DNA from: Kovacikia minuta CCNUW1
GTDB taxonomy: Bacteria; Cyanobacteriota; Cyanobacteriia; Leptolyngbyales; Leptolyngbyaceae
DNA length: 64,000 bases
Assembly: GCF_020091585.1 (NCBI RefSeq)
Contig: NZ_CP083582.1
Coordinates: 7,140,536-7,204,535, forward strand
Direction: 5' to 3'
Shown here: positions 1 through 64,000 of the stretch, one piece after another
How the letters are laid out: the number at the start of each line of letters is the position of its first letter
How positions within the stretch are numbered: the first letter of the stretch is position 1
The notes under the pieces: model-generated
Database searches by the model: none
What the model was told of the DNA's origin: nothing
What the model saw: the letters and a program-made list of their open reading frames with translations, nothing else
Translations under genes and position numbers: made by a program

Positions 1-193
1 CAACGAACTGTTTGAAGGATTCGGCTTGCAGCGAGCTTTCCCAGAGAACGCTGCGCCCAAGGTTGCCCCCCCTCAACAGCAGGAATCCGTCCCTCGCTCC
101 GTCGCTGTTGAAACCAATTCCCAGGCTCCTCCACCAACCGACTCTGCTTCCCCACCCGCAACCCAACCAACGTCTGGAGGACAGGGGCAATGA
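1..193 (+). CDS. 3' end of an unidentified protein (truncated by window edge)
   Basis: An open frame runs from the window edge (codons from base 2) to the TGA at 191-193 and encodes 63 residues rich in Pro, Gln, Ser and Ala in the last 45. This looks like the disordered C-terminal tail of an exported or envelope protein whose body lies upstream. The stop overlaps the start of the next gene in an ATGA arrangement (190-193), which suggests translational coupling and one transcription unit. No family can be recognised from the tail alone. Confidence 0.5.
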   Translation, partial: NELFEGFGLQRAFPENAAPKVAPPQQQESVPRSVAVETNSQAPPPTDSASPPATQPTSGGQGQ

Positions 194-2472
194 AGAACTT
201 GAGGAGTGAACGGCAAGTGAACGATAAGGATAAGGAGATGGGGAGATGGGGAGACGGGGAGATGGGGAGGCTGCCCCTTTGTATCTCTGCGGTTTCCTTT
301 GCCCCTGTTCTCTTCACCGCTATTTCTGTAGTCACGATCACTTCTCCGCTGCTGGCAGCTCCCGAACCAGCGCCAGCGTTGCGGGTGATTGTCAACAGTA
401 ACCAGGATGGACCAGCTCAGGCTGATGATGGACTGACCCTGCGAGAGGCGATCGAACTGACCAACGGCACCCTCCCTCTGGACAAACTATCGCCAACCGA
501 ACGGGCACAGGTAGAACAATTAGGGTCAGGCTCCCCCTCCCGTATTGACTTCAACTTACCCGCAGACCAAACAACGATTCGTCTGGTCAATCAACTGCCC
601 CCCCTGGAGCAACCGGGTCTAATCCTGGATGGGACCACGCAGTCAGGCTATGCTGCTGACCGCTCTGCCATCAATGAATTACCAATTCCAGTTCCCATTG
701 TGGTAATTACCCCTGCCGAAGGAAAGGAAGTTTTGCGGGGCTTAACGATCACAGCCGACGGTGTGACTGTTCGGGGATTGAGCCTGTACGGGTTTACCTC
801 CACCCAGGGGGAAAGCCGGAACGACTTTCTTCCCTTCCAGGGCTTCACCCTCAGTACCCCACCTGCGGATATCTTTATTAGCCATCGATTGCCCCCACCC
901 GACATCAGCAAACAACAGCCACCGGCCAATTTCGCCCCGTTTTACCCCGACGATCGCCCACCTAAGGATGTGGTGATTGAAAACAACTGGCTGGGAACCC
1001 CTCCAACTGCGATCGGAGAAACGGGAACCCCTGCCACCCCGGAAAACCGTTCTGCCTTTGGGGTGTCTGTCTTTAACGGGGTTGGTACCTTAATTCGCCG
1101 TAACTGGATTGCCAATCATGACGGTAGCGCCATCATCACCTCGGTGCGGGCAGAAGGAATGAAAGTTTCTGAGAATGTGCTAACGGGTAACGGCGTTGCC
1201 GGAATGCCCGATGCCATTCGATTGGAGGGGGATATCAACCAGACCCAAATTACCGGAAATCTGGTTTGTGCCAACGATGGTAGTGGGGTTTACCTGTTCA
1301 AACCCCAGGGGGCGGCTCAGATTCAGAACAACAAAATCATTTATAACGGCAGACGACTCCGGCGGGCAGCCGTCTACCTGATGGGAAATAACCATCAGGT
1401 GACAGGGAACGAAATTCGTTACCAGGCAGGACCGGGAGTGGTGGTCGCCAGCTATCCCAAAAGTGACCAAAACCTGATCCAGTCCAATCTTTTTTCTAGT
1501 CTGGAAGGACTCAGTATTGATCTGGTGACGCAACAGTTTGCTACCTCCGCCACGGACTATACCGATTCGGGTCCCACAGGTGCAGGCGTGTATGAGTATC
1601 AGCGGGGAGATGGTCCCAATCCAGAGCGGGATTCTCCCAACCGCCGTAAGCAGACGGGCAATGCGGCGATTAATGCGCCCAAATTTGTCAGCCCAGAGTT
1701 TGTTGCTCTGGGTACAGGATCTACCGCTCCCGTTCAGATCTCTGGAATCGCCGACCCTGGTTCCGAGATTGAACTTTATCGTTCTACCCGATCAGAAGAG
1801 GGTTACGGTCCTCTGGCAGAAGTGTTAGGTACAGCAAAAACCGATGACCAGGGTAAATTTAACTTAACCGTAGAAAACATCAAACCAGGGGAGCAAGTTA
1901 GCGCGATCGCCACCGATCCCCAGTACGGCACCTCGGAACCAGCACGGAATGCCCTGATTCGATCGATCGAGTCAACCCCGTCTGCTGATTTAACACCTCA
2001 AGCGCCCACCTCCATTCCCCGTTGCACGACCGCTGTTGCCCAGGAACCACCGCCCACACCGCCCCAGACCCCAGAACCGATTACGCTCCAGGTTCCCAGA
2101 TATATTCACTTTGCCCTGGATAAGTATTTCATCAGTCCAGCAACCGCAAAGGTACTCGATCGGATTGCCCAGGTCTTGCTAGAAAATCCCTCCATCCTGG
2201 TTGACATTATCGGACACACGGATTACCGCGCCAGTTATACCTATAACCTGGCCCTGGGGATGCGGCGAGCGATCGCAGCCCGCAACTACCTGTTGAAGCG
2301 GGGCGTCCCCCCCGAACGAATGACGATTCGATCCCAAGGTAAGCGCCAACTTCGCTACCCCGGCTCCACCCGGTTAGACCATGCCCGCAATCGCCGGGTG
2401 GAATTCGACTACCAGGATGCCAGAAACATTGAAGTCATTATCCAGGAAGAGGATTTGCAGCTTGAACCGTAG
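190..2472 (+). CDS. Secreted beta-helix protein with C-terminal OmpA domain
   Basis: 760 aa. An N-terminal signal-like hydrophobic segment (about residues 29-56) is followed by a LTLREAI motif (about 83-89), typical of polymorphic outer-membrane/right-handed beta-helix proteins. Many Asn-rich beta-helix turns follow (VVIENNW, LIRRNWI, VSENVLTGNG, QITGNLV, IQNNKI, VTGNEIRY). The last ~130 residues form an OmpA-like peptidoglycan-binding domain with IIGHTDYRAS and NRRVEFDY motifs. Probable role: a cell-surface protein anchored to peptidoglycan. The start overlaps the upstream stop (ATGA). Residues ~17-27 (MGRWGDGEMGR) are encoded by a GGGAGATGG-type tandem repeat like those found between genes here, so the annotated N-terminus may be partly repeat-derived or the true start may be later. 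Followed at 63 bp by another secreted protein. Confidence 0.85.
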   Translation: MKNLRSERQVNDKDKEMGRWGDGEMGRLPLCISAVSFAPVLFTAISVVTITSPLLAAPEPAPALRVIVNSNQDGPAQADDGLTLREAIELTNGTLPLDKLSPTERAQVEQLGSGSPSRIDFNLPADQTTIRLVNQLPPLEQPGLILDGTTQSGYAADRSAINELPIPVPIVVITPAEGKEVLRGLTITADGVTVRGLSLYGFTSTQGESRNDFLPFQGFTLSTPPADIFISHRLPPPDISKQQPPANFAPFYPDDRPPKDVVIENNWLGTPPTAIGETGTPATPENRSAFGVSVFNGVGTLIRRNWIANHDGSAIITSVRAEGMKVSENVLTGNGVAGMPDAIRLEGDINQTQITGNLVCANDGSGVYLFKPQGAAQIQNNKIIYNGRRLRRAAVYLMGNNHQVTGNEIRYQAGPGVVVASYPKSDQNLIQSNLFSSLEGLSIDLVTQQFATSATDYTDSGPTGAGVYEYQRGDGPNPERDSPNRRKQTGNAAINAPKFVSPEFVALGTGSTAPVQISGIADPGSEIELYRSTRSEEGYGPLAEVLGTAKTDDQGKFNLTVENIKPGEQVSAIATDPQYGTSEPARNALIRSIESTPSADLTPQAPTSIPRCTTAVAQEPPPTPPQTPEPITLQVPRYIHFALDKYFISPATAKVLDRIAQVLLENPSILVDIIGHTDYRASYTYNLALGMRRAIAARNYLLKRGVPPERMTIRSQGKRQLRYPGSTRLDHARNRRVEFDYQDARNIEVIIQEEDLQLEP

Positions 2473-2535
2473 GGCAGCGTCCAGTGATGCAAGACCTATT
2501 CATGTGTTTCCCCTGCCCCAATGTGAGGAGATTTG

Positions 2536-4332
2536 ATGAAACGTTCCTTAACGAGATTGGTAGCGCTGGCTTCCTCAAGTGCCTACGTAATTGCCCAGAC
2601 GCTTTTCCTGCCAACGCCAACCCAGGCACAAACATTTGAAGGTACGACCGGATGCCCCGCCGGTACCAGTCAGTCGGGCACAAACTTCATCTTTAACGGC
2701 AACTTCAACGTTTCTCCAGGCGGGGTGGGGCCCATCCTGCCGGGGAATCCCGCGGGTTTTACCAGTACCCTGCCCTACCGGGGAGATGGGGTCTATCCAG
2801 ATGATAGTCCGCCTGCTCCCACCCCCCTAGGAGGGCTTTCGATCCAGACGGGTGCCGTCAGCTACTTTAATAATCAGGTAATTGGGCAGCCCTTCCCTGG
2901 GGATACCAGCCTCAACGTTCCGCCCTCCAACACCTACCTCTACTCCAATCCCAATGCAGCGGCTACCACCCCACGAACCCAAGGGTCGGCATTTAACAAC
3001 CCGGTAATATGGCGGCAGGTTGTGGCAGGATTGCGACCGAATACGACCTACAACTTCCAGGCTTTTTTCTACGACCTGCTGGCCCAGGGAGCGTTTCCCG
3101 GTGCAGCCGCTCCATTCATCCAATTGCAGGTTGGGTCTCCTGGGGCAGCTCCAACGCTGGTGACCCCGCCCCAAAGGGTTCAACCCAGACAGCAGTGGCA
3201 ACGGATTGAAATTTCGTTTACGACGGCTCCTGGTCAAACCTCCTTAGAGTTGACCATTGTGGATCAGGCGAATACGATTTTTGGGGATGATTTTGGCTTC
3301 ACGGCGATCGGTCTGAGGGAATGTTTCCCGACGATCGGCGTCTCTAAACAGGCAGGCACTCCGGTCAGCAATGGCGACGGTACCTTTACCATCCCTTACA
3401 CCGTGGTTGTCCGCAACTTTGGTCCGCCAGGCGGCGCGGGGCAATACGATCTGCTGAACCTTCAATTGTCTGACACGTTGTCAACCACCTTCGCCAACGC
3501 CACTTCCTTTTCAATTCAAAGCGGCAGTATTTCCAGCCCGACCCTGACGGTTAATCCGAATTTCAATGGCTCGACCAACACCAATCTCCTGCAAGGCTCC
3601 GATATTTTAGAGGCGGGTACATCGGAAACGGTCACCTTCAATGTGATCGTGACACCGGGTACTGGCCCCAATGGTTTTGGCGTATTCGAAAATCAAGTCT
3701 CTGCCACTGCCAGCAGCCGGGGGGGAACTCCAGTCAATGCCCGCTCCAGCAATGGGGCAAGTCCTGATCAAGATAATAATGGACGACCTGACCCGCCCAC
3801 CCCCACCCCCGTCGAACTCCCCCGTGGTGGTGGCGGCGGTGGCGATCCCCGGTTCCTGTTGGTGAAACGGATTACCGGTGTCAATCGCAGTGGGGCGGCG
3901 CTTCCCGGTGTCAACTTCAACACCTTTGTGGATGACACAAACACCAGTGATGACAACGCCCCCGGCTGGTCTCAGTTATCGACCGTTGGCATTATTGACC
4001 TTGATGCTGCCAATCCGCTCCGGAGTGGAGATGAGGTAACTTACACAGTCTATTATCTTTCCAATGGAGGGGGGACGGTTTCCGCCGCTACGGTTTGTGA
4101 CCCAATTCCCAACGGCACTCAGTATGTTGCAAACAGTGCCCAGGTCAGTCGGGCAAACGCCCCGTTTGTCCCCAGTGGAGCTTTCTTTCCGCCCTTAGCG
4201 ACCCTGCCCCCAAACAATTCCTGTATTGATCAGACCAACAGCAATGGAACGGTTATTTTTGATGTTGGGGATGTTCCAAACACGGCGGGTAGCAACTTTG
4301 GTTACGTCCGGTTCCGGGTCAAGATCAACTAG
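2536..4332 (+). CDS. Secreted DUF11-type repeat protein, paralog 1
   Basis: 598 aa from ATG 2536, preceded by a GAGGAG ribosome-binding site at 2525-2530. A TTG just upstream is a less likely start. It has a signal peptide ending near PTQAQ, a region with NFIFNGNF and GNPAGFTSTLPYRGD motifs that looks like a carbohydrate-binding-like beta domain, then a DUF11-type domain (SKQAGTPVSNGDGTFTIPYT), a Pro/Gly-rich linker with six glycines, and a second DUF11-type C-terminal domain (DEVTYTVYYLSNGGG). It shares this order and most motifs with the gene at 6111-7859, so the two are paralogs separated by an inverted FG-GAP gene. Likely an exported or surface protein; no enzymatic motif is visible. Confidence 0.82.
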   Translation: MKRSLTRLVALASSSAYVIAQTLFLPTPTQAQTFEGTTGCPAGTSQSGTNFIFNGNFNVSPGGVGPILPGNPAGFTSTLPYRGDGVYPDDSPPAPTPLGGLSIQTGAVSYFNNQVIGQPFPGDTSLNVPPSNTYLYSNPNAAATTPRTQGSAFNNPVIWRQVVAGLRPNTTYNFQAFFYDLLAQGAFPGAAAPFIQLQVGSPGAAPTLVTPPQRVQPRQQWQRIEISFTTAPGQTSLELTIVDQANTIFGDDFGFTAIGLRECFPTIGVSKQAGTPVSNGDGTFTIPYTVVVRNFGPPGGAGQYDLLNLQLSDTLSTTFANATSFSIQSGSISSPTLTVNPNFNGSTNTNLLQGSDILEAGTSETVTFNVIVTPGTGPNGFGVFENQVSATASSRGGTPVNARSSNGASPDQDNNGRPDPPTPTPVELPRGGGGGGDPRFLLVKRITGVNRSGAALPGVNFNTFVDDTNTSDDNAPGWSQLSTVGIIDLDAANPLRSGDEVTYTVYYLSNGGGTVSAATVCDPIPNGTQYVANSAQVSRANAPFVPSGAFFPPLATLPPNNSCIDQTNSNGTVIFDVGDVPNTAGSNFGYVRFRVKIN

Positions 4333-4396
4333 AGAGATGGGGAGTAGGGGTTAGGGGTCAGGGGTCAAGGGTCAGTCACCCATTCCCCATTCCTTC

Positions 4397-4456
4397 ACTT
4401 TTTTATCCTTTATCCTTTATCCTTTATCCTTTCCCCACACCCCACACCCCACACCC
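4397..4456. repeat. Short tandem repeats (TATCCTT and CCCCACA units)
   Basis: About four TATCCTT-type units (4402-4432) run directly into about four CCCCACA units (4433-4456), between two convergent genes. This is the heptamer-type short tandem repeat common between genes of filamentous cyanobacteria and seen at many places in this window. Confidence 0.85.
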
Positions 4457-4463
4457 CATTCCC

Positions 4464-5741
4464 CTAAATAGCGATTCCCGACATCTGATTTGTAGAAATT
4501 AATTGCCAACCGGATTCTGTTGGTTCCGGGGGGTGGGAAGCTGTGGATTGTTTGCTGTTGGTGCCGATCGACCAGATGCGAGTGCCTGCGTTGGATAAGC
4601 CATAGTTACGCCAGAACACTTCTGTTTTGCCATCCCCATTGAAATCCCCCAGAGCTTGCAGATCCCAATAGGAGGAGATGTCTTGATACCGGGAGCTAAC
4701 GGTTGGATCGGTCAACCCGTTCATCAACCAGGCTTCCGTTTTGCCCGTTTGTCTGTTGTACCAGAACAGATCCATCTTGCCGTTGCCATCAAAGTCGCCT
4801 ATTCCCTCAAAAGTCCAGCCATTTTGAGCTGACCTACTACCGTAATCGGCGATCGCGATCGCATTCGCCCCCTTCACATACCGAATCTGGGTGCCGCCCG
4901 TTTGAGCGTTATACAAAAACAAATCGGCTTTGCCATCCCCGTTGAAATCGCCCAGGCCCTGCATTGACCATCCAGAGCCAGGGGAGATTGTGCCCAAAGA
5001 GGCTCCTGTGGCAGCCTGATTGCCATTCATCAACCAGGCTACTGTGCTGTCAGTGACCGTGTTATGCCAGAGCACATCCGTTTTGCCATCTCCATTCAAG
5101 TCACTAAAGCCTTGCAGCTTCCAACCCGATGTGGGCGAAACGCTACTGTAATGGACAATCGTCGGAGCTTTGCTGCCATTCATGAGCCATGCTGTCGTTT
5201 TGCCGCCGTTTTGGTCGTTGTACCAGAACAGATCGGTTTTGCCGTCCCCATTGAAATCCCCCAATCCTTTAAATTTCCACCCTGCCTGAGGGGACATCGA
5301 ATCATGGGCGATCGCAGTGGGGGAATTGCTGCCGTCCATGAACCAGGTTGCCGTCTTGCCCGTGTAGAAGTTGTACCAGAACAGATCGGTTTTACCATCC
5401 CCGTTGAAGTCGCCCAATCCTTGTAGCCCCCACCCAGATGAGGGCGAAACCTTGCCGTAGTGCACAACCGTCGGAGATCCCTTCTGATTCATCAACCAGG
5501 CTCTGGTCTCACCCGTCTGATTGTTGTACCAGAACAGATCCGCTCTGCCATCCCCGTTCAAATCAACCCTCTGAGAATTACCTGCCGACAGGTTGGAACT
5601 GGAGCGGTTCAGATTTTGAAGCGGTTCACTAAAAACATTGGCATCCTTTGATTGAAGCAGCGCCGTGCTGTTTGCGGAAGAGTGAATTGCTGAAGCAGTG
5701 GCTGTCAAAAAATTGTTTTGGGGGCTAGTGGAAAACTGCAT
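4464..5741 (-). CDS. FG-GAP/VCBS repeat protein
   Basis: 425 aa. After a ~60-residue Ser/Asn-rich N-terminus come about seven repeats of ~50 residues with the core GDFNGDGKTDLFWYN followed by TGKT.AWLMNG. The DxNGDGxxDLFW motif is the Ca-binding loop of FG-GAP/VCBS beta-propeller repeats, so a Ca-stabilised propeller is predicted. No obvious signal peptide is visible at the N-terminus, although such proteins are usually extracellular and may be secreted by a type I route. The gene is convergent with the DUF11 gene at 2536 and divergent from its paralog at 6111. DNA of the repeats is still similar enough that unequal recombination could change repeat number. Confidence 0.85.
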   Translation of the reverse strand: MQFSTSPQNNFLTATASAIHSSANSTALLQSKDANVFSEPLQNLNRSSSNLSAGNSQRVDLNGDGRADLFWYNNQTGETRAWLMNQKGSPTVVHYGKVSPSSGWGLQGLGDFNGDGKTDLFWYNFYTGKTATWFMDGSNSPTAIAHDSMSPQAGWKFKGLGDFNGDGKTDLFWYNDQNGGKTTAWLMNGSKAPTIVHYSSVSPTSGWKLQGFSDLNGDGKTDVLWHNTVTDSTVAWLMNGNQAATGASLGTISPGSGWSMQGLGDFNGDGKADLFLYNAQTGGTQIRYVKGANAIAIADYGSRSAQNGWTFEGIGDFDGNGKMDLFWYNRQTGKTEAWLMNGLTDPTVSSRYQDISSYWDLQALGDFNGDGKTEVFWRNYGLSNAGTRIWSIGTNSKQSTASHPPEPTESGWQLISTNQMSGIAI

Positions 5742-6110
5742 AACCTGAATCCTGTAGGGGGCTTAAGTTGTATAAGGATTACTTCACTCTCAACTTGAGA
5801 TAATCAGGACTCAAATTGTGATCTTGCGAGTTTCCACCGATGAGAATATCCTCCGATTTGAGTGATAAAAATCACTTTCAAATTAAAAAAATAGCCATAG
5901 AACAATTGCTTTGCCCCGGAGAAGCGTTTAGCCAGGAACCTTTCTCTCAATCCAGATCGGATCGCTATATAATCAATGACTTAAATGAATTAGGGCAGCC
6001 CTGCACAAGCCGCTGTCCAGTCATCAGCTAGCGACAACGCTATTTTTAGGGTGCATCCATCAGTGAACGTGTATGAGGGGAAACCTTCAACTTTGATCTG
6101 AGGAGATGCA
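5742..6110. other. Divergent intergenic region
   Basis: 369 bp between the divergent FG-GAP and DUF11 genes, presumably carrying both promoters. It contains the tail of the interspersed element described at 29096 (AATCCAGATCGGATCGCTATATA at about 5949-5971, only one half recognisable) and a GAGGAG ribosome-binding site at about 6100. A 63-codon open frame at 5840-6031 shows no protein-like features. No RNA gene was recognised. Confidence 0.4.
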
Positions 6111-7859
6111 ATGAACCGTCCTTTAAGGGGAGTAGCAACCCTCACCTCTACAGCGATATTTCTTGGATCGCAGGCATCATTTCTGTTCCGACCAGCCCAG
6201 GCTCAAATTTTTGAGGGCTTTACGGGATGTCCAGCGGGAACACGGGAAGGACCAGCTAATTTTGTCGCAAATGGGAATTTCACTGCCTCCCCAGGTGTGA
6301 TCAATGCCCCCCTGCCTCCTGGCAATCCGGCTGGGTTTACCAGTACCCTGCCCTACCGCAGCGATCGCGTTTATCCCAGTGATAGCCCCCCGCCACCCAC
6401 ACCGTTGGGCGGACTTTCTATCCAAACGGGTGCCATCAATTACTTTAATGGCATCGTGATTGGCCAGCCTTTCCCTGGAGATGCCGCCAATGGGGTAGGG
6501 GCTTCCAACACCTATCTCTACTCCAACCCCAATGCCTCCGCTACAACCCCCCGGATAGCAAATTCTGCCTTCCCCAACCCCATCATCTGGCGACAAGTCA
6601 TTTCAGGTTTAACACCCAATACAACCTATAACTTCACTGCCTACTTCTACAATTTGCTTGCGCCCAGTGCTGCGGGTAACCCCCCCGTGATTCGATGTCT
6701 GGCGGGTCCCCCAGGGGGTGCCAATAATTCATTTGTGCCTGCCCTCCCTGGTCGTCCTGTTACGGTTCGCCAGCAATGGACACGGGTTCAAGGTTTGTTT
6801 AGAACCTCTCCTGGACAAACCGCGTTGGAACTCCGAATTGAGGATAGTGCCAACACCATTTTTGGCGATGATTTTGGCATGACAGCGATCGGGTTTAGAG
6901 AATGCATCCCACTTTTGCAAATTACTAAGCGTGCCGAAACTCCCCTCAGTAACCCTAATGGAACCTTTACAATTCCCTATACGGTAGAGGTGCGTAACAC
7001 CGCCCCTGCGGGTAATAGTCAGTTTGATCTAATCAATTTCCGGCTGACTGATAACTTGGCCCAGGCATTTGCCGGGGCAACCATTAACTCAGTCACCAAT
7101 ATCCAGAGTCAAAGTCTGACGGTTAACCCCAGCTTTAATGGCAGTAGCGACCAAAACCTCCTGCAAGGGACAGATACACTTTTAGCAGGAACAACAGCGA
7201 CCGTTAGCTTTAGCGTCACCATTACGCCAGGCAGTGGTGCTAACAGCCGGGGACCGTTTAACAACACCAGCGTTGCCAATGCAAGCAGCCGGGGAGGAAC
7301 ACCCGTAAATGGCAGCAGCCCTTCAGTTCAGGTGGTATTGACGGGTGGCGGTGGCGGTGGTGGAGACTCCACCCTGCGTCTGGTTAAACGCGTGACCAAT
7401 GTGATTCGATCGGGAACCTCACTCAATACGATTAACTTTGGCACCTTTGTAGATGATCCAGGCACCGATGACAATGCACCCGGTTGGGCACAACTGCCCC
7501 AGGGCGCACCCGTCGGAGTGTTCACCATTGGCACCAATACCCCGTTACAAAGCGGTGATCAGGTGGAATACACGATCTATTACCTGGCAGAGGGCGGAGG
7601 CACAGCGATCGCAGTTAATCTCTGTGATGCCATTCCACCCGGAACCGAATTTATCGCCAACAGCATTCAAGTCCAGCGCGGCTCCTCAGCCCCTACCCCC
7701 AGCGGCAATTTCTTCCCCCCGCTGGCACCCCTCCCATCCAACAACCCCTGCGAAAACCAAACCAATCTCAATGGCAGCATTCTCTTTGACGTTGGCGACG
7801 TTCCCACAACCCCTGGTGGCAATATCGGCTTCGCCCGCTTTCGGGTCAGGGTTGAATAG
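6111..7859 (+). CDS. Secreted DUF11-type repeat protein, paralog 2
   Basis: 582 aa, paralogous along its whole length to the protein at 2536-4332. It has the same signal peptide region ending in AQA, the same FVANGNF / GNPAGFTSTLPYRSD domain, the IFGDDFG(F/M)TAIG(L/F)RECxP block joining to the first DUF11-type domain, a hexaglycine linker, and the final DUF11-type domain ending IGFARFRVRVE. The start ATG at 6111 follows GAGGAG by 5-6 bp. Compared with paralog 1 it lacks the Pro-rich stretch before the Gly linker. Both copies probably encode exported envelope or extracellular proteins. The gene is followed directly by dense tandem repeats rather than another co-directional gene of similar function. 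Confidence 0.82.
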   Translation: MNRPLRGVATLTSTAIFLGSQASFLFRPAQAQIFEGFTGCPAGTREGPANFVANGNFTASPGVINAPLPPGNPAGFTSTLPYRSDRVYPSDSPPPPTPLGGLSIQTGAINYFNGIVIGQPFPGDAANGVGASNTYLYSNPNASATTPRIANSAFPNPIIWRQVISGLTPNTTYNFTAYFYNLLAPSAAGNPPVIRCLAGPPGGANNSFVPALPGRPVTVRQQWTRVQGLFRTSPGQTALELRIEDSANTIFGDDFGMTAIGFRECIPLLQITKRAETPLSNPNGTFTIPYTVEVRNTAPAGNSQFDLINFRLTDNLAQAFAGATINSVTNIQSQSLTVNPSFNGSSDQNLLQGTDTLLAGTTATVSFSVTITPGSGANSRGPFNNTSVANASSRGGTPVNGSSPSVQVVLTGGGGGGGDSTLRLVKRVTNVIRSGTSLNTINFGTFVDDPGTDDNAPGWAQLPQGAPVGVFTIGTNTPLQSGDQVEYTIYYLAEGGGTAIAVNLCDAIPPGTEFIANSIQVQRGSSAPTPSGNFFPPLAPLPSNNPCENQTNLNGSILFDVGDVPTTPGGNIGFARFRVRVE

Positions 7860-7869
7860 GTGGTAGGTG

Positions 7870-8030
7870 GTAGGGAGTGGGGAGTGGGGAGTGGGGAGTG
7901 GGGGAAAAGTTTTGAGTTTTGAGTTTTGAGTTTTGAGTTTTGAGTTTTGAAATGGGGTATAGGGTGTGGGATGTGAATTTTCTCCCCCATCTCCCCCATC
8001 TCCCCCATCTCTTCACCCCCTCACCCCTCA
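7870..8030. repeat. Cluster of heptamer and nonamer tandem repeats
   Basis: Three repeat types follow one another: GGGAGTG units (7870-7903), about six TTTTGAG units (7910-7950) and three CTCCCCCAT units (7981-8010). TTTTGAG units recur at 8630-8662. The cluster sits between two co-directional genes and reaches almost to the GTG start of the next one. Confidence 0.85.
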
Positions 8031-8036
8031 CTTCCC

Positions 8037-8621
8037 GTGTCCTACCGCTACCTTCTCTTTTACAAGCCCTACGATGTTTTGTGTCAATTTACGGATGAGA
8101 GTCCGTCATCATCTCGGCGGCAAACTTTGAAGGATTACATTCCGATTCCAGGGATTTATCCTGTGGGTCGGTTAGACCAGGATAGTGAGGGGCTGTTGTT
8201 ATTGACCAATCATGGTCAGCTTCAGCATCGTCTAAGTGACCCTAAATTTCAGCATCCCCGCACCTACTGGGTGCAGGTAGAACGAATTCCCGATGAGGGG
8301 GCATTGCAACAGTTGCGGCAGGGCTTGAAGATTCAGGATTACCGCACCCGTCCGGCGATCGCAACCCTCCTTCCTGAAGAACCCAACCTGCCTCCCCGCG
8401 ACCCACCGATTCGGTTTCGCAAATCGGTTCCGACTGCATGGCTGGAGTTGACCTTAACGGAAGGGCGTAATCGCCAGGTGCGCCGCATGACCGCTGCGGT
8501 TGGCTTCCCAACGTTGCGTCTGGTACGGGTCAAAATTGCCCACCTGAGCTTGCAAGGACTTCAGCCAGGAGAGTGGCGCGAAATCAGCCCAGAAGAATTA
8601 CACCAGTTGCGGGAGAATTAA
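8037..8621 (+). CDS. rluE: 23S rRNA pseudouridine synthase, RluE type
   Basis: 194 aa, the normal size for the short RsuA/RluE-type enzymes without an S4 domain. Motif I/II region reads [20 protein letters not shown], containing the catalytic Asp in [14 protein letters not shown]. The C-terminal [12 protein letters not shown] motif is diagnostic of the RsuA/RluB/E/F family. In E. coli the RluE ortholog isomerises U2457 in 23S rRNA; the same target is inferred here. The start is GTG at 8037, since the frame upstream is CT-rich tandem repeat; N-terminal [17 protein letters not shown] matches the family start (YxLFNKPxxVLxQFT). Confidence 0.88.
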
Positions 8622-8778
8622 AAATTAAAAGTTTTGAGTTTTGAGTTCTAAGTTTTGAGTTGAAGCGGAATGGGGAACAGGGAGTGGGGGAGAAGTTTTG
8701 AGTTTCCTTCTGCTCCTGGCTCCTGACATCCATACCCCATCCCCTGGCACCTAACACCTGACACCCATCACCTACCCC

Positions 8779-10143
8779 TTACTCCTCTTCATCCTCGGAC
8801 TCGACGAGTTGCAGTGCCTTCAACGCATCGAGTTGCTGCTCTACACTTTTGATCACCTTATCCAGAGCAGGGAGGATACTCAACTGGTCAGCGGTTAGCA
8901 TTGGATAGAAGCGAGTTCGCACTCGAATTTCATTCACCTTGTGCTGAAGTTCCTGGGCAATGTTGAGGGCATCGCGGCTGAGGTTAGCCAACTGTTGTTG
9001 CTGGTAAAACTTGAGGGCGGCACCCCGCAAAACCTGAACCGTTGCTTCTTCTCCGTGGGTACCGGGCATTACCCGCAGGCGCAACAACAATCGGTGCTTT
9101 TGATAGAGCCGTTCAATTTCAACCTGTTTGGGTTTTTGAACGGGAATCAGGGGGATACGGGTCAAGGTTTTGAACTCGTTGATCACGCCCTGGAGCGTTT
9201 CCACGGGTAATCCTTCTAACACAGACTGGAGTACCCCATTCTGGCTCCAAAGAATGCGTCCCTGGTGCTGTTGCCGTTCCAGATACAGCCGTCCAATCCC
9301 ACCCAGCAACACACGCCCCATAACCTCCTGGAGCAGTTCGGCGGGGGAAAGGGTAGCCAGCACCTCGATCGGGTCTGATAGGTGCTTGGCATTTACGTCT
9401 AAAGTGGGTAACGCGTCTCCAGGCGGTGGGATATGGAGAGGAGGTGCGATCGCAGACGGAAGATCGGACTTCAGAATAAAAGTTGCCTGCTGCGAGGCAT
9501 GCTCGGAAAACGAGGGGTGATGTCCGTTATCAGCGGCTGAAACCTGGTCTGAGCCAGAATCAGGAGGAGGAGCAGAAGTGGGTACAGCAGGGGAAACTGG
9601 AGGGCTGGCAACCTCAAAATCCTGAAAATTTAACTCCTCCGGGCTGTCCACCAGCAAGGTGGGTTGATTACTGCGGTCTAGGGGGTTTGAGGGGGGTTGA
9701 GCCGCCTCCAGATGCGCTTCAGATTTCTGCTGAAGTAAAGTCTCTTTGTTAGGTGCAATGCGCTTGACGCTGGTTTGGGAGTTCGCCGCTTTCTTCTGGC
9801 TAACCGTATGGTTAAGATAGGCAGAAAGAACCGCGTGATGAACATCCGAGGCGATCGTTTGGGGCACCAGGGAACAATTCATATAGGACAGAATTCGGCG
9901 CACATAATCCAGCGCTGTCGAATCATCCAGATTGACCATCCCCAACTTAAGTCGGCTCCCTTCCAGCGCAAGGGGGAGAATTTGATGATAGAGACAGGCT
10001 TCAAACGGCAGAATGCTATCGATCAGCCGAAATGCATGCTCTGCGCGAACCTGCGTAGTCCAGTCTAATTTAGGTTTGGTTGGGGTCACAGGAGTTAAAC
10101 CTGTTTCTGCCCCCTCAGCCTGATTGCCTGGTGAAGACACCAT
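8779..10143 (-). CDS. PilB/GspE-like protein lacking the ATPase core
   Basis: 454 aa. Residues ~35-110 resemble the N-terminal (MshEN/GspE-N) domain of type II secretion and type IV pilus ATPases (AFRLIDSILPFEACLYHQILPLAL, then LGMVNLDDSTALDYVRRIL). A ~150-residue Pro/Ser-rich linker follows. Residues ~265-420 resemble the N-terminal half of the PilB ATPase module (RILWSQNGVLQSVLEG, then LLRLRVMPGTHGEEATVQVLRG, compare the GEK..MRLL strand in PilB). No Walker A or B motif follows; the protein ends in an acidic helix. It is therefore probably a regulatory or adaptor protein of the pilus/secretion machinery rather than a motor. Long cyanobacterial homologs of this layout are known to me only as hypothetical or PilB-like. 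Confidence 0.65.
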   Translation of the reverse strand: MVSSPGNQAEGAETGLTPVTPTKPKLDWTTQVRAEHAFRLIDSILPFEACLYHQILPLALEGSRLKLGMVNLDDSTALDYVRRILSYMNCSLVPQTIASDVHHAVLSAYLNHTVSQKKAANSQTSVKRIAPNKETLLQQKSEAHLEAAQPPSNPLDRSNQPTLLVDSPEELNFQDFEVASPPVSPAVPTSAPPPDSGSDQVSAADNGHHPSFSEHASQQATFILKSDLPSAIAPPLHIPPPGDALPTLDVNAKHLSDPIEVLATLSPAELLQEVMGRVLLGGIGRLYLERQQHQGRILWSQNGVLQSVLEGLPVETLQGVINEFKTLTRIPLIPVQKPKQVEIERLYQKHRLLLRLRVMPGTHGEEATVQVLRGAALKFYQQQQLANLSRDALNIAQELQHKVNEIRVRTRFYPMLTADQLSILPALDKVIKSVEQQLDALKALQLVESEDEEE

Positions 10144-10375
10144 AGGAATTCATTAAACTCATATCGCGACGATTCCAGGTACTCCTGGCGAACTCTTCTT
10201 TTAGTAGAAATTGGCAAAACATGCAAGCCCGATCATGGCTATTCTAGCTTCGAGATATGGCAACCCTGTAGGATTTTACAAATCCTGAATGAATAACTTA
10301 ACTAGAGAGGCAGAAGGCAAAGGGCAGAGGGCAGAAGGGGAAAGGATAAAGGATGAAGGATAAGAATTATTTTCC

Positions 10376-11323
10376 TTACTCCGATCGGTTTCCCAGCCAG
10401 CTTGTAACCAGTTCCTGCTGGCTCTTAGAAGCAAAAACACGAACCGCATGATAGTTGATTTTTTCCCGCAGGCGATAGACTTGCTTGACGGGCATGTTTA
10501 AGCTTTGGGCGATCGCTTCCTGCGATCGCCCTTGCAGGTAGAGCGTTAACCATTGGGCAGCATCAGGCCCCACCTTTTCCGTCAGGTAGGTCTCAAAGGC
10601 TCGCTTTACCGCATCACGCAGTTCCTGTTGCTCTTCAATTGCCTGGGTGTCTTGATATTGGGAAATTGCCTGAGCATCCAACAGGCTCACCGATCCTTCC
10701 GTATCATCTGGGGCAACCTCCTCCGAAACCAGACGGATAAAATCCTTCGCAGGAACCTGGGTCATGCCCCCCCGCTGGGAACGACGCAGGTAATTGACGA
10801 ATCGGTAAGAGAGGAGGGGCTGGTTGCGAATCGGACGCAGGCAGTACTCCTCAGTGCTTGCCAGCATCAAAGCGTTACGCAGACGAGAATCGGAGGTGCA
10901 TTTAGAAATCCAGAGGATTTGCTGCTGCATGTAGGTATCATTTTGCAGCAATTCCTGAATCACCTCTTCCAGCACATCGACCACACTCCGCTGGCGATCG
11001 CGGGAGAGGGCAATCCAGGTACGAATCTTGTTGCGAATCAGGAAAAGGCTGCTGAGCCGCTGTATTAGATGTTTGTAGGCGCGTTCTGGCGCAACCCCCA
11101 GGTAACGTTGCCGCAGAATCCGGTAGCGGTAATCCATTGCCTGCTCGGCAATTTGCCGCAAACTGGGAGTCAGGTCATCGTAACGGGATTTGTCTTCGCC
11201 AATCAACCAGTTTACGATACTCTCTCGCATGGCAGGAGGGCTGGTTGGCAGGTCTGCCTCCAGTCGCGATCGCCATTCACTTGCCAATTCTTCAGCCAAA
11301 GCCATCTGTTCAGCCAGTACCAT
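10376..11323 (-). CDS. HetZ-related protein
   Basis: 315 aa. Strong similarity by eye to the cyanobacterial HetZ-related family, with the segments YLGVAPERAYKHLIQRLSSL, YRFVNYLRRSQRGGMTQVP and a C-terminal helix-turn-helix-like part (QEAIAQSLNMPVKQVYRLRE) that resembles sigma factor region 4. HetZ proteins act in heterocyst differentiation in Anabaena, but related proteins are also common in non-heterocystous species, so a general regulatory role is more cautious. The gene contains two HIP1 octamers only 13 bp apart. It lies alone, 230 bp downstream (on its strand, upstream) of the PilB-like gene. Confidence 0.6.
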   Translation of the reverse strand: MVLAEQMALAEELASEWRSRLEADLPTSPPAMRESIVNWLIGEDKSRYDDLTPSLRQIAEQAMDYRYRILRQRYLGVAPERAYKHLIQRLSSLFLIRNKIRTWIALSRDRQRSVVDVLEEVIQELLQNDTYMQQQILWISKCTSDSRLRNALMLASTEEYCLRPIRNQPLLSYRFVNYLRRSQRGGMTQVPAKDFIRLVSEEVAPDDTEGSVSLLDAQAISQYQDTQAIEEQQELRDAVKRAFETYLTEKVGPDAAQWLTLYLQGRSQEAIAQSLNMPVKQVYRLREKINYHAVRVFASKSQQELVTSWLGNRSE

Positions 11324-11585
11324 GTACTTGTCGTCCTAGCTCTTCAAAACGCTCTGATATAGAGTTTGCCTTACACCCCTCACCCAAATCACTCACCCGG
11401 AAGGGTAAAGTTTAAGGGTGAGTAGGGAACGATGCCAGTAGTGGAACCCTACTGGTTTACGGTTTTTCGTCAGCGCTCTCAGATCAAACGTTGACCGACG
11501 ACGGGTCAATTAGCATTGTACTGACCTTATCCAGGACTTAAACAGTACTTTTCCCTAACAATTCCTGCAAAAGAAGGGAAAGAAA

Positions 11586-11618
11586 GTCCCACAAGGCTCT
11601 GATAGAACCCTGTGGGAC
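11586..11618 (-). terminator. Hairpin terminator for the 99-aa protein gene
   Basis: GTCCCACARGG (11586-11596) pairs with CCCTGTGGGAC (11608-11618) with one mismatch. On the minus strand the hairpin is followed by a T-rich run (TTTCTTTCCCTTCTTTT). It lies 175 bp past the stop of the minus-strand gene at 11794-12093, with an interspersed repeat in between. Another weak hairpin, CCAGTAG/CTACTGG, lies at about 11435-11455. Nothing else was recognised in the 470-bp gap 11324-11793. Confidence 0.5.
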
Positions 11619-11685
11619 TCACTAATTTGTATTTGCAATTGAATCAAACCCTAAAAATTACAGGTTAAATCAACGCTGCAAATTA

Positions 11686-11746
11686 TACGGGCGGGTTTTA
11701 CCGCCAAATCATCACCCGATTGAAGTATCGGTAAACCCGCCCCTAC
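11686..11746. repeat. Small inverted-repeat element (GGGCGGGTTT family), copy 1
   Basis: Ends are TACGGGCGGGTTTTACCG and CGGTAAACCCGCCCCTA, which are near-perfect inverted repeats around a 25-bp centre. A second copy with the same ends but a different centre lies at 45581-45644. No coding capacity; resembles short palindromic elements dispersed in cyanobacterial genomes. Confidence 0.75.
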
Positions 11747-11793
11747 CAATTTTCGAACTTATTTAATTTCCATTCCTAATGTTGGTTGCTGGA

Positions 11794-12093
11794 TTACCGG
11801 CAATTGGATACCCAAACTCTTTTAACAACATAGCGCCCCCGATTTTGGCGACCTTCATCCCAGCGACCAGAAATGTAACGGCGATGCCCGTTGTACGTTT
11901 CCCAGCGAGCAGGAATCCAGCGTCTTTGGAGCTGATTTGGCACCCAAACCCTTTGGGTGACATAACGTCCCCTGCACCAGCGGGGCGCAGCTTCAGCAGG
12001 TGCCGTGGGAACCAGACTTCCTGCCATACCCAGAGACAAAATGCCTGCCAGTACTGCCCCTTTCAGTAGTGAACCTTTAGATGGTGCTTTCAT
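11794..12093 (-). CDS. Small secreted basic Arg/Trp-rich protein
   Basis: 99 aa. Residues 1-35 form a clear signal peptide (LLKGAVLAGILSLGMAGSLV, then AEA-AP cleavage). The mature part is basic and rich in Arg, Trp and Tyr and contains an internal repeat: CRGRYVTQRVWVPN at its start and NRGRYVVKRVWVSN at its end, with RRWIPARWETYNG and RRYISGRWDEG in between. Two cysteines at either end of the mature chain could form a disulfide. GAGGAG lies 10 bp before the ATG. Function unknown; a small exported wall- or polysaccharide-associated protein is possible. Divergent from the sigma factor gene. Confidence 0.75.
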   Translation of the reverse strand: MKAPSKGSLLKGAVLAGILSLGMAGSLVPTAPAEAAPRWCRGRYVTQRVWVPNQLQRRWIPARWETYNGHRRYISGRWDEGRQNRGRYVVKRVWVSNCR

Positions 12094-12322
12094 CGTTCGA
12101 TTTCTCCTCGTCTCTCAGTAAATTTTCTAAATCAGATGCGGTAGATATTACTTAGACCTGCGTTGGTAGCAGATTGGTTCAATCGATTTTTAAAGGGGAT
12201 TGACAAAAGTCCTAACTTCTCCATAACCTTCGCGCTAACTTATCTTTCCTCACCCCCTGAAAGCTCTGGTAGACCGACACTAAAAGCATTCAGTTCGTCG
12301 ATCGCCGTTGGAGGAAAAAAAG

Positions 12323-13285
12323 ATGGCTGCTAACAAATCGATGTCTACGGATCTGGTTCGCGTTTACTTACAAGAAATTGGACGGATTCCTTTGCTGACC
12401 CCCGACCAGGAAGTGCTGTATGGCCAGCAGGTTCAAAAATGGATGAAATTAATTGAGTTGCAACAAAAATTAGCGTCCCAACTCGATCGCTCTCCCACAT
12501 TGGCAGAATGGGCACAGCAGGTAGGAATGTCTGAATTGGAGTTGCAGCGGGCAGTCTCTCTAGGGAAAACCGCCAAACGCAAGCTGCTGGAAGCCAATTT
12601 GCGATTGGTGGTTTCGATCGCCAAGAAATACACCAAACGCAATGTGGAACTTCTGGATCTGATTCAGGAAGGGACACTAGGAATGGATCGGGGCATTGAG
12701 AAATTTGACCCGACGAGGGGGTACCGTTTTTCTACCTACGCTTACTGGTGGATTCGGCAAGCGATTACCCGAGCTGTTGCGGAGAAAGGGCGTGCCATCC
12801 GACTGCCGGTTTATATTGTTGAAAAGTTAAATTTGCTCAAAAAGACCCAACGCCAACTGTCCCAACAACTGGGACGAACGGCGACCGTAGCAGAGTTGGC
12901 AACGGCGTTGGAGCTAACCCCCGAACAGGTGCGGGAGTATCTGGAGTGGGCACGCTACCCCGCTTCCCTGGATGCAGGCGTTGGGGATGACCAGAATACC
13001 GAGTTAGGAGAACTTTTGGAAGATCCGGGGATTCCCCTGGAAGAACAGGTGTTGCGATCGGCGCTGCAAGAAGATCTGCATCGAGTCATGGCTGCCCTGA
13101 CCCCCCGGCAACAGGAAGTTCTATCGCTGCATTTTGGGTTGACCGACGGGCAGGGAATCAGCCTGACCAAAATTGGCAAGCAGCTTAACATTTCCCGCGA
13201 ACGGGTTCGCCAGATAGAACAAGAGGCGTTGAAAATTTTGCGCCAGAATCGGGCGGGAATTGAGGGGTATGGGGCAATGGGTTGA
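12323..13285 (+). CDS. Group 2 RNA polymerase sigma-70 factor
   Basis: 320 aa from ATG 12323, which has GGAGG at 12310-12314; an upstream TTG is in frame but less likely. Region 1.2 (DLVRVYLQEIGRIPLLT), region 2 (LLEANLRLVVSIAKKY, then FSTYAYWWIRQAITRAV), region 3 and region 4.2 (LTKIGKQLNISRERVRQIE) are all present, without the long acidic region 1.1 of the primary sigma. That composition and length match group 2 (SigB/C/D/E-type) factors used by cyanobacteria in stress and carbon/nitrogen responses; which one cannot be told. It may direct promoters of stress genes. Adjacent genes are unrelated and it appears monocistronic, followed by a CCCCTG-rich tract. Confidence 0.92.
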   Translation: MAANKSMSTDLVRVYLQEIGRIPLLTPDQEVLYGQQVQKWMKLIELQQKLASQLDRSPTLAEWAQQVGMSELELQRAVSLGKTAKRKLLEANLRLVVSIAKKYTKRNVELLDLIQEGTLGMDRGIEKFDPTRGYRFSTYAYWWIRQAITRAVAEKGRAIRLPVYIVEKLNLLKKTQRQLSQQLGRTATVAELATALELTPEQVREYLEWARYPASLDAGVGDDQNTELGELLEDPGIPLEEQVLRSALQEDLHRVMAALTPRQQEVLSLHFGLTDGQGISLTKIGKQLNISRERVRQIEQEALKILRQNRAGIEGYGAMG

Positions 13286-13536
13286 GCAGGCGATCGTGGG
13301 TCACCAGGGACTCGTCCTCAGTCCCTGCCCCCTGTCCCCTGCCCCCCAACCCCTGCCCCCTCCTAACTTCCCCCTAACATCTCGCTTAACTTATCCTTCT
13401 TCACCCGCACAACCCTTGAAAACTCAGAAACTTAAATCATCAGGCAAACGAGATCAGCAAACGATTTAAGCCTTAGCCCCAATTCTGAACTCCGACCTGA
13501 TCGCCCCAATCCATTCACCCTGAAGGAGAAAGGTTC

Positions 13537-14460
13537 ATGAAAGCTACTACATTATTCGCTACAGTACTTGGAACCGTTGCCGTTGGTGCTGCCCTTGTTG
13601 GATGTACTCCTCTCAATCCAGACAATGTTGCGAATGCAGCCCCGATCGATAACACGACGCAAATCAACAATGACGCCCAAATCAACAATGACGCCCAAAT
13701 TAACGACAACACCCAAACGAATGGGTCAAATTCCTACACCCCTAACTACCCCATTCCAGGTTCCATCATCCATGATCAGGGTTCGATTCAATTCGCTCCG
13801 GGGGCAACTTCAACGGTCGTTTATGGCTACCTGCCCTATCAAAATATTGACCGCTACACCTTCGATGCGAATGCGGGACAACCTGCCACGATCGCGATCG
13901 GCTCTCCCTACCGGAACATTCAATTGACCTTAATTGACCCGAATGGCTTCCCCATTGTGCGCGCTCAATCGGGATCTAGTTACTGGACTGGAACCTTGCC
14001 AACCAGCGGCACCTATCGGGTTGAAGCGGTTGATACCAGTGGTGGTTCTACCTACAACCTGTCGCTGAACATTCAACCGTCCTACAATCCTCCAACTCCC
14101 CCCATTCCTCCGACTCCTCCCACTCCCCAGGTTCGCGACCAAGGTCCGATCCAATTCGCACCGGGAGCAACTTCAACCGTTGTTCGGAATTTCCTTCCCA
14201 CTCAAGACATCGATCGCTACACCTTCAATGCCACAGGTGGGCAGTCTGCCCGAATCAATCTCTTCTCCCCCAATCGCAACGTTCTCCTGACGATCGTTGA
14301 TCCAAACGGAAATTCCATTGTCCGCTATCAAAGCGGGGCATCGTTCTGGTCAGGGATTCTGCCCACCACCGGCAATTACACCGTCGATGCGGTTGCAACG
14401 GGTGGTTCTGCCCCCTACAGCCTGGCATTAAATATCCAACCCTTCAGACGGGTTTTCTAA
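13537..14460 (+). CDS. Lipoprotein with two PPC-like domains
   Basis: 307 aa. The N-terminus MKATTLFATVLGTVAVGAAL followed by VGC is a signal peptide with lipobox, so the mature protein should start at a lipidated Cys. Next is a low-complexity stretch of NNDAQI units encoded by an 18-bp tandem repeat (about 13656-13720). Two ~100-residue domains follow (about 84-190 and 205-305), each with DQGxIQFAPGATSTVV, IDRYTF, NG.(P/S)IVR.QSG and a final LNIQ, like bacterial pre-peptidase C-terminal (PPC) beta-sandwiches. They are internal duplicates separated by a TPPIPPTPP linker. Probably an envelope-anchored binding protein of unknown ligand. GGAGAAAGG precedes the ATG. Confidence 0.82.
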   Translation: MKATTLFATVLGTVAVGAALVGCTPLNPDNVANAAPIDNTTQINNDAQINNDAQINDNTQTNGSNSYTPNYPIPGSIIHDQGSIQFAPGATSTVVYGYLPYQNIDRYTFDANAGQPATIAIGSPYRNIQLTLIDPNGFPIVRAQSGSSYWTGTLPTSGTYRVEAVDTSGGSTYNLSLNIQPSYNPPTPPIPPTPPTPQVRDQGPIQFAPGATSTVVRNFLPTQDIDRYTFNATGGQSARINLFSPNRNVLLTIVDPNGNSIVRYQSGASFWSGILPTTGNYTVDAVATGGSAPYSLALNIQPFRRVF

Positions 14461-14520
14461 GAATTTGGTTGATGTCCTGTTAGCCAAGGATTATGCCCAT
14501 CTGAGGTATGCAGGCAGGAA

Positions 14521-14626
14521 CTAGAGCATCGGTACAGTATTTCGAGAAACCGGGTTTCTGGTGAGGATATTCAGCGAAAATTGAGCATCTCACAGCGGAA
14601 ACCCGGTTTCTGTACCGGCGTTCTAG
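14521..14626. repeat. 106-bp inverted-repeat element (GAAACCGGGTTTC family), copy 1
   Basis: Starts CTAGAGCATCGGTACAG and ends CTGTACCGGCGTTCTAG, which are imperfect inverted repeats. Inside, GAAACCGGGTTTC and its reverse complement GAAACCCGGTTTC form a second inverted pair. Other full copies lie at 25228-25333 (inverted) and 52998-53101, with decayed ones at 41484-41576 and 50899-50991. The rest of the 296-bp gap holds short GGAG/CTCC-rich repeats. Confidence 0.85.
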
Positions 14627-14756
14627 AAGTTAAGAGTCAGGAACCAGGAGTTGGGAATTAGGAGTTAGAAACCAGGAGCGGTGAGGAAAAAGCCCTTCTG
14701 ATTTCTGGCTCCTAGCTCCTGGCTCCTGCTCTTTCAACCTTCTTTTTTTTCTGAAT

Positions 14757-15689
14757 TCATAACTCATAATTCATCATTTCTCTTGCCTCCCGCCGCGCGG
14801 TTACCCGTTCCAAACTCAGCCTCAGAACTGAGAGGGTCAAAATAATCAGAAACATCACCAGTCCGATCGTGCAAGCATAGCTCATTTCCAACTCACGAAA
14901 GGCTTGTTCATACAGGTAGTAGACGATCGTTTTGGAGCTGTTCCGCGGTCCACCCTGGGTCATGATATAGACCTCCTCAAATACCTTGGTGGCGGAGATC
15001 GCGGAAATCACTGCCACCAGGAGTAAATAGGGTTTCATCAAAGGGACGGTGATATCCCAATGTTTTTGGATGCCATCGGAACCATCGATCGCCGCTGCTT
15101 CGTACAGGTCGGCTGGAATTGCCTGCAAGCCCGCCAGGTAGATCACCATGTAATAACCCAGTCCCTTCCAGATGGTAACGGCCATCACACTGAAAATTGC
15201 CCACTGGGGACTGGTTAACCAGGGAATTCCACTGGATGTGAGACCTACCAGTTTGAGTACCTGATTCAATAAACCATTCTCGGCATAGAGCCATTTCCAG
15301 GCGATCCCGGCAACGACCATAGAAATCACAACCGGGATGTAATACGCCACCCGAAACCAGCGGATTCCCCGTAATTTTTGATTGACCAAAATTGCCAGAC
15401 CCAACGGCAGCGTCACCAGAATGGGAACGACACCCACCAAATACAACAGCGTATTGCGAAAGGTCTGCCAGAAAACCGGATCGACAAATAGGCGGCGAAA
15501 ATTTTTCAGCCCAATCCACAGGGGTGGCTGGGTCAAATCATATTCATAACGGGTAAAGCTAAGATAAAACGCCTGCAAGGCTGGATAAAAAACGGTTAAC
15601 CCCAAAATGATGAGAGCAGGCAGCAGGAACAGGTAAGGAGTGAGTTGGTGAACCCGTTTATTCCAGTCCTGAGGTTTCCATTTATCCAT
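14757..15689 (-). CDS. Sugar-type ABC transporter permease (MalF/UgpA-like)
   Basis: 310 aa. Six membrane segments are apparent, the first at residues ~17-45. The EAA loop reads YEAAAIDGSDGIQKHWDITVPLMKP, in the position and form typical of the carbohydrate uptake family 1 permeases such as UgpA, MalF and LacF. It would pair with a second permease, a solute-binding protein and an ATPase, none of which is in this window, so the gene is either the end of a longer cluster outside it or an orphan. On both sides lie unrelated genes. Substrate not predictable. Confidence 0.87.
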   Translation of the reverse strand: MDKWKPQDWNKRVHQLTPYLFLLPALIILGLTVFYPALQAFYLSFTRYEYDLTQPPLWIGLKNFRRLFVDPVFWQTFRNTLLYLVGVVPILVTLPLGLAILVNQKLRGIRWFRVAYYIPVVISMVVAGIAWKWLYAENGLLNQVLKLVGLTSSGIPWLTSPQWAIFSVMAVTIWKGLGYYMVIYLAGLQAIPADLYEAAAIDGSDGIQKHWDITVPLMKPYLLLVAVISAISATKVFEEVYIMTQGGPRNSSKTIVYYLYEQAFRELEMSYACTIGLVMFLIILTLSVLRLSLERVTARREAREMMNYEL

Positions 15690-15851
15690 TACAACCTGGT
15701 TTGAGCGGAAGATCTGTTGCAGAATTCTAGCTCATCATCCGTCGCCAAAGCAGAATCGGGCAGAAAACGGATGCAACGGATAGCTAAACTTGGCATTTGC
15801 AAGTCAGTAATCCGCCACATCCGCTACAAACTCGTTGCTAACTCATCCCCA

Positions 15852-16988
15852 TCAGGCGTGAACCAGGAGAAACTGACCGTTGCCGTTGATTTCACCATCG
15901 CAACTGGCGAAGTTGGCAACGAACCAGATTAGATAGAACCGCCACATGCGACGGAATTTGGCAAATTCCATGCCCCCGTAGTTTAGATCCTTAACGTAGT
16001 CGTAGCTGTCATCAAAGTTCTTGAGCCAATGGGCAAAGGTGGTGGAGTAATTGATGCCATTCAGGTACCAGCGCTTAATCGTTTTCAGATCTTTATTGCG
16101 ACTGGGTACGGCGTCAAAGTTCCAGTAGCGACCGTGGGGGAAGATGTATTTGTGCGTGTAGGCGCTGGAGATGTTATTGGGCGTGCGAACGGTAATGATA
16201 TGCAGGAAAAACTTACCACCCGGTTTCAGGAAGGTAGATAATTTTCTGAAAGCGTTGGTTAAATTTCCAACATGACAAAAGACCCCCACAGATAGAATCT
16301 TGTCAAATTTTTCCTCGAAGAAGACATCATTCAGATCTCCCTCTACGAGGGTAAAGCGATCGGAACTCAGATAACTTTCAGGATCTTGCATCCGTTTGCG
16401 CATGTATTCACATTGTTCATGGCTGAGGTTCAAGCCGGTGAACCGCACATTTGGAAATTTCGACAAAATATAGTTAGGAATGCAGCCCCAACCACAACCA
16501 AAATCCAAAATGTTGTCGCCATCTTGAATGTCTAATTTTTCGATCATGTCATCGATCATATGCATTTGCGATTGCTCTAGATCGATCGCCCCTTTTTGCC
16601 ACAATCCCATGCTGTATTTGGGATAAATCAGCTTCCAGTCACCCAGCATCCGGTTGAGCATTCCCTGCGGCAGGTCATACTGAATTTTCATCAAATCCTT
16701 AGAGCCTTCCGCAACATGATCGGTTTCTTGTAAAACCCATTCATAGGGGGCAAGAAGCGACGGGAAATGCTTAAAAAAGATGGGCATGCAGGTATCAAAT
16801 AGCGATCGCAATACCGGATCGGGCAGCTCCAACCCATTAATATAGGATTCACCAACCGCCATTTGAACCGAATTTACAACCTGAACAACTCCACGGGTTG
16901 CTTTATATGCCAGGGGGCTTTTGATATTAATGTCACCCACAACTGGAATGTGGCGTTGAACATCTTTCCCGATGGATATGGAAGTCAT
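15852..16988 (-). CDS. Cyclopropane-fatty-acyl-phospholipid synthase-like methyltransferase
   Basis: 378 aa. SAM-binding motif I is ILDFGCGWGCIPNYIL, followed by FTGLNLSHEQCEYMR and VEGDLNDV, the order seen in CFA synthase-like class I methyltransferases. The C-terminal part (KRWYLNGINYSTTFAHWLKN, FRRMWRFYLIW) matches the CFA family end. Known members methylate double bonds of membrane phospholipid acyl chains; here substrate is inferred only. It is transcribed divergently from a fatty acid desaturase 250 bp away, which fits a lipid-modification pair sharing a control region. In plants and cyanobacteria, similar proteins are often annotated only as methyltransferases. Confidence 0.8.
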   Translation of the reverse strand: MTSISIGKDVQRHIPVVGDINIKSPLAYKATRGVVQVVNSVQMAVGESYINGLELPDPVLRSLFDTCMPIFFKHFPSLLAPYEWVLQETDHVAEGSKDLMKIQYDLPQGMLNRMLGDWKLIYPKYSMGLWQKGAIDLEQSQMHMIDDMIEKLDIQDGDNILDFGCGWGCIPNYILSKFPNVRFTGLNLSHEQCEYMRKRMQDPESYLSSDRFTLVEGDLNDVFFEEKFDKILSVGVFCHVGNLTNAFRKLSTFLKPGGKFFLHIITVRTPNNISSAYTHKYIFPHGRYWNFDAVPSRNKDLKTIKRWYLNGINYSTTFAHWLKNFDDSYDYVKDLNYGGMEFAKFRRMWRFYLIWFVANFASCDGEINGNGQFLLVHA

Positions 16989-17239
16989 AATTTATAGTCT
17001 CCATTGATCCTTAAAAGAATCTTGGTAAGATAGCACGGAAGGAATTGATCCCAGCTTTCCTTAAGATTGCTCAAAGATTGTTTGATAACTTTTATGTGAG
17101 ATTTGGTTGTTTCTGATTGTAGGGACAGTTACCAATAATATCCTTGCAAACTCCGCTCCACTAGATTGCATTTAGAATGACAAAAAGAGAATGACAAAAA
17201 GGGACGGAATCGTACTCTGATAATGGGTTACAAAAATTT

Positions 17240-18352
17240 ATGAATGTTGTTGAACGGGAAACCTGGATTACCCAGGCAGAATACGCTAAAAAATTACGGT
17301 CTTCGTTACCCCCAGAAGCATTTTTGCCCGATCCCAGCAAAACCTGGATTTTATTAATCAATATTGCAATTCTTATTTTGGGTTGGGGGGTTGCTAACCA
17401 CCTTGACCGATGGCACTGGTACTTACTTTGGCTCTACCTTCCGCTTTCCATCGTTATGGGAAATAGTGTAATTGTTCTGCTATTTAGTACCCATGATTTA
17501 TTACACAGTCGCACCATTAAAAATCCCCAGTTGAGACAGATTCTTAGTTTATTGGGGCTAACGTTGCTGTGGACACCGCCTACTTTTTGGAAAGCCGTTC
17601 ATAACCGGGAACATCACAATAAAACGAATTCCTTACAAGACCCCGATCGCAATTACTTATACGAGCAACCAAACAACTGGGGAAAATGGATTCAGGATAC
17701 CTTTGTGCCCTCCGCCGAAGTTCATCCCCTTGGGCTAACAATTGGCATGGCTCATGCCTGGGGAGTTCATACGTTTCGCAATCTCTCCTCTGTCCTGTTG
17801 TTTAATCATGGACGCACTGAATATCCCCCGGCTGCATTTACAGTTAGCACCAAGGAAAGGAAGGCGATCGCAATTGAATTCCTCATCATTCTAGGAATCC
17901 ATGTAGGCATTTTATTCTACCTGGGATTTCACCCTGTTAAGCTGCTTCTTAGCTACTTCCTACCCATCTGGATTGGCTACAGTGGGATTCTTTTTTATGT
18001 CTACACGAATCACATGCTGTGTCGCATGACCTCGATTAACGATCCACTGATTAACAGTGTTTCAATCCAGGTTCCCCCAATATTTGATACGCTTCACTTA
18101 AACTTTTCCTATCACACGGAACATCATATTTTTCCGGGAATTAATTCAGACTATTACCCCGTCGTGCAGGGTTTATTAAAAACCCATTATCCCGATCGCT
18201 TCAACTTATTAGATGCTGGCGAAGCATGGCGTCTCATGTTACGAACCCCTCGCCACTATAAGGATGAAAATACATTTACAGATTGGAATGGAGAAAAGTC
18301 TATTACCTGTCCGCTCTCTTCTGGGAGCCGGGAGTCAGGAGCTAGGAACTAG
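17240..18352 (+). CDS. Membrane fatty acid desaturase
   Basis: 370 aa. The three His boxes of membrane desaturases are present: HDLLH at 85-89, HNREHH at 121-126 and HTEHH at 292-296, with four hydrophobic segments arranged between them. Such di-iron enzymes introduce double bonds in acyl lipids (or hydroxylate carotenoids); regiospecificity is not readable. It is divergent from the CFA-like methyltransferase. The last ~10 residues (GSRESGARN) are encoded by a GGAGCCGGGAGTCAGGAGC-type repeat like those between genes, so the C-terminus has probably been extended by repeat DNA. Confidence 0.85.
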   Translation: MNVVERETWITQAEYAKKLRSSLPPEAFLPDPSKTWILLINIAILILGWGVANHLDRWHWYLLWLYLPLSIVMGNSVIVLLFSTHDLLHSRTIKNPQLRQILSLLGLTLLWTPPTFWKAVHNREHHNKTNSLQDPDRNYLYEQPNNWGKWIQDTFVPSAEVHPLGLTIGMAHAWGVHTFRNLSSVLLFNHGRTEYPPAAFTVSTKERKAIAIEFLIILGIHVGILFYLGFHPVKLLLSYFLPIWIGYSGILFYVYTNHMLCRMTSINDPLINSVSIQVPPIFDTLHLNFSYHTEHHIFPGINSDYYPVVQGLLKTHYPDRFNLLDAGEAWRLMLRTPRHYKDENTFTDWNGEKSITCPLSSGSRESGARN

Positions 18353-18411
18353 GAGAAAGTTGCAATTCTGAAGCCTGAAATCTACCACCTACCACCTACC
18401 ACCTACCACCT

Positions 18412-20250
18412 CTAACGATATCCCGCTGCTTGCAGAGAAAACAGACGGGCATAGCGCCCTCCGGCTGCCAACAAGGCTTCATGGGTTCCTTGTTCGATCA
18501 ATTCCCCGTTGGACAGGACGATGATCTGATCCGCCATGCGGACAGTGGAAAAGCGGTGGGAGATGAGAATTGCCATTTGTTGCTCGGTCATGGCGCGGAA
18601 ACGATCAAAGATTTGCACCTCCGCTTCAGCGTCCATTGCCGATGTGGGTTCATCCAGCACCAGAATGTCTGCCTGCGATCGCATGAACGCCCGTGACAAC
18701 GCCACTTTTTGCCACTGTCCACCAGACAACTCCCGCCCCCCCTTAAACCACTTACCCAATTGGGTTTGGAAGCCCTCTGGCATTTCTTCAATGAAGGGAT
18801 AGGCGGTTCCCTTCTGGGCCGCAATTTCCCAACGGGGCGCATCGTCCAGATATTCCACATCGCCGACACCCACGTTTTCTCCGACGATAAACTGGTAGCG
18901 CACAAAGTTCTGAAAGATGACGCCAATCCGGCGTTGCAGCACCGCCACATCCCAGGTTTGCAGATCCAACCCATCCAGCAAAATGCGCCCAGAATCAGGC
19001 GTATAGAGGCGCGTCAGAAGTTTGATCAGCGTTGTTTTGCCTGAACCATTCTCCCCCACGATCGCCATTTTTTCTCCCGGTTTGAGGTGAAACGTTACCC
19101 CCTGAAGCGCCGGTTTGGGATTGCCCGCATAGGTAAATGAGACATTCTCGAACCGCAGCCCGTCACCGGGCAAGGAACCACTGGTCGCAGTTCCCATTGG
19201 CTCAGGGATGTCCTCCTCCAGGAACTCGTACAGGTTCGATAGATACAGGCTGTCCTCATACATGCCGCTAATTCTGGTTAAAGCGGAGGAAAAGGCCGCC
19301 TGTCCTTGCCGGAACACCACCAGGTACATGGTTAGATCACCCAGGGAAATGCGTCCTGCGATCGCCTCCAACACAATCCAGACATACGCTCCATAAAAAG
19401 CGGCGGTACTCAGTAATCCCAGCAGGTAGCTCCATATTGCCCGTCGAATGCTGAGATCCCGATCCTCAGCATAGAGTTGGCGAAAGATATTCCGATAGCG
19501 ATCAAGCAGCATTGGGCCAAGCTGGTAAAGCTTAACCTCTGTTGCCGAATCTTCGCGGGCAAGCAGCGTTTCCAGATAGGTTTGTTGCCTCGCTTCAGGA
19601 GCGCGCCAGCGAAACAAGCGAAAGGCTTCCCCGGCAAAGCGGGTCTCCGCGATGAAAGCAGGAATAGCCGCCAGCATCAGAATGAGCACCGCCCAAAGCG
19701 AAAATCGCAGCAACAGGGCACCGTAGGTTACAAGCGAGAGGGCATCCTGTACCAGCCCAAAAGTACGACCAACCAGGCTAAGGGGACGACTGGACGCCTC
19801 TCGACGGGCACGGGTCATCTTGTCGTAGAACTCCGAATCCTCAAAGTGCGCCATATCCAGAGTCAGCGCCTTCTCCAGAATCAGCACATTCACTTTTTGC
19901 CCCATCAGTGCCCGCAGCAAGGACTGGCAGAGGGCTAACCCCTGCTTACTGCCTGCTAAAAGAACGACTGCGATCGCCTCCAAACCCAGATAACCCAACG
20001 CAACCCACTGATCTGCCGATGTCCCTGAACCAGCTGCCAGGACGACACCATCCACAATCAGCTTGCCCAAATAAGCCACAACAGCAGGTAAAAGCCCACC
20101 CACGAGCGTTAACGCTGCCAGTAAAACTGTGAGGGAGCGATCGGTCGTCCAGACCAATTCAACTGCCCGCCAACAGTATTGATAAAGCGACAACGATTGG
20201 CGCAAACTTCGTAATCGCTGTCGCAAGGTGTTCCATTTCCGATTTCTCAT
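18412..20250 (-). CDS. ABC transporter, fused permease and ATPase (exporter type)
   Basis: About 612 aa from the ATG at 20250 (a start 16 codons earlier, 20298, is possible but would begin inside an interspersed repeat element). The N-terminal half carries the six-helix type 1 exporter membrane domain. The nucleotide-binding domain starts with LRFENVSFTYAGNPKPALQG and has Walker A GENGSGKT, Q-loop VIFQNF, signature ELSGGQ, Walker B ILVLDEPTSAMD and H-loop ISHRFST. Members export lipids, drugs or peptides, usually as homodimers. No accessory gene adjoins it, so substrate is unknown. Confidence 0.9.
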   Translation of the reverse strand: MRNRKWNTLRQRLRSLRQSLSLYQYCWRAVELVWTTDRSLTVLLAALTLVGGLLPAVVAYLGKLIVDGVVLAAGSGTSADQWVALGYLGLEAIAVVLLAGSKQGLALCQSLLRALMGQKVNVLILEKALTLDMAHFEDSEFYDKMTRARREASSRPLSLVGRTFGLVQDALSLVTYGALLLRFSLWAVLILMLAAIPAFIAETRFAGEAFRLFRWRAPEARQQTYLETLLAREDSATEVKLYQLGPMLLDRYRNIFRQLYAEDRDLSIRRAIWSYLLGLLSTAAFYGAYVWIVLEAIAGRISLGDLTMYLVVFRQGQAAFSSALTRISGMYEDSLYLSNLYEFLEEDIPEPMGTATSGSLPGDGLRFENVSFTYAGNPKPALQGVTFHLKPGEKMAIVGENGSGKTTLIKLLTRLYTPDSGRILLDGLDLQTWDVAVLQRRIGVIFQNFVRYQFIVGENVGVGDVEYLDDAPRWEIAAQKGTAYPFIEEMPEGFQTQLGKWFKGGRELSGGQWQKVALSRAFMRSQADILVLDEPTSAMDAEAEVQIFDRFRAMTEQQMAILISHRFSTVRMADQIIVLSNGELIEQGTHEALLAAGGRYARLFSLQAAGYR

Positions 20251-20284
20251 ATTCCCACGATAAAACAGGGAACAGGTAGGTAGG

Positions 20285-20377
20285 TATAGCGATCCCATTT
20301 GGATGGTGAAAAAGGTTTTCGGTAAAAACCTTTTTCACCAAGCCCCTCCATTTCACAAATGAATTCGGACTGCGATA
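20285..20377. repeat. 93-bp hairpin MITE-like element, copy 1
   Basis: Starts TATAGCGATCC and ends GGACTGCGATA (imperfect terminal inverted repeats). The core forms a near-perfect 15-bp hairpin GGTGAAAAAGGTTTT/AAAACCTTTTTCACC. A second copy of exactly 93 bp lies inverted at 29096-29188. The stem sequence differs between copies but stays paired. Region 20378-20690 otherwise shows only a G-rich tract and no gene. Confidence 0.8.
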
Positions 20378-20690
20378 GTAAGGATTAAAGCAATCTGATG
20401 GGCTGAATTTGCTTTGCCACCCTGGGTTTGTCTGCCAAAAGGGGGGGGCAAAGGACACCCTCCTGTAGTGAGTACGCGAACCCCAGGGACTTTTCTAACC
20501 CTGAAGAACCGTTGCTTCAACTCTCTCAATATGCCGACTTCACAAAAAATAATACCCGTGAAACTACAGGGCAAATAGAGATTTATACTTACCGATCACC
20601 CAATTCATTTCAGGGGACTTCGGTGATTTAACGCTGGTCGGTTCTGGTTTGATTTGAGATTCTATATGTGACAGGCATCTATCTAAAGCT

Positions 20691-20918
20691 ATGCGACAAA
20701 TCACAATTTTTGCATCTCTCATCGCCTTATTTTTTACGTCGGTCGAACCTGCCCTTGCAAGACAAGGAGTACCTGGACGACGTGTAGGAGGCGGTACCCG
20801 TTGGGCAACGCCGCCACTGAAGCAAGCTGCCTCTCCCCAGAAAAGGTTGAGCGCAATGGCATTCGCCTCCAGAAACAATCTCCCCATCAGTTTAAGATTC
20901 AAAGCTTTATACAGCTAA
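20691..20918 (+). CDS. Small secreted protein, DUF928-like remnant
   Basis: 75 aa. Residues 1-23 form a signal peptide (MRQITIFASLIALFFTSVEP, then ALA). The mature start, RQGVPGRRVGGGTRW, resembles the N-terminal signature of cyanobacterial DUF928 proteins (GxPGRREGGGTRG), which are normally 200-300 aa and often sit beside CHAT or TPR proteins. Here the frame ends after 75 residues, so this is probably a truncated or decayed DUF928 gene, or a small peptide that reuses that N-terminus. Convergent with the protease gene at 20931. Confidence 0.45.
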   Translation: MRQITIFASLIALFFTSVEPALARQGVPGRRVGGGTRWATPPLKQAASPQKRLSAMAFASRNNLPISLRFKALYS

Positions 20919-20930
20919 GCGGTACTGCGG

Positions 20931-22103
20931 CTAAATTCTCTGATCTCTTGTGACTAAGAATAAACGACTGAACCATTTCAAAACGAAAGCTTGATAGCGA
21001 AAGAATAGGTACGTCATAACCGGTGTGAAGAAGCAACAAAGTAGAAAAAAAGCGACGACAATTGACAAATCGACGTTGAAACAATCTCTCGCCAGTAATA
21101 CAAAGTCGTTGTCCAGTAAGCCCCCCTTCCCAGCTTCATAGGTTGCCCGCACATCAGGGTCAGTGATTAGTCCGAAGGCAAAGCGAAGGTCGCTAAATAG
21201 AATAAAAAAAGCCAGCATGCCGTATAGGGGACGTTCGATCGGGGAGCGGCAGCCAAACCCGCTCAGCGCTTGATAAAGAAAAATCCCCGCAAAGAGTAAT
21301 TCAAAACCATGCCCCATGAACTTAATCAGCATTTCATGGATGGGTGTGAAGGCACAAATGCTGTAGATAACTGTGAAGCCCAGCAAAATACGGGAAGTTA
21401 GATAATTGTTGCGGTAGCGGTAGAAGAGATAGATGAATCCTGCGGCAATTGCCCCCATGATCACCATTGACCGCTCACTACTCTGAAAGGTAATTCCCCC
21501 TCCAAAGATAAAATCAAACGCTGGGATGGCGAAATACCCAAAGATCCAGGCAAAAAAGGCATGGCCCAACTCATGCACCAGGGTAATCAGGGGATGCAGC
21601 AAAAATCTAACCTGATCCGACGATGACAATAGAATCGCCAGCAGCAAACTGGCAACGATCGCATTCACTGCTGACTGATCGAGCTTTTGCACAGGAATTT
21701 GGGGCTTGCTCAGTCGAGCTGGGGTTGCGGCTCTAAATACAGGAGCAACCGAGCGGGTGAGCGTTCCAGAAGCCAGTTGAGACAGAGAATTTTCGATATC
21801 GGCAGCAGCATTTAAATCGATATCGTAGATCCAGGCAGGATTCTGAGTATTAATTGCCTTACCACGAATGGTGATGGTGTCAAAGCAGGGATGATTCCAG
21901 GTGGTTAATTCCCGACAAAGGAGGGTAACGGAAACCTTTTGGTCAGGCACCTGGGGAGACCAGAGCAACACCTCCAGATGGCGATCGGCCAGCGTCACGC
22001 TAGCCGTGATGTGTTTGTGTGCAACTGCCCGATGAATCAGCATTTGTATCGCATCCAGGCTTCCTTTGGCTGCCCATTCTCTCAGTTCTGGCAGTTTTGC
22101 CAT
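20931..22103 (-). CDS. M50-like membrane metalloprotease
   Basis: 390 aa. The N-terminal ~170 residues are soluble. A hydrophobic half follows with about seven membrane segments; the first contains HELGHA (LITLVHELGHAFFAWIFG), the HExxH zinc motif of M50 site-2-type proteases. A candidate third ligand is not certain (FSDLRFAFG has no clear LDG motif). Cyanobacteria have several such M50-like proteins of unknown substrate. The large soluble N-terminal domain with IRGKAINTQNPAWIYDIDLN is not recognised. Lies between small gene 20691 and a long intergenic region. Confidence 0.65.
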   Translation of the reverse strand: MAKLPELREWAAKGSLDAIQMLIHRAVAHKHITASVTLADRHLEVLLWSPQVPDQKVSVTLLCRELTTWNHPCFDTITIRGKAINTQNPAWIYDIDLNAAADIENSLSQLASGTLTRSVAPVFRAATPARLSKPQIPVQKLDQSAVNAIVASLLLAILLSSSDQVRFLLHPLITLVHELGHAFFAWIFGYFAIPAFDFIFGGGITFQSSERSMVIMGAIAAGFIYLFYRYRNNYLTSRILLGFTVIYSICAFTPIHEMLIKFMGHGFELLFAGIFLYQALSGFGCRSPIERPLYGMLAFFILFSDLRFAFGLITDPDVRATYEAGKGGLLDNDFVLLARDCFNVDLSIVVAFFLLCCFFTPVMTYLFFRYQAFVLKWFSRLFLVTRDQRI

Positions 22104-22631
22104 CGGTCTTGCCCCTTTACTGATAGCGCCCTCGCTACAACGATCAAGTCAGTGGATAGTCAACGGTAAGCAGGGGTCACTGAAAACTGGTAGCTGCTGA
22201 TTGCCCCTAACCCCTTTCCAAGCAGTATGCCCTGATAGCTGAGTCATCACGACAGGGGCGATCGCTCACACTGACTCCATATTCAATTTCTAGCTGGAAT
22301 GATCAGGAACTTCCGTAGCCGTTCCAATTAGTTGTGAGCGGGGCGTCATCATGAAGCAAAGCGATCAACGGTCAGCAAAAGGCTGATATAACTAAGAACT
22401 AAGTATTGCAGCCGACGCAGCGGCTTAAAACTGCGAGGTTTGGGAAGCCCTGGTTAGATTCGTGAAAGACGGAAACAGGAGCCGGATTGCTCCGGTGATG
22501 TTCTAGATATGTTGTTCGGATGCTGTAGAGACGTTCCGGCGGAACGTCTCTACGGATATCACCCACAGATCTGAAACACGACCATTGCTCCGATGTGACT
22601 CCAACTTTTATTTCTGAGTAGAAGATTTGCA
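22104..22631. other. Intergenic region, divergent promoters expected
   Basis: 528 bp between divergent genes. It holds the palindrome at 22525-22553 listed separately and one HIP1 site (about 22258). No open frame with protein-like features, tRNA or known riboswitch was recognised. Confidence 0.35.
22525..22553. repeat. Interspersed palindrome (GTAGAGACGTTCC)
   Basis: A perfect 13-bp stem, GTAGAGACGTTCC / GGAACGTCTCTAC, with a 3-base GGC loop. GTAGAGACGTT...AACGTCTCTAC palindromes are widespread dispersed elements in filamentous cyanobacteria (general knowledge). It ends about 80 bp before the monooxygenase start and could fold in that leader RNA. Confidence 0.75.
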
Positions 22632-23912
22632 ATGAATGCAACTGCAATTGATTCAACCGTAATGGATACAGACTGCTGCATCGTTGGGGGTGGTCCGGCG
22701 GGCGTCGTCCTGTCGTTTTTGCTGGCACGGCAGGGAGTATCGGTTGTTTTACTGGAAGCGCATAAGAACTTCGATCGCGACTGGCGGGGGGACACGATTC
22801 ATCCCCTGACGCTGGAGTTGATGGAAGCATTGGGGCTGGTCGATCGCTTGCTGGAAATTCCTCACCCAAAAATTGAGAAGCTGACCATCGGCCCAGTAGT
22901 TTACGCAGACTTCAGCCGTCTGCCAACCCGCTATCCCTACCTCACAAACATTCCCCAGGTAAGCTTTCTAGAGCTGATTGTTTCCGAAGCAAAACAGTAC
23001 CCCAATTTTCAGGTGCTGATGGGCACGAATGCCCAGGAACTTATTCGCGAAGGGGAGACAATTGGTGGCGTGCGTTATCGCAAAGATGAGGTCTGGTATG
23101 AGGTGCGGGCACCTTTGACCGTAGGCGCTGATGGACGTGCTTCCCATCTGCGCGAGTTGACGGGCTTAAATGTTAACGTTCTCACCGCTTCCCCACCGAT
23201 GGATGTGGTCTCGTTTCGACTTCCTAAACGAGCGGGTGATCCGGCACCCAATGTAAGGTTTGGTAAGGGTTACATGCTGGTTTGGTTTGAAGGCACAAAC
23301 CACTGGTTGTTTCGTTATCTATTTCCCAAAGGAGGATATCAGAAAATTCGGCAGGCGGGGTTAGACACAATGAAACAGTCGATCGCAGACCTGATTCCAG
23401 AACTCGCCGATCGCCTCGATTGCCTGTCTGATTGGACTGATTTATCTTTCCTGTCTGTACAGTCGAGTCGCCTACCCCGGTGGTATCGATCGGGTCTGTT
23501 ATTGATTGGCGATGCTGCCCATACCATGTCTCCTGTGGGAGGCGTTGGCATCAACTATGCCATCCAGGATGCGGTTGTAGCCGCAAATATCCTGACCGAA
23601 CCCCTGAAAGCGAAACAACTTCAAATTGACCACTTGCATCAGGTGCAACAACAGCGAGAATTGCCCACTCGCGCGATTCAGCTCTATCAATCAATCTTTC
23701 AGGAAGGAATTAGCAGCAAACTCGATCCCAACCCCAAAATTCCGTTCCGGTTTCTGCTCCTCTTTTTTCTACCGCTCGCTTTGCCGTTATTGGGGGGGCA
23801 GTATGCTAAATTCATTGCTTACCTGACTGGGTTTGGCATCCGTCCTGCCCGTCTGAAGTGCCCTTCACCGGAACCGATTATCAATGACCAGGCTACAGCC
23901 CAATCCATTTGA
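22632..23912 (+). CDS. FAD-dependent monooxygenase (PHBH-like)
   Basis: 426 aa. Dinucleotide-binding motif CCIVGGGPAGVVLSFLLARQG near the N-terminus, DxG-type motif TVGADGRAS in the middle, and the second FAD motif LLIGDAAHTMSPVGGVGINYAIQDA at about residues 292-316: the classical layout of group A flavoprotein hydroxylases. Members use NAD(P)H and O2 to hydroxylate aromatic or polyketide-like substrates. The C-terminal ~60 residues include a hydrophobic FLLLFFLPLALPLLGG segment, suggesting membrane association, as in UbiH-like enzymes. The last 29 bp overlap the start of the ClC gene, so the two are probably co-transcribed. Confidence 0.85.
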   Translation: MNATAIDSTVMDTDCCIVGGGPAGVVLSFLLARQGVSVVLLEAHKNFDRDWRGDTIHPLTLELMEALGLVDRLLEIPHPKIEKLTIGPVVYADFSRLPTRYPYLTNIPQVSFLELIVSEAKQYPNFQVLMGTNAQELIREGETIGGVRYRKDEVWYEVRAPLTVGADGRASHLRELTGLNVNVLTASPPMDVVSFRLPKRAGDPAPNVRFGKGYMLVWFEGTNHWLFRYLFPKGGYQKIRQAGLDTMKQSIADLIPELADRLDCLSDWTDLSFLSVQSSRLPRWYRSGLLLIGDAAHTMSPVGGVGINYAIQDAVVAANILTEPLKAKQLQIDHLHQVQQQRELPTRAIQLYQSIFQEGISSKLDPNPKIPFRFLLLFFLPLALPLLGGQYAKFIAYLTGFGIRPARLKCPSPEPIINDQATAQSI

Positions 23913-25179
23913 GGAGCCACCCAGTAACGGAAAACGCCTGATCCCCTTCAACCGTCTGATTGTATATGCAGCTTGCCTGGGAATTGGGGTAGGGTTTCTG
24001 TCGATCGCCTACTACTTTGCCTTGCGGTTGGGGCTAAAAGCAATCTGGGATGTGTTACCAACCATTCGCTATCCCGGTGCTGCCGATGATTTCCGTCCCT
24101 ATGCCTGGATTTTGACGGGTATCGGGGGGTTATTGGTTGGTTTATCCGTCCATTACCTGGGTGCCCCCACTGGGTTGAATGAGGCAGTGGATGAAATTCA
24201 TCAGGAGGGTAGTTTGGACTACCAGCAGACGCCAGGGATGATTGTGGCATCCTTGCTGTCGCTGATTTTTGGCAGTAGTGCGGGACCCGAAACACCGCTG
24301 GTAGATATCAACGGCAGTGTGGGAAGTTGGGTCAGTCATAAACTCAAGCTTTCCGTAGCAGATACTCGCATTTTGACCTTCTGCGGTATGGGAGCAGCGT
24401 TAGGTGCTTTTTTTGGTTCTCCGATGGGAAGTGCGCTGTTAGCACTGGAGTTACCCCACCGAATGGGTATGGAGTATTATGAGGCGCTGATTCCGGTGAT
24501 CGTTTCAGCGGTCATGGGTTTTGCCGTTTTCCGCCTTGGCACCGGGCAAACGATCGGGGGGTTATATGAATTTCCCGCCTACGATCGACTGCAACCCAAC
24601 CATTTAGTTTGGGCGGTTTTGCTGGGCGGAATCGGAGCCGCGATCGCCCTTCTATTCATGTTGGTTTTTCGGGCTACTCATCGTCTCATTCAACCCCTTC
24701 CCCTCCATCCTGTCCTACTGACCACCCTGGGAGGAGTCGCGATCGGGTTACTGGCTGCGGGTTTGCCCCTTACCCTGTTTTATGGAGAAGAACAAATTCA
24801 AACCATCATCGACACGGGGAGGACCCTTGGTGCGAGTCTTCTTCTGTTTACTGCCTTCGGCAAAATGGTGGCTACAAGCGTGTGCTTAAACACGGGATTT
24901 CGGGGTGGATTTTTGTTTCCCCTATTTTTTATTGGTGCCAGCATCGGCATGGCAACCTCCTTACTGATTCCCACCATTCCACCGACAGTCGGAATGATCT
25001 GCGTCATGGCTGCCGTGTCAGTTGCAATTATGAAAACCCCCGTCAGCATCGTGCTGATTCTGGCGGTCATTTCCGATACTGACCTGCTCCCTGTGACCAC
25101 CGTCGCCGCGATCGTCAGTTTTCTGCTGACAACCCGAATCTCCTTTTTCCCCGCTCAGCGATCGCGCATCCAGGGTTAA
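23884..25179 (+). CDS. ClC-family chloride channel/antiporter
   Basis: 431 aa with ~10 hydrophobic segments. The ClC signature regions are recognisable: GSSAGPETPLVDINGSVGSW (the GxxxGxExP region, Thr in place of the final Gly neighbourhood), ALGAFFGSPMGSALLALE, and GFRGGFLFPLFFIGA (the GxFxP loop). The first Ser/Glu pattern GPETP keeps the gating Glu of exchangers. There are no CBS domains at the C-terminus. Starts inside the end of the monooxygenase gene, arguing for translational coupling. Physiological ion and direction unknown. Confidence 0.85.
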   Translation: MTRLQPNPFEEPPSNGKRLIPFNRLIVYAACLGIGVGFLSIAYYFALRLGLKAIWDVLPTIRYPGAADDFRPYAWILTGIGGLLVGLSVHYLGAPTGLNEAVDEIHQEGSLDYQQTPGMIVASLLSLIFGSSAGPETPLVDINGSVGSWVSHKLKLSVADTRILTFCGMGAALGAFFGSPMGSALLALELPHRMGMEYYEALIPVIVSAVMGFAVFRLGTGQTIGGLYEFPAYDRLQPNHLVWAVLLGGIGAAIALLFMLVFRATHRLIQPLPLHPVLLTTLGGVAIGLLAAGLPLTLFYGEEQIQTIIDTGRTLGASLLLFTAFGKMVATSVCLNTGFRGGFLFPLFFIGASIGMATSLLIPTIPPTVGMICVMAAVSVAIMKTPVSIVLILAVISDTDLLPVTTVAAIVSFLLTTRISFFPAQRSRIQG

Positions 25180-25227
25180 AGGTTAGGGACCAGGACCAGG
25201 AAACGAGGAGCCAGGCTTAACTAAAAC

Positions 25228-25333
25228 CTAGAATGCTGATACAGAAACCGGGTTTCTTCTGTGAGATGCTCAAGTTTCGTTGCATATCCTCACCAGAAAC
25301 CCGGTTTCTCGAAATACTGTCCCGATGCTCTAG
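25228..25333. repeat. 106-bp inverted-repeat element, copy 2 (inverted)
   Basis: Same family as 14521-14626 but in opposite orientation: begins CTAGAATGCTGATACAG and ends ACTGTCCCGATGCTCTAG, with GAAACCGGGTTTC and GAAACCCGGTTTC arms inside. It lies between convergent genes, where it could also act as a transcription barrier. Confidence 0.85.
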
Positions 25334-25391
25334 TTCCCAGTCTTTCAGTCCTCAGTCCTTAAATCCAATTCAGCATTCATGACGCTGCGTC

Positions 25392-26324
25392 TCAGCCTTT
25401 CTTTTCCGGTTTATGGTACTCATGCCAGTGCTTGGCAATATCGACCCGGCGGCAGAACCAGACATGATCATGCTTTTGCACGTAGTCGAGAAATTTAACA
25501 AGCGCTGCCGCCCGTCCGGGTCTACCAACCAGTCGGCAGTGTAAGCCAATACTCATCATTTTGGGAGCAGTTTCACCCTCGGTATACAGAACATCAAAGG
25601 CGTCCCGCAAATAGGCAAAGAACTGGTCGCCAGAGTTAAAGCCCTGGCTAGTGGCGAACCGCATATCGTTATTGTCTAGCGTATAAGGAATCACCAGGTG
25701 GGGTTTGCCGCAGTCGTAGACCCAGTAGGGCAGATCATCGGCGTAGCTGTCGGAGTCGTAGAGAAACCCCCCTTCTTCTACCACCAGTTTGCGGGTATGG
25801 GGGCTGTTGCGCCCGGTATACCAACCCAGGGGACGGCTGCCTGTGACGTGGGTGTGAATGGCGATCGCCTTTTGCAAATGCTCGCGCTCCTCCTCCTCGC
25901 CAAAATATTTGTAGTCAATCCAGCGGTACCCATGACTGGCAATTTCCCAATCTGCTTCAATCATCCCGGCAACCGCCTCCGGATTGCGCTCTAACGCCAT
26001 TGCCACCCCATAAACCGTCACTGGAATACCTCGTTCTGTAAACATTCGATGCAGTCGCCAAAAGCCTGCTCGACTTCCATACTCGTAACAGGACTCCATA
26101 TTCATGTGCCGCAAACCGGACAAAGGCACCGCCCCTACAATTTCGGACAAAAAGGTTTCGGAAGCCTGATCGCCATGCAAAATACAGGTTTCACCCCCCT
26201 CCTCATAATTGATCACAAACTGCACAGCAACACGGGCATGGTTTTGCCACCTGGGATCGGGAGTTTTACGTCCGTAACCAATCATGTCCCGTGGGTAAGG
26301 TTGTGGCATAGGGAAAGTCTCCAT
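25392..26324 (-). CDS. puuE: PuuE-type allantoinase / polysaccharide deacetylase-fold hydrolase
   Basis: 310 aa, the usual size. The sequence MIGYGRKTPDPRWQNHARVAVQFVINYEEG and ASHGYRWIDY, plus the Y-E-YGSRAGFWRL and GWYTGRNSPHTR segments, match the PuuE family, metal-independent or NodB-fold allantoinases that open the hydantoin ring of allantoin in purine catabolism. An alternative start at Met6 (26309) is possible. No other purine-catabolism gene is next to it, though an amidohydrolase of unknown substrate lies at 49464. Convergent with the ClC gene. Confidence 0.85.
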   Translation of the reverse strand: METFPMPQPYPRDMIGYGRKTPDPRWQNHARVAVQFVINYEEGGETCILHGDQASETFLSEIVGAVPLSGLRHMNMESCYEYGSRAGFWRLHRMFTERGIPVTVYGVAMALERNPEAVAGMIEADWEIASHGYRWIDYKYFGEEEEREHLQKAIAIHTHVTGSRPLGWYTGRNSPHTRKLVVEEGGFLYDSDSYADDLPYWVYDCGKPHLVIPYTLDNNDMRFATSQGFNSGDQFFAYLRDAFDVLYTEGETAPKMMSIGLHCRLVGRPGRAAALVKFLDYVQKHDHVWFCRRVDIAKHWHEYHKPEKKG

Positions 26325-26814
26325 GAGATGGCAGAAGGAGCGGACAGAAGGAAGGGATGAGGGAGAAATTTTGAAGAATCAAGGATGAACTGAGAGTAAG
26401 AGATGAAAAAGAATTGCCAACTTTCTAGCACAATGACCAAAGGTTAGGGATTTGCCATCAAATAATGTACCAGCTGTAGGATAGGTTACGGCTAACGCCT
26501 AACCCATCGCAGGGATTTTATTTTCGCGCCAAGCCCTTAGGACAAATTGAGCGGTAGAAATGGCTTTATATCAGTCATTCACCTTCTGCCCTCCTTTTTG
26601 TCTTGCGCTATAAATTGCTCCTTGCGGCATCCCTCATCATTCATCATTCAAAACTCATCATTCAAAACTCATCATTCAAAACTCATCATTCCGTTGTCCT
26701 CCAAATGGATGATACAGGAATCACCCTATCTGTTCGCACATAAGGGGGAAGGAGTTCAGGGGGTAAAGTCAGTATTTTGAAACTATACACATTCCTTAAG
26801 TACGAATGTTTCGA

Positions 26815-26841
26815 CCTGGCAGGGGGCTGCCAGGTTTTTTT
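26815..26841 (+). terminator. Strong intrinsic terminator without an upstream gene
   Basis: CCTGGCAG (26815-26822) pairs with CTGCCAGG (26827-26834) around GGGG, followed by seven T. This is a textbook rho-independent terminator on the plus strand. Upstream (26325-26814) there is no convincing plus-strand gene: only CATTCAAAACT-type direct repeats (26640-26690) and noncoding sequence. Confidence 0.8.
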
Positions 26842-26984
26842 GTACTAACCTGAGCCACGGACAAAATACTCATTAAGGCTTACGCAAACCAAACCTCGGA
26901 GGTTTTAACCAGGAATCAGGCATCGTGACCCAGATCGTGGCTCAAATCTCCAAAGTTTTGGTCAAACTACGTAAGTTCTGCTAA

Positions 26985-27029
26985 TCAAAAAACTAAAACT
27001 CCCCGGCTTCCTAGAGAAACCGGGGAGTT
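26985..27029 (-). terminator. Intrinsic terminator of the glycine-zipper protein gene
   Basis: On the minus strand AACTCCCCGG pairs perfectly with CCGGGGAGTT (27020-27029 with 26997-27006), followed by TTAGTTTTTTGA. It lies 19 bp after the stop of the minus-strand gene at 27048-27854. Confidence 0.8.
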
Positions 27030-27047
27030 GGATGCTGACCCTAAAGA

Positions 27048-27854
27048 CTAGCGCCGATTTTTGAAGGTGCGATCGAGCCGATACCAGGCATCTCGAACGG
27101 CATGTTTGGCTTTATCCCAACCTAACCCAGAAGAACCGTAGTTTCGCTCGTAATTGCGCTGCAACTCTGGCTCAACTTCATCGTAGGTTTTACCCTGGTT
27201 TTGGTAGTGAACGTAGCCTTCATAACCCGTCTGGTAGGCAGGCTGATAGCGATCGTAGGTCATATTGCGCTCATAGTAGGGCTGAGTGTTATAGTTCTGC
27301 CGCCAGTAGTCATCCTCATCGTTGAATAAGGAATTGTTCCTGACTCGATCCCAGGCGTCCTGTACCGCATATTTTGCATCCTCCCAACCCACATTGGTGG
27401 CGCTGTAATTTGCCTCGTAATTCCGCCGCAGTTCTGGCTCAATGTCCTCGTAATTTGTCCCCTGGTCGTAGTAGCGACCATATCCTTCGTAGCCGGTGCG
27501 GTAGGCAGGGGAGTAGTCTTCGTAGGTGCGATCGGTTTTTGCATAAGGACGAGAAGCATAATTTTCCCGCCAGTAAGCATCCTCAATGGTTGGATCGATC
27601 GACTCGGCAGCCGCCTTACCAGCCAGCCCCCCCACAACGCTACCGACAACTGCACCCACAGCGGCACCCACGGGACCACCCGCAGCACCAATCGCCGTTC
27701 CGATTGCGCCCGCTGCTGCTGCCCCAATGCCCGTACCCACTGGATGAGCACCGGGTTCCCCCGTAATCGGATCGGGATTAGCATCGGGATTAATATTTGA
27801 TTTATCAGCATCCGTTTCTAAACGGCGATCGCGTTTTTCCTGATCTCTACTCAT
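27048..27854 (-). CDS. Glycine-zipper protein with duplicated Tyr-rich C-terminal module
   Basis: 268 aa from the ATG at 27854, chosen because AAGGAGG lies 5 bp before it (27860-27866). The acidic/polar N-terminus (~40 aa) is followed by a Gly/Ala zipper (residues ~40-83, GAAAAGAIGTAIGAAGGPVG), then two copies of a ~75-residue module: YWRENY / YEDYSPAYRTGYEGY / YEDIEPELRRNYEANY / WEDAKYAVQDAWDRV and its counterpart YWRQNY / YDRYQPAYQTGYEGY / YDEVEPELQRNYERNY / WDKAKHAVRDAWYRL. The zipper suggests membrane insertion or association; the modules are of a kind found in stress-linked bacterial proteins, but function is not known to me. Own terminator downstream. Confidence 0.78.
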   Translation of the reverse strand: MSRDQEKRDRRLETDADKSNINPDANPDPITGEPGAHPVGTGIGAAAAGAIGTAIGAAGGPVGAAVGAVVGSVVGGLAGKAAAESIDPTIEDAYWRENYASRPYAKTDRTYEDYSPAYRTGYEGYGRYYDQGTNYEDIEPELRRNYEANYSATNVGWEDAKYAVQDAWDRVRNNSLFNDEDDYWRQNYNTQPYYERNMTYDRYQPAYQTGYEGYVHYQNQGKTYDEVEPELQRNYERNYGSSGLGWDKAKHAVRDAWYRLDRTFKNRR

Positions 27855-27859
27855 ATCAA

Positions 27860-27866
27860 CCTCCTT
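27860..27866 (-). promoter_or_regulatory. Ribosome-binding site AAGGAGG deciding the start at 27854
   Basis: AAGGAGG on the minus strand, 5 bp before ATG 27854. It makes the in-frame start eight codons earlier (27878) unlikely. Confidence 0.75.
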
Positions 27867-28094
27867 ATTTACTAACAAGTTTTTTTCAAAAAAATTGTTT
27901 TCCTTATGTTAGCGAGTAGCTTGGAATACCATCGTCTCTCAAAGGTCAGAAGTCTGTGGAACCATTCATTCACACTTAAAATGTGTGACCTAAGGTAGAG
28001 GTTGAACCCAATTTTGAAAATTATCCTGAATGGGAAATTGGGATGCGAATAATCCCGTTCTTTTCAGTAACCAAAACGAGTTAAGCAAAGAAAT

Positions 28095-28310
28095 ATGTTT
28101 CTACAAAATAAGGAGACTGGAGTTTTAGTGGAAATTTTAGACACTAAAGCATTGATTGATCCACTAGAGAATAAAATCCCTATTCAAGTGCAGGCGGGGC
28201 AGGAGGAGCAGGACCCAGAAAGTATCCCCAAGCAAAATTTAATTTTCCCCTCCGGCGAGAGCTTGCCTCGTTGCTGGCTTGATGCAGATTATCAAACTAA
28301 CGGTAAGTAA
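28095..28310 (+). CDS. Small conserved-looking acidic protein
   Basis: 71 aa, MFLQNKETGVLVEILDTKAL at the start and FPSGESLPRCWLDADY at the end. Both ends look like those of a small cyanobacterial family of unknown function that I recall only as hypothetical. The middle is Gln/Glu-rich and likely disordered. The leader region from 27880 to 28094 contains no other gene. It is followed by a bidirectional hairpin terminator. Confidence 0.6.
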   Translation: MFLQNKETGVLVEILDTKALIDPLENKIPIQVQAGQEEQDPESIPKQNLIFPSGESLPRCWLDADYQTNGK

Positions 28311-28364
28311 ATTGGCAGGGTGATTTTTGGTCCCGCGAGGATTGCGGACGAGTTCAAATTAAAA

Positions 28365-28399
28365 AAGGCAGTTTGAAAATTCAAACTGCCTTATCTTTT
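28365..28399. terminator. Bidirectional hairpin terminator
   Basis: A perfect 12-bp stem AAGGCAGTTTGA / TCAAACTGCCTT with an AAAT loop, followed by ATCTTTTG on the plus strand and preceded by AATTAAAA, i.e. TTTTAATT on the minus strand. It separates the convergent genes 28095-28310 and 28444-28800. Confidence 0.8.
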
Positions 28400-28443
28400 G
28401 TTTATCTATCAAACACTAAGGAGTAAGAGGTTTACGAGAGACT

Positions 28444-28800
28444 TTACTTGTCTCCAGTTACTCTTTCTAAAGCATTCTCAATTTTTTCCTGAACAGTAGT
28501 CGATCGGTTGGTATTTTCGGGACGCTTCATTTTATTAGCGTCAGCATCTTCCTGAACTTCGTTTAACCCCTTGTTTGAACGATCTTCAACCTCACCCAGC
28601 GACATGGGAGGAGATTTCAATACTTCTTGGGATTTTTCCAGGGTCTGATCTAGTTTAGCTTCACCTTTGGTTGGGCTGCTCTGGTGAGAGCTACCAGCAG
28701 CGATCGCAGGAACTGTACTAGAAACAAATAGCATCAAGCACAGGAAAGCTCCGACAAAAAAACGAGCTAACCGAGATTTAGATGGATGAATAAACTTCAT
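28444..28800 (-). CDS. Small secreted polar protein
   Basis: 118 aa from the ATG at 28800, with GGAGG about 9 bp upstream; a TTG two codons earlier is in frame. The N-terminal ~35 residues form a signal peptide (FFVGAFLCLMLFVSSTVPAI ending A-A). The mature chain is highly polar, rich in Glu, Lys, Asn and Ser and probably disordered or helical (EVEDRSNKGLNEVQEDADAN). No family recognised. The adjoining plus-strand small gene is convergent. The 600 bp upstream carry a MITE-like element and repeats listed separately. Confidence 0.65.
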   Translation of the reverse strand: MKFIHPSKSRLARFFVGAFLCLMLFVSSTVPAIAAGSSHQSSPTKGEAKLDQTLEKSQEVLKSPPMSLGEVEDRSNKGLNEVQEDADANKMKRPENTNRSTTVQEKIENALERVTGDK

Positions 28801-29095
28801 TTGCAAAAGCCTCCAAGGACTATATGAGTTCAGTGTATTGAGCTTGACTTCTCGTTACCCTTAAAACTCTCTTCGCTTACTTTTGTACAGGAAGAGTATT
28901 AACCGCTCAATCACCCTACAGACGGAAACTGGAAAGGAGCCATGAGGAGTGGAGTAATTCTACAGATAGATATAGGAAAACCAAATCTTTTTGAAACTGA
29001 CGCCAACCGTGGAAGTTTAACGAGATTAAGTACCGCGCCCAGGGTCTTGGCTTAACCCTCCGAGGGTTTGGTTAAAATGCACCGGTTCGGTCTTC

Positions 29096-29188
29096 TATAG
29101 CAGTCCTGAATCATTTGTGAAATAAGGAGAATTGTGAAAGTCTTTCCCTCCGGGAAAGCCCTTTCACAATCCAGATAGGATCGCTATA
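29096..29188. repeat. 93-bp hairpin MITE-like element, copy 2
   Basis: Same family and length as 20285-20377, in inverted orientation: starts TATAGCAGTCC and ends GGATCGCTATA. The core hairpin is TGTGAAAG.CTTTCCC / GGGAAAG.CTTTCACA. Compared with copy 1 both arms have changed together. A half copy is visible at about 5949-5971. Confidence 0.8.
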
Positions 29189-29198
29189 TAAATGCAAA

Positions 29199-29228
29199 AT
29201 CCCCAGCTTTATCTTAAAAGTTGGGGAT
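29199..29228 (-). terminator. Hairpin terminator downstream of DAHP synthase
   Basis: ATCCCCAGCTTT pairs with AAAGTTGGGGAT with one G-T pair. On the minus strand it is followed by TTTTGCATTT. It lies about 185 bp past the DAHP synthase stop, after a block of direct repeats. Confidence 0.55.
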
Positions 29229-29276
29229 CTTAGGATTGACATTGTAAGATCACTGCGATCTTGCACCAGTCTCAGA

Positions 29277-29395
29277 AACCGGGTTTCTTGCGAGAATCAA
29301 TGCCTGAAACCCTTATATTTGGTTTAGAAGCCCGGTTTCTCTGCCCTTGCTAAGAATGGTAATAGGAACCCGGTTTCTCTGCCTTTGTTGAGAAT
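29277..29395. repeat. Direct repeats built on GAAACCGGGTTTCT
   Basis: Three GAAACCGGGTTTCT-like motifs (about 29275, 29327, 29368) recur at 40-55 bp spacing, the last two followed by TGCC(C/T)TTG.T.AGAATGGT. They share the core motif with the 106-bp element family but are arranged as direct repeats. Confidence 0.65.
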
Positions 29396-29411
29396 GGTGC
29401 AAGATGTGAGA

Positions 29412-30524
29412 TCACTTAGATGGTTGTAACTGTCTGGTGGAAACGGCTTTTGCCAGATTCCGCAACATCTCAGTGGTGGTTCCAAAGTCAACGCAAGCAT
29501 CGGTAACACTTTGACCGTAAACAAGTTTGCTTAAATCTGGGGAAATTGGCTGATTACCAGCAATTAGGTGGCTTTCAATCATTCCTCCCATAATGTTTCG
29601 CGAACCTGCCTGAAGTTGCTCGGCAATACTCTGAAGCGCGATCGGCTGCTTGGTGTAATCTTTTGCCGAGTTGTCATGGCTACAATCAATCATGATGCGA
29701 TGATTGAGACCATGTTGAACCAGTTCGCTGGCAGCCTGGTTGACGTACTCTGCACTATAGTTGGGTTTACCTTTACCACCCCGCAAAACCAGGTGCCCAT
29801 CGGGGTTTCCTGTCGTCGTAACAATACTGGCTAAGCCGTGGGAATTGATGCCCAAAAAGCGATGTGGATGGCTGGCGGAAAGCATGGCATTCATGGCAAT
29901 TTTCAGGCTACCGTCAGTGCCATTTTTGAAGCCCACAGGCATCGAGAGACCAGACGCCATTTCCCGGTGGGTCTGACTTTCGGTAGTGCGTGCCCCAATT
30001 GCAGTCCAGGAGATGACATCCGCAATGTATTGAGGGATGATGGGATCAAGCAATTCGGTGGCGGCGGGCAATCCTAAGTGGGCCAGATCTAACAGTAATT
30101 TGCGTGCCCACCGCAATCCAGTATTGATGTCGTAGCTCCCGTCTAGATGGGGATCATTGATTAGCCCTTTCCATCCAGTCGTGGTACGTGGTTTTTCAAA
30201 GTAGACCCGCATGACAATTTCAAGCTGGTCTTCTAACTCTGTTCTTAGTCGGGCAAGTTTTTCGCCGTATTCCAGCGCTGCGTTGACATCATGAATGGAG
30301 CAAGGACCAACAATCATCAGTAAGCGTTGATCGTTCCCTTGCAGAATATTGCGGATGCGATCGCGGGTTTCTGAAACAACGGTCGCTGCCTTTTCGCTGA
30401 TCGGCAGTTCACTATGAATATATGCCGGACTCAGCAGGGGACGGGTTTCAACGACATGCAGGTCATAGGTCTTGCGCATAGGGTTTTCAGTTTCAACAAC
30501 TTTCAGGTTGTAGGTTGTGCGCAT
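29412..30524 (-). CDS. aroF: 3-deoxy-7-phosphoheptulonate synthase (DAHP synthase, class I)
   Basis: 370 aa. The AroF/G/H family is shown by IVGPCSIHD, EKPRTTTGWKGLINDPHLDG, LGLPAATELLDPI, GARTTESQTHRE and RGGKGKPNYS. The enzyme condenses phosphoenolpyruvate and erythrose-4-phosphate in the first step of the shikimate pathway. Which of AroF/G/H it corresponds to cannot be told; the symbol is generic. The N-terminus is odd: MRTTYNLKVVETENP is followed by MRKTYDLHVVETRPL, a 15-codon in-frame duplication. The family start corresponds to the second copy (ATG 30479). Stand-alone gene with a hairpin downstream. Confidence 0.93.
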   Translation of the reverse strand: MRTTYNLKVVETENPMRKTYDLHVVETRPLLSPAYIHSELPISEKAATVVSETRDRIRNILQGNDQRLLMIVGPCSIHDVNAALEYGEKLARLRTELEDQLEIVMRVYFEKPRTTTGWKGLINDPHLDGSYDINTGLRWARKLLLDLAHLGLPAATELLDPIIPQYIADVISWTAIGARTTESQTHREMASGLSMPVGFKNGTDGSLKIAMNAMLSASHPHRFLGINSHGLASIVTTTGNPDGHLVLRGGKGKPNYSAEYVNQAASELVQHGLNHRIMIDCSHDNSAKDYTKQPIALQSIAEQLQAGSRNIMGGMIESHLIAGNQPISPDLSKLVYGQSVTDACVDFGTTTEMLRNLAKAVSTRQLQPSK

Positions 30525-30734
30525 GGGATTTCCAAACTTATAACAGAGTGTGCGGATTTTCTATGAAGCGCTTACCCAATGTGGCAGCATTCCTTGCCGC
30601 TGCATGCAGTGAAGCCCCCGCACGCCATTCTAAGCCTGGATTGAACGCAAAAGAGGGATAGTCACTGATATTTCACAATCAATATATATCAGCTTTAAGT
30701 TATTTGCTTTTGAAGAGTAAATATAAAAATAGCA

Positions 30735-31649
30735 TTAAACAAATTCACTCTCTGGCAGGAAGCCATAGCAAAGAGCGATCGGAGAATTTTCAATTCCGTT
30801 CATGGGACATTCTTTGCGTCCACAATGAACGCAGTTTGCCTGAGTTGGGAGAATCAACTCAACTGCTGGATAAATACTGATTCCCTGTCGAACGAATGCC
30901 TGAGCTTCCAACTCGGAGATAGTGTTGCAGATCAAAATTGCCGATCGAATTTCCAGGGCTTCCCGTTGATAGTTAATTTGCTTCAAGGTTTCCCCAAACC
31001 CCTGGGTATCGGGTTTAATCAGCACCAGCACCTTTTGAGACAGGTTAGCAAAGCAGGCAGGTTTATCCTGCTCAAAAAAGTCTTTGTACTGGATGGTCAA
31101 GGTGCCATCGGGGTAATGCAAGGTACGCATGTGGCGCAAAAAAGGAATGGAAAAATTCCCATTCCTGTCGATCGCATTCCACCAGGACTTATACCAGGCA
31201 TCGCGCGGCAACCGCAGGATTTCCTCAATTTGTTTGGGGGCAAATCCTGACTCTGATAGAAGCGCAACAGTGGGGGCAAGGGAAAGATTTTGTCCCAGCG
31301 TTTGCATTTCAGATTCATGCTGGGTGAACCGTGCTAAATCCCGGTTTTCGCGGCTCCACCCCCCTCCTGGTGGGTAAGCTTCCGCAGGTTGGGGGGGATC
31401 TGCCAGTATGCACTGACTCACTTCAACATGCAAAACACCGTCGGCAGCCTGCTGATTCCCAACAGGCACTCCTACTTCTGCGGTGATTGCTCCAATGTGT
31501 CGCCCTTCAATCAGGGGAGGAATGCCGTTTGTCAAAAGGGATTTAAGCAGGTTGCTATCCGCGATCGCCAGGGCAATCTGAATTTGATCACGAATCTCTT
31601 CGACCTTGACCTGATCGTTCACCGGGTAAAACAGAGGGTTATTCGGCAT
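30735..31649 (-). CDS. Unknown cyanobacterial protein with C-terminal Cys motif
   Basis: 304 aa from the ATG at 31649, which has GAGGT 6 bp upstream; a start seven codons earlier (31670) is also in frame. The C-terminus carries CVHCGRKECPM, a compact three-Cys/one-His cluster that could bind a metal. A WYKSWWNAIDRNGNFSIPFL segment lies in the middle and an EAQAFVRQGISIYPAVELIL segment before the Cys motif. I know of similar cyanobacterial sequences only as hypothetical proteins. No gene partner; flanked by DAHP synthase and the MITE-bearing gap. Confidence 0.65.
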   Translation of the reverse strand: MPNNPLFYPVNDQVKVEEIRDQIQIALAIADSNLLKSLLTNGIPPLIEGRHIGAITAEVGVPVGNQQAADGVLHVEVSQCILADPPQPAEAYPPGGGWSRENRDLARFTQHESEMQTLGQNLSLAPTVALLSESGFAPKQIEEILRLPRDAWYKSWWNAIDRNGNFSIPFLRHMRTLHYPDGTLTIQYKDFFEQDKPACFANLSQKVLVLIKPDTQGFGETLKQINYQREALEIRSAILICNTISELEAQAFVRQGISIYPAVELILPTQANCVHCGRKECPMNGIENSPIALCYGFLPESEFV

Positions 31650-31957
31650 CGGCAACCTCTCTTTTAGCAATCAGGTCAAACGCAGCTGCGAACCCAAAGA
31701 AACTAACCTGCAACTATTGTGGCAGTAGTAGGGGATTCTTGCTCCTTCGTTCGCATTTCTTTTAATAAATTGGAGCAGAGGGAATAGGGGGCAGGGAATC
31801 GCTGGTCGGTGTCCGTAAGGGACGGGTTCAAAGCAATTTGGATAAAGCAGTCCCCTTAGAGGGTGTTTGAAAAGTCCTACTGTCGGTAGCAAAGATGCGA
31901 TCCCCCTAAGTTCCCCTTAATCAGGGGGACTTTAAGCCTGTTTCCCTCCTTTTTAAG

Positions 31958-32147
31958 GCTACCGTGTACACACAAGTCGGAAATCTGTGAACACAAGTCC
32001 TGAAACCCTTGCTCTGCCTCAACTTTGGAAATTGGCTGAAATCTCAATAATCTCGGCTTATTGAGAACCGGCAACGAGAAATCAAGGTTGTGGAGGATCA
32101 GGTTTTCGGAAAACGAATCAGCGATCGACTTGTGTGTACACCGTAGC
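31958..32147. mobile_element. 190-bp MITE, copy 1
   Basis: Terminal inverted repeats of 22 bp, GCTACCGTGTACACACAAGT.. and its counterpart with one mismatch, flanked by a 9-bp direct repeat CTTTTTAAG (31949-31957 and 32148-32156). No transposase is encoded. It is identical as far as I can read to 42627-42816 in inverted orientation. It sits in the 547-bp gap 31671-32217, among AGGGGGA-rich sequence and no gene. Confidence 0.9.
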
Positions 32148-32217
32148 CTTTTTAAGGGGAGTTAGGGGGGATCTCTGAGTGTTGCATCTTACAGTCCATA
32201 CCTTTTCAAACATCCTC

Positions 32218-32895
32218 TTAAATTCTTTTGAGTCCTTCTCGTTTGCTGAGGTTTGATAATCGGTGTTCGTTGCGCTGGATGTACTCAACTACTGCATTAC
32301 GGTTGGTTTTGGAATATTCGCGCAGTGCCCAGCCGATCGCCTTTTGAATAAAAAACTCCTTAGAATCCGCATTCAGGGTGCAGTAACGCCATAGCCTTTC
32401 TGCATCTGTGTTTTGTTTATAACTGAGCTGATGCAGGATAGCGGTTCGGCGCAGCCACAAGTTGTCGTGGGTGCTGTACTGTTCCAGGGTGGGCAGCAAT
32501 TCGGGAAAGCGGAAAACTAAAGAACCGACCAGGCGGGAGGCGATCGTATCCACCGTATCCCACCAGGATTTGTGAGTAATTAAATGCTCGATTGCAGGCA
32601 TGGCAACGGGGGAAAGCAGTTTTACCTGTTTACTTAGAAGGCTCAGGGCAGCATACTGGTACTCCCGCTGATCTTTCTCCCACAGCAACAATGCCACTTC
32701 AACCAGCCAGGGTTCGGTGACAAAAGGCGTAATTTCCGCCCAAATTGGCTTAGACAGTGCTTCCCGCTCAGGCGTTTGAATCCCCAGGAAGGGAAACAGG
32801 TTTTTCATGTAAGCCGCCATCTTTACGGCTTTTTCGGGATTACGATGGGCTTCGTACTCGCTGGTAATTCGCTGCACCAAGCTCAGGGGAATCAT
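32218..32895 (-). CDS. DNA alkylation repair protein, AlkD family
   Basis: 225 aa, all-helical, matching the HEAT-like AlkD family. SWWDTVDTIASRLVG contains the Trp and Asp of the active site, and FFIQKAIGWALREYSK is the conserved C-terminal helix with the second Trp. AlkD glycosylases excise N3- and N7-alkylpurines without base flipping (family knowledge). The gene follows uvrB on the same strand with a 2-bp gap, so the two repair genes are very likely one transcription unit. Confidence 0.88.
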   Translation of the reverse strand: MIPLSLVQRITSEYEAHRNPEKAVKMAAYMKNLFPFLGIQTPEREALSKPIWAEITPFVTEPWLVEVALLLWEKDQREYQYAALSLLSKQVKLLSPVAMPAIEHLITHKSWWDTVDTIASRLVGSLVFRFPELLPTLEQYSTHDNLWLRRTAILHQLSYKQNTDAERLWRYCTLNADSKEFFIQKAIGWALREYSKTNRNAVVEYIQRNEHRLSNLSKREGLKRI

Positions 32896-32897
32896 GA

Positions 32898-34895
32898 TTA
32901 TCGACCGAGTAATTTGTCTCGCAGATTTTTGATCCGATCGCGCACTTTTGCGGCTTCCTCAAACTCCAGTTTCTTGGCTGCTTCTTTCATTTGTGCCTCT
33001 AGTTGCGTAATCAGCTCTGGAATATCCTCCAGCGGCATATCATCGGATTGTTCGTAGGCTTGCTCCAATTCCTGAGCATTGAGCCGACGAGAAACTTCCA
33101 GAAAGGCAAGGATCGAGTTTTTGGACTTGGTGGCGATCGTTTTTGGGGTGATGCCGTGTTTCTCGTTATACTCCATCTGGATCTCACGCCGACGGTTGGT
33201 TTCACTAATCGCCTTGTCCATACTGTCCGTCAGGTTGTCGGCGTAGAGGATTGCTTGCCCCTGAACGTGGCGGGCTGCCCGCCCAATCGTTTGAATTAGC
33301 GATCGTTCGGCTCGCAAAAATCCTTCCTTGTCTGCATCCAGAATTGCCACCAGTGAAACTTCTGGCAAATCCAACCCTTCCCGCAACAGGTTTACGCCAA
33401 TCAATACATCGAAGACCCCTTCGCGCAAATCTTGAAGGATCTCGATGCGTTCGATCGAATTAATTTCTGAATGGAGATAACGGACTCGCACACCCCGTTC
33501 CTGGAAATATTCGGTCAGATCCTCTGCCATCCGTTTGGTTAAGGTCGTTACCAGGGTTCGTTCCTGCCGCAGCACCCGCTCCTGAATTTCATGCAGCAGA
33601 TCATCGACCTGCCCGGTTGTTGGACGAACAAAAATTTCGGGGTCCAGAATCCCAGTGGGTCGAATAATCTGTTCCACCACCCGCTCCTCGGAAATTTCCA
33701 TTTCCCAATTACCCGGAGTGGCGGAAACAAAGATGCACTGATTTACCTTTTGCCAGAACTCTTCCGCCTGCAAGGGACGGTTATCTGCGGCACTGGGAAG
33801 CCGGAAGCCATGTTCGATCAACACTTTTTTGCGTGCCTGGTCGCCGTTGTACATGCCGCGCAATTGGGGAATCGTGACGTGGGACTCATCGATCACCAGC
33901 ATCCAGTCCTTGGGAAAGTAGTCGATCAGACACTCTGGAGGTGCCCCGGCTTCCCGTCCAGCCAGGTGGCGAGAGTAGTTTTCCACGCCATTGCAAAAGC
34001 CCACTTCCCGCAGGATCTCTAGATCGTAGCGGGTGCGCTGTTCCAGTCGTTGGGCTTCGAGCAGTTTGCCCTGCTGCTCGAATCGCTCCAGTTGCTCTTT
34101 CAGTTCCGCTTCGATCGCCTGACAGGCTGCCAGCAACCGCTCCTCTGGAGTGACGAAGTGGCGGGCGGGATAAATGTTCACCGCTTCCATACTCTGCAAC
34201 GTACTGCCCGTAACCGGATCGACGTAGCGAATCGCATCAATTTCATCGCCAAAAAACTCTACCCGGATAATCCGATCCTCATAGGCAGGCCCCACTTCCA
34301 AAACATCCCCTTTGACCCGAAAGCGTCCCCGCCCCAGATCCAGATCATTACGGGTGTACTGTACCGAAACCAAATCCCGAATAATCTGACGCGGGTTCAT
34401 TTCCTCACCCACACGCAACGGAATTGAAGCTTTCAAATACTCCGCCGGAATTCCCAAACCATAGATGCAGCTGATGGAGGCAACGACAATTACATCATTG
34501 CGCTCAAACAACGATCGCGTCGCCGAGTGCCGCAGCATATCAATTTCCTCGTTAATCGAGGCGGTCTTTTCAATATAGGTATCGGAAACGGGAATGTATG
34601 CTTCTGGCTGGTAGTAGTCATAATAACTAATGAAGTACTCCACCGCGTTGTCGGGAAAGAACTCCCGCAACTCGTTGCACAACTGGGCTGCCAATGTTTT
34701 GTTGTGCGCCAGAACCAGCGTCGGTTTGCCCACCTTTTCGATCACACGGGCGATCGTATGGGTTTTTCCCGTACCCGTTGCCCCTTTCAGGGTTTGAAAC
34801 CGATTTTTTGCATCAATCGATTGGGTCAGTTCGGCGATCGCCCTGGGTTGGTCGCCTGTCGGTTCAAACGGAGCTTGAATCTTAAATTTCGCCAT
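32898..34895 (-). CDS. uvrB: Excinuclease ABC subunit B
   Basis: 665 aa, normal for UvrB. Walker A is GATGTGKT (about residues 39-46), the beta-hairpin region reads [10 protein letters not shown], the DExx box is VIDESHVT, helicase motif VI is QTIGRAARH, and a C-terminal UVR domain ([20 protein letters not shown]) is present. UvrB is the damage-verification helicase of nucleotide excision repair, loaded by UvrA and cut with UvrC. The adjacent AlkD gene makes a small repair operon. Start ATG 34895; ribosome-binding site is weak. Confidence 0.97.
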
Positions 34896-35073
34896 AGGGA
34901 TGAGGAGTGGGAATAGGAGGCAGATTCTTCTCTATGATGACGAATTTTATTTGGATTGGGGGTGATCGCAATGAGTACCCGATCGGGGGGATTTCAATTG
35001 GGGCGATCGTCGTCATAATGGATGCGTTTGATAAAGCCTTGCCTTTTCCATCCATTCCCAAGGAGCCAGATTC

Positions 35074-35808
35074 ATGCTGACCAATCGCGAAGGACAACGG
35101 GTTCCCAATGTTACCTTCCGCACTCGCCATAATAACCAGTGGGTGGACGTTACTACCGATGATTTGTTTGCGGGCAAAACCGTTGTGGTCTTCTCCTTGC
35201 CGGGAGCCTTTACGCCCACCTGTTCCTCCACCCATGTTCCTGGCTACAACGAACTGGCAAATGCCTTTAAGGAAAATGGGGTGGATGAGATCGTGTGCCT
35301 GTCGGTGAACGATGCCTTTGTGATGAACGAATGGGCACGGGAGCAAAACGCCAAAAATATCACCATGATCCCCGATGGCAATGGAGAGTTTACAGAAGGC
35401 ATGGGAATGCTGGTGGACAAACACGACCTGGGGTTTGGCAAACGTTCCTGGCGCTACTCTATGCTGGTTAAGGATGGGGTGGTGGAAAAAATGTTCATTG
35501 AACCGGATGAACCGGGCGATCCATTTAAGGTGTCCGATGCGGAAACCATGCTGAACTATATTAATCCCGGTGCCACCAAACCCAAGTGTGTTTCTCTGAT
35601 TGCCCGCATTGGTTGCCCCTATTGCGCCCGCGCCAAGGCAATGCTGAAGGATCAGGGAATCGATTTTGAAGAAGTTACGTTGGGGCGGGATGTGACGATG
35701 TATTCTGTGCGGGCATTCACTGGAAGGCTGACGGTGCCCCAGGTTTTCATTGATGGCAAGCACATTGGTGGTTCTGAAGAACTGGCAGCATTTCTGGGTG
35801 TGGCTTAG
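35074..35808 (+). CDS. Hybrid peroxiredoxin-glutaredoxin
   Basis: 244 aa. Residues 1-165 are a Prx5-type peroxiredoxin with the peroxidatic Cys50 in [16 protein letters not shown]. Residues ~170-244 are a glutaredoxin domain with GCPYC and [18 protein letters not shown]. Such fusions (known from Haemophilus and several cyanobacteria) reduce H2O2 and alkyl hydroperoxides using glutathione, the Grx domain recycling the Prx domain. Upstream sequence overlaps nothing; uvrB is divergent 178 bp away. The next gene on the other strand ends 10 bp downstream. Confidence 0.93.
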
Positions 35809-35817
35809 CTATCCGGG

Positions 35818-36165
35818 TCATAAGGGTAAAAACTGCACCCGATTTGTAAAGTCTTCTGGATTGCCAATTTTGGCAATAATCTCCAAGTCGCGGATGCAAT
35901 CACCGATCGATACAATCAGTTGATGAGCATAAATCACCCCAACAAAGCCCATATTCATCGACTGACGACGATTGGATTCAACTAAAAAGTCCCGATCTTG
36001 GGTGAAGACAACACGCCCCAATTCTGTAGCTCGATCCAGCACTAATGGGTCAGATAAGCCCGCACGGCTATCTTCTTGCACGGTAAGTACATCCACTTCC
36101 CGTAAACGTAACCCGTGAGTAATTGCTGCATGAACGTTTTCATCCATATAGAAAGCCAGGCTCAT
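35818..36165 (-). CDS. DUF5615 PIN-like toxin
   Basis: 115 aa. Starts FYMDENVHAAITHGLRLREV, then VLTVQEDSRAGLSDP and VVFTQDRDFL: the acidic residues of the PIN-like fold in DUF5615 proteins, predicted ribonuclease toxins. Its ATG overlaps the end of the upstream DUF433 gene by 4 bp, the usual arrangement of this toxin-antitoxin pair. Target RNA unknown. Confidence 0.85.
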   Translation of the reverse strand: MSLAFYMDENVHAAITHGLRLREVDVLTVQEDSRAGLSDPLVLDRATELGRVVFTQDRDFLVESNRRQSMNMGFVGVIYAHQLIVSIGDCIRDLEIIAKIGNPEDFTNRVQFLPL

Positions 36166-36479
36166 TTCAAAATACCTTGCGCCTTTAATCTGGCGACAAA
36201 TGGCGATTCACCCGCTTCTAATCTAAGTTTTTCTGCACACTGAAAATCTTCCTGAATCGCTGCATCAATTTCTGATTTGTAATCCCAGTAATATGCTAGA
36301 GCAGAGTGGATCTGGCTCATACTCAAATACCGATGATTGATATGAATCTCTTCAGGAGTCCAACCATAAGCCTGTTGTGCCATCACCACTTCAATCACTT
36401 TCATGGTTGTGCCGGCAATTATGGGTCTGTTGCGATCGTCAAGTTGGATATGTTTGTACTCAGTTGCCGTAGGTGCCAT
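36162..36479 (-). CDS. DUF433 antitoxin
   Basis: 105 aa. IIAGTTMKVIEVVMAQQAYGWTPEEI and LSMSQIHSALAYYWDYKSEID match DUF433 (VapB-like HTH antitoxins): a DNA-binding domain followed by a toxin-binding tail. Precedes and overlaps the DUF5615 toxin gene. It probably represses the pair and neutralises the toxin. Confidence 0.85.
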   Translation of the reverse strand: MAPTATEYKHIQLDDRNRPIIAGTTMKVIEVVMAQQAYGWTPEEIHINHRYLSMSQIHSALAYYWDYKSEIDAAIQEDFQCAEKLRLEAGESPFVARLKAQGILK

Positions 36480-36678
36480 GATTAAATTACCTTTCCATTT
36501 ACTTGAATTTATTCCAAGCTTGTATTGCGGTTATTTATATTTCTGAATTAACTCTAAGTTTTACCTGAATCTGAAAATTTTTAACTCTCTCTTTAATTAA
36601 CACTAAACTTTTTGTTCTGCTTAAACAAAATAGCAGTCTTAGATAGGTACACTAGGTGAATTTTAAGTGCACTTTAAA

Positions 36679-38235
36679 TTAAAGCTTACATCTTTCAAGA
36701 TCATAAAAATGGCTTGCCAGTGAAGATACAACATCAGCATCAATTCCAAACCAACCTACAACAAATGGAAGATGTCCTGGGCGAGCTGTATCACTGAAGT
36801 TTACATCAGAATAACTAAACCAGGGTTCAAACAAGTCATCCTCGTCCGAAGTTCTCATCTGCCATCCAATATGGTAGAAGAATCTCCTCCATACTTCCGT
36901 TTCATTGTCTAAGTAGGGTTCTGAACCATCGGGCTTGCCACCTAGTTGTAGAAAGATTCTCTTCTGAACACTAAAGCCAAATTTGCCATCGCTATGGCTA
37001 ACCCAAAGTCGATCAATCAAACGAATCTCCGTACAAGGAAACTTACCTTCAGCATCAGCATGCAGATATTTCTCTTTGTGTTTTCTAGCAACTTCCAGTA
37101 TTAGTGAGTACGTTGCATCGTCTGCATCACGCCACTTACCTGCTGAAAGTAATTCTTCTAAGTGACTGTAATCGATTCCCAAATCAGACTTAAGTCCCTT
37201 CGTTGAAGGGAATAGTACGTCAGTGGTTTCAGTCTGAACTTTGCTACTTCTTAACTCTGCCTTTGAATAGGAATAGACTGTTGAGTTTATCTTATTACCT
37301 GTTGTTTGAGGGGCAGAATTATATAGTGGAGAGACTTGAATAGGTCGTTTATCCATTATTCGTTGGATCGCTGCTGTAGCCTTCTCTTGATTTGGTTCAG
37401 GACTTGAAAGTATCTGAATCCACAGATCTATCGCTAGGCTGAAATCTCCATTTGCTTCAGCTTCTAATGCAGCAATCTTAAGTTGCTCAATATTTACTTG
37501 TGCTGCCAAGTGTGGCAGAAAAATCTGTTTCCCTTTGCTTACTGAGTCACAACGAATATGTGGTGTTTGAAAAGGTTTTCCATATTGCCGATTCAATTGG
37601 GGTACTCGCTCTTGCAAATACCTTTCTATTTGTTCAATTGTTAAACAATTGTTGCTTGTCTGGGCATAGAAATTTTGTAAAAGGGTACAAGTAAATGATC
37701 CTTGCTGGAAAGCTTCAATTTCCCAGGAAGACTCCTCTGGTTTGCAGGAAAATAACGTAATAACCCCATTTTGGATTTCACTACCAAACCCCTTTCCTTT
37801 GTGTCCTTGATTGCGACAAGCATCTAGAATCAAAACCACATTTCCGGCTCCATAACGACTCAAACGTTCCACCACTCGATTAAGAGAGATCGCTGTATCT
37901 TCTGGATTGTAAGGATCGCCATCCGCAGGTATTAGGTAATCCCGATCAGCATAGCGGATACCATGTCCACTGAAGAAAAACCACAAATTGTCCTCAGCTT
38001 CCATTCTTGGATTTTCAAATTCTTGATGCAGGAGACGTAATAAATCGGTTCTCCAAGGATAGGTAGATTCGCCTCGAACATCAGGTGAACTATCTGAGAA
38101 TAACCAGACTTGTTCGAACTTGGCTTCATTAATAAGATAGTCCTGAATCAATTCAGCATCCCGCTTGGCGTACTTGAGCGGGTGCATGAACCTATATTGA
38201 TTAATCCCAACAACGATCGCCAAATTCTTCGCCAT
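36679..38235 (-). CDS. Caspase-family protease fused to a GUN4 domain
   Basis: 518 aa. Residues 1-240 form a caspase-like (peptidase C14, metacaspase/orthocaspase) domain with catalytic His91 in FFFSGHGIRY and Cys140 in LILDACRNQ. A linker (~245-350) contains a TPR-like helical stretch (ALEAEANGDFSLAIDLWIQI). Residues ~355-505 are a GUN4 domain (LEELLSAGKWRDADDATY, then IDRLWVSHSDGKFGFSVQKR, VWRRFFYHIGW), which in the stand-alone protein binds porphyrins. Cyanobacterial caspase-GUN4 proteins are thought to act in signalling or cell death; substrate unknown. It begins 1 bp after the Pepco-like gene, so both are one operon. Confidence 0.9.
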   Translation of the reverse strand: MAKNLAIVVGINQYRFMHPLKYAKRDAELIQDYLINEAKFEQVWLFSDSSPDVRGESTYPWRTDLLRLLHQEFENPRMEAEDNLWFFFSGHGIRYADRDYLIPADGDPYNPEDTAISLNRVVERLSRYGAGNVVLILDACRNQGHKGKGFGSEIQNGVITLFSCKPEESSWEIEAFQQGSFTCTLLQNFYAQTSNNCLTIEQIERYLQERVPQLNRQYGKPFQTPHIRCDSVSKGKQIFLPHLAAQVNIEQLKIAALEAEANGDFSLAIDLWIQILSSPEPNQEKATAAIQRIMDKRPIQVSPLYNSAPQTTGNKINSTVYSYSKAELRSSKVQTETTDVLFPSTKGLKSDLGIDYSHLEELLSAGKWRDADDATYSLILEVARKHKEKYLHADAEGKFPCTEIRLIDRLWVSHSDGKFGFSVQKRIFLQLGGKPDGSEPYLDNETEVWRRFFYHIGWQMRTSDEDDLFEPWFSYSDVNFSDTARPGHLPFVVGWFGIDADVVSSLASHFYDLERCKL

Positions 38236-38236
38236 G

Positions 38237-38611
38237 CTATTTGAATTCTGTCTTTGTGAATTTCAGCTTAATCGCTCCCTTCCCGGCAGCTTTTCCTCCT
38301 GCCACTAGTTTAACCTCACCTTCGGCGCTAATTTCTACCGAAAGTTCTGCCTCCGTAAGTTGCATTCCAGACTTTGCACCTTTTGTACTTGCCTGCTGTT
38401 CTGTCTGTGCCTGTTGTTCTGCCTGAGCAAACAACCGACTCATCACTTGCAAGAAAGCCGCCATTTTCTTCTCTAGTTCAGCCGCATTCAGCTTGACCTC
38501 CTTAATGGCAGCTACCCGCTTCTGCATTTCCTCTCCCCAACCTCGCTGTCCTTCAACGGGATTAGGTGTCGTATTATCCTCCGTCACAACCCAAATGAAT
38601 TCTTCCTGCAT
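38237..38611 (-). CDS. Pepco-like small protein, partner of the caspase
   Basis: 124 aa. Begins EEFIWVVTEDNTTP, has a helical middle and Gln-rich linker, and ends LSVEISAEGEVKLVAGGKA.GKGAIKLKF. This layout resembles the small 'peptidase co-occurring' (Pepco) family that accompanies proteases in predicted prokaryotic conflict systems; the terminal GKGAI(K/T)LKF strand is the clearest point. The tight spacing with the caspase gene suggests the two products work together, for example as adaptor and effector. Family name from memory; moderate certainty. Confidence 0.65.
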   Translation of the reverse strand: MQEEFIWVVTEDNTTPNPVEGQRGWGEEMQKRVAAIKEVKLNAAELEKKMAAFLQVMSRLFAQAEQQAQTEQQASTKGAKSGMQLTEAELSVEISAEGEVKLVAGGKAAGKGAIKLKFTKTEFK

Positions 38612-38866
38612 TGCTTTTCAGAACTCCAGGTACAATCACTTCGCTATTTATTTAGGTTCAGTGTAGCTGTTGCAATAAAGCCATGTAGTATATCAGATTA
38701 GGGAGGAGTCGGATACATTAGTACTGGATGGTGATTGAATATCAAACCATTTGCCTTAACTCATAACCTACTAATAGCGTTAGTTCTTAAATAGGACTCT
38801 AAATATAGTGTTCACGGTGGTCGTGATCGAGTACCCTGGTCTCAGCCGTTGTGTGGTTTGAGCGTT

Positions 38867-41462
38867 ATGTCCTTCGTTGGTTTGCACATTCATAGTGATT
38901 ACAGCTTGCTTGATGGTGCCAGTCAGTTGCCAGAGCTGGATCGATCGCGCCGTTGAGCTTAATATGCCTGCGATCGCCCTCACCGATCACGGGGTCATGT
39001 ATGGGGCGATCGAGCTACTGAAGGTGTGCCGCAACAAGGGAGGCATCAAGCCCATCATCGGCAACGAAATGTACATCATGAATGGCGACGTTACCAAGCA
39101 GGAACGCCGTCCCAAGTATCACCAGGTCGTTCTGGCAAAAAATACCCTGGGCTACAAAAATTTAGTCAAGTTAACGACTATTTCTCACCTGAAGGGTTTT
39201 CAGGGAAAGGGGATTTTTGCCCGTCCCTGTATCAACAAAGATCTGTTAGAGCAGTACCATGAAGGGCTAATCGTAACCAGTGCCTGTTTGGGTGGAGAGG
39301 TACCCCAGGCAATCTTGCAGGGCAGACCAGAGATTGCCCGGCGGGTTGCCCAATGGTACAAAGACCTGTTTGGCGAGGACTACTACCTGGAAATTCAGGA
39401 TCATGGCTCCCTGGAAGACCGGATTGTCAATGTTGAACTCGTCAAAATTGCGCGGGAATTAGATATCAAAATTATTGCGACCAACGATTCCCACTACATC
39501 TCTTGCTATGACGTCGAAGCCCACGATGCCCTGCTTTGCATCCAGACGGGCAAGCTGATTACAGAAGACAAACGCCTGCGCTACAGCGGCACAGAATATC
39601 TGAAGTCTGCCGACGAGATGCGATCGCTATTCCGCGACCACTTAACCGATGACGTGATTGAGTCAGCGATCACCACGACCCTGGAGGTTGCCGAAAAAAT
39701 TGAATCCTACGAGATCCTGGGGGAACCCCGCATCCCCGACTATCCCATTCCCGATGGGTACACCGCCGCTACCTATTTAGAAAAAGTTGCCTGGGATGGG
39801 CTGCTCCAGCGGCATCACTGCCAGTCCCATTCAGAAATTAAACCAGAGTATTGCGATCGCCTGGACTACGAACTCAAGATGATGCAGCAGATGGGGTTTG
39901 CCACCTACTTCCTGGTCGTGTGGGACTTCATCAAATTTGCCAGGGATAATGGCATCCCGGTTGGTCCTGGAAGGGGTTCCGCCGCAGGTTCCCTGGTTGC
40001 CTATGCGATGGGGATTACCAACATCGATCCGGTGCATCATGGCTTGCTGTTCGAGCGCTTCCTGAATCCCGAACGTAAGTCCATGCCCGATATTGACACC
40101 GACTTTTGCATCGATCGTCGGGATGAAGTGATTCAATATGTGATGGAAAAGTATGGTGGCGATCGGGTAGCGCAAATCATCACCTACAACCGCATGGCTC
40201 CTAAAGCGGCGCTAAAAGATGTGGCACGGGTGCTGGATATTTCCTACGGGGAGTCCGATCGGATGGCAAAAATGATTCCAGTCCTGCGGGGCAAACCCAC
40301 TCCGCTCAAGGTGATGATTTCCGACGAAACTCCAGCACCAGAATTCAAAGAGAAGTATGATGCCGATCCGAAAGTGCGCCACTGGGTTGATATGGCAATC
40401 CGGATTGAAGGCACCAACAAAAGTGTCGGCATGCATGCTGCTGGGATTGTCATCTCTGCCCAACCCCTGGATGAAATTGTGCCACTGCAAGCCAATACCA
40501 AGGATGGCGATGGGGCAGTTGTGACCCAGTACTCCATGGAAGATATCGAATCGATGGGTCTATTAAAGATGGACTTTCTGGGGCTGAAAAACCTGACCAT
40601 GCTCCAGAAAACCGTCGAACTGATTGAGCAAACCCACCAGACCCGGATTAATCTCGATACGTTGCCCCTGGACGATCCAAAAACCTACAAACTTCTGGCA
40701 AGGGGCGAACTGGAAGGAATCTTTCAACTTGAATCGTCGGGGATGCGCCAGATTGTGCGCGACTTGAAGCCCTCCAGTTTGGAAGACATTTCCTCGGTGC
40801 TGGCGCTTTACCGTCCTGGCCCCCTCGATGCCGGGCTGATTCCCAAGTTCATCAACCGCAAGCACGGTCGAGAAAAGATTGATTATGCCCACCAAATCCT
40901 GGAACCGATTCTGGATGAAACCTACGGCATCATGGTCTATCAGGAACAGATCATGAAAATTGCCCAGGATATGGCGGGCTACTCCCTGGGGCAGGCAGAT
41001 CTGTTGCGGCGGGCAATGGGCAAAAAGAAAAAGTCCGAGATGGAAAAGCACCAGGAATTGTTTGTAACTGGTGCGGCAAAGAACGGTGTGAAGCCGAAAG
41101 TTGCGGAAGAACTGTTCAATCAAATGGTGTTGTTTGCGGAATATTGTCTTAGCTATGACACCCCGATTCAAACGATCGAGTACGGGTCGATCGAGATCGG
41201 CGAAATTGTCGAAAAGCAGCTCCAATGCACTGTTTATGGCGTTACACCTACGGGGTATCTGTATACCCAACCGATTGTGCAATGGCACGATCGGGGACAG
41301 CAAGAACTGTTTGAATACACCTTGGAAGATGGTTGCACCATCCGCGCCACCAGAGATCACAAATTCATGACCACCAACGGTCAAATGCTGCCGATTGATA
41401 CGATTTACGCCAAAGGCTTAGAACTCCAACAGGTGAAGGTTCCAGTTCTGGCTCAAGCCTAA
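38867..41462 (+). CDS. dnaE: DNA polymerase III alpha subunit, N-half with split intein; frame broken near codon 25
   Basis: The catalytic subunit of the replicative polymerase, here the N-terminal half of a split gene. ATG 38867 gives [20 protein letters not shown] (PHP domain start); the frame then hits TGA at 38954. The rest ([17 protein letters not shown] onward) lies one frame over and is open to TAA 41460-41462. Dropping one base at 38939-38942 (CTGGATCGAT to CTGGTCGAT) restores LVDRAVEL, as expected for the family, and gives 864 aa. PHP, palm ([20 protein letters not shown]) and GRGSAAGS motifs are intact. The C-terminal 105 residues are an N-intein. Because dnaE is essential, a sequencing/assembly insertion is the likeliest cause; a recoding site is less likely. 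Confidence 0.93.
41145..41459 (+). other. DnaE split intein, N-terminal half (Int-N)
   Basis: 105 residues from Cys1 (TGT 41145) after extein ...LFAEY. Block A is [14 protein letters not shown]; block B is [13 protein letters not shown] with the TxxH motif. Aligning by position with the well-known cyanobacterial DnaE inteins, Met75 and Met81, tied in the literature to very fast splicing, are present, and Arg70 replaces Lys. The other half (Int-C plus the polymerase C-half) must be elsewhere in the genome; the two halves join the polymerase after translation. Confidence 0.95.
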
Positions 41463-41483
41463 ATTGAATGCGTTTGCAAAATT

Positions 41484-41576
41484 GAAGTATTTCGAGAAAC
41501 CGGGCTTCTGGTGAGGATATTCAACGCAACTTGGGCATCTTACAGAAGAAACCCGGTTTCTGTATTGGCGTTCCAG
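41484..41576. repeat. Decayed 106-bp inverted-repeat element, copy 3
   Basis: Matches the 14521 family from AGTATTTCGAGAAACCGGG through GAAACCCGGTTTCTGT, with several substitutions (GGCTTCTGG, CAACGCAACTTGGGC) and without the outer CTAG ends. It lies just after dnaE and supplies the start of an over-long reading frame into the next gene. Confidence 0.75.
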
Positions 41577-41662
41577 GAGTAGAGAGGTTACAGACCACAG
41601 GCATTTTTATAGCTCTGTGCTTGATCGCTGCTGCCACTTACAACTCCCCCCATTGCATCCGT

Positions 41663-42556
41663 ATGAACTCTGAACAACAACCCCACCGTCAAGATCTCGT
41701 TTTAGGAGGTGAGCAACCTCCGCCGACTGCGGGTGCAGTGCTGGGAGGCATTGCCGGACTGAATCAGCGGTTTGAGCAAGGTGATGTGACCCAAAAACTG
41801 GCAACGCTGGTACAAGCCGCAAAGCATAACGATGGTTTAAATTTGCTGTATCGAGCGCTAGAGCATGAAGATTTGCTCATTCGTGCAGAAGCCTACGTGC
41901 AGCTAAAGGCGATCGCCTCCGCATCTTTTGTTCCAGCCTCGTTCGTTTCATCCCCTACTTTAAATCGTGGAATTCCGCTGAGAGTGAGCGATCGTATTTA
42001 CGCTGTGTATCGATCGTCTGTTTACTATGGAGATTATTTGTATTATATCAATGCTGAAATTGATGAGTGGTATCACAAAGACTACCCGTTCTATCACACC
42101 AGAAACACTGCTGGAGACAAATTTATATACGTCTCTGAGACAACTCAAACCAGATATGAAGCACCCAGTCTGATTGCCTACTTGTTTGACCGAAAAGCAG
42201 CGGACGCTAGAGCCAAAACAGTTTATCTGGAAGGGTTCGGGCAATTCAATTGTAATATCTGTGAGATTTGTCCAGATGATGAGTCAGAAGAGTCTGATCT
42301 GAACGATGAGCCGGAAGAATTCGATCTGAATGCTTGGGTAGCCACGAATGAGATTTTTGTTGAAGATGTATTGAAGGATTGGGAAGACTCAGACTGGACG
42401 TATCAAGCTCGTGTACTCATTAGTCTCCACAATCAGAAACGCTTTGATTTGTTGTGTGAAATTTGGCAACCATTGCGTTATCATCCCCTTGCCTTTGTTC
42501 ATGAATATGTCATCGATCGCCCCTGCTACCTACGCTTGGCAGCCCTTGAATCCTAG
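41663..42556 (+). CDS. Array paralog 1 (LGG..PPP / FVHEY family)
   Basis: 297 aa from ATG 41663; the frame is open further up (to 41531) but that part is decayed repeat DNA. Family features: N-terminal LVLGGEQPPPTAGAVLGGIA, a helical HEAT-like unit (LLYRALEHEDLLIRAEAYVQ), the GIPLRVSDRIYAVYRSSVYY block, a divergent acidic middle (DDESEESDLNDEPEEFDLN), and the C-terminal block PLAFVHEYVIDRPCYLRL. Function is unknown to me. Members of this kind occur in other cyanobacteria, sometimes in tandem or fused to repeat domains (general recollection). First of five tandem copies, all on the same strand. Confidence 0.7.
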   Translation: MNSEQQPHRQDLVLGGEQPPPTAGAVLGGIAGLNQRFEQGDVTQKLATLVQAAKHNDGLNLLYRALEHEDLLIRAEAYVQLKAIASASFVPASFVSSPTLNRGIPLRVSDRIYAVYRSSVYYGDYLYYINAEIDEWYHKDYPFYHTRNTAGDKFIYVSETTQTRYEAPSLIAYLFDRKAADARAKTVYLEGFGQFNCNICEICPDDESEESDLNDEPEEFDLNAWVATNEIFVEDVLKDWEDSDWTYQARVLISLHNQKRFDLLCEIWQPLRYHPLAFVHEYVIDRPCYLRLAALES

Positions 42557-42559
42557 TTC

Positions 42560-42676
42560 ATGGCTCACGACTCTCAGCCCCAGCAAAATGATCTGGTTTT
42601 GGGTGGAAGTTCCCCCTTGCCCAGTAGCTACGGTGTACACACAAGTCGATCGCTGATTCGTTTTCCGAAAACCTGA
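42560..42676 (+). pseudogene. 5' fragment of array paralog 2, cut by a MITE
   Basis: ATG 42560, 3 bp after the previous stop, starts a frame MAHDSQPQQNDLVLGGSSPL.. like the N-termini of the other array members. After 22 codons it enters the MITE and stops at TGA 42674. The remainder of the gene continues after the MITE in another frame, so this is the cut-off N-terminus. Confidence 0.8.
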
Positions 42677-42816
42677 TCCTCCACAACCTTGATTTCTCGT
42701 TGCCGGTTCTCAATAAGCCGAGATTATTGAGATTTCAGCCAATTTCCAAAGTTGAGGCAGAGCAAGGGTTTCAGGACTTGTGTTCACAGATTTCCGACTT
42801 GTGTGTACACGGTAGC
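42627..42816. mobile_element. 190-bp MITE, copy 2, inserted in array paralog 2
   Basis: Ends GCTACGGTGTACACACAAGT.. and the complementary ..TTGTGTGTACACGGTAGC. Flanked by a 10-bp direct repeat TTGCCCAGTA (42617-42626 and 42817-42826), the target-site duplication. Removing MITE plus one repeat copy (200 bp) restores a continuous frame LPSSGAILGG through the site. Identical by eye to copy 1 at 31958-32147. No transposase, so moved in trans by an unidentified element. Confidence 0.92.
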
Positions 42817-43701
42817 TTGCCCAGTAGTGGGGCAATTTTGGGCGGTATGCAAGGATTGCGCCAGCGACTAGACGTTGCTTCACCTGACCAGAAAGTAGAG
42901 TTACTTCCGCAATGTCCCAACTATCGTGAGGCTGGGATTGATCTGTTAGTGGAAGCTGTGAATGATACAGAATTGATTGTTCGGGCAAAAGCTTGTCAAT
43001 TGCTGCAAGGAATCAATTCTCCAAAAGCACAACAGGCGATCGTCAATGGGTTATTGCTGAATCCGGGCGATCGAGTTTTTAATGTTTGTGAGTCTGTCAT
43101 TGGCTATAACGATTGGTGTTACGACCTTTTACAGACATACGAAGACATTGAAGATTATGGCTATCGACTAACGTTAATTTCTCAACATATTCAGCGCTCA
43201 AGTGCTGAGATGGCTGCTCGATCGCATCATCAGTGGCGATCGATTCAGGAAGATGAATGCTATTACTTGCCCCGTATTGGTTGGGATGAACCGAATAGCA
43301 TCAGAAATAACTTTGATTTAGTGAATTGGTGCAAAACTCATCAGGTTTTGATTCGCTTACCAGGAGAAAGCCGAATTGATTTTGAGCAACGGTTGAATAG
43401 AATTGGTTACTCCATTTATCAAACGCATCGGTTAGTTGAAGAACACAGGCTCATTTCGCAGGAGTTAGCCAGAGAAGAGTTTGAGGAAGGAGAACCTACT
43501 GCCCACCGTTTGGGTATCCAGAAGCCCTGGAATTTAAAACTTCGGGGGACATTAGAAGATCGGGCAATTAAATTATTGCAAGCTGGGCAGCAATACGAAT
43601 TGTTGGGGCAACTTTGGCTGGAAGCAGCGGGTCGGCTTGCCTTTGTCCATGAAGAGACTGTGACCGAGCCGACTTATGTTAAAGTGGTAGAAAATTTATA
43701 G
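42700..43701 (+). CDS. Array paralog 2, body, now opening inside the MITE
   Basis: An open frame begins at a TTG inside the MITE (42700); its first 39 residues (PVLNKPRLLRFQPI...) are MITE-encoded and the identical peptide can be read from copy 1. From SLPSSGAILGGMQGLRQRL it follows the array family: HEAT-like unit, GLLLNPGDRVFNVCESVIGYND, a longer middle, and the LAFVHEETVTEPTYVKV end. Without the original start codon, the native 5' end is lost; whether the TTG start is used, giving a MITE-fused protein, is unknown. No clear ribosome-binding site precedes it. Confidence 0.65.
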   Translation: MPVLNKPRLLRFQPISKVEAEQGFQDLCSQISDLCVHGSLPSSGAILGGMQGLRQRLDVASPDQKVELLPQCPNYREAGIDLLVEAVNDTELIVRAKACQLLQGINSPKAQQAIVNGLLLNPGDRVFNVCESVIGYNDWCYDLLQTYEDIEDYGYRLTLISQHIQRSSAEMAARSHHQWRSIQEDECYYLPRIGWDEPNSIRNNFDLVNWCKTHQVLIRLPGESRIDFEQRLNRIGYSIYQTHRLVEEHRLISQELAREEFEEGEPTAHRLGIQKPWNLKLRGTLEDRAIKLLQAGQQYELLGQLWLEAAGRLAFVHEETVTEPTYVKVVENL

Positions 43702-43713
43702 TACCATTGTATT

Positions 43714-44670
43714 ATGAATGCAAATCTTCATCCTGAAAGTACCGATGCGGTTATCGGTGGTCAAGTTCCGCCTCCTACCACCAGTGTGATTTTGGGTGGC
43801 ATGGCAGGACTGCACCAGCGTTTTGCATCTGGCAATTCTAACCAGCGGGTAGAGGTGCTTGCAGATGCGCTCAACTATGGCAGAGCGGGAGTCGATTTTC
43901 TGTTGGATGCGCTAGAGGATGCGGTTCTAGACGTTAGGGTGGCTGCGTACCAGTATTTGCAACAGGTGGTTTCTGAGCGAACCAGGCAGAAAACGGCTGA
44001 AGGAGTGCCGCAATGGTGGCAACAGTTTGAATCCACGCTGATTCCTGAGCGAGTGCAACGGACGATCGCCAAAGGAATTCCCCTCAAGCAGGGCGATCGA
44101 CTGTACAGGGTATATATTTCGGCGATCGACTACGACGATAACTATTACACCCTCTTAGATTCCGTACAGGCATATGAAGCTCACGATTTTTGCTATGACG
44201 GAGAACTGATTCATCCGGTAGAACGCTATCTTTTTCGAGAGCAAGCCGAACACGTCGCCCAAGACTTGCATCGAACGATTCTATCAAACGGCAATTTTGC
44301 TGAATTCAATCAGCGGCATCAACTTAAACTCAAACCCTCAGATTACTTCCTGTTCAAAATGGCAGAAGACTTATGTAATTTTTACCGCAACTACAGCCAA
44401 CCCATTCTCAATTGGTGTACAGCCCACGGCATTGATGTAGACCTCAGTGACTATCTTAACGAAGAAATCCCCGATGACGATGATCAGGGCGAATACTGGT
44501 GGGAAGCACAGGAGGCGGTTTTGCAGCAACTTCAAAGCCAGGGAAACTACCCACTTTTAGAGGAATTCTGCAATTTAATTGGCATGGGCAGATTTACCTT
44601 TGTGCATGAAGAAATCGTCGATCGCGATGGCTACTTCCCCGTCACGGGAACCCTTACCTCAAGAGCGTGA
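43714..44670 (+). CDS. Array paralog 3 (LGG..PPP / FVHEE family)
   Basis: 318 aa. N-terminal AVIGGQVPPPTTSVILGGMA, HEAT-like segment VDFLLDALEDAVLDVRVAAY, GIPLKQGDRLYRVYISAIDYDD, an acidic middle (LNEEIPDDDDQGEYWWE) and C-terminal FTFVHEEIVDRDGYFPV. Starts 12 bp after paralog 2 and ends 14 bp before paralog 4, so a polycistronic message is likely. Function unknown; the conserved ends and variable middle suggest a common scaffold with a diversifying recognition part. Confidence 0.75.
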   Translation: MNANLHPESTDAVIGGQVPPPTTSVILGGMAGLHQRFASGNSNQRVEVLADALNYGRAGVDFLLDALEDAVLDVRVAAYQYLQQVVSERTRQKTAEGVPQWWQQFESTLIPERVQRTIAKGIPLKQGDRLYRVYISAIDYDDNYYTLLDSVQAYEAHDFCYDGELIHPVERYLFREQAEHVAQDLHRTILSNGNFAEFNQRHQLKLKPSDYFLFKMAEDLCNFYRNYSQPILNWCTAHGIDVDLSDYLNEEIPDDDDQGEYWWEAQEAVLQQLQSQGNYPLLEEFCNLIGMGRFTFVHEEIVDRDGYFPVTGTLTSRA

Positions 44671-44684
44671 GTGGGTGAAATTAG

Positions 44685-45539
44685 ATGGCAAAACAACCCA
44701 AACAACCCCAAGCTACGGATGTCATTCTGGGTGGTCAGACTTCCCCTCCGGTCACTGGAGCCGTTCTAGGTGGGCTGGAGGGCTTACAAAAGCGATTTTT
44801 GCATCTTGATCCAAACCAAAAGCTTGAGGTGATGCCAGGTATTTTAGAACTGGGAGAACCGGGGATTGATTTACTGATCGCGGTTCTGAATGATGATGCA
44901 ATCTCTGTTCGCTACGAAGCCTATCGTTACTTGCAACAATCAGATTCCGAGACAGCAAAAAGCGCGATCGCTGCGGGCATTCCCTTAAAACCCGGTGACA
45001 CCCTTTATTGCGTCTATGAAATTCCCACTGGTTATAATGACGAAACCTACTATTTGTGTAACTCCATCCCTGAAGATATCCCTACAGCAGGAATTTACAC
45101 AGATATTGTCGAACATTCCCCTGCCGAAGAAATTGATTGGGAGTCGTTAGATCCAGAGGAGTTCGATTCGCTGATGGAAGAATGGGAAACTCCCAAGTTG
45201 GTTTCACGGCATCTATTGAGGGAAACAGCAGAGGAGATTGCAGAGTTACTCCATCAAAGGCATATTCTCGATCGCGATACTCCCAACTTGTTTGAATTTG
45301 ATTGTGTTCACACCAGTCAATTCGATGTCAATGTTTGGCGTGCTAACAACGGTTTGTCTTCCCAGCAACCGGAAACAGACTGGTGGGACATGGGAGTGCA
45401 ACTGGTGGAGGAACTCAAAACCCAACAGCAGATCGAATTACTCAGCCAACTCTGGAAAGAAACCGTAGGTCGATTAGCAGTGGTTCACGAACAACGGATT
45501 AAGCGGAATGGTTATTTCAAAGTTACCCGATCGCTTTAG
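44685..45539 (+). CDS. Array paralog 4 (LGG..PPP / FVHEE family)
   Basis: 284 aa. N-terminal DVILGGQTSPPVTGAVLGGL, LEGLQKRFLHLDPNQKLEVM, HEAT-like LLIAVLNDDAISVRYEAYRY, GIPLKPGDTLYCVYEIPTGY, acidic middle, C-terminal LAVVHEQRIKRNGYFKV (FVHEE replaced by VVHEQ). Followed by a hairpin and an inverted-repeat element before paralog 5, so paralog 5 may have its own promoter. Confidence 0.75.
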   Translation: MAKQPKQPQATDVILGGQTSPPVTGAVLGGLEGLQKRFLHLDPNQKLEVMPGILELGEPGIDLLIAVLNDDAISVRYEAYRYLQQSDSETAKSAIAAGIPLKPGDTLYCVYEIPTGYNDETYYLCNSIPEDIPTAGIYTDIVEHSPAEEIDWESLDPEEFDSLMEEWETPKLVSRHLLRETAEEIAELLHQRHILDRDTPNLFEFDCVHTSQFDVNVWRANNGLSSQQPETDWWDMGVQLVEELKTQQQIELLSQLWKETVGRLAVVHEQRIKRNGYFKVTRSL

Positions 45540-45551
45540 GCAACTCAGATC

Positions 45552-45578
45552 CCCGACTTTTTGGGGAAAGTCGGATTT
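45552..45578 (+). terminator. Possible terminator after array paralog 4
   Basis: CCGACTTT pairs with AAAGTCGG around TTGGGG, followed by ATTTTG. A short stem and weak T-run, 13 bp after the paralog 4 stop. Could reduce transcription into paralog 5. Confidence 0.45.
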
Positions 45579-45580
45579 TG

Positions 45581-45644
45581 TACGGGCGGGTTTTGCCAAG
45601 AGACTTACCCGTCGTCAGCAAATCTCGATCAAACCCGCCCCTAC
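45581..45644. repeat. Small inverted-repeat element (GGGCGGGTTT family), copy 2
   Basis: Ends TACGGGCGGGTTTTGCC and AAACCCGCCCCTAC are nearly the same as those of 11686-11746, with an unrelated centre. It sits between array paralogs 4 and 5, 41 bp before the latter's ATG. Confidence 0.75.
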
Positions 45645-45684
45645 GACCGACTTTATTTAATTCCCATCCCTAAATCACCCTTTT

Positions 45685-46485
45685 ATGAAAGAGCCACAAG
45701 CAACCGACGGAATTTTAGGTGGGCAAACTCCACCACCCATTAATAGCGCCACGTTGGGTGGTATCGAAGGACTTCAGCAACAGATGACGATCGCCCCACC
45801 CGAACAGCGATCGCAACTTCTCAGCACTGCACTGAACTATGGTGAAGCAGGCGTTGATTTAGTGATTGCTACGTTGAACAATGACCCCATTTTAACCGTT
45901 CGGGCAACGGCTTATCAATCGCTGCAATCAGTAGATTCGGAAAAGGCAAAAGCGGCGATCGCAAACGGTATTTTATTGAATCCGGGCGATCAAGTTTACG
46001 GTGTTTACAAATCAGCTATTCAATTTAATGACGAATTCTTTCGTTTAAATCCTGAACTTCAAGATCTAGATTTTATGAATGAGACCAATTGGGAAGAATT
46101 TGGATACGCAGATTACGAAAGCTTTTGTACGAGTGAAGATAACTATAACGGAGGAGAGATTGATAGTTATATTCCTAAACGCGTTGCTCACTATATTTCT
46201 AGAGAGGAAGCAGAAGCAGCGGCTGAACAGCTTCATCAGAAGTTAGTAAGCGAATGGGATTATACAGGTGATTTTGAAGAGAGAGCAGATTTTGACTTGA
46301 ATGAGTGGTGCCAAGCTAATCAGGTTTCATCTATTAGTGGATATGGCTACTTATATGACCTCAAGGTTGAACTGAAGGGAGAAGGGAACTATAAACTACT
46401 TGCAAAGCTTTGGAGGGATGCGATCGGTGACTTCGCGTTTGTGCGGGAGGAAACCGTAAGTGAGCCTCAATATTTGAAGCTTTGA
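45685..46485 (+). CDS. Array paralog 5 (LGG..PPP / FVREE family)
   Basis: 266 aa, the shortest. N-terminal DGILGGQTPPPINSATLGGI, HEAT-like DLVIATLNNDPILTVRATAY, SEKAKAAIANGILLNPGDQVYGVYKSAIQFND, acidic middle rich in Glu/Asp/Tyr, C-terminal FAFVREETVSEPQYLKL. Last of the five tandem copies; the TIM-barrel gene starts 34 bp further on. The spread of lengths (266-318 aa) comes mainly from the middle part. Confidence 0.75.
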   Translation: MKEPQATDGILGGQTPPPINSATLGGIEGLQQQMTIAPPEQRSQLLSTALNYGEAGVDLVIATLNNDPILTVRATAYQSLQSVDSEKAKAAIANGILLNPGDQVYGVYKSAIQFNDEFFRLNPELQDLDFMNETNWEEFGYADYESFCTSEDNYNGGEIDSYIPKRVAHYISREEAEAAAEQLHQKLVSEWDYTGDFEERADFDLNEWCQANQVSSISGYGYLYDLKVELKGEGNYKLLAKLWRDAIGDFAFVREETVSEPQYLKL

Positions 46486-46519
46486 AGGTACTGGAATTAT
46501 TGATTTAGAGGGAACTTGA

Positions 46520-47273
46520 ATGTTGGGACTGAGTATTACAGCGATCGGGATGCGATCGATTGATCAATGCCTGGACATCTTCCAAGCATTGCGAGAACCG
46601 ATGCAGTTGCAGTATTTGGAACTGGCGATCGGGAGTCCCTGTGGGGTGGAAGTTGATTATGGAGAGATTCCCCTGATTTTGCACGATGCTTGTTTGTATC
46701 AGGACAGAATGCGGCTGCGCTTGAATCCACTCCTACCCAAAACCTGGCAGACCTACGCCGCATTCATCGCGGATCATCATGTCCAAGCAGTATCACTTCA
46801 TCCGCCGTTACAGCGCGACTGTGAGCGATCGCAACTCGAAACTGCACTGGCACAGATGGAAAAAACATTGGCAGGTGCCTGTATTTCTGGAAGTTATGCC
46901 CTCCCCCGAATACTGGTGTTCCAGCTTCGATACGATTGTGAATCATCCCCTGCTGGTGGATGTGTCCCATGTGTTGATCTGGCATCGTGGCGATCCAGAA
47001 CGAACCCAGGAAACCTGTTTATCTCTGCTTAACAAGCATCCAGTGGGCGCAATTCACCTGAGCCATAATAACGGGCAGGCAGATGCCCACGATTTGATTC
47101 CAGAATCAGTCTGGTTTCGCGATCGCATCCCCCAGTGGTCAACCCAATACTTCGTCACCTACGAAAGCCTACCCACCTCCCAGGCAGCCTATGAACTCCT
47201 CGACAAACGAGCCAGACATCATACCCATTTACCGATTACGACACGAACTGTACCATCTTCCAGGGTTTCCTGA
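46520..47273 (+). CDS. TIM-barrel protein resembling the DUF692/MbnB group; frame broken at an A-run
   Basis: Two overlapping frames make one protein: the first runs from ATG 46520 to about 46860 (LGLSITAIG, LILHDACLYQ, AVSLHPPL), the second from 46866 (HWQVPVFLEVMPSPEYWC, LLVDVSHVLIWHRG, GAIHLSHNNGQADAHDLIP, YFVTYESLP) to TGA 47273. Removing one A from the six-A run at 46860-46865 joins them into ~250 aa. Conserved His, Asp, Asn and Glu at strand ends suggest a metal-binding TIM barrel like multinuclear non-heme iron oxidases (MbnB/TglH) or xylose-isomerase-like enzymes; this is a fold-level guess. It overlaps ycf35 tail-to-tail by 55 bp. Confidence 0.6.
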
Positions 47274-47599
47274 GACTCAACATCAAAACCCTGTGCTTGC
47301 ACGTTTGCCATTAATGTTTTGTGAGCGTACTTTTGCAGGATGGGGTTAAGGAAGTCTTGTTGCTTAATCCTTGTCCCCCAGAAGTCCGCAATCAGTTCAT
47401 AGTGGTCATCTCCATCCCTGCGACGAAAACCCAGGTCGTACCCATTCGATCGCCGGATAACGTATTCTGCCTGGGTTTTGTCGCCCTGATACCCGCGCAC
47501 CTGGGCATTACAGTCAACGCTGTAACCTAGCTCTTGCAATACTTCGTGCAAAATTTCGCCATTTTTGATTTGAACTTTGATGCGGCTAAAGTGAGACAT
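47219..47599 (-). CDS. ycf35: DUF1257 protein, Ycf35
   Basis: 126 aa. MSHFSRIKVQIKNGEILHEV and GYDLGFRRRDGDDHYELIADFWG match the Ycf35/DUF1257 family, conserved in cyanobacteria and some plastid genomes. Function is not established. It lies just downstream of ycf46 on the same strand (43 bp), a pairing seen in cyanobacteria and consistent with a shared role. Its last 55 bp overlap the TIM-barrel gene on the other strand. Confidence 0.9.
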   Translation of the reverse strand: MSHFSRIKVQIKNGEILHEVLQELGYSVDCNAQVRGYQGDKTQAEYVIRRSNGYDLGFRRRDGDDHYELIADFWGTRIKQQDFLNPILQKYAHKTLMANVQAQGFDVESQETLEDGTVRVVIGKWV

Positions 47600-47641
47600 G
47601 GATATCCTCCGGGTGTGGGGTGTGGGGTTGGGGGTTTTCTT

Positions 47642-49252
47642 CTAATCGACTTTGGGGGGGGCAATGCCACGATGTTGCGTTAACTGGCGCAACTCTTCGA
47701 TCAACTGGACATCTTGAGACGCGGGACGGGCACCGGTAGTGGCAGCCCATCGCTTGAGCGCATCGATCTGGTCGCGGGCGATCGCTGCTAACGGAACGGT
47801 TTCTTCGATCGCCTGCACGATGTCTTCGGTGTTAAAGTCCTGGCGATTGCCGGGAGTTCCACGGCTAAAGGCTCGTTGCATGCCATCAATAATCGTTTGC
47901 TCAATCTCGGCTCCACTAAAGTTTTTAGACTGGCGGGACAGCAGAGCCAGATCAAACTCGCGCAGGCGGCTGGGGCGCAATCGCTGTAAATGGACACGAA
48001 AGATTTCTTGACGTTCTTGCTCGGTTGGTAAGTTCAAGAAAAAGATTTCATCAAACCGCCCTTTCCGCAGCAGTTCCGCTGGCAAAATTTGGACATTGTT
48101 GGCGGTGGCAACGATAAATACGGGACTCGTTTTTTCCTGCATCCAGGTGATCAAATTGCCAAATACCCGCCGACTGGTGCCCGAATCGCCATCAAAGCCT
48201 GAGTTGATGTTGCCAAATGCCTTGTCAATTTCATCCATCCACAACACGCAGGGCGCGATCGCCTCCACAATCCGAATCATCTGGCGCACTCGGCTTTCGC
48301 TTTCACCCACCAACCCGCCAAACAGCCGTCCAGCATCTAATCGCAGCAGGGGCAGCCGCCATTCGTGGGCGATCGTTTTAGCAGAGAGTGATTTTCCCGT
48401 CCCCTGAATTCCCGCCAACAGCACCCCCTTGGGATTGGGAATACCATAACGCCGTGCTTCTTCGGTAAAGCTATCCTGCCGCATCTGCACCCACCGCTTC
48501 AAATGATCCAGCCCACCCACGCTCTTCAGCGATTCATGGGTGGTGACAAACTCCAGAATCCCTGTTTGGCGAAGGGCCTGTCGCTTGGCTTCCAAAACGC
48601 TGTCAATATCCTGTTCTGTGACCTGTTGTTTGGCGGCGATCGCCTTTGCCAACACCCGCTGAATTCGTGCCCGACTCAATCCCTGGCACGCCTTAACCAG
48701 TTGCTCTCTTGATAACTGCGACAACTTCAGTTTTTCTGGAACCACTAACAGGGAAAGCAGGTAATCAATTTCATCCGCATCGGGTAGCGGAAAATCAATC
48801 ACGGTCATTTCTTCAATAAACTCAGGCGGCACGTCGAGCGAATAGCTCGTCAAGATTAAGGTTTTGCGGCTGCGTTTGAGTTCACGGGCCAGGTTTTTGA
48901 TTTCGCGAATGACGGGTACATTACCCGGTTGCAGGGGTGCTTTAAGTACGGGATGCAAATCTCGCAGAACGTAAATTGCAGGTTTTTCAGCAGGTGCTTT
49001 GGTAATACGGCTCAGGGCAGCCATCGGTGAATTCTTGTCTGACCCGTTATCTTGCCAGCCACGGGCAATGTCCCAATAATAAAGTTCCCGTTGAGGGGTT
49101 GAATGCGCAGAGAGTTGAGCGAATACTTTCTCGATCGGTTCTTCTTCTGCACCCACGATATAAATCAGGGGATACCGTGCCCGCAACATCAAATCGAGCT
49201 GTTCAACAATGGTCTGATGACTGGCAGGGAGGGCAGATAAATTGGCATTCAT
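47642..49252 (-). CDS. ycf46: AAA ATPase Ycf46
   Basis: 536 aa from ATG 49252 (a TTG three codons earlier is in frame). The C-terminal half is an AAA module with Walker A GIQGTGKS, Walker B VLWMDEIDKAF, arginine-finger region LLRKGRFDEIFF and sensor 2 region SGAEIEQTIIDGM. The N-terminal half resembles a degenerate second ATPase domain (PLIYIVGAEEEPIEKVF, KTLILTSYSLDVPPEF). This layout is the Ycf46 protein of cyanobacteria and red-algal plastids, linked in some studies to inorganic carbon use; mechanism unknown. Probably co-transcribed with ycf35. Confidence 0.93.
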   Translation of the reverse strand: MNANLSALPASHQTIVEQLDLMLRARYPLIYIVGAEEEPIEKVFAQLSAHSTPQRELYYWDIARGWQDNGSDKNSPMAALSRITKAPAEKPAIYVLRDLHPVLKAPLQPGNVPVIREIKNLARELKRSRKTLILTSYSLDVPPEFIEEMTVIDFPLPDADEIDYLLSLLVVPEKLKLSQLSREQLVKACQGLSRARIQRVLAKAIAAKQQVTEQDIDSVLEAKRQALRQTGILEFVTTHESLKSVGGLDHLKRWVQMRQDSFTEEARRYGIPNPKGVLLAGIQGTGKSLSAKTIAHEWRLPLLRLDAGRLFGGLVGESESRVRQMIRIVEAIAPCVLWMDEIDKAFGNINSGFDGDSGTSRRVFGNLITWMQEKTSPVFIVATANNVQILPAELLRKGRFDEIFFLNLPTEQERQEIFRVHLQRLRPSRLREFDLALLSRQSKNFSGAEIEQTIIDGMQRAFSRGTPGNRQDFNTEDIVQAIEETVPLAAIARDQIDALKRWAATTGARPASQDVQLIEELRQLTQHRGIAPPKVD

Positions 49253-49463
49253 ACACAACAAACAAGCGCAATGCCTAAAACAAAGTGCTAAACCAAACCC
49301 AGTATTCCCCTTGCACGTTAAGATTTAGCAACCACTGGATTGATCTATTAAAGTACAGTTGTCCTATTAAAAGTTTAAAGCTTTCATAAAATCATGTACA
49401 CACAGTCCAATTAAGCCAAAGCAGTCCTCTGGGCAATCAACGAGGTGAGGAGAGGTTTGATTC

Positions 49464-50888
49464 ATGAGTGTTCTGATTCAGAACGTGTTGATTCCAGTAG
49501 ATAACGGCTACGAGACGGTTGATGTGCAGGTTACCGGCGATCGCATTAGTGCCATTTCTAGCCATCTCGAAGGTTCAGAAACGGTTATTCATGGGCAGGA
49601 CAAATTGCTGCTGCCGGGGTTTGTCAACGGGCACACCCATTCTTCCCAGGCATGGCAGCGGGGGCTAATTCCCCAACTACCGCTGGAATTATGGCTGGCA
49701 GACGTGCTGGATTCTGCCTCAAAAGATTTGCAGGTCTACTATCTGGGATCGCTGCTGACAGCCGTAAATACGCTGCTGTCGGGGGGAACCTGCCTGATGG
49801 ATCATGCCTACCTGCTGGCTGGGCAGGAGTTGGAATCGATCGGGGCAGCCGTGCGGGCTTACAAGGAAGTGGGAATCCGTGCCTTCATTGCGCCCCTGAT
49901 CTTTGACGAACCCTTTGTAGCAGGATTTCCATCCGGGCGATCGCTGCCCCACCAACCCTATTCCCAATCCCCAGCAGAAATTCTGGATCTGATGGAAGCG
50001 ATCATCGACCAGTTCCATGAACCGGAAGCGGGGATTAATATCGCGGTGGGTCCCACGGGGATTCAGCGCTGCTCCGATGAACTGTTTGAGGGATGTGCAG
50101 CCTTAAGCGATCGTTACAACCTCTGCCGCCACATCCACCTTCTGGAAACCCGCGCCCAAAAGCTGCTGGCTCAAGAAAAGTATGGCGTCACTGCGGTTGA
50201 ACATTTGCGCCAGCTTGGATTTCTGGATCACCGCACTTCCCTTGCCCATAGCATTTGGCTGACTGATGAGGATATTGACATTCTTGCCCAAACCCAATCA
50301 ACCGTGGTCCATAACCCTGCCAGCAACCTGCGTCTGGGAAGCGGTATTGCCCCTGTTCTGAAATATTTGCGAGCAGGCGTGAATGTTTCCTTTGGTTGTG
50401 ATGGGGCTGCCAGCAACGATGGTCAGGATTTGCTGGAAGCAATCAAGCTGGGAACCATGCTGCACAATGTGACCGATCCAGACTATCAACACTGGATCAC
50501 GCCCCAGGAGGCGATCACAATGGCAACCCAGGGTGGTGCCAGGGGAGTAAATCTGACGGAGCACACGGGTTCATTGACCGTTGGAAAAAAGGCAGATCTG
50601 GTTCTCTACGATCTGACCAACCTCTCCCTCCTGCCCCGCACCGATCCACTCGGTTTACTTGTCTTGGGCAGACCGACCCAGGTTGTGCACAGCGTTTGGG
50701 TCAACGGTCAACTGGTTGTTGCGGATGGCAAGGTATTAAGGACGGATACGGGACAACTTCAACAAGAACTCCTGAGTCGGAGCCGCGATCGAAAAAGTCC
50801 CCAATTTCAAATGATCCAACAAGTCGAACCCCACTACCGGAGGGTAATGGGGTTAGCAGGTTCAGATCCTACGTCGGTCAAAGGCTAG
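49464..50888 (+). CDS. Amidohydrolase (ATZ/TRZ-type deaminase)
   Basis: 474 aa. Metal-binding HTH motif LLPGFVNGHTHSSQAWQRGL, HIHLLETR (third His), SLAHSIWLTDEDI and GCDGAASNDGQDL (metal Asp) give the subtype III amidohydrolase pattern of atrazine chlorohydrolase, guanine deaminase and SAH/MTA deaminases. Such enzymes deaminate or hydrolyse ring C-N bonds using one Zn or Fe. Substrate cannot be told from sequence. Stand-alone gene. Confidence 0.88.
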   Translation: MSVLIQNVLIPVDNGYETVDVQVTGDRISAISSHLEGSETVIHGQDKLLLPGFVNGHTHSSQAWQRGLIPQLPLELWLADVLDSASKDLQVYYLGSLLTAVNTLLSGGTCLMDHAYLLAGQELESIGAAVRAYKEVGIRAFIAPLIFDEPFVAGFPSGRSLPHQPYSQSPAEILDLMEAIIDQFHEPEAGINIAVGPTGIQRCSDELFEGCAALSDRYNLCRHIHLLETRAQKLLAQEKYGVTAVEHLRQLGFLDHRTSLAHSIWLTDEDIDILAQTQSTVVHNPASNLRLGSGIAPVLKYLRAGVNVSFGCDGAASNDGQDLLEAIKLGTMLHNVTDPDYQHWITPQEAITMATQGGARGVNLTEHTGSLTVGKKADLVLYDLTNLSLLPRTDPLGLLVLGRPTQVVHSVWVNGQLVVADGKVLRTDTGQLQQELLSRSRDRKSPQFQMIQQVEPHYRRVMGLAGSDPTSVKG

Positions 50889-50898
50889 GGTACCGATT

Positions 50899-50991
50899 AT
50901 CAAATCCCAGAAATCGGATTTCTTCAGGTTGAACTTACCGGATTTTGAATCACTCTAAAATAGGAACCTGATTTCTTGATCAGTGTTCTAG
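50899..50991. repeat. Very decayed 106-bp-type element
   Basis: Shows the outline of the 14521 family (CAGAAATCGGATTTCT ... GGAACCTGATTTCTTG ... GTGTTCTAGAG) with many changes. It occupies the gap between the convergent amidohydrolase and psaK genes and could act as the psaK terminator region. Confidence 0.5.
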
Positions 50992-51251
50992 AGAATCCCT
51001 GCGTTACTTAAACCCAGGATGACACCTGCACCTAAAATATGACCAAAGGCAAGAGTTGCTAGGAGTTCGGGAACTCCAAATCCTTCAAACAGAGCAGGAG
51101 CGTCTACAGGTAGTTTTGGACCAACACCTCGGTTCTTGATCGCAGGACGCCCGATCGCAACAGCAACCAGACAGCATGCGATCATAATAATACCGACACT
51201 GGGTGACCATTGGGTTGTCCGGGCAGCTGCCAGTAAGGAAGAATAAAACAA
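50988..51251 (-). CDS. psaK: Photosystem I subunit PsaK, TTG start
   Basis: 87 aa with two membrane helices (about 18-38 and 60-85). IACCLVAVAIGRPAIKNR, GVGPKLPVDAP and the end FGHILGAGVILGLSNAGIL match PsaK, the peripheral PSI subunit involved in antenna coupling and state transitions. The start is TTG at 51249-51251: AGGAGG lies 6 bp upstream and there is no in-frame ATG nearby. The 468 bp upstream carry the leader, then tandem repeats. Confidence 0.95.
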   Translation of the reverse strand: MFYSSLLAAARTTQWSPSVGIIMIACCLVAVAIGRPAIKNRGVGPKLPVDAPALFEGFGVPELLATLAFGHILGAGVILGLSNAGIL

Positions 51252-51257
51252 TTTTGA

Positions 51258-51263
51258 CCTCCT
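51258..51263 (-). promoter_or_regulatory. Ribosome-binding site AGGAGG of psaK
   Basis: Perfect AGGAGG on the minus strand, 6 bp before the TTG that starts psaK. It fixes TTG as the start codon. Confidence 0.8.
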
Positions 51264-51518
51264 AAGATTATGACTGGGTATCGATGACAGATGGTAGGCT
51301 TCGACAGGAGCGTCAGCCGAACGGTGACGAGTGTCAAATCGTTGAGATAGGGACCCAAACTTTGCCGACCATTGATTTGTCCGAATCCCGACGACTACAG
51401 ATGTATCTAAACAGGAAAAATTATAGAAATCTCTGAAATAGAAACCGTAAGAGCATTTAATTTTGTTTTAAGACTTTAAATTGGTTTATTTTTTGATACA
51501 CAAGAGGGGAAGGAATGA

Positions 51519-51718
51519 AGGATGAGGGATGAGGGATGAGGGATGAGGGATGAGTTGAAGAATTGGTAATTGGTAATTGGTGATTGGTAACTAGCCCCTA
51601 GCCCCTAGCCCCTAGCCCCTCGCTCCTAGCCCCTAACCCCTAACCCCTAGCCCCTAGCCCCTAGCCCCTAGCCCCTAGCCCCTAACCCCTAGCCCCTAAC
51701 ACCTACCCCCTGTCACCT
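51519..51718. repeat. Tandem heptamers: GGGATGA block and CTAGCCC block
   Basis: About five GGGATGA/GGATGAG units (51521-51554), two-three AATTGGT units (51561-51590), then about sixteen CTAGCCC/CTAACCC units (51591-51718) that run right up to the trpF start at 51720. The CTAGCCC block is the longest tandem array in the window and leaves trpF with no visible ribosome-binding site. Confidence 0.9.
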
Positions 51719-51719
51719 G

Positions 51720-52394
51720 ATGAACCTCCGAATCAAAATTTGTGGCATTACCCAGGTCGAGCAGGGACGGGCGATCGCCCAGTTAGGGGCAACCGCTTTG
51801 GGCTTCATCTGTGCCCGCAAATCCCCGCGATATGTATCTCCAGAGCAGATTAGAGCCATCGTTCTGAACCTGCCCATAGATGCGGAAACGGGGGAATTTT
51901 GCTGCGATCGGATTGGAGTGTTCGTTAATGCCAGCTTGGAGGAAATTTGTCAGACGGTGGCGATCGGGCATCTGAGCGGGGTGCAATTGCATGGCAGTGA
52001 ACCGCCTGAGTTCTGCGATCGACTCCGGCAGGCATTGCCCCAGGTCGAAATTATTCGGGCGTTGCGGGTCAGCACCCACGAAATTTTAACCCAGGCAACT
52101 CTTTACAAAAACCGGGTGGATGCGCTGTTGCTCGATGCCTACGATCCGAATCTCCCTGGAGGAACGGGGAAAACCCTCAACTGGCAGGCATTACAAAATT
52201 TTCGACCCGGTTATCCCTGGCTGCTGGCAGGGGGACTGACCCCCGACAATGTGTTAGAAGCCCTCAGCCAGGTCAGCCCCCACGGCATTGACCTCTCCAG
52301 TGGTGTTGAACGAACTTCTGGTGACAAAGACTTAGATAAGGTCGCCCGCTTGTTTGACAAACTGCACCCCAGAACTCAAAACACCGATGGGTGA
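51720..52394 (+). CDS. trpF: Phosphoribosylanthranilate isomerase
   Basis: 224 aa. Catalytic Cys in IKICGIT at the N-terminus, [39 protein letters not shown] and the phosphate-binding AGGLTPDNV and GIDLSSGVE motifs are all present. It catalyses the Amadori rearrangement in tryptophan biosynthesis. No other trp gene adjoins, as usual in cyanobacteria. The ATG follows the CTAGCCC tandem repeat directly, so initiation signals are unusual. Confidence 0.95.
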
Positions 52395-52563
52395 GCCAAA
52401 ATTATTTTTCTCCCGATTGGTGAACCTGAAGCCCCTCAGTTCAGTCTAAATCCGAAGGGAAGGGATAAATTTCCCGCTTCCTCACACCAATTCTTTTTCG
52501 GCAGCCAGAAAATTAAGGCTTGCGCGAAGGAATTGATTCAAGTTCACTCAAACCTCTACTGCT

Positions 52564-52941
52564 ATGACGCTTAAAGAAATTTACCAATTCTTCCAGACCC
52601 AGCCTCCCTTCTATCTCAATCAGGAACTCAGTGCATGTTATGTTTTGTCGGTTCTCTTGCAGGGGGACTCCTATGGCACAGAGTTGGTCGAACGAGTTGA
52701 GCGCGAGTATCCTCCCTATCGCCTATCGGACACCGTTCTTTATAAAGCTCTTAAATTCTTAGAGCAGGAAGCAGTAATTGCGGGCTACTGGAAAAAGACT
52801 GAAGGACGGGGACGCCCCCGACGGATGTATTACATTTGTCCTGACATGCAGGAGAAGGCTGTTTCCCTGGCACGCCTGTGGCAGGAGTACAGCAGCAATA
52901 CAGACGCCAAAAAGATTGCCACCGTACCTGCTAATGGGTGA
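52564..52941 (+). CDS. PadR-family transcriptional regulator
   Basis: 125 aa. The winged-helix domain reads CYVLSVLLQGDSYGTELVERVE, LSDTVLYKALKFLEQEAVI and GRGRPRRMYYI, the PadR pattern (LYRALxxLExxGLI...GRPRKYY). The C-terminal dimerisation helix is short. PadR proteins repress nearby genes or respond to ligands; a UbiA-type prenyltransferase gene is convergent downstream and trpF lies upstream, but no operator was identified. Confidence 0.87.
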   Translation: MTLKEIYQFFQTQPPFYLNQELSACYVLSVLLQGDSYGTELVERVEREYPPYRLSDTVLYKALKFLEQEAVIAGYWKKTEGRGRPRRMYYICPDMQEKAVSLARLWQEYSSNTDAKKIATVPANG

Positions 52942-52997
52942 TAGCAATTAGGACAGGGGGCAGGGGAAGTTCTGGGTTCTAGGTTTTACCAACCCCC

Positions 52998-53101
52998 AGA
53001 GCATCGGTACAGTATTTCGAGAAACCGGGTTTCTGGTGAGGATATTCAGCGAAAATTGAGCATCTCACAGCAGAAACCCGGTTTCTGTACCGGCGTTCTA
53101 G
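52998..53101. repeat. 106-bp inverted-repeat element, copy 4
   Basis: Nearly identical to 14521-14626 (one visible difference, CAGCAGAAACCC for CAGCGGAAACCC, and loss of the first CT). Lies between the convergent PadR and UbiA genes, ending 12 bp before the latter's stop. Confidence 0.88.
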
Positions 53102-53112
53102 CCCCTGCCCAT

Positions 53113-53997
53113 CTATCTACAGGGTGCTGCTCCTAACAATCCCATCACACCCAGCAGCATACTCAGCCTTTCCAGGTGGATAAATTTTTGGTAAGCGGTT
53201 TCGCTTCGTTGGTGTTGATAGTGCAGTAGGGCGATCGCCAGACTGAGTAAGGTTCCAGCAGAAAAACCTGCAAACAAGAGTGGGTGGGTCATTGGGATGG
53301 AAAATAGCGCGATCGGAATTGAGCTTAGCAAGATTATGATCAATCCCCATGCCACACCGAAAGCAGCCTGATCACCCCAGCGATTGGCAAGGGTGATCAC
53401 CCCCTGCTGTCGATCTCCCACCGCATCGTGGATATCCCAGATAATTTCTTTTGCCAAGCTATAACAGAACAGGAATCCAGTCGGGTAAAGCATGGCAAAA
53501 GGTCGATGGGCAACCAGGCTGCCCAGAAAGATCAGGGCGGCGACGATCGCAGCAACAATCCCATTTCCCAAAATGCCGCTGTACGTCAGGATATGGGAGT
53601 AATACCACAGCAATACAGTGGCGATCGCCACCAGCAATAAGGAGTAAACTCCCAAAGGAACTGCGGCAATCAGCGCTGCGGCAAACAAAAGAACAGCAAT
53701 CCAGTAAGCCTGCGGCAGCAAAATTTGACCGGAGGGTAGTGGACGTTCAGGGTGGTCAATCCGATCTTTCTCAACATCCCAATAGTCGTTGATCACACAA
53801 GCCGCGGCATACATACAAGCCAGCACCGTTGCTAATAACGAATAGTGCTGCCAGGGGGCGGTTGGATTGAGGGCATGCAGGGTGGCACAACCAGCTAACG
53901 CTGCAAGGATAGGAACTGGCAACCGAAACAGGTGGGCAAAAGCGTGAACCAACCCCCTTCCGCCCACAGAGTTGGGAGAGGAGGATGTCGTAGCCAT
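53113..53997 (-). CDS. UbiA-family prenyltransferase
   Basis: 294 aa with about eight membrane helices. The two Asp-rich prenyl-diphosphate motifs are INDYWDVEKDRIDHPERPLP and KEIIWDIHDAVGD. Family members attach isoprenoid chains to aromatic rings, chlorophyllide or glycerol phosphate; the short PERPLPSG loop resembles the geranylgeranylglycerol-phosphate/chlorophyll synthase branch more than UbiA proper, but the acceptor is not predictable. Stand-alone gene. Confidence 0.88.
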   Translation of the reverse strand: MATTSSSPNSVGGRGLVHAFAHLFRLPVPILAALAGCATLHALNPTAPWQHYSLLATVLACMYAAACVINDYWDVEKDRIDHPERPLPSGQILLPQAYWIAVLLFAAALIAAVPLGVYSLLLVAIATVLLWYYSHILTYSGILGNGIVAAIVAALIFLGSLVAHRPFAMLYPTGFLFCYSLAKEIIWDIHDAVGDRQQGVITLANRWGDQAAFGVAWGLIIILLSSIPIALFSIPMTHPLLFAGFSAGTLLSLAIALLHYQHQRSETAYQKFIHLERLSMLLGVMGLLGAAPCR

Positions 53998-54140
53998 AAT
54001 TGAAACTGAAGCCAGAGGCAGGAAGCGGATAGTAGCCAGGGAAGAACCCGCAATCCGGCTTTTATTTTCTAAATAAAGGAATCCATCCGTACCAGATCCT
54101 ACTCTTCTATGTTAGATCGCGAATGGGGTAGTGTTCCCGA

Positions 54141-54278
54141 TCAATGACCAACCGATCGGGCATCGGAGTCAAACAACCGATTGAGAACACCATCCCAATA
54201 GCGCAGGTGGGATGGGCCAAAACCATCCATGTCCACATTGCAACCCTGGGGACTCGCTGAGAAATAACATCCCCCCAT
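54141..54278 (-). CDS. Possible small protein of 45 aa
   Basis: A short minus-strand frame, MGGCYFSASPQGCNVDMDGF then GPSHLRYWDGVLNRLFDSD, with protein-like composition (Trp, Tyr, Asp, Gly pattern) unlike the surrounding low-complexity DNA. The start lies at the edge of a GGGGATG repeat tract, so the real N-terminus is uncertain; it could be the remnant of a larger gene invaded by repeats. The rest of the gap 53998-54468 holds the repeat tract (54265-54330) and no other gene. Confidence 0.35.
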   Translation of the reverse strand: MGGCYFSASPQGCNVDMDGFGPSHLRYWDGVLNRLFDSDARSVGH

Positions 54279-54468
54279 CCCCTCATCCCCCCATCCCCAT
54301 CCCCCCATCCCCCCCTTCAACCTGAGATTTGATCTGTCCGCTCATCTCTCATTAGATGAGATGTAGCAAAATCATCCAACTGGTATAGGACGATCGAGAT
54401 TAAGTAAAGTAGAGTAATACCTCAGCAAAATCGATAGAACTAAAATCAGGCTTCTACCAAGGCAACCT

Positions 54469-55638
54469 ATGCGGTTACGACTCACTGGACTGATAGTTGG
54501 ATTGGGATTGGGCTGTGGAGTGGGCGTACTACCCGTCCAGGCACAATTCTCGAATGTTCAGGTGGGGGCATTTGTCGAAGCATTGCGTCGGGCAGCTCCC
54601 CAAACTGGGCGGGCAAACGATGGCTTGTACAGCGATTGGCAGGTGCAAGCCCAAAATATTCCCCGCTGGTCTAAGTCCTGCATTGGGAGGGCGCTAACCC
54701 CAGCGCAATTTGAAGCCGACCCAGGCACGGCCCGAAGTGTCATTACCTGTGTGGCAAGGGATGTGTTGCGCGATGAGTACCGGGCGAGTGGCAATAATCC
54801 AGCAGTGGCAGTGCGCCGGGCAGCGTCCTGGTGGATGACGGGTGACCCGAATCGGTATAACAGTGGGGACACGGCGACCTACACTCAACGCGTGCTGAAT
54901 CTTTATCAGCAGCAGGGAAAGCCAAATCCTTCAGGATCAGCTCCGGCTCAGCCTCAGGCTCAAGCCCAGACGCAGAGTCAGACGAAAACGGTTCCCTACG
55001 ATCGCTATATGGTGGCAGGTTACGAGGCAACAAAGCGGAAAGATCACGCAACCGCATTGCTTTACTTCAAGCGAGCATTGGACGAGCGCCCGGAGGACTC
55101 CTATGCTGCCCAGGCGATTCGAAATGTTGAATCTTACCTGAAACCCAACCAGAGCCAGGCTCCAGCGCCGAAAGCCCAGGCAACTGCAACAACTGCACCC
55201 ATTACCCAACAGCAGGCAGTGGAACTGGTTAATCAATGGCTGCAAGCAAAAACAGATATCTTTGCGCCCCCCTTCGACCAGAAGCGTGTGGGAGATTTTT
55301 CAACTGGGGAACTGTATGCTTCCCTGATTAGACCGGATGGAGTGCTGGACTGGCTGAAGAAGAACCAGGCCTATTACCGCTATGGGGTTCAAAAGGTGGA
55401 TTCGGTCGAACGATTTGTTGCCAGTCGCGATCGGGCAACGATCGAACTCAACATCACAGAAGACCGTACCCTTTACCGAAATGGCACCGTAGATCCACGC
55501 CATACCGACTTTTCTGCCAAACAAACCCGCTACAGCCTGGAACTGGTAGAGGGACGCTGGAAGATTGCTGACTATAAAACGATCGATGGCTTGTTGTTAG
55601 AGCGATCGGTTTTAGATGCCTCCTCAAATCGCAGGTAA
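54469..55638 (+). CDS. Secreted protein with C-terminal IMS (ARC6-like) domain
   Basis: 389 aa. Signal peptide at 1-25 (ending VQAQ). Residues ~30-145 form an unrecognised domain with four Cys (SKSCIGRALTPAQFEAD, VITCVARDVL), then a Gln/Ala/Pro linker, a TPR-like pair of helices (ATKRKDHATALLYFKRALDE), a second linker and, at ~245-380, an IMS/DUF4101 domain as in ARC6/Ftn2 (QAVELVNQWLQAKTDIFAPP, then RYSLELVEGRWKIADYKTID). The IMS domain in ARC6 contacts division partners in the envelope. Here without the DnaJ-like part; likely periplasmic. The next gene begins 4 bp later. Confidence 0.8.
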   Translation: MRLRLTGLIVGLGLGCGVGVLPVQAQFSNVQVGAFVEALRRAAPQTGRANDGLYSDWQVQAQNIPRWSKSCIGRALTPAQFEADPGTARSVITCVARDVLRDEYRASGNNPAVAVRRAASWWMTGDPNRYNSGDTATYTQRVLNLYQQQGKPNPSGSAPAQPQAQAQTQSQTKTVPYDRYMVAGYEATKRKDHATALLYFKRALDERPEDSYAAQAIRNVESYLKPNQSQAPAPKAQATATTAPITQQQAVELVNQWLQAKTDIFAPPFDQKRVGDFSTGELYASLIRPDGVLDWLKKNQAYYRYGVQKVDSVERFVASRDRATIELNITEDRTLYRNGTVDPRHTDFSAKQTRYSLELVEGRWKIADYKTIDGLLLERSVLDASSNRR

Positions 55639-55642
55639 TTGT

Positions 55643-56062
55643 ATGCAGCGACTCCTTCCCTGGTTGATTCCCGGCTTAATTCTCTTTCCGGCTTCCACTG
55701 TTCTGGCAGCAGACTGGGTGATTGTGACCACCAATTCCGTTGGAGACCAGTTTTTTGTCGATAAAAGTTCGATTCGCCGGAATGCGGACACCATTCGCTA
55801 CTGGGAATACCGAAAATTTCCCCAACCCAATAATGCTTTTTTAGAAGAAACCGTCAGTCAACCGGTCTACGGCACCGTAATTCATTGGTCGGTTGACTGT
55901 CAAAGCCAGGTGCAGCGTTTGAGACAGGTGACTGCCTACAACCAGGACAGACAGGTGATTCAAAAATTTAGCTATGGAGATTCAGGGAGTCTGGCTCAAC
56001 CCAAAGCAGGGAGCAGTGCCCAAAAGGTTGTGGAGTATGTTTGTCGATCGCCAGAACAGTAA
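55643..56062 (+). CDS. Secreted protein, surface-adhesin E-like
   Basis: 139 aa from ATG 55643 (a start nine codons earlier would overlap the previous gene). Signal peptide LLPWLIPGLILFPASTVLAA. The mature part DWVIVTTNSVGDQFFVDKSS, TIRYWEYRKF and VHWSVDCQSQ..RLRQVTAY resembles the small surface-adhesin protein E-like domain common in Gram-negative exported proteins, with two Cys for a disulfide. Co-transcribed with the IMS-domain gene 4 bp upstream. Confidence 0.75.
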   Translation: MQRLLPWLIPGLILFPASTVLAADWVIVTTNSVGDQFFVDKSSIRRNADTIRYWEYRKFPQPNNAFLEETVSQPVYGTVIHWSVDCQSQVQRLRQVTAYNQDRQVIQKFSYGDSGSLAQPKAGSSAQKVVEYVCRSPEQ

Positions 56063-56084
56063 TCAAAAAGCTTTTCGATTGCCA

Positions 56085-56342
56085 TTAGTCTAAATCAGCT
56101 AAAGCAGACCAGGTATGGGGGCCGACAATCCCATCCTCAAACAGTCCGTTATCATGCTGGAACTGTCTGACAGCATCGTCCGTATCTGATTCAAAAATGC
56201 CATTCACAACCGTTCTGGCAAGGTACCCATACAGGATCAGCAACCGCTGTAGAACGGCGACTTCCAACCCGTAATCGTCTTGAGCAAGGGTTGGAAAAGC
56301 AATGGATAGAACTTTGGATTGGGTAATTGTTTGAACAAGCAT
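56085..56342 (-). CDS. Peptidoglycan-binding domain protein
   Basis: 85 aa from ATG 56342, preceded by AGGAGG at 56349-56354 with 6 bp spacing; an upstream in-frame ATG is unsupported. The YGLEVAVLQRLLILYGYL ... GIFESDTDDAVRQFQHDNGL ... GIVGPHTWSAL pattern is a PG_binding_1 domain. It has no signal peptide visible from this start. Single-domain proteins of this type are common in cyanobacteria. Convergent with the adhesin-E-like gene. Confidence 0.85.
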   Translation of the reverse strand: MLVQTITQSKVLSIAFPTLAQDDYGLEVAVLQRLLILYGYLARTVVNGIFESDTDDAVRQFQHDNGLFEDGIVGPHTWSALADLD

Positions 56343-56348
56343 TAAAAA

Positions 56349-56354
56349 CCTCCT
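56349..56354 (-). promoter_or_regulatory. Ribosome-binding site AGGAGG deciding the start at 56342
   Basis: AGGAGG on the minus strand 6 bp before ATG 56342, which argues against the start eight codons upstream. Confidence 0.75.
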
Positions 56355-56917
56355 GACTCGCATCAAAAAGAGTTACTACGTATAAAAGTAGGCTTGAATC
56401 GGGAGAAACTGGAGAAAACTTTTGCGGCTTTGGCGACCCCAGAATGACTTCGGCACTGGTTTTAAGCAACCTCGTTCTCTCAGAAAGTAAGAGATTGTTC
56501 TAGTCAGGGTTTAATGTTATACTTCCGCCAAATGGCTCATCGAATTTAAGCCGCTCAACTGATGTGTGGAATGGCTCGGAGTGCATTTCCTGGCGTAGCT
56601 CTGGAGAATAGCTGATGTGCTATCAGCGATAGGCAACATAGAATTTCATCTCGATGAACGATTTCATCGGCTCGGCAATGTTGGTCTCTGGATTTCTCCT
56701 AATAAAACCCTGTTCTTATGAGGATTGTTTGCAGCATCTACCTGAAGTTGGCAAGTCGTTTGAATGGCTCGGTTATGGATAGTTCAGAAAATCAGAATCG
56801 TGAACCAGTACCTGATTGAAATAGCTGTTTGAAATCAACTGTTTCGGTTTAAATGTTGGATTCTTGACCCATCGTTGAGCGACTCAATTCTTTTCTGGAT
56901 CGGAGGAAATAGGCAAA
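56355..56917. other. Long divergent gap upstream of aquaporin gene
   Basis: About 560 bp without a gene. Small hairpins such as GCTGAT-gtgct-ATCAGC (about 56609-56625) and an ATCGATGAA...TTCATCGG-like pair (about 56651-56672) are visible, and GGAGG occurs 13 bp before the aquaporin ATG. No known riboswitch, tRNA or small RNA was recognised. AT content rises toward the aquaporin start, as expected of a promoter region. Confidence 0.35.
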
Positions 56918-57688
56918 ATGCCCCTTGTTACAAAGCTTGTTGCAGAATTTATTGGCACTTTTTGGCTCGTTTTGGGTGGATGCGGCAGTGCCGTTTTGGC
57001 TGCTGGTTTTCCCTACGCGGCTGAACCCCTCAAAAATGCTAACTTCTTCGGCATTGGGTTTCTAGGAGTTGCTTTAGCATTTGGTTTAACCGTGTTGACC
57101 GGTGCTTACGCATTTGGTCATATCTCAGGGGGACATTTTAACCCCGCTGTTTCATTTGGATTGTGGGCAGGCAAGCGCTTTCCAGCGTCCGATTTGCTTC
57201 CTTACATCATCGCGCAGGTATTGGGTGCCATTGTCGCTGCTGGAGTCGTCTATTTAATTGCCAGCGGTCGAGCCGATGGGTTTGTCCTTAGTGGTTCAAA
57301 CCCCCTGGCAACTAACGGTTTTGCTGCCCATTCTCCTGGTGGTTACTCCCTGCTGGCCGCCTTCGTGACGGAGCTTGTGCTGACGTTTATCTTTTTGCTG
57401 GTGATTTTGGGTACGACGGATGGACGTGCCCCCGCGGGTTTCGCTCCCCTGGCGATCGGGTTCACCCTGACGCTGATTCACCTGATCAGCATTCCTGTAA
57501 CCAATACTTCAGTCAACCCTGCTCGGAGTCTTGGTCCAGCCCTGTTTGTCGGAGGAGAAGTGTTGGGTCAAGTTTGGCTATTTTGGATTGCACCCATTCT
57601 AGGAGGGTTACTGGCTGGCTGGGTCTACAATACTGTTTTTGAAGCGCCTGTTCGCAGAACAGAGCGTGAGGCTGCTGGTCGTTATTAA
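56918..57688 (+). CDS. aqpZ: Aquaporin Z
   Basis: 256 aa with six membrane helices and the two NPA boxes [11 protein letters not shown] and [14 protein letters not shown]. The selectivity-filter neighbourhood SVNPARS with Arg after the second NPA, and [13 protein letters not shown] before it, match AqpZ water channels rather than glycerol facilitators. It would allow rapid water flux in osmotic stress and cell volume control. The C-terminus is cytosolic and basic. A hairpin follows 100 bp downstream. Confidence 0.95.
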
Positions 57689-57790
57689 GTTCAAGCCATT
57701 CAGTTTGTGTTCCCCAAATTTCTGAGTTTGGGAAAGATGATTAAACCCATCTCAACGCTCAGAGCTACTGCAAGAAATGCTTGAAAAATG

Positions 57791-57824
57791 ATGTCTGGGC
57801 AGGCAATTGTGTCTGCCCAGACAT
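57791..57824. terminator. Perfect 12-bp hairpin downstream of aqpZ
   Basis: ATGTCTGGGCAG pairs perfectly with CTGCCCAGACAT across a 10-base loop. There is no T-run on the plus strand; on the minus strand it is followed by ATTTTTC. Could end aqpZ transcription or act on an unseen minus-strand RNA. The rest of the gap to 58272 (AT-rich) contains no convincing gene. Confidence 0.5.
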
Positions 57825-58272
57825 CGTTAAAACCCTTAAATGCATTAAAACAATAGAAGATGTTTGTTTAGGAGAGCTTAATGGATTCGATTACCACCTG
57901 GTTGGGAGGGGTAAATTGCCTTCTCCTCCCGTAAGAATCTCTTCTTTAAACAATGTTTCGTAATACTTTTCAAATCTTTGCTGTGTTCTACTGGCTGGGT
58001 TGGATAGCACCAAATCTTTTGGTTGAACTTTTGGTTTAAATCGGTTTCATCCTTATTTAGAATTTCGAATGGCAACATTCTGGTGATGCCGATATTTCCT
58101 ATTTGTTCAGATCCCTGCGGATGCATTCTTCGCTTAAGTTAGAAATAATTTTGCTGGTAAGTTCTCTCTGGCTAACGTTCTCTTCTCTTATTAGTTTCTT
58201 ATTTTCTTGCCCTAAGCTTCAGTCACACTGATGCTTTATTGCTTTTAACACTTTTCATGGAGACCATTTGAG

Positions 58273-58740
58273 ATGACGATGACCTATACTTCTCAAGAAT
58301 CGGCAGCAGTCGTAAAAGCTGTAATGACCAGTGGCTTAGCGATCGCTGTCGCTGATTTAGGAATTGTTTCAACAGCAATTGAAGGGATTGCTTTGGCAAA
58401 AGAGATTGCTGGAGCGGCACAAAAGTATCCCAATAATTCCATTATCCAGGGGGTGTTTTCAGAAGCAGCCCTGAAGCAAAACCCTTTGGAAAAACCTACA
58501 ACATCAGAAATCACACCGGAGAATGCGATCGATCTGGCGATCGCTGCCATCAATGAGGCGATCGTCGTTTTAGAACCCAAGGCATCTCCAGACGAAATTC
58601 GGGAATTCAAATCATTTATTTATGCCAGTGCGGAAAGCGTTGCCAATGCAGCAGGGAGTGGCTTGTTTGGCACGGGTCCCAAAGTAAGTGACAAAGAAGC
58701 CGTCGCCTTAAGCGAATTGAAAGCTGCGTTGGCGGTGTAG
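58273..58740 (+). CDS. Unknown Ala-rich helical protein
   Basis: 155 aa, almost all helix-forming and rich in Ala, Ile, Val and Glu (VVKAVMTSGLAIAVADLGIV, AIDLAIAAINEAIVVLEPKA). No signal peptide, Cys or recognised domain. The AGSGLFGTGPKVSDKEAVAL segment near the C-terminus is Gly-rich and may be a loop. Possibly a soluble helical-bundle protein; function not predicted. Precedes the DUF937-like gene on the same strand by 220 bp. Confidence 0.65.
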   Translation: MTMTYTSQESAAVVKAVMTSGLAIAVADLGIVSTAIEGIALAKEIAGAAQKYPNNSIIQGVFSEAALKQNPLEKPTTSEITPENAIDLAIAAINEAIVVLEPKASPDEIREFKSFIYASAESVANAAGSGLFGTGPKVSDKEAVALSELKAALAV

Positions 58741-58964
58741 TCTTCGCAAATGGCGATTCGCAAATGGCGATTCGCTGACAGCTACTCGCGATCAAGTACA
58801 TCCTTGATCGAGCAAGTTCCCAATGGACTAATACCCAAAATAGTTAGGGCAATTGGTGTCGCAAACAAGCCCAATAACATCGGCAGATTCAGACGTTGCA
58901 CCGATTGCTTGCCATCTACCTGGTCAGCCGTTCACATGATTCACTAAAGGGAGGGAATGGAACA

Positions 58965-59489
58965 ATGAGTGTATTTTTCGAGATTTTGAGTGCAATTAAT
59001 AATCCTAATCAGCAGGGCAGCATTGACCAACTCAGTCAGGTGGTCCATTCCGTTCAACAGTTAGGAGCAGAGCAGGGAATCAGTTCATCTACCCTGCAAA
59101 CGGTTTTGTCTAGCCTGGGTGGACTGCTTGCTCCTGCATTAAAGCAGCAAGGAGCCGTGGCGGGTGGTTTGCCCCTGGATAATTTAACTGAGCTTGCGGG
59201 TGCAGGCATGGGTGCAGGCGTTCTGTCCTCCTTTCTGACGCCCGAACTTCAGCAGCAGATTGTGCAGGCAATTGCTCAAAAAACTGGTCTCCCTGCGGGA
59301 ACGCTGCAATCCCTGTTGCCCGGTTTAATTTCGGCAGTAACCGGCTTTTTAAGCATGGGTGCAGGTAAATCCGGTGTACCTGGCTCCAATCCGGTTCTGA
59401 GTGCATTTTTAGATAGCGATCGGGATGGCGACATTGACCTGGGAGATGCATTCAAATTTGCGACACGCTTCTTAAACGCTCCGGGTTAG
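58965..59489 (+). CDS. DUF937-like protein with C-terminal Ca-loop
   Basis: 174 aa from ATG 58965, which follows GGGAGGG by ~10 bp; the frame is open 23 codons further up but that part is not family-like. Helical, with TPELQQQIVQAIAQKTGLPAGTLQSLLPGLISAV resembling DUF937/YidB-type proteins. The end, SDRDGDIDLGDAFKFATRFL, has an EF-hand-like DxDxDGDID loop plus dockerin-like look. Upstream of the PstS-like gene on the same strand (46 bp), possibly in one unit. Function unknown. Confidence 0.7.
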   Translation: MSVFFEILSAINNPNQQGSIDQLSQVVHSVQQLGAEQGISSSTLQTVLSSLGGLLAPALKQQGAVAGGLPLDNLTELAGAGMGAGVLSSFLTPELQQQIVQAIAQKTGLPAGTLQSLLPGLISAVTGFLSMGAGKSGVPGSNPVLSAFLDSDRDGDIDLGDAFKFATRFLNAPG

Positions 59490-59535
59490 AAACAACCGCC
59501 CCCCTCCCGCTGAAAAATTTTAGAGGTTTAAATTT

Positions 59536-60324
59536 ATGAAAAGATTCCGCGCACAAGAAGCTTCTATTGCCTCTTTAGGGCTTTTACTGGCTCTGGCTGC
59601 GGCTCCACCTTTTGTCAGGTTCTATCCCGTTCTGGCTCAATCTCCTGCGGTAGACTCGGTTGCTCCAACGGCTCTGCCAAGCGGCACAACGGTCAAAATC
59701 GATGGTTCAAATAGTCTGGCAACCATCAACGAGGCACTGAAACAGCGGTTTGAGCAGCAATATCCTGGTACTAAAGTTGAACTCGCCTACAAGGGAACGG
59801 ATGCTGCGCTTCAAGCATTGTTAGACGGGAAAGTAGATTTGGTTGCGATCGGGCGTCCTTTAACTGCGGAGGAAAAAGCCAGGGGATTGGTGGTCAAACC
59901 TGTGACCCGCAACAAGATTGCGATCGTCGTGGGAAAGGATAATCCATTCAAGAAAAGCTTGACCCTGGCGCAGTTTGCCGAAATTTTTCGGGGTGAAATT
60001 ACTGATTGGTCGAAGTTGGGGCGGACTGCGGGACCGATTCGGGTGATTGATCGACCGGATACAAGTGATACGCGGCAAGCATTTCAAAACTATCCGGTGT
60101 TTCAGGGGGCACCGTTGCAAACCGGACCCAATGCAGTCAAGCTCTCGGAAGACAGCACGGATGCGGTGGTCAAAGGGTTGGGCACAAACGGCATCGGCTA
60201 TGCGATCGCCGATCAGGTTAGCGGTAATCCGGATGTGCGCATTGTGGCAATGCACAGCACCCTGCCCACGAGTCCGAAATATCCTTTTTCACAACCGCTG
60301 GCTTATGTTTATGAAGGGACCTGA
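59536..60324 (+). CDS. PstS-like phosphate-binding domain, first part of a split PstS-DUF4912 gene
   Basis: 262 aa up to a TGA at 60322. Signal peptide 1-35, then a periplasmic-binding domain with VKIDGSNSLATINEALKQRF, VDLVAIGRPLT, KNPF-type and IFRGEITDWSKLG and NGIGYAIADQV motifs, i.e. the PBP-like II phosphate-binding family (PstS/SphX type). The C-terminal strand of the domain (PEPSPGVKVFLGYAIAP) lies one frame over. Removing the A at 60319 (GGGACC to GGGCCT) joins EG to PEPSPG, so one base is extra. See the next two entries for the rest of the gene. Confidence 0.8.
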   Translation: MKRFRAQEASIASLGLLLALAAAPPFVRFYPVLAQSPAVDSVAPTALPSGTTVKIDGSNSLATINEALKQRFEQQYPGTKVELAYKGTDAALQALLDGKVDLVAIGRPLTAEEKARGLVVKPVTRNKIAIVVGKDNPFKKSLTLAQFAEIFRGEITDWSKLGRTAGPIRVIDRPDTSDTRQAFQNYPVFQGAPLQTGPNAVKLSEDSTDAVVKGLGTNGIGYAIADQVSGNPDVRIVAMHSTLPTSPKYPFSQPLAYVYEGT

Positions 60325-61075
60325 ACCCAGTCCTGGAGTAAAGGTGTTTCTGGGGTACGCGATCGCGCCTGAAAATCAGCAGGTCGTTGAGCAAGCCAGG
60401 GTCGCAGAAGCAACGAAAGCGCCGACTACTGAACCCTCCCCAGCAGCGACCATTGCTCCGGAGGCAACTTCTCCCAATGGGGCAGTTTCCCCGCAGGCAA
60501 CGGTTTCGCCTGACACCGCCTTTGTGCCACCTGGCAGCGGGATAGACACGGTGAGTAATCCCGTTCCCTGGTGGGGTTGGTGGCTCTCAATTCCACTTCT
60601 GGGTGGGGTACTCTGGTGGCTGCTGAAAGACCAGGGGGCAGGGGCATTAGCAGGCGCGCCCCTTGCGGCAGCAGCGGCTACAGGTGATCCCGCCAGCCGA
60701 ATTATCCTTGTACCCCGCAATTGCCGGGATGCTTACGCCTACTGGGAAGTTCCAGAAGCGACCCACGCAGACCTCCAGCGTCAGGGTGGAGAACAACTAG
60801 CAGTCCGGCTATACGATGTCACAGATATTAACCTGGATCACCAAAATCCCCACAGTGTCCAGCAATTTAATAGTGATGGGCAATCGCCTGATTTGCATCT
60901 GCCGATTCAAGTAGACGATCGCGATTACATTGCCGAATTGGGTTATGTTACCCATGACAATCGCTGGCTGAAGATCGCCCGCTCTGAGCATGTGCGCGTG
61001 CCTGCCTGTGTTCCCACTGGGGATGGCTTCCAACCAGCAGCCAGGACGACAACCCAGCCCTTCTCGGCTGGGTAG
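60320..61075 (+). CDS. Continuation of the split gene: end of PstS domain, TM helix, DUF4912 no. 1
   Basis: Continues the PstS-like protein after the extra base: last strands of the binding domain, an Ala/Pro/Thr-rich linker, a membrane helix (WWGWWLSIPLLGGVLWWLL), then a DUF4912 domain (SRIILVPRNCRDAYAYWEVP ... LPIQVDDRDYIAELGYV ... IARSEHVRVP). The frame ends at TAG 61073-61075. DUF4912 domains are small beta-sandwich domains of unknown ligand, common in cyanobacteria and Firmicutes. The TAG is in frame with the next part, so it is a nonsense codon, not a frameshift. Confidence 0.75.
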   Translation, partial: PEPSPGVKVFLGYAIAPENQQVVEQARVAEATKAPTTEPSPAATIAPEATSPNGAVSPQATVSPDTAFVPPGSGIDTVSNPVPWWGWWLSIPLLGGVLWWLLKDQGAGALAGAPLAAAAATGDPASRIILVPRNCRDAYAYWEVPEATHADLQRQGGEQLAVRLYDVTDINLDHQNPHSVQQFNSDGQSPDLHLPIQVDDRDYIAELGYVTHDNRWLKIARSEHVRVPACVPTGDGFQPAARTTTQPFSAG

Positions 61076-61534
61076 TTGGGAGATGTGATCAAAGGTGGGG
61101 GGGCTGCCCTGGCGGGAGCTGCCGGGGCAACGGCTGTGGGTAAAGCCCTGTCGGGCGATCGCGCTGCCAGCGAACCACTGCCCTTAGCAGAGACAGGCCG
61201 CATCATTCTTGTTCCGCGCACTGCTGAAGATGCCTACGCCTACTGGGAAGTCCCTGAATCGGCAAAGGAAACCCTCCGCCATCAGGGGGGAGAGAAATTG
61301 GCACTGAGACTCTACGACGTGACCGGCGGAGTTGACCTCGCTCGCCAGGCAGCCCACAATGTGCAGCAATATAGTGTGGATGAACTCGACCAGGATCGCC
61401 ATCTTCCGATTTCCGTTAGCGATCGGGACTATGTAGCTGAGTTGGGCTACATCGCGGAGGGCGATCGGTGGCTCACCCTGGCTCGGTCAAAACCTGTCCG
61501 GGTGCCTGCACAGTTCAAGTCTGCGAATGGGTAA
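61076..61534 (+). CDS. Last part of the split gene: DUF4912 no. 2
   Basis: Same frame as the preceding part, starting directly after its TAG. A Gly/Ala linker (GGGAALAGAAGATAVGKALS) leads to a second DUF4912 domain, GRIILVPRTAEDAYAYWEVP ... LPISVSDRDYVAELGYIAEG ... RSKPVRVPAQ, similar to the first. CAG to TAG at 61073 would explain the interruption. The intact gene would make a ~665-residue PstS-TM-DUF4912-DUF4912 protein. Alone this part has no start codon other than a TTG. Confidence 0.7.
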   Translation: MGDVIKGGGAALAGAAGATAVGKALSGDRAASEPLPLAETGRIILVPRTAEDAYAYWEVPESAKETLRHQGGEKLALRLYDVTGGVDLARQAAHNVQQYSVDELDQDRHLPISVSDRDYVAELGYIAEGDRWLTLARSKPVRVPAQFKSANG

Positions 61535-61799
61535 GGGGTATGGGTAAGGGGTGATGGGTAAGGGCTTTCGACGGGCACTACCCCTTACCTGACCCCTATC
61601 CAGTGACCCAAAACAATAACCGATCGTCGCTTTACAATTCCCCCCCTTGAAGACAATTGCTTGATGTTGCACACTTGAGGCAATGCTCTTAACGAAGCGG
61701 TTTACTCGGAGCATACCCGATGACACCGTTAGGAGTAGACCGTGAGTGTAGATCATTTTCTCTGGAAACCAATATACGCTGATGTGAGGGAAAAGGACG

Positions 61800-63828
61800 A
61801 TGAGAGGGCACATAAACCAATTCGAAGTCGAAGCGACCGATCACTGTTCGGTGTTGGTCGATCAATCCCAGTCTGACCTTGCCTTAATGCCCCAGCCAGA
61901 CTCCCAGGCAACCTTGCAGCCTGTTTCCGGTCTGCCAGGATTTACAGCAAAGTCCTGGCCCTGGATGCTATTGGCGTTTTGCTCGGCGATCGGCGGAGCG
62001 GGGTTTTTCGCCTTTGTTTGGTTGACCTCCCTCCCAGCGGCAACAAACTGTCAAAAAATTTCACCCCTCTCACCCGATATTGATCGACTTTCCTGTGCCC
62101 AAGCCGCTGCAAAATCGGGGAAATTACCTGAGCTGATGGCAGGGTTGCACCTGGTGGAACAGTGGACTCCAGAGCATCCCCTCTATCATCAGGCGCAGCA
62201 ATGGATGACGGAGTGGTCGCAATCGGTGCTGAATATTGCCCGCCAAAAGATCGTATACGAGGATCTAAATAGTGCGGTAACGCTGGCAAATCAAATTCCC
62301 AAATCAAGTCCGCTTTACAAGGAGGCTCAAGCTGAAATTGCCCTCTGGCAGAAGCAATGGCAAGAGGGTGAGGGAATTCAGAAAAAGATTCAAACCGCCT
62401 TGCAAGCGCAACGTTGGGATGAAGCGATCGACCAGATTTTGACCCTGAGAGAAACAGAGTATGACTACTGGAGTGTAAAACGGGCAAATGCCCTGTCCCA
62501 ACAGGTGGTACAGGAAAAACAGGGACGCCAATCGCTGGAAGCGGCAAAACGACTGGTACAGACTGGTGAACCAGAACAGTTGGGGGCAGCGATCGCTCTG
62601 GTGGGTAAAATCAATCGCCAAACCTATGTCTGGAAAGATGCCCAGCCCAGGCTGAACCAGTGGAGTGAAACCCTACTCAATCTTGGCGTTCAAAAATGGC
62701 AGCAAAAGCAACTGGACGAAGCAATTTCCCTGGCTCAAAAAGTCCTCCCCAACCCCAATCTGGCGCAGGAAGCCAGAAATCTCCTCCAACTCAGTCAGGC
62801 GCGTCAGCTGGCGATCGCCACAGATACCCACTGGCAACCAACCCCGCTACACATTTGGAACCTCCTGTCTGCTATCGAAGCAGCCCGTCAAATCAATCCA
62901 GAGAGCCGCTTTTATGCACAAGCACAGACTAGCCTTGAAGCATTGGGAAACCCAACTGCAAGATGTGATGCAGTTACATCTGGCACAGCTTACTGCCAGT
63001 CTGGGGCAGCGTCAGGGATTTGAATTTGCGATCGCGCAAGCCCAACAGGTGTCGCTCAATCGTCCCCGTCGGGTGCAGGCACAAACGCTGGTTGCCCACT
63101 GGAAACGGGAAATTGAGCGCTTGGAGGATCGTCCCATTATCCTGCATGCCCAAAAATTAGCAGAACCCGGTACGATTCGGGCTTTCCGGTCAGCGATCGC
63201 CGCAGCCAACCAGATTCCTGAAGGACGGGTAATGCGGGGGGAAGCTCAAGGATTAGCCTATGACTGGCGACGACGGATTGAAGTGATTGAGGATCAACCC
63301 CTGCTCAATCTGGCAAGGGTTGAGGCAAGCCAGGGCAACCTGTCCCAGGCGATTGAAACCGCATCCGTCATTCGTTCGGGGCGTGCCCTCTACTACCAGG
63401 CACAGGCAGCGATCGGCGATTGGCAAACAGAAATCCGACGGCTGGAAATGGCGCGCTTAGACGCAGCCCGAAAAGCCGCAGCGGTGAAGGAAGCCCAACA
63501 AAAAGCGAAAGTTGAACAAGACCAGGATTCGCTCACTGATGAAAACCTTCTTCCGCCCTCGGAACAACCCAACCACAGGAGTGAACGATCCGATTCCTCC
63601 GGCGATTCCTCTTCGATCGAGGAACCCTTGCCACCGCTCACACACCCATCTTCCCAACGCCTGCAACCCCAGGAACCTTCTCCTCCATCGATTGATGGTT
63701 CGACAGTTCCCATTTATGCCCCCGCCCCGGCAAATCAAGGAACAGGATTGAATGGGAAAGTGCCTGCATCTATCAAAACGATCGCTCCCCCGGCAAAAGA
63801 AGAACTCCCTCCAGCATCGCTTCCTTAA
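61800..63828 (+). CDS. Single-TM helical repeat protein; frame broken near 62937-62940
   Basis: Two frames make one protein of ~675 aa. The first (61800 to ~62936) has one membrane helix (WPWMLLAFCSAIGGAGFFAF) and helical repeats with LVEQWTPEHPLYHQAQQWMTEW and similar units (ANQIPKSSPLYKEAQAEIAL). The second continues at ~62941 (HWETQLQDVMQLHLAQLTAS, ANQIPEGRVMRGEAQGLAYD, VIRSGRALYYQAQAAIGDW) and ends in a Ser/Pro/Glu-rich tail at TAA 63828. The same AxxIPxxxxxYxxAQxxIxxW-type repeat occurs on both sides of the break, proving one gene. One extra base (AAG for AG/AA) at 62937-62940. Repeat units look TPR-like; cyanobacterial homologs are of unknown function. Confidence 0.75.
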
Positions 63829-63837
63829 ATCAAGGAT

Positions 63838-63982
63838 GAAGGATGGGGGATGAGGGATGAAAAAAGATAGGGGCGATGGGGAAGAGATAGAAAGAGAATC
63901 TTGAATCTCAAACAGATTCTGGTTCCTTACTCCTGCTAATTTTTATCCCTCATCCCTCATCCCTCATCCCTCATCCCTACCA
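63838..63982. repeat. GGGATGA / CATCCCT tandem heptamers
   Basis: Two or three GGGATGA units (63843-63860) and, further on, about five TCATCCC units (63945-63978). Their inverted orientation would let the two blocks pair in a hairpin after the last gene. Confidence 0.8.
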
Positions 63983-64000
63983 CCGACTCCCTCCTGATGC

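Follow-up and report, generated by a model that had tools for sequence, protein, structure and literature searches.

What does a tandem set of five similar genes do next to a gene for a TIM-barrel protein? The question is raised by a 64,000-nucleotide stretch of the Kovacikia minuta CCNUW1 genome (hereafter the window), where a first-pass annotation had read the five genes as an undescribed paralogous family with fixed ends and a freely varying middle, compatible with a recognition, immunity or substrate repertoire. Drawing on related loci, retrieved by a search with a single paralog as query, and on structural models and profile comparisons, we propose, at about even confidence, that the paralogs serve an MNIO-like oxidase, either as its dedicated partners or as substrates of protein size, within a cyanobacterial variant of the STM4011-STM4015 cluster.

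The five consecutive plus-strand reading frames at 41663-46485 (Table 1) are true paralogs: their full-length alignment has 31 invariant columns, and in pairwise phmmer comparisons they recognise each other with approximately 80-165 bits, far above chance. They share the LGG..PPP..LGG..GL start, a helical segment, an IPL..GD..Y.VY block and a C-terminal FVHEE block. All signature blocks listed at first reading are present, except that the N-terminal signature of the second gene (g2) is not contained in one frame. Here, an inverted-repeat element of the MITE type interrupts the gene about 22 codons after the ATG at 42560. The terminal inverted repeats of the element match at 19 of 20 positions, it is flanked by a 12-bp target duplication (CTTGCCCAGTAG), and joining the g2 flanks without it restores the empty site MAHDSQPQQNDLVLGGSSPLPSSGAILGG. 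More than 40 near-identical copies are present in the genome, and the TTG start of the remaining 333-aa g2 frame lies inside the element.

Table 1. Positions of the paralogs, the TIM-barrel gene and the flanking genes in the window
Feature	Position	Strand	Remarks
Paralog g1, 297 aa	41663..42556	+	LGG..PPP..LGG leader, GUN4-N-like helical module, novel C-domain from ~41966
Paralog g2, MITE-interrupted near 5' end	42560..43701	+	Residual ORF from TTG 42700 within the element
MITE-like insertion, 188 bp	42628..42815	.	20-bp terminal inverted repeats; target duplication 42616-42627 / 42816-42827
Paralog g3, 318 aa	43714..44670	+	C-domain from 44074
Paralog g4, 284 aa	44685..45539	+	AlphaFold2 model, Foldseek
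g4 disordered leader, residues 1-28	44685-44768	+	AlphaFold2 model
g4 helical GUN4-N-like module, residues 31-97	44775-44975	+	AlphaFold2 model, Foldseek
g4 novel C-domain, residues 98-284	44976-45536	+	AlphaFold2 model, Foldseek
Paralog g5, 266 aa	45685..46485	+	C-domain from 45967
MNIO-like (xylose-isomerase-like superfamily) TIM barrel, frameshifted	46520..47273	+	+1 frameshift just before 46872
Right flank: DUF1257 protein 47219-47599, AAA ATPase 47642-49261	47219..49261	-	Matches right flank of relative L036
Left flank: split-intein DnaE N-half	38877..41462	+	Relatives have STM4011 at the corresponding place

The paralogs consist of a helical front of a known, GUN4-N-like type and an undescribed C-terminal domain. 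In the AlphaFold2 model of g4 (mean pLDDT 79.6, 26 sequences), the LGG..PPP..LGG signature forms a disordered leader, followed by the helical module and a mixed C-domain. The segment first described as a HEAT-like helix is indeed a helical domain, resembling the N-terminal ARM-like domain of GUN4 (GUN4_N, PF16416) both in sequence, with E-values of 1e-4 to 1e-3 for the helices of g3-g5, just under the Pfam gathering score (best 22.5 bits against 24.3), and in fold, with a Foldseek match to 1z3x at probability 1.0. In contrast to PF16416 proteins, the helices are preceded by the conserved disordered leader, and a different C-domain takes the place of GUN4. The leader and the helices, together the N-module, also occur on cyanobacterial GUN4, WD40, pentapeptide and LRR proteins, i.e. 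they constitute a promiscuous unit. The C-domain returned no convincing Pfam match, no NCBIfam relative, no PDB match in the Foldseek search with the g4 model, and no match in PHROGs or in tblastn searches of phages, whereas a BFVD search with the paralog model gave a single match below E 0.1, the unnamed A0A8D4GNB0 (E 0.003). A phylum-wide sample of 386 cyanobacterial genomes contained the C-domain in a single genome, that of the window. The label of an undescribed family accordingly applies to the C-terminal half and not to the N-module.

In a tree of the C-domains, from which g2 was omitted, orthologs of g1, g3, g4 and g5 group cleanly across species. The N-module of g3 at one related locus (L037) groups with g5, a module swap between paralogs, and together with the promiscuous fusions this identifies the N-module as the exchangeable piece, contrary to the first impression that the ends are the fixed part. 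The middle does vary from one paralog to another, but comparisons of orthologs show purifying selection on it wherever dN/dS can be estimated: the values lie at 0.03-0.45, some g1 and g5 comparisons being saturated at synonymous sites. Constraint on the middle is for the most part weaker than on the ends, but its ratio does not exceed 1, so that positive selection on this segment is rejected. The ortholog groups and the low ratios suggest that the paralogs have separate, conserved roles and an N-terminal module open to exchange. A rapidly diversifying recognition or immunity repertoire, to which the tandem arrangement in 1-7 copies per genome and the variable central segments might point, is highly improbable in light of these same ortholog groups and ratios, and neither PHROGs nor PADLOC, the latter queried with three paralogs, the TIM barrel and four other cluster proteins, gave any defence or phage family match.

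The surroundings of the array in related genomes place it in a larger cluster. In one relative (G019, loci L038-L039), contiguous genes encode, in this order, a coiled-coil protein, an Hsp70/MreB-like protein, a WD40 protein with the N-module, an STM4015 LRR protein with the N-module, an unknown 238-aa protein, an STM4014 ATP-grasp protein, an STM4013 hydrolase, an unknown 241-aa protein, the STM4012 and STM4011 radical SAM proteins, five paralogs and the TIM barrel. The five STM families are encoded together at L038, directly upstream of the paralogs, and all exceed the NCBI cut-offs (NCBIfam models NF038073, NF006067, NF038075, NF038074 and NF038076). Lyngbya HA4199-MV5 (G003) has the same gene order with four paralogs, and continues on the right with DUF1257 and AAA ATPase genes as in the window. 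As this right flank is common to the window and L036, the TIM barrel marks the 3' end of the cluster, while the DnaE N-half, located where relatives have STM4011, marks a breakpoint. The STM4015-STM4011 half of the window's own genome is found at C1:6.197-6.207 Mb, about 1 Mb from the paralogs and the TIM barrel, and the window hence carries the detached tail of the cluster. This comparison shows the paralogs and the TIM barrel as the 3' unit of a cyanobacterial STM4011-STM4015 cluster variant. Membership in the cluster is invisible from the 64-kb window alone and was seen via the relatives.

Of the 42 genomes examined in the order, eight contain full-length paralogs, and strong matches to the TIM barrel are found in precisely these eight, which extends to every paralog genome the association suspected at first reading. 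STM4011 is present in seven of the eight and in none of the others. If the genomes were independent, the probabilities of such co-occurrence by chance would be 8e-9 (TIM barrel and paralogs) and 3e-7 (STM4011), figures that are only indicative because shared ancestry makes the genomes non-independent. A chance neighbourhood of paralogs and TIM barrel is rejected by the exact co-occurrence. Moreover, four genomes have the last paralog in contact with, or very close to, the TIM-barrel gene: the two overlap by 14 nt at L045 and L046, join stop to start at L047, and lie about 5 nt from each other at L049; a solo paralog without the TIM barrel is found at L048. Weak TIM-barrel matches in three further genomes correspond to a relic with fused STM4015-, STM4012- and TIM-like fragments (G432), a distant barrel of the AP_endonuc_2 type (G004) and a short match (G032). 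The two halves of the cluster are separated by about 12 kb of other genes in G033. In the phylum sample, STM4011 also exceeds the cut-off in four genomes of one other family (f28, probably Nostocaceae), which carry STM4011-STM4015, including LRR proteins that bear the N-module in two of the four genomes, and neither paralogs nor the TIM barrel. Conversely, G031 has the TIM barrel and one C-domain protein without a recognisable N-module, and no STM4011; the halves can thus exist apart. The carriers of the paralog-TIM unit, eight genomes in total, all belong to one family.

The predicted TIM-barrel gene downstream of the paralogs is present, although as two overlapping frames (46520-47032 and 46779-47273) displaced by one extra base. 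Relatives have it intact (L036:9823-10575 and L039:2511-3227), and since the dN/dS of each half, compared with relatives, is 0.07-0.15, the frameshift is either recent or an assembly error. The AlphaFold2 model (pLDDT 81) comprises eight strands, and MbnB takes the first two ranks of the Foldseek search against the PDB (7tcw_A at the top, E 5.7e-6), with a TM-score of only about 0.5; DUF692 3bww and TglH are among the matches further down. Alignment with hhalign to nine cyanobacterial MNIOs gives 70-86% probability (E 4e-5 to 5e-6) with the ligand columns in register, as compared to 0.2% for single-metal epimerases, a control profile of only two sequences. The metal ligands of VcMbnB are H55, H91, E135, D165, N168, H194, D209, H211 and E238 (PMC8888699). 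The invariant residues of the TIM barrel, H55, H94, E124, D147, H150, H179, D188, H190 and E215, match this set in order and spacing, with H150 in place of N168, E215 lying outside the hhalign range and being placed by pattern only. The resemblance to the MbnB/TglH group noted in the first-pass annotation is thereby borne out by fold, profile and ligand columns, and homologs of the paralogs do occur in tandem and near a TIM barrel that belongs to no unrelated well-characterised family.

The invariant pattern, H-H-E-DxxH-H-DxH-E, is of the MbnB/endonuclease IV type. Endonuclease IV has the same trinuclear ligand pattern as MbnB. PF05114 matched the cluster's TIM barrels neither in hmmscan of the intact proteins nor in genome searches, whereas true cyanobacterial MNIOs score E 1e-109; given this and the pattern shared with endonuclease IV, we call the protein MNIO-like rather than an MNIO. 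With the MNIO/DUF692 proteins (MbnB, TglH, ChrH; PF05114) it shares the TIM fold, the ligands H-H-E-Dxx(N/H)-H-DxH-E and an adjoining protein gene, but it is shorter (238 aa), has a leucine at the position of the catalytic-base aspartate of MbnB (E238+2), and is seen with neither a Cys-rich precursor nor a DUF2063/MbnC-type partner. A PDB sequence search gave no match. In its modelled fold and aligned ligand pattern the protein is MNIO-like, and it may be a multinuclear-metal iron oxidase.

Alternatively, the TIM barrel could be a xylose-isomerase-like epimerase or isomerase, or an endonuclease IV-like hydrolase, and take part in a pathway for a small molecule or a saccharide that the ATP-grasp, hydrolase and radical SAM proteins run, with the paralogs as accessory carriers. 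Tagatose and allulose epimerases of the xylose-isomerase-like type and endonuclease IV follow closely behind MbnB in the fold search, the fold superfamily is that of PF01261, and the distant relatives L062 and L113 are AP_endonuc_2 members, L062 with all nine ligands. Set against this are the hhalign preference for MNIOs over the two-sequence epimerase profile and a dedicated coupled partner gene as typical of MNIOs and not of sugar epimerases, and we consider such an assignment decidedly unlikely. From PF01261 members the cluster's barrels differ in their scores, 14-15 bits against a gathering score of 31.1, and in a context of neither DNA repair nor sugar metabolism.

For the proposed partner or substrate role, the following arrangement is envisaged. 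The TIM barrel would be an MNIO-like multinuclear-metal enzyme, which the C-domain proteins may physically serve as partners or substrates, as suggested by the invariant co-occurrence, the fixed order and, in some genomes, the overlapping genes. In favour of this reading, a TIM barrel of a distant Nostoc type is likewise preceded by a tightly coupled partner gene; this gene belongs to another family, and a test for kinship with the C-domain was negative. The LGG..PPP..LGG leader and GUN4-N-type helices, found on the STM4015 LRR and WD40 proteins of the cluster as well, would form a shared module for docking or recognition, through which different C-terminal domains reach the same machinery, consistent with the promiscuous fusions and module swaps.

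The paralogs could instead be regulatory adaptors, perhaps reporting the state of tetrapyrroles or of stress, which join the LRR and WD40 proteins in an assembly and stay chemically untouched while the TIM barrel acts on a small molecule or another target. We regard such a scaffold or sensor set as unlikely, if worth serious attention: it agrees with the fusions of the N-module to GUN4, WD40, LRR and pentapeptide domains across cyanobacteria, with the reading of GUN4 contexts as sensors that regulate associated enzymes (PMC7159879), and with the paralogs' cysteines, 0-12 in number and none conserved, but it leaves unexplained why the C-domain proteins are restricted to the company of the TIM barrel, and why G031 retains both without a recognisable N-module.

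Returning to the partner or substrate role, the usual target of MNIOs is cysteine. As a rule, MNIO enzymes act together with a partner protein dedicated to them, and whole proteins may be among what they modify (PMC12452194); this partner habit fits the paralogs, and the absence of conserved cysteines disfavours the usual chemistry. The most specific form, in which an MNIO-like oxidase outside the recognised family modifies whole folded C-domain paralogs, recruited through the LGG leader and GUN4-N module, as one step of a multi-enzyme STM4011-STM4015 pathway of protein modification, appears to us unlikely.

Functional assignment of the known STM4011-STM4015 families stops at enzyme class (two radical SAMs, ATP-grasp, hydrolase), and our literature search found no study of the cluster and no described product or substrate. 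Nor do NCBIfam models or papers that we found describe tandem N-module/C-domain proteins and an MNIO-like TIM barrel with these families. The variant adds candidate substrates or partners, an additional candidate enzyme and a shared docking module, and in this way renders the function of the cluster testable. The variant further suggests that the PF05114 profile used in genome mining may not cover all MNIO-type chemistry.

In the window's genome, the split from the other enzymes, the MITE and the frameshift suggest that the unit is probably, at least in part, decaying and has lost function. At the distant STM half, STM4011 is followed closely by a putative IS630-like transposase gene, and a second gene, also transposase-like by its sequence, separates STM4013 from the 241-aa gene.

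In the relative genome G432, the whole cluster has been reduced to a relic, a single open reading frame (L080:6906-8045) composed of STM4015-, STM4012- and TIM-barrel-like fragments. Searches of Pfam, NCBIfam, PHROGs and PADLOC placed neither of two conserved cluster proteins of relative G019 convincingly in a family.

A distant AP_endonuc_2-type TIM barrel, in which nine/nine putative metal ligands are present in L062/L082, is in loci L082 and L113 directly coupled to an upstream gene, a member of an unnamed partner family. This pair is carried by a conjugative plasmid of Nostoc and also occurs in the relative G004.

Within the paralog array, the MITE interrupting the second gene, g2, is suggested to have been recently mobile because near-identical copies are numerous in the genome; this copy is flanked by a 12-bp target duplication. 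The g4/g5 intergenic stretch (45540-45684) contains repeat-like sequence, CCCCGACTTT..CGGGCGGGTTT. To the left of the paralogs, GUN4 occurs together with a caspase, a described context in cyanobacterial conflict systems (PMC7159879); the DnaE N-half (38877-41462) ends in a split-intein N-part.

Coordinates of features in the window and in loci (L) of other genomes
Feature	Position	Strand	Remark
Peptidase_C14 (caspase)-GUN4 fusion	36679-38235	-	Pfam match
Adjoining Pepco-domain protein	38237-38611	-	Pfam match
MITE	42628-42815		188 bp; >40 near-identical genome copies
Conserved cluster protein	L038:13925-14650		241 aa
Conserved cluster protein	L038:10597-11313		238 aa
Distant TIM barrel and coupled partner gene	L082:6507-7582		AP_endonuc_2-type
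Distant TIM barrel and coupled partner gene	L113:7297-8789		AP_endonuc_2-type

Follow-up and report, generated by a model that had tools for sequence, protein, structure and literature searches.

Gene 2, the second of five paralogous genes arrayed at 41663-46485 in the window (the whole 64,000-nt stretch of Kovacikia DNA analysed here, to which unprefixed coordinates refer), is interrupted by a MITE, and the locus raises the question of whether the element has broken the gene or given it a new beginning. The sequence-only reading that drew attention to it allowed for either a fresh knockout or a nascent fusion started within the element. As judged from the DNA, recent insertion of a MITE, presumably mobilised by a co-resident insertion sequence (IS), has most likely abolished the normal gene 2 protein. 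The case is a real, recent and ordinary gene disruption.

The non-autonomous MITE occupies 188 bp of the forward strand (42628-42815), with edges fixed by comparing all 58 copies in the host genome (8.56 Mb, three contigs). Two 12-bp copies of the target-site duplication, CTTGCCCAGTAG, flank it on the forward strand at 42616-42627 and 42816-42827 and agree at 12 of 12 positions. The left terminal inverted repeat, CTACGGTGTACACACAAGTCG, lies at 42628-42648 (forward strand), and the right repeat at 42795-42815 reads CTACCGTGTACACACAAGTCG on the reverse strand; over 23 nt the inverted ends are 96% complementary. The same locus had been described as a 190-bp element with a 10-bp duplication. The direct repeats and inverted ends of that description are present, and its extents, a matter of boundary choice, were replaced by 188 and 12 bp after the all-copy comparison. 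The base just outside CTAC...GTAG is mostly G on the left and C on the right, with other bases in some of the 58 copies; because these flanking bases vary, the conserved element is taken as 188 bp, which leaves a 12-bp duplication at this site.

As first proposed, the insertion follows the 22nd codon of gene 2. The 5' fragment (42560-42627, forward strand) comprises 22 codons from the ATG and continues into the element, where a TGA at 42674-42676 (forward strand) terminates the frame of the original start. The 3' fragment (42828-43701, forward strand) is open to the natural stop, and the roughly 290 codons downstream of the element contain no other stop or frameshift. The net insertion, including the 12-bp duplication, is 200 bp. 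Joining the flanks yields a single open frame with an N-terminus that is gap-free at the junction relative to the Stenomitos and Pantanalinema orthologues, in line with the earlier statement that deleting the element restores the frame exactly. The TTG-initiated frame is likewise as described: it spans 42700-43701, encodes 333 residues and places 39 MITE-encoded codons ahead of the right duplication. Its TTG (42700-42702, forward strand) is located 23 nt past the TGA. The first in-frame ATG 3' of the element, an alternative restart, is at 42847-42849 (forward strand).

Pattern searches of the genome, together with fetched stretches, identify 58 copies of the MITE, all exactly 188 bp. Fifty-six are identical and two carry one difference, a total of 2 differences in 58 × 188 bp; the gene 2 copy is identical to the consensus. 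A search with the end pattern returned 70 + 70 matches, versus 0 for the reversed control pattern. The gene 2 insertion is far beyond chance. The element is short, lacks transposase coding, has 20-23 bp terminal inverted repeats, generates a target duplication and is present in 58 copies, as expected for a MITE. A second copy in the window (31959-32146, reverse strand) lies between ORFs in CCCTCCTTTTTAAGGGGAG, a palindrome of the usual kind.

Elements from other genera have the same interior as the MITE. With at most eight candidates scored per genome, a longer relative is found in genome G015 (80% identity over 132 bp) and another in G063 (72% identity), and matches spanning the whole element at >80% identity occur in its own genome only among the 97 genomes searched, own included. 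A search of a plasmid collection gave no match, and Rfam gave only sub-threshold matches in 42000-43500. The long hairpin of the gene 2 copy is strong (z -6.4 and -7.6), and 7 of its 50 predicted pairs are changed on both sides when four relatives are compared. A conserved interior RNA structure was considered and set aside, four relatives being too few sequences to claim selection.

The genome also contains 14 copies of a 1484-bp IS (two of them 1483 bp) with the same ends as the MITE. The first 22 positions of the MITE show 91% identity with the left end of the IS, and the last 22 show 95% identity with its right end. Because these ends are shared, we infer that the IS transposase moves the MITE in trans. 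Derivation of the MITE by internal deletion of the IS is not supported: the longest interior match between them is at most 14 bp and the interiors are unrelated. The full 455-residue transposase frame is intact in 11 of the 14 copies; of the others, two have a common frameshift leaving a 429-residue frame and one is degraded. The protein, encoded by a single ORF, matches NCBIfam NF033590 (IS4 family; 385 bits, the cutoff being 160) and Pfam DDE_Tnp_1 (PF01609), carries the YREK signature Y(2)R(3)E(6)K (YCWRWRIEQLFATLK), and has Tn5 transposase as its closest solved structure in the PDB (E 1.2e-37). The probable source of a datable MITE burst is still present with intact frames.

Of the 72 MITE and IS copies, 37 have target duplications of 11 bp, 29 of 10 bp, three (gene 2 included) of 12 bp and one of 9 bp; in the other two the repeats are mismatched. 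A length of 10-12 bp, seen in 69 of 72, is about one helical turn, as in the IS4 family. Both IS ends also fit the IS50-subgroup signature CW------Y---CA-A--W- in a by-eye comparison with Table 1 of PMC2266710. That subgroup has 8-9 bp direct repeats whereas those here are 10-12 bp, and we therefore call the IS IS50-like and not a subgroup member. The IS copies at C2:578689-580172 and C2:696427-697910 have non-matching flanking duplications, as expected after inter-copy recombination. The two 1483-bp copies (C1:3853847-3855329 and C1:6887982-6889464) share the transposase frame break that leaves the 429-residue frame, suggesting that an IS already carrying the frameshift may have given rise to another copy.

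The MITE and the IS both prefer pre-existing palindromes, CCCCCTTnnnAAGGGGG, as insertion sites. In reconstructed empty sites, a C-rich arm followed by a G-rich arm surrounds the duplicated bases. CC and GG lie within 4 bases of the duplication at 68 of 70 sites, versus 4.5% of window positions, and CCC and GGG arms are found at 58 of 70 versus 0.17% (these counts exclude the two IS copies whose duplications are mismatched). The exact palindrome accounts for 37 of 72 occupied sites and is found at 23 further, unoccupied genomic sites, so that 37 of 60 exact palindromes are filled. This palindrome is a host repeat: 34 of the 58 genomes searched, a set that includes Kovacikia, contain it, and copy numbers range from 0 to 218. 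Among related genomes it often occurs in closely spaced pairs, and the Kovacikia genome has several unoccupied palindromes no more than ~50 bp from an occupied one. The gene 2 site, CCCCCTTGCCCAGTAGTGGGG, is a weaker CCCC/GGGG look-alike within a Pro/Gly-coding stretch. It passes the strict arm rule, yet its target score is among the lowest of the occupied sites and is equalled at 212 of 63,344 window positions. Given this low score and these equals, target mimicry at gene 2 is plausible rather than proven.

Gene 1 of the array (41663-42556) ends 3 nt before the gene 2 ATG, and genes 3 (43714-44670), 4 (44685-45539) and 5 (45685-46485) are intact; all are on the forward strand. An array protein gives at most a sub-cutoff GUN4_N match in Pfam and nothing at E <= 0.001 in Foldseek, where the best matches are HEAT-like alphaReps and Synechocystis GUN4. 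The paralogues are putatively HEAT/ARM-like. Compared with its 84-89% identical counterpart in Lyngbya sp. HA4199-MV5 (L174:3920-4672), the gene that follows the array (MLGLSITAIG..., 46520-47273) is frameshifted around 46855-46870, possibly a second lesion of the same cluster or a sequencing error.

Uninterrupted orthologues of gene 2, in the same array order, are present in Stenomitos rutilans HA7619-LM2 (G019/L171) and Pantanalinema sp. GBBB05 (G010/L172), providing the empty site that the sequence-only reading had proposed to look for, and no carrier of the insertion was found among the relatives searched. Together with the identity of this copy to the consensus and the near-absence of differences across the family, this upholds the description of the insertion as fresh; on these comparisons it is evidently recent.

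Gene 2 had apparently been changing unusually fast before the element arrived, and its neighbours had not. We compared alignable columns in the three genomes, counting own-specific replacements where the other two genomes agree and dropping gapped columns, mostly in the variable middle, before counting. Lineage-specific replacements in gene 2 number 58 in Kovacikia, 17 in Stenomitos and 29 in Pantanalinema, an excess supported by Fisher tests (5e-6 versus Stenomitos, 6e-8 versus Pantanalinema). The corresponding counts are 22, 25 and 34 for gene 3, 20, 29 and 32 for gene 4, and 17, 19 and 62 for gene 5. Because the element has only 2 differences in all its copies, the excess would largely pre-date the insertion. 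Gene 2 shows no matching rise in synonymous differences (29, 25 and 34, respectively), so we infer the age of the excess. Instead of relaxed constraint, the excess may have arisen through diversifying selection, gene conversion or imperfect orthology. In Lyngbya sp. HA4199-MV5 (L174), gene 3 comes straight after gene 1. DNA comparison there indicates deletion of gene 2, with a 68-bp scar between the two genes (L174:1039-1106) that is 91% identical to the gene 2 3' end, an independent loss. Gene 2 looks dispensable, as it was seemingly changing fast already and was lost independently in this Lyngbya.

These observations suggest the following course of events. The IS4-family, Tn5/IS50-like transposase, acting on ends that match its own, would have mobilised the 188-bp MITE in trans, and the MITE would recently have transposed into codon 23 of gene 2, second in the putative HEAT/ARM-like array, the site having been chosen as CCCCCTTGCCCAGTAGTGGGG resembles the preferred CCCCCTTnnnAAGGGGG. 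The insertion would have been tolerated in a gene that was already fast-evolving and dispensable. The original start would then run into the TGA at 42674 with loss of the full-length protein, and little or no functional product would be expected from TTG 42700 or ATG 42847. Loss of function is likelier than a new product because the original start now reads to that stop, and knockout accordingly stands as the default for the full-length protein.

The alternative that survives best, although we consider it unlikely, is that the element has exchanged one N-terminus for another: translation would restart at TTG 42700 or ATG 42847, the core would remain functional and element-encoded residues would replace a disordered tail. 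The frame from 42700 to 43701 is indeed open, and the array may be translationally coupled, given the 3-nt spacing between the gene 1 stop and the gene 2 ATG. AlphaFold2 predicts a structure with mean pLDDT 76 in which residues 1-43 fall below 50, the leader being predicted disordered, and a confident core (pLDDT >90) begins at about residue 45, encoded wholly downstream of the element. Since the core is confident only there, a protein restarted with a different N-terminus could still fold. The insertion, however, splits an N-terminal motif shared by the paralogues, D..(V/L)LGG...PP, which is conserved in a 25-member alignment with columns G37, G38 and P41 nearly invariant. No Shine-Dalgarno-like sequence was found upstream of TTG 42700 and no sigma-70-like promoter within the MITE; the former is a weak argument because the other array starts also lack an obvious Shine-Dalgarno sequence. 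Five of the six MITE frames contain stops and the sixth is a 62-codon open frame. A selected coding frame in the element was rejected, as this frame stays open in 999 of 2000 interior shuffles, the level expected by chance, and in the related elements of G015 and G063 it is broken by stops. The earlier suggestion that the MITE supplied a new start for a nascent fusion therefore finds no support beyond the open frame itself.

Three of the 72 elements span ORFs of at least 150 residues in the reconstructed empty site, and one is clearly in frame. The ORFs affected are gene 2, a glycosyltransferase (element C1:93101-93288) and a response-regulator-like ORF, which is hit close to its end (C2:268653). 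The glycosyltransferase (C1:92596-94047; L061:4597-6048, reverse strand) is the truer in-frame element fusion: the element and its 10-bp duplication add 198 bp, or 66 codons, within an uninterrupted 484-residue frame that has Pfam glycosyltransferase domains on either side of the insertion. In a search of 39 genomes (Kovacikia and 38 relatives), seven of the relatives gave homologues at E 1e-60. Among the matches listed, their frames are shorter (397-433 residues) and without a match to the insertion, and homology ends at residue 253, where the element begins. In the response-regulator-like ORF, the MITE at C2:268653-268840 swaps the last residues for element-encoded codons. We think it quite improbable that the MITE creates proteins as well as breaking them, with the glycosyltransferase and gene 2 chimeras both expressed, functional and newly born. 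The forward frame of the element is stop-free and, together with a 10-bp duplication, contributes exactly 66 codons.

Two further explanations concern the age and reality of the lesion. Long-standing decay, in which gene 2 would already have been a pseudogene and the MITE one of several old lesions, would account for the 2- to 3-fold rise in own-lineage replacements, but it is very hard to reconcile with the otherwise intact 3' frame, the perfect 12-bp duplication and an element identical to its consensus. Such repeats are known to cause trouble in assembly, yet an assembly or sequencing artefact is scarcely credible for a short element that has unique gene 2 sequence on both flanks and recurs with a perfect duplication at 58 distinct places in a three-contig genome.

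Recent disruption by a mobilised MITE thus remains the preferred account, and the locus shows how an element of mostly harmless intergenic palindromes may spill into genes when coding sequence resembles the palindrome. It raises the hypothesis that target selectivity limits damage and that the exceptions fall on dispensable genes. A literature search of partial coverage found no work on MITEs in Leptolyngbya-like hosts. MITE gene inactivation in cyanobacteria is already documented, for example at mcy as cited in the review PMC10969869, and MITE-ORF fusions are described in PMC2759123 and PMC10969869. The present case is of value because the burst can be dated and both its probable source and its target are visible.

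Comparison with known systems places this behaviour among established types. The Rickettsia palindromic elements and enterobacterial RU elements (PMC10969869, PMC2759123) are likewise small and palindromic, with open frames in or fused to genes. Nearly half of the Rickettsia elements reside in ORFs according to the review (PMC10969869), whereas in Kovacikia the proportion is 3 of 72 in ORFs of at least 150 residues, one in frame, so that the frequent in-frame residence in protein genes typical of that group is not seen. Members of the IS50 (Tn5) subgroup of the IS4 family, as outlined in PMC2266710, share with the Kovacikia IS a YREK transposase, a length of ~1.5 kb and the end signature, and differ in their 8-9 bp repeats; the Kovacikia IS makes 10-12 bp repeats with a strong CCCC...GGGG palindrome preference. 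Use of dispersed host palindromes as insertion sites is also reported for ISRm22, an IS4-family element that targets REP sequences (PMC1525189). With this precedent, palindrome targeting here is a known kind of behaviour, although the palindrome and host phylum differ and in Kovacikia a MITE uses the sites as well. A cyanobacterial parallel is Anabaena sp. 90, for which PMC3542288 describes short, mostly intergenic MITEs (132 of 147), with 15 in disrupted ORFs that become pseudogenes. Those MITEs are described there as type II with no matching IS, whereas the Kovacikia MITE is accompanied by 14 copies of a matching IS, intact transposase frames and evident target palindromes.
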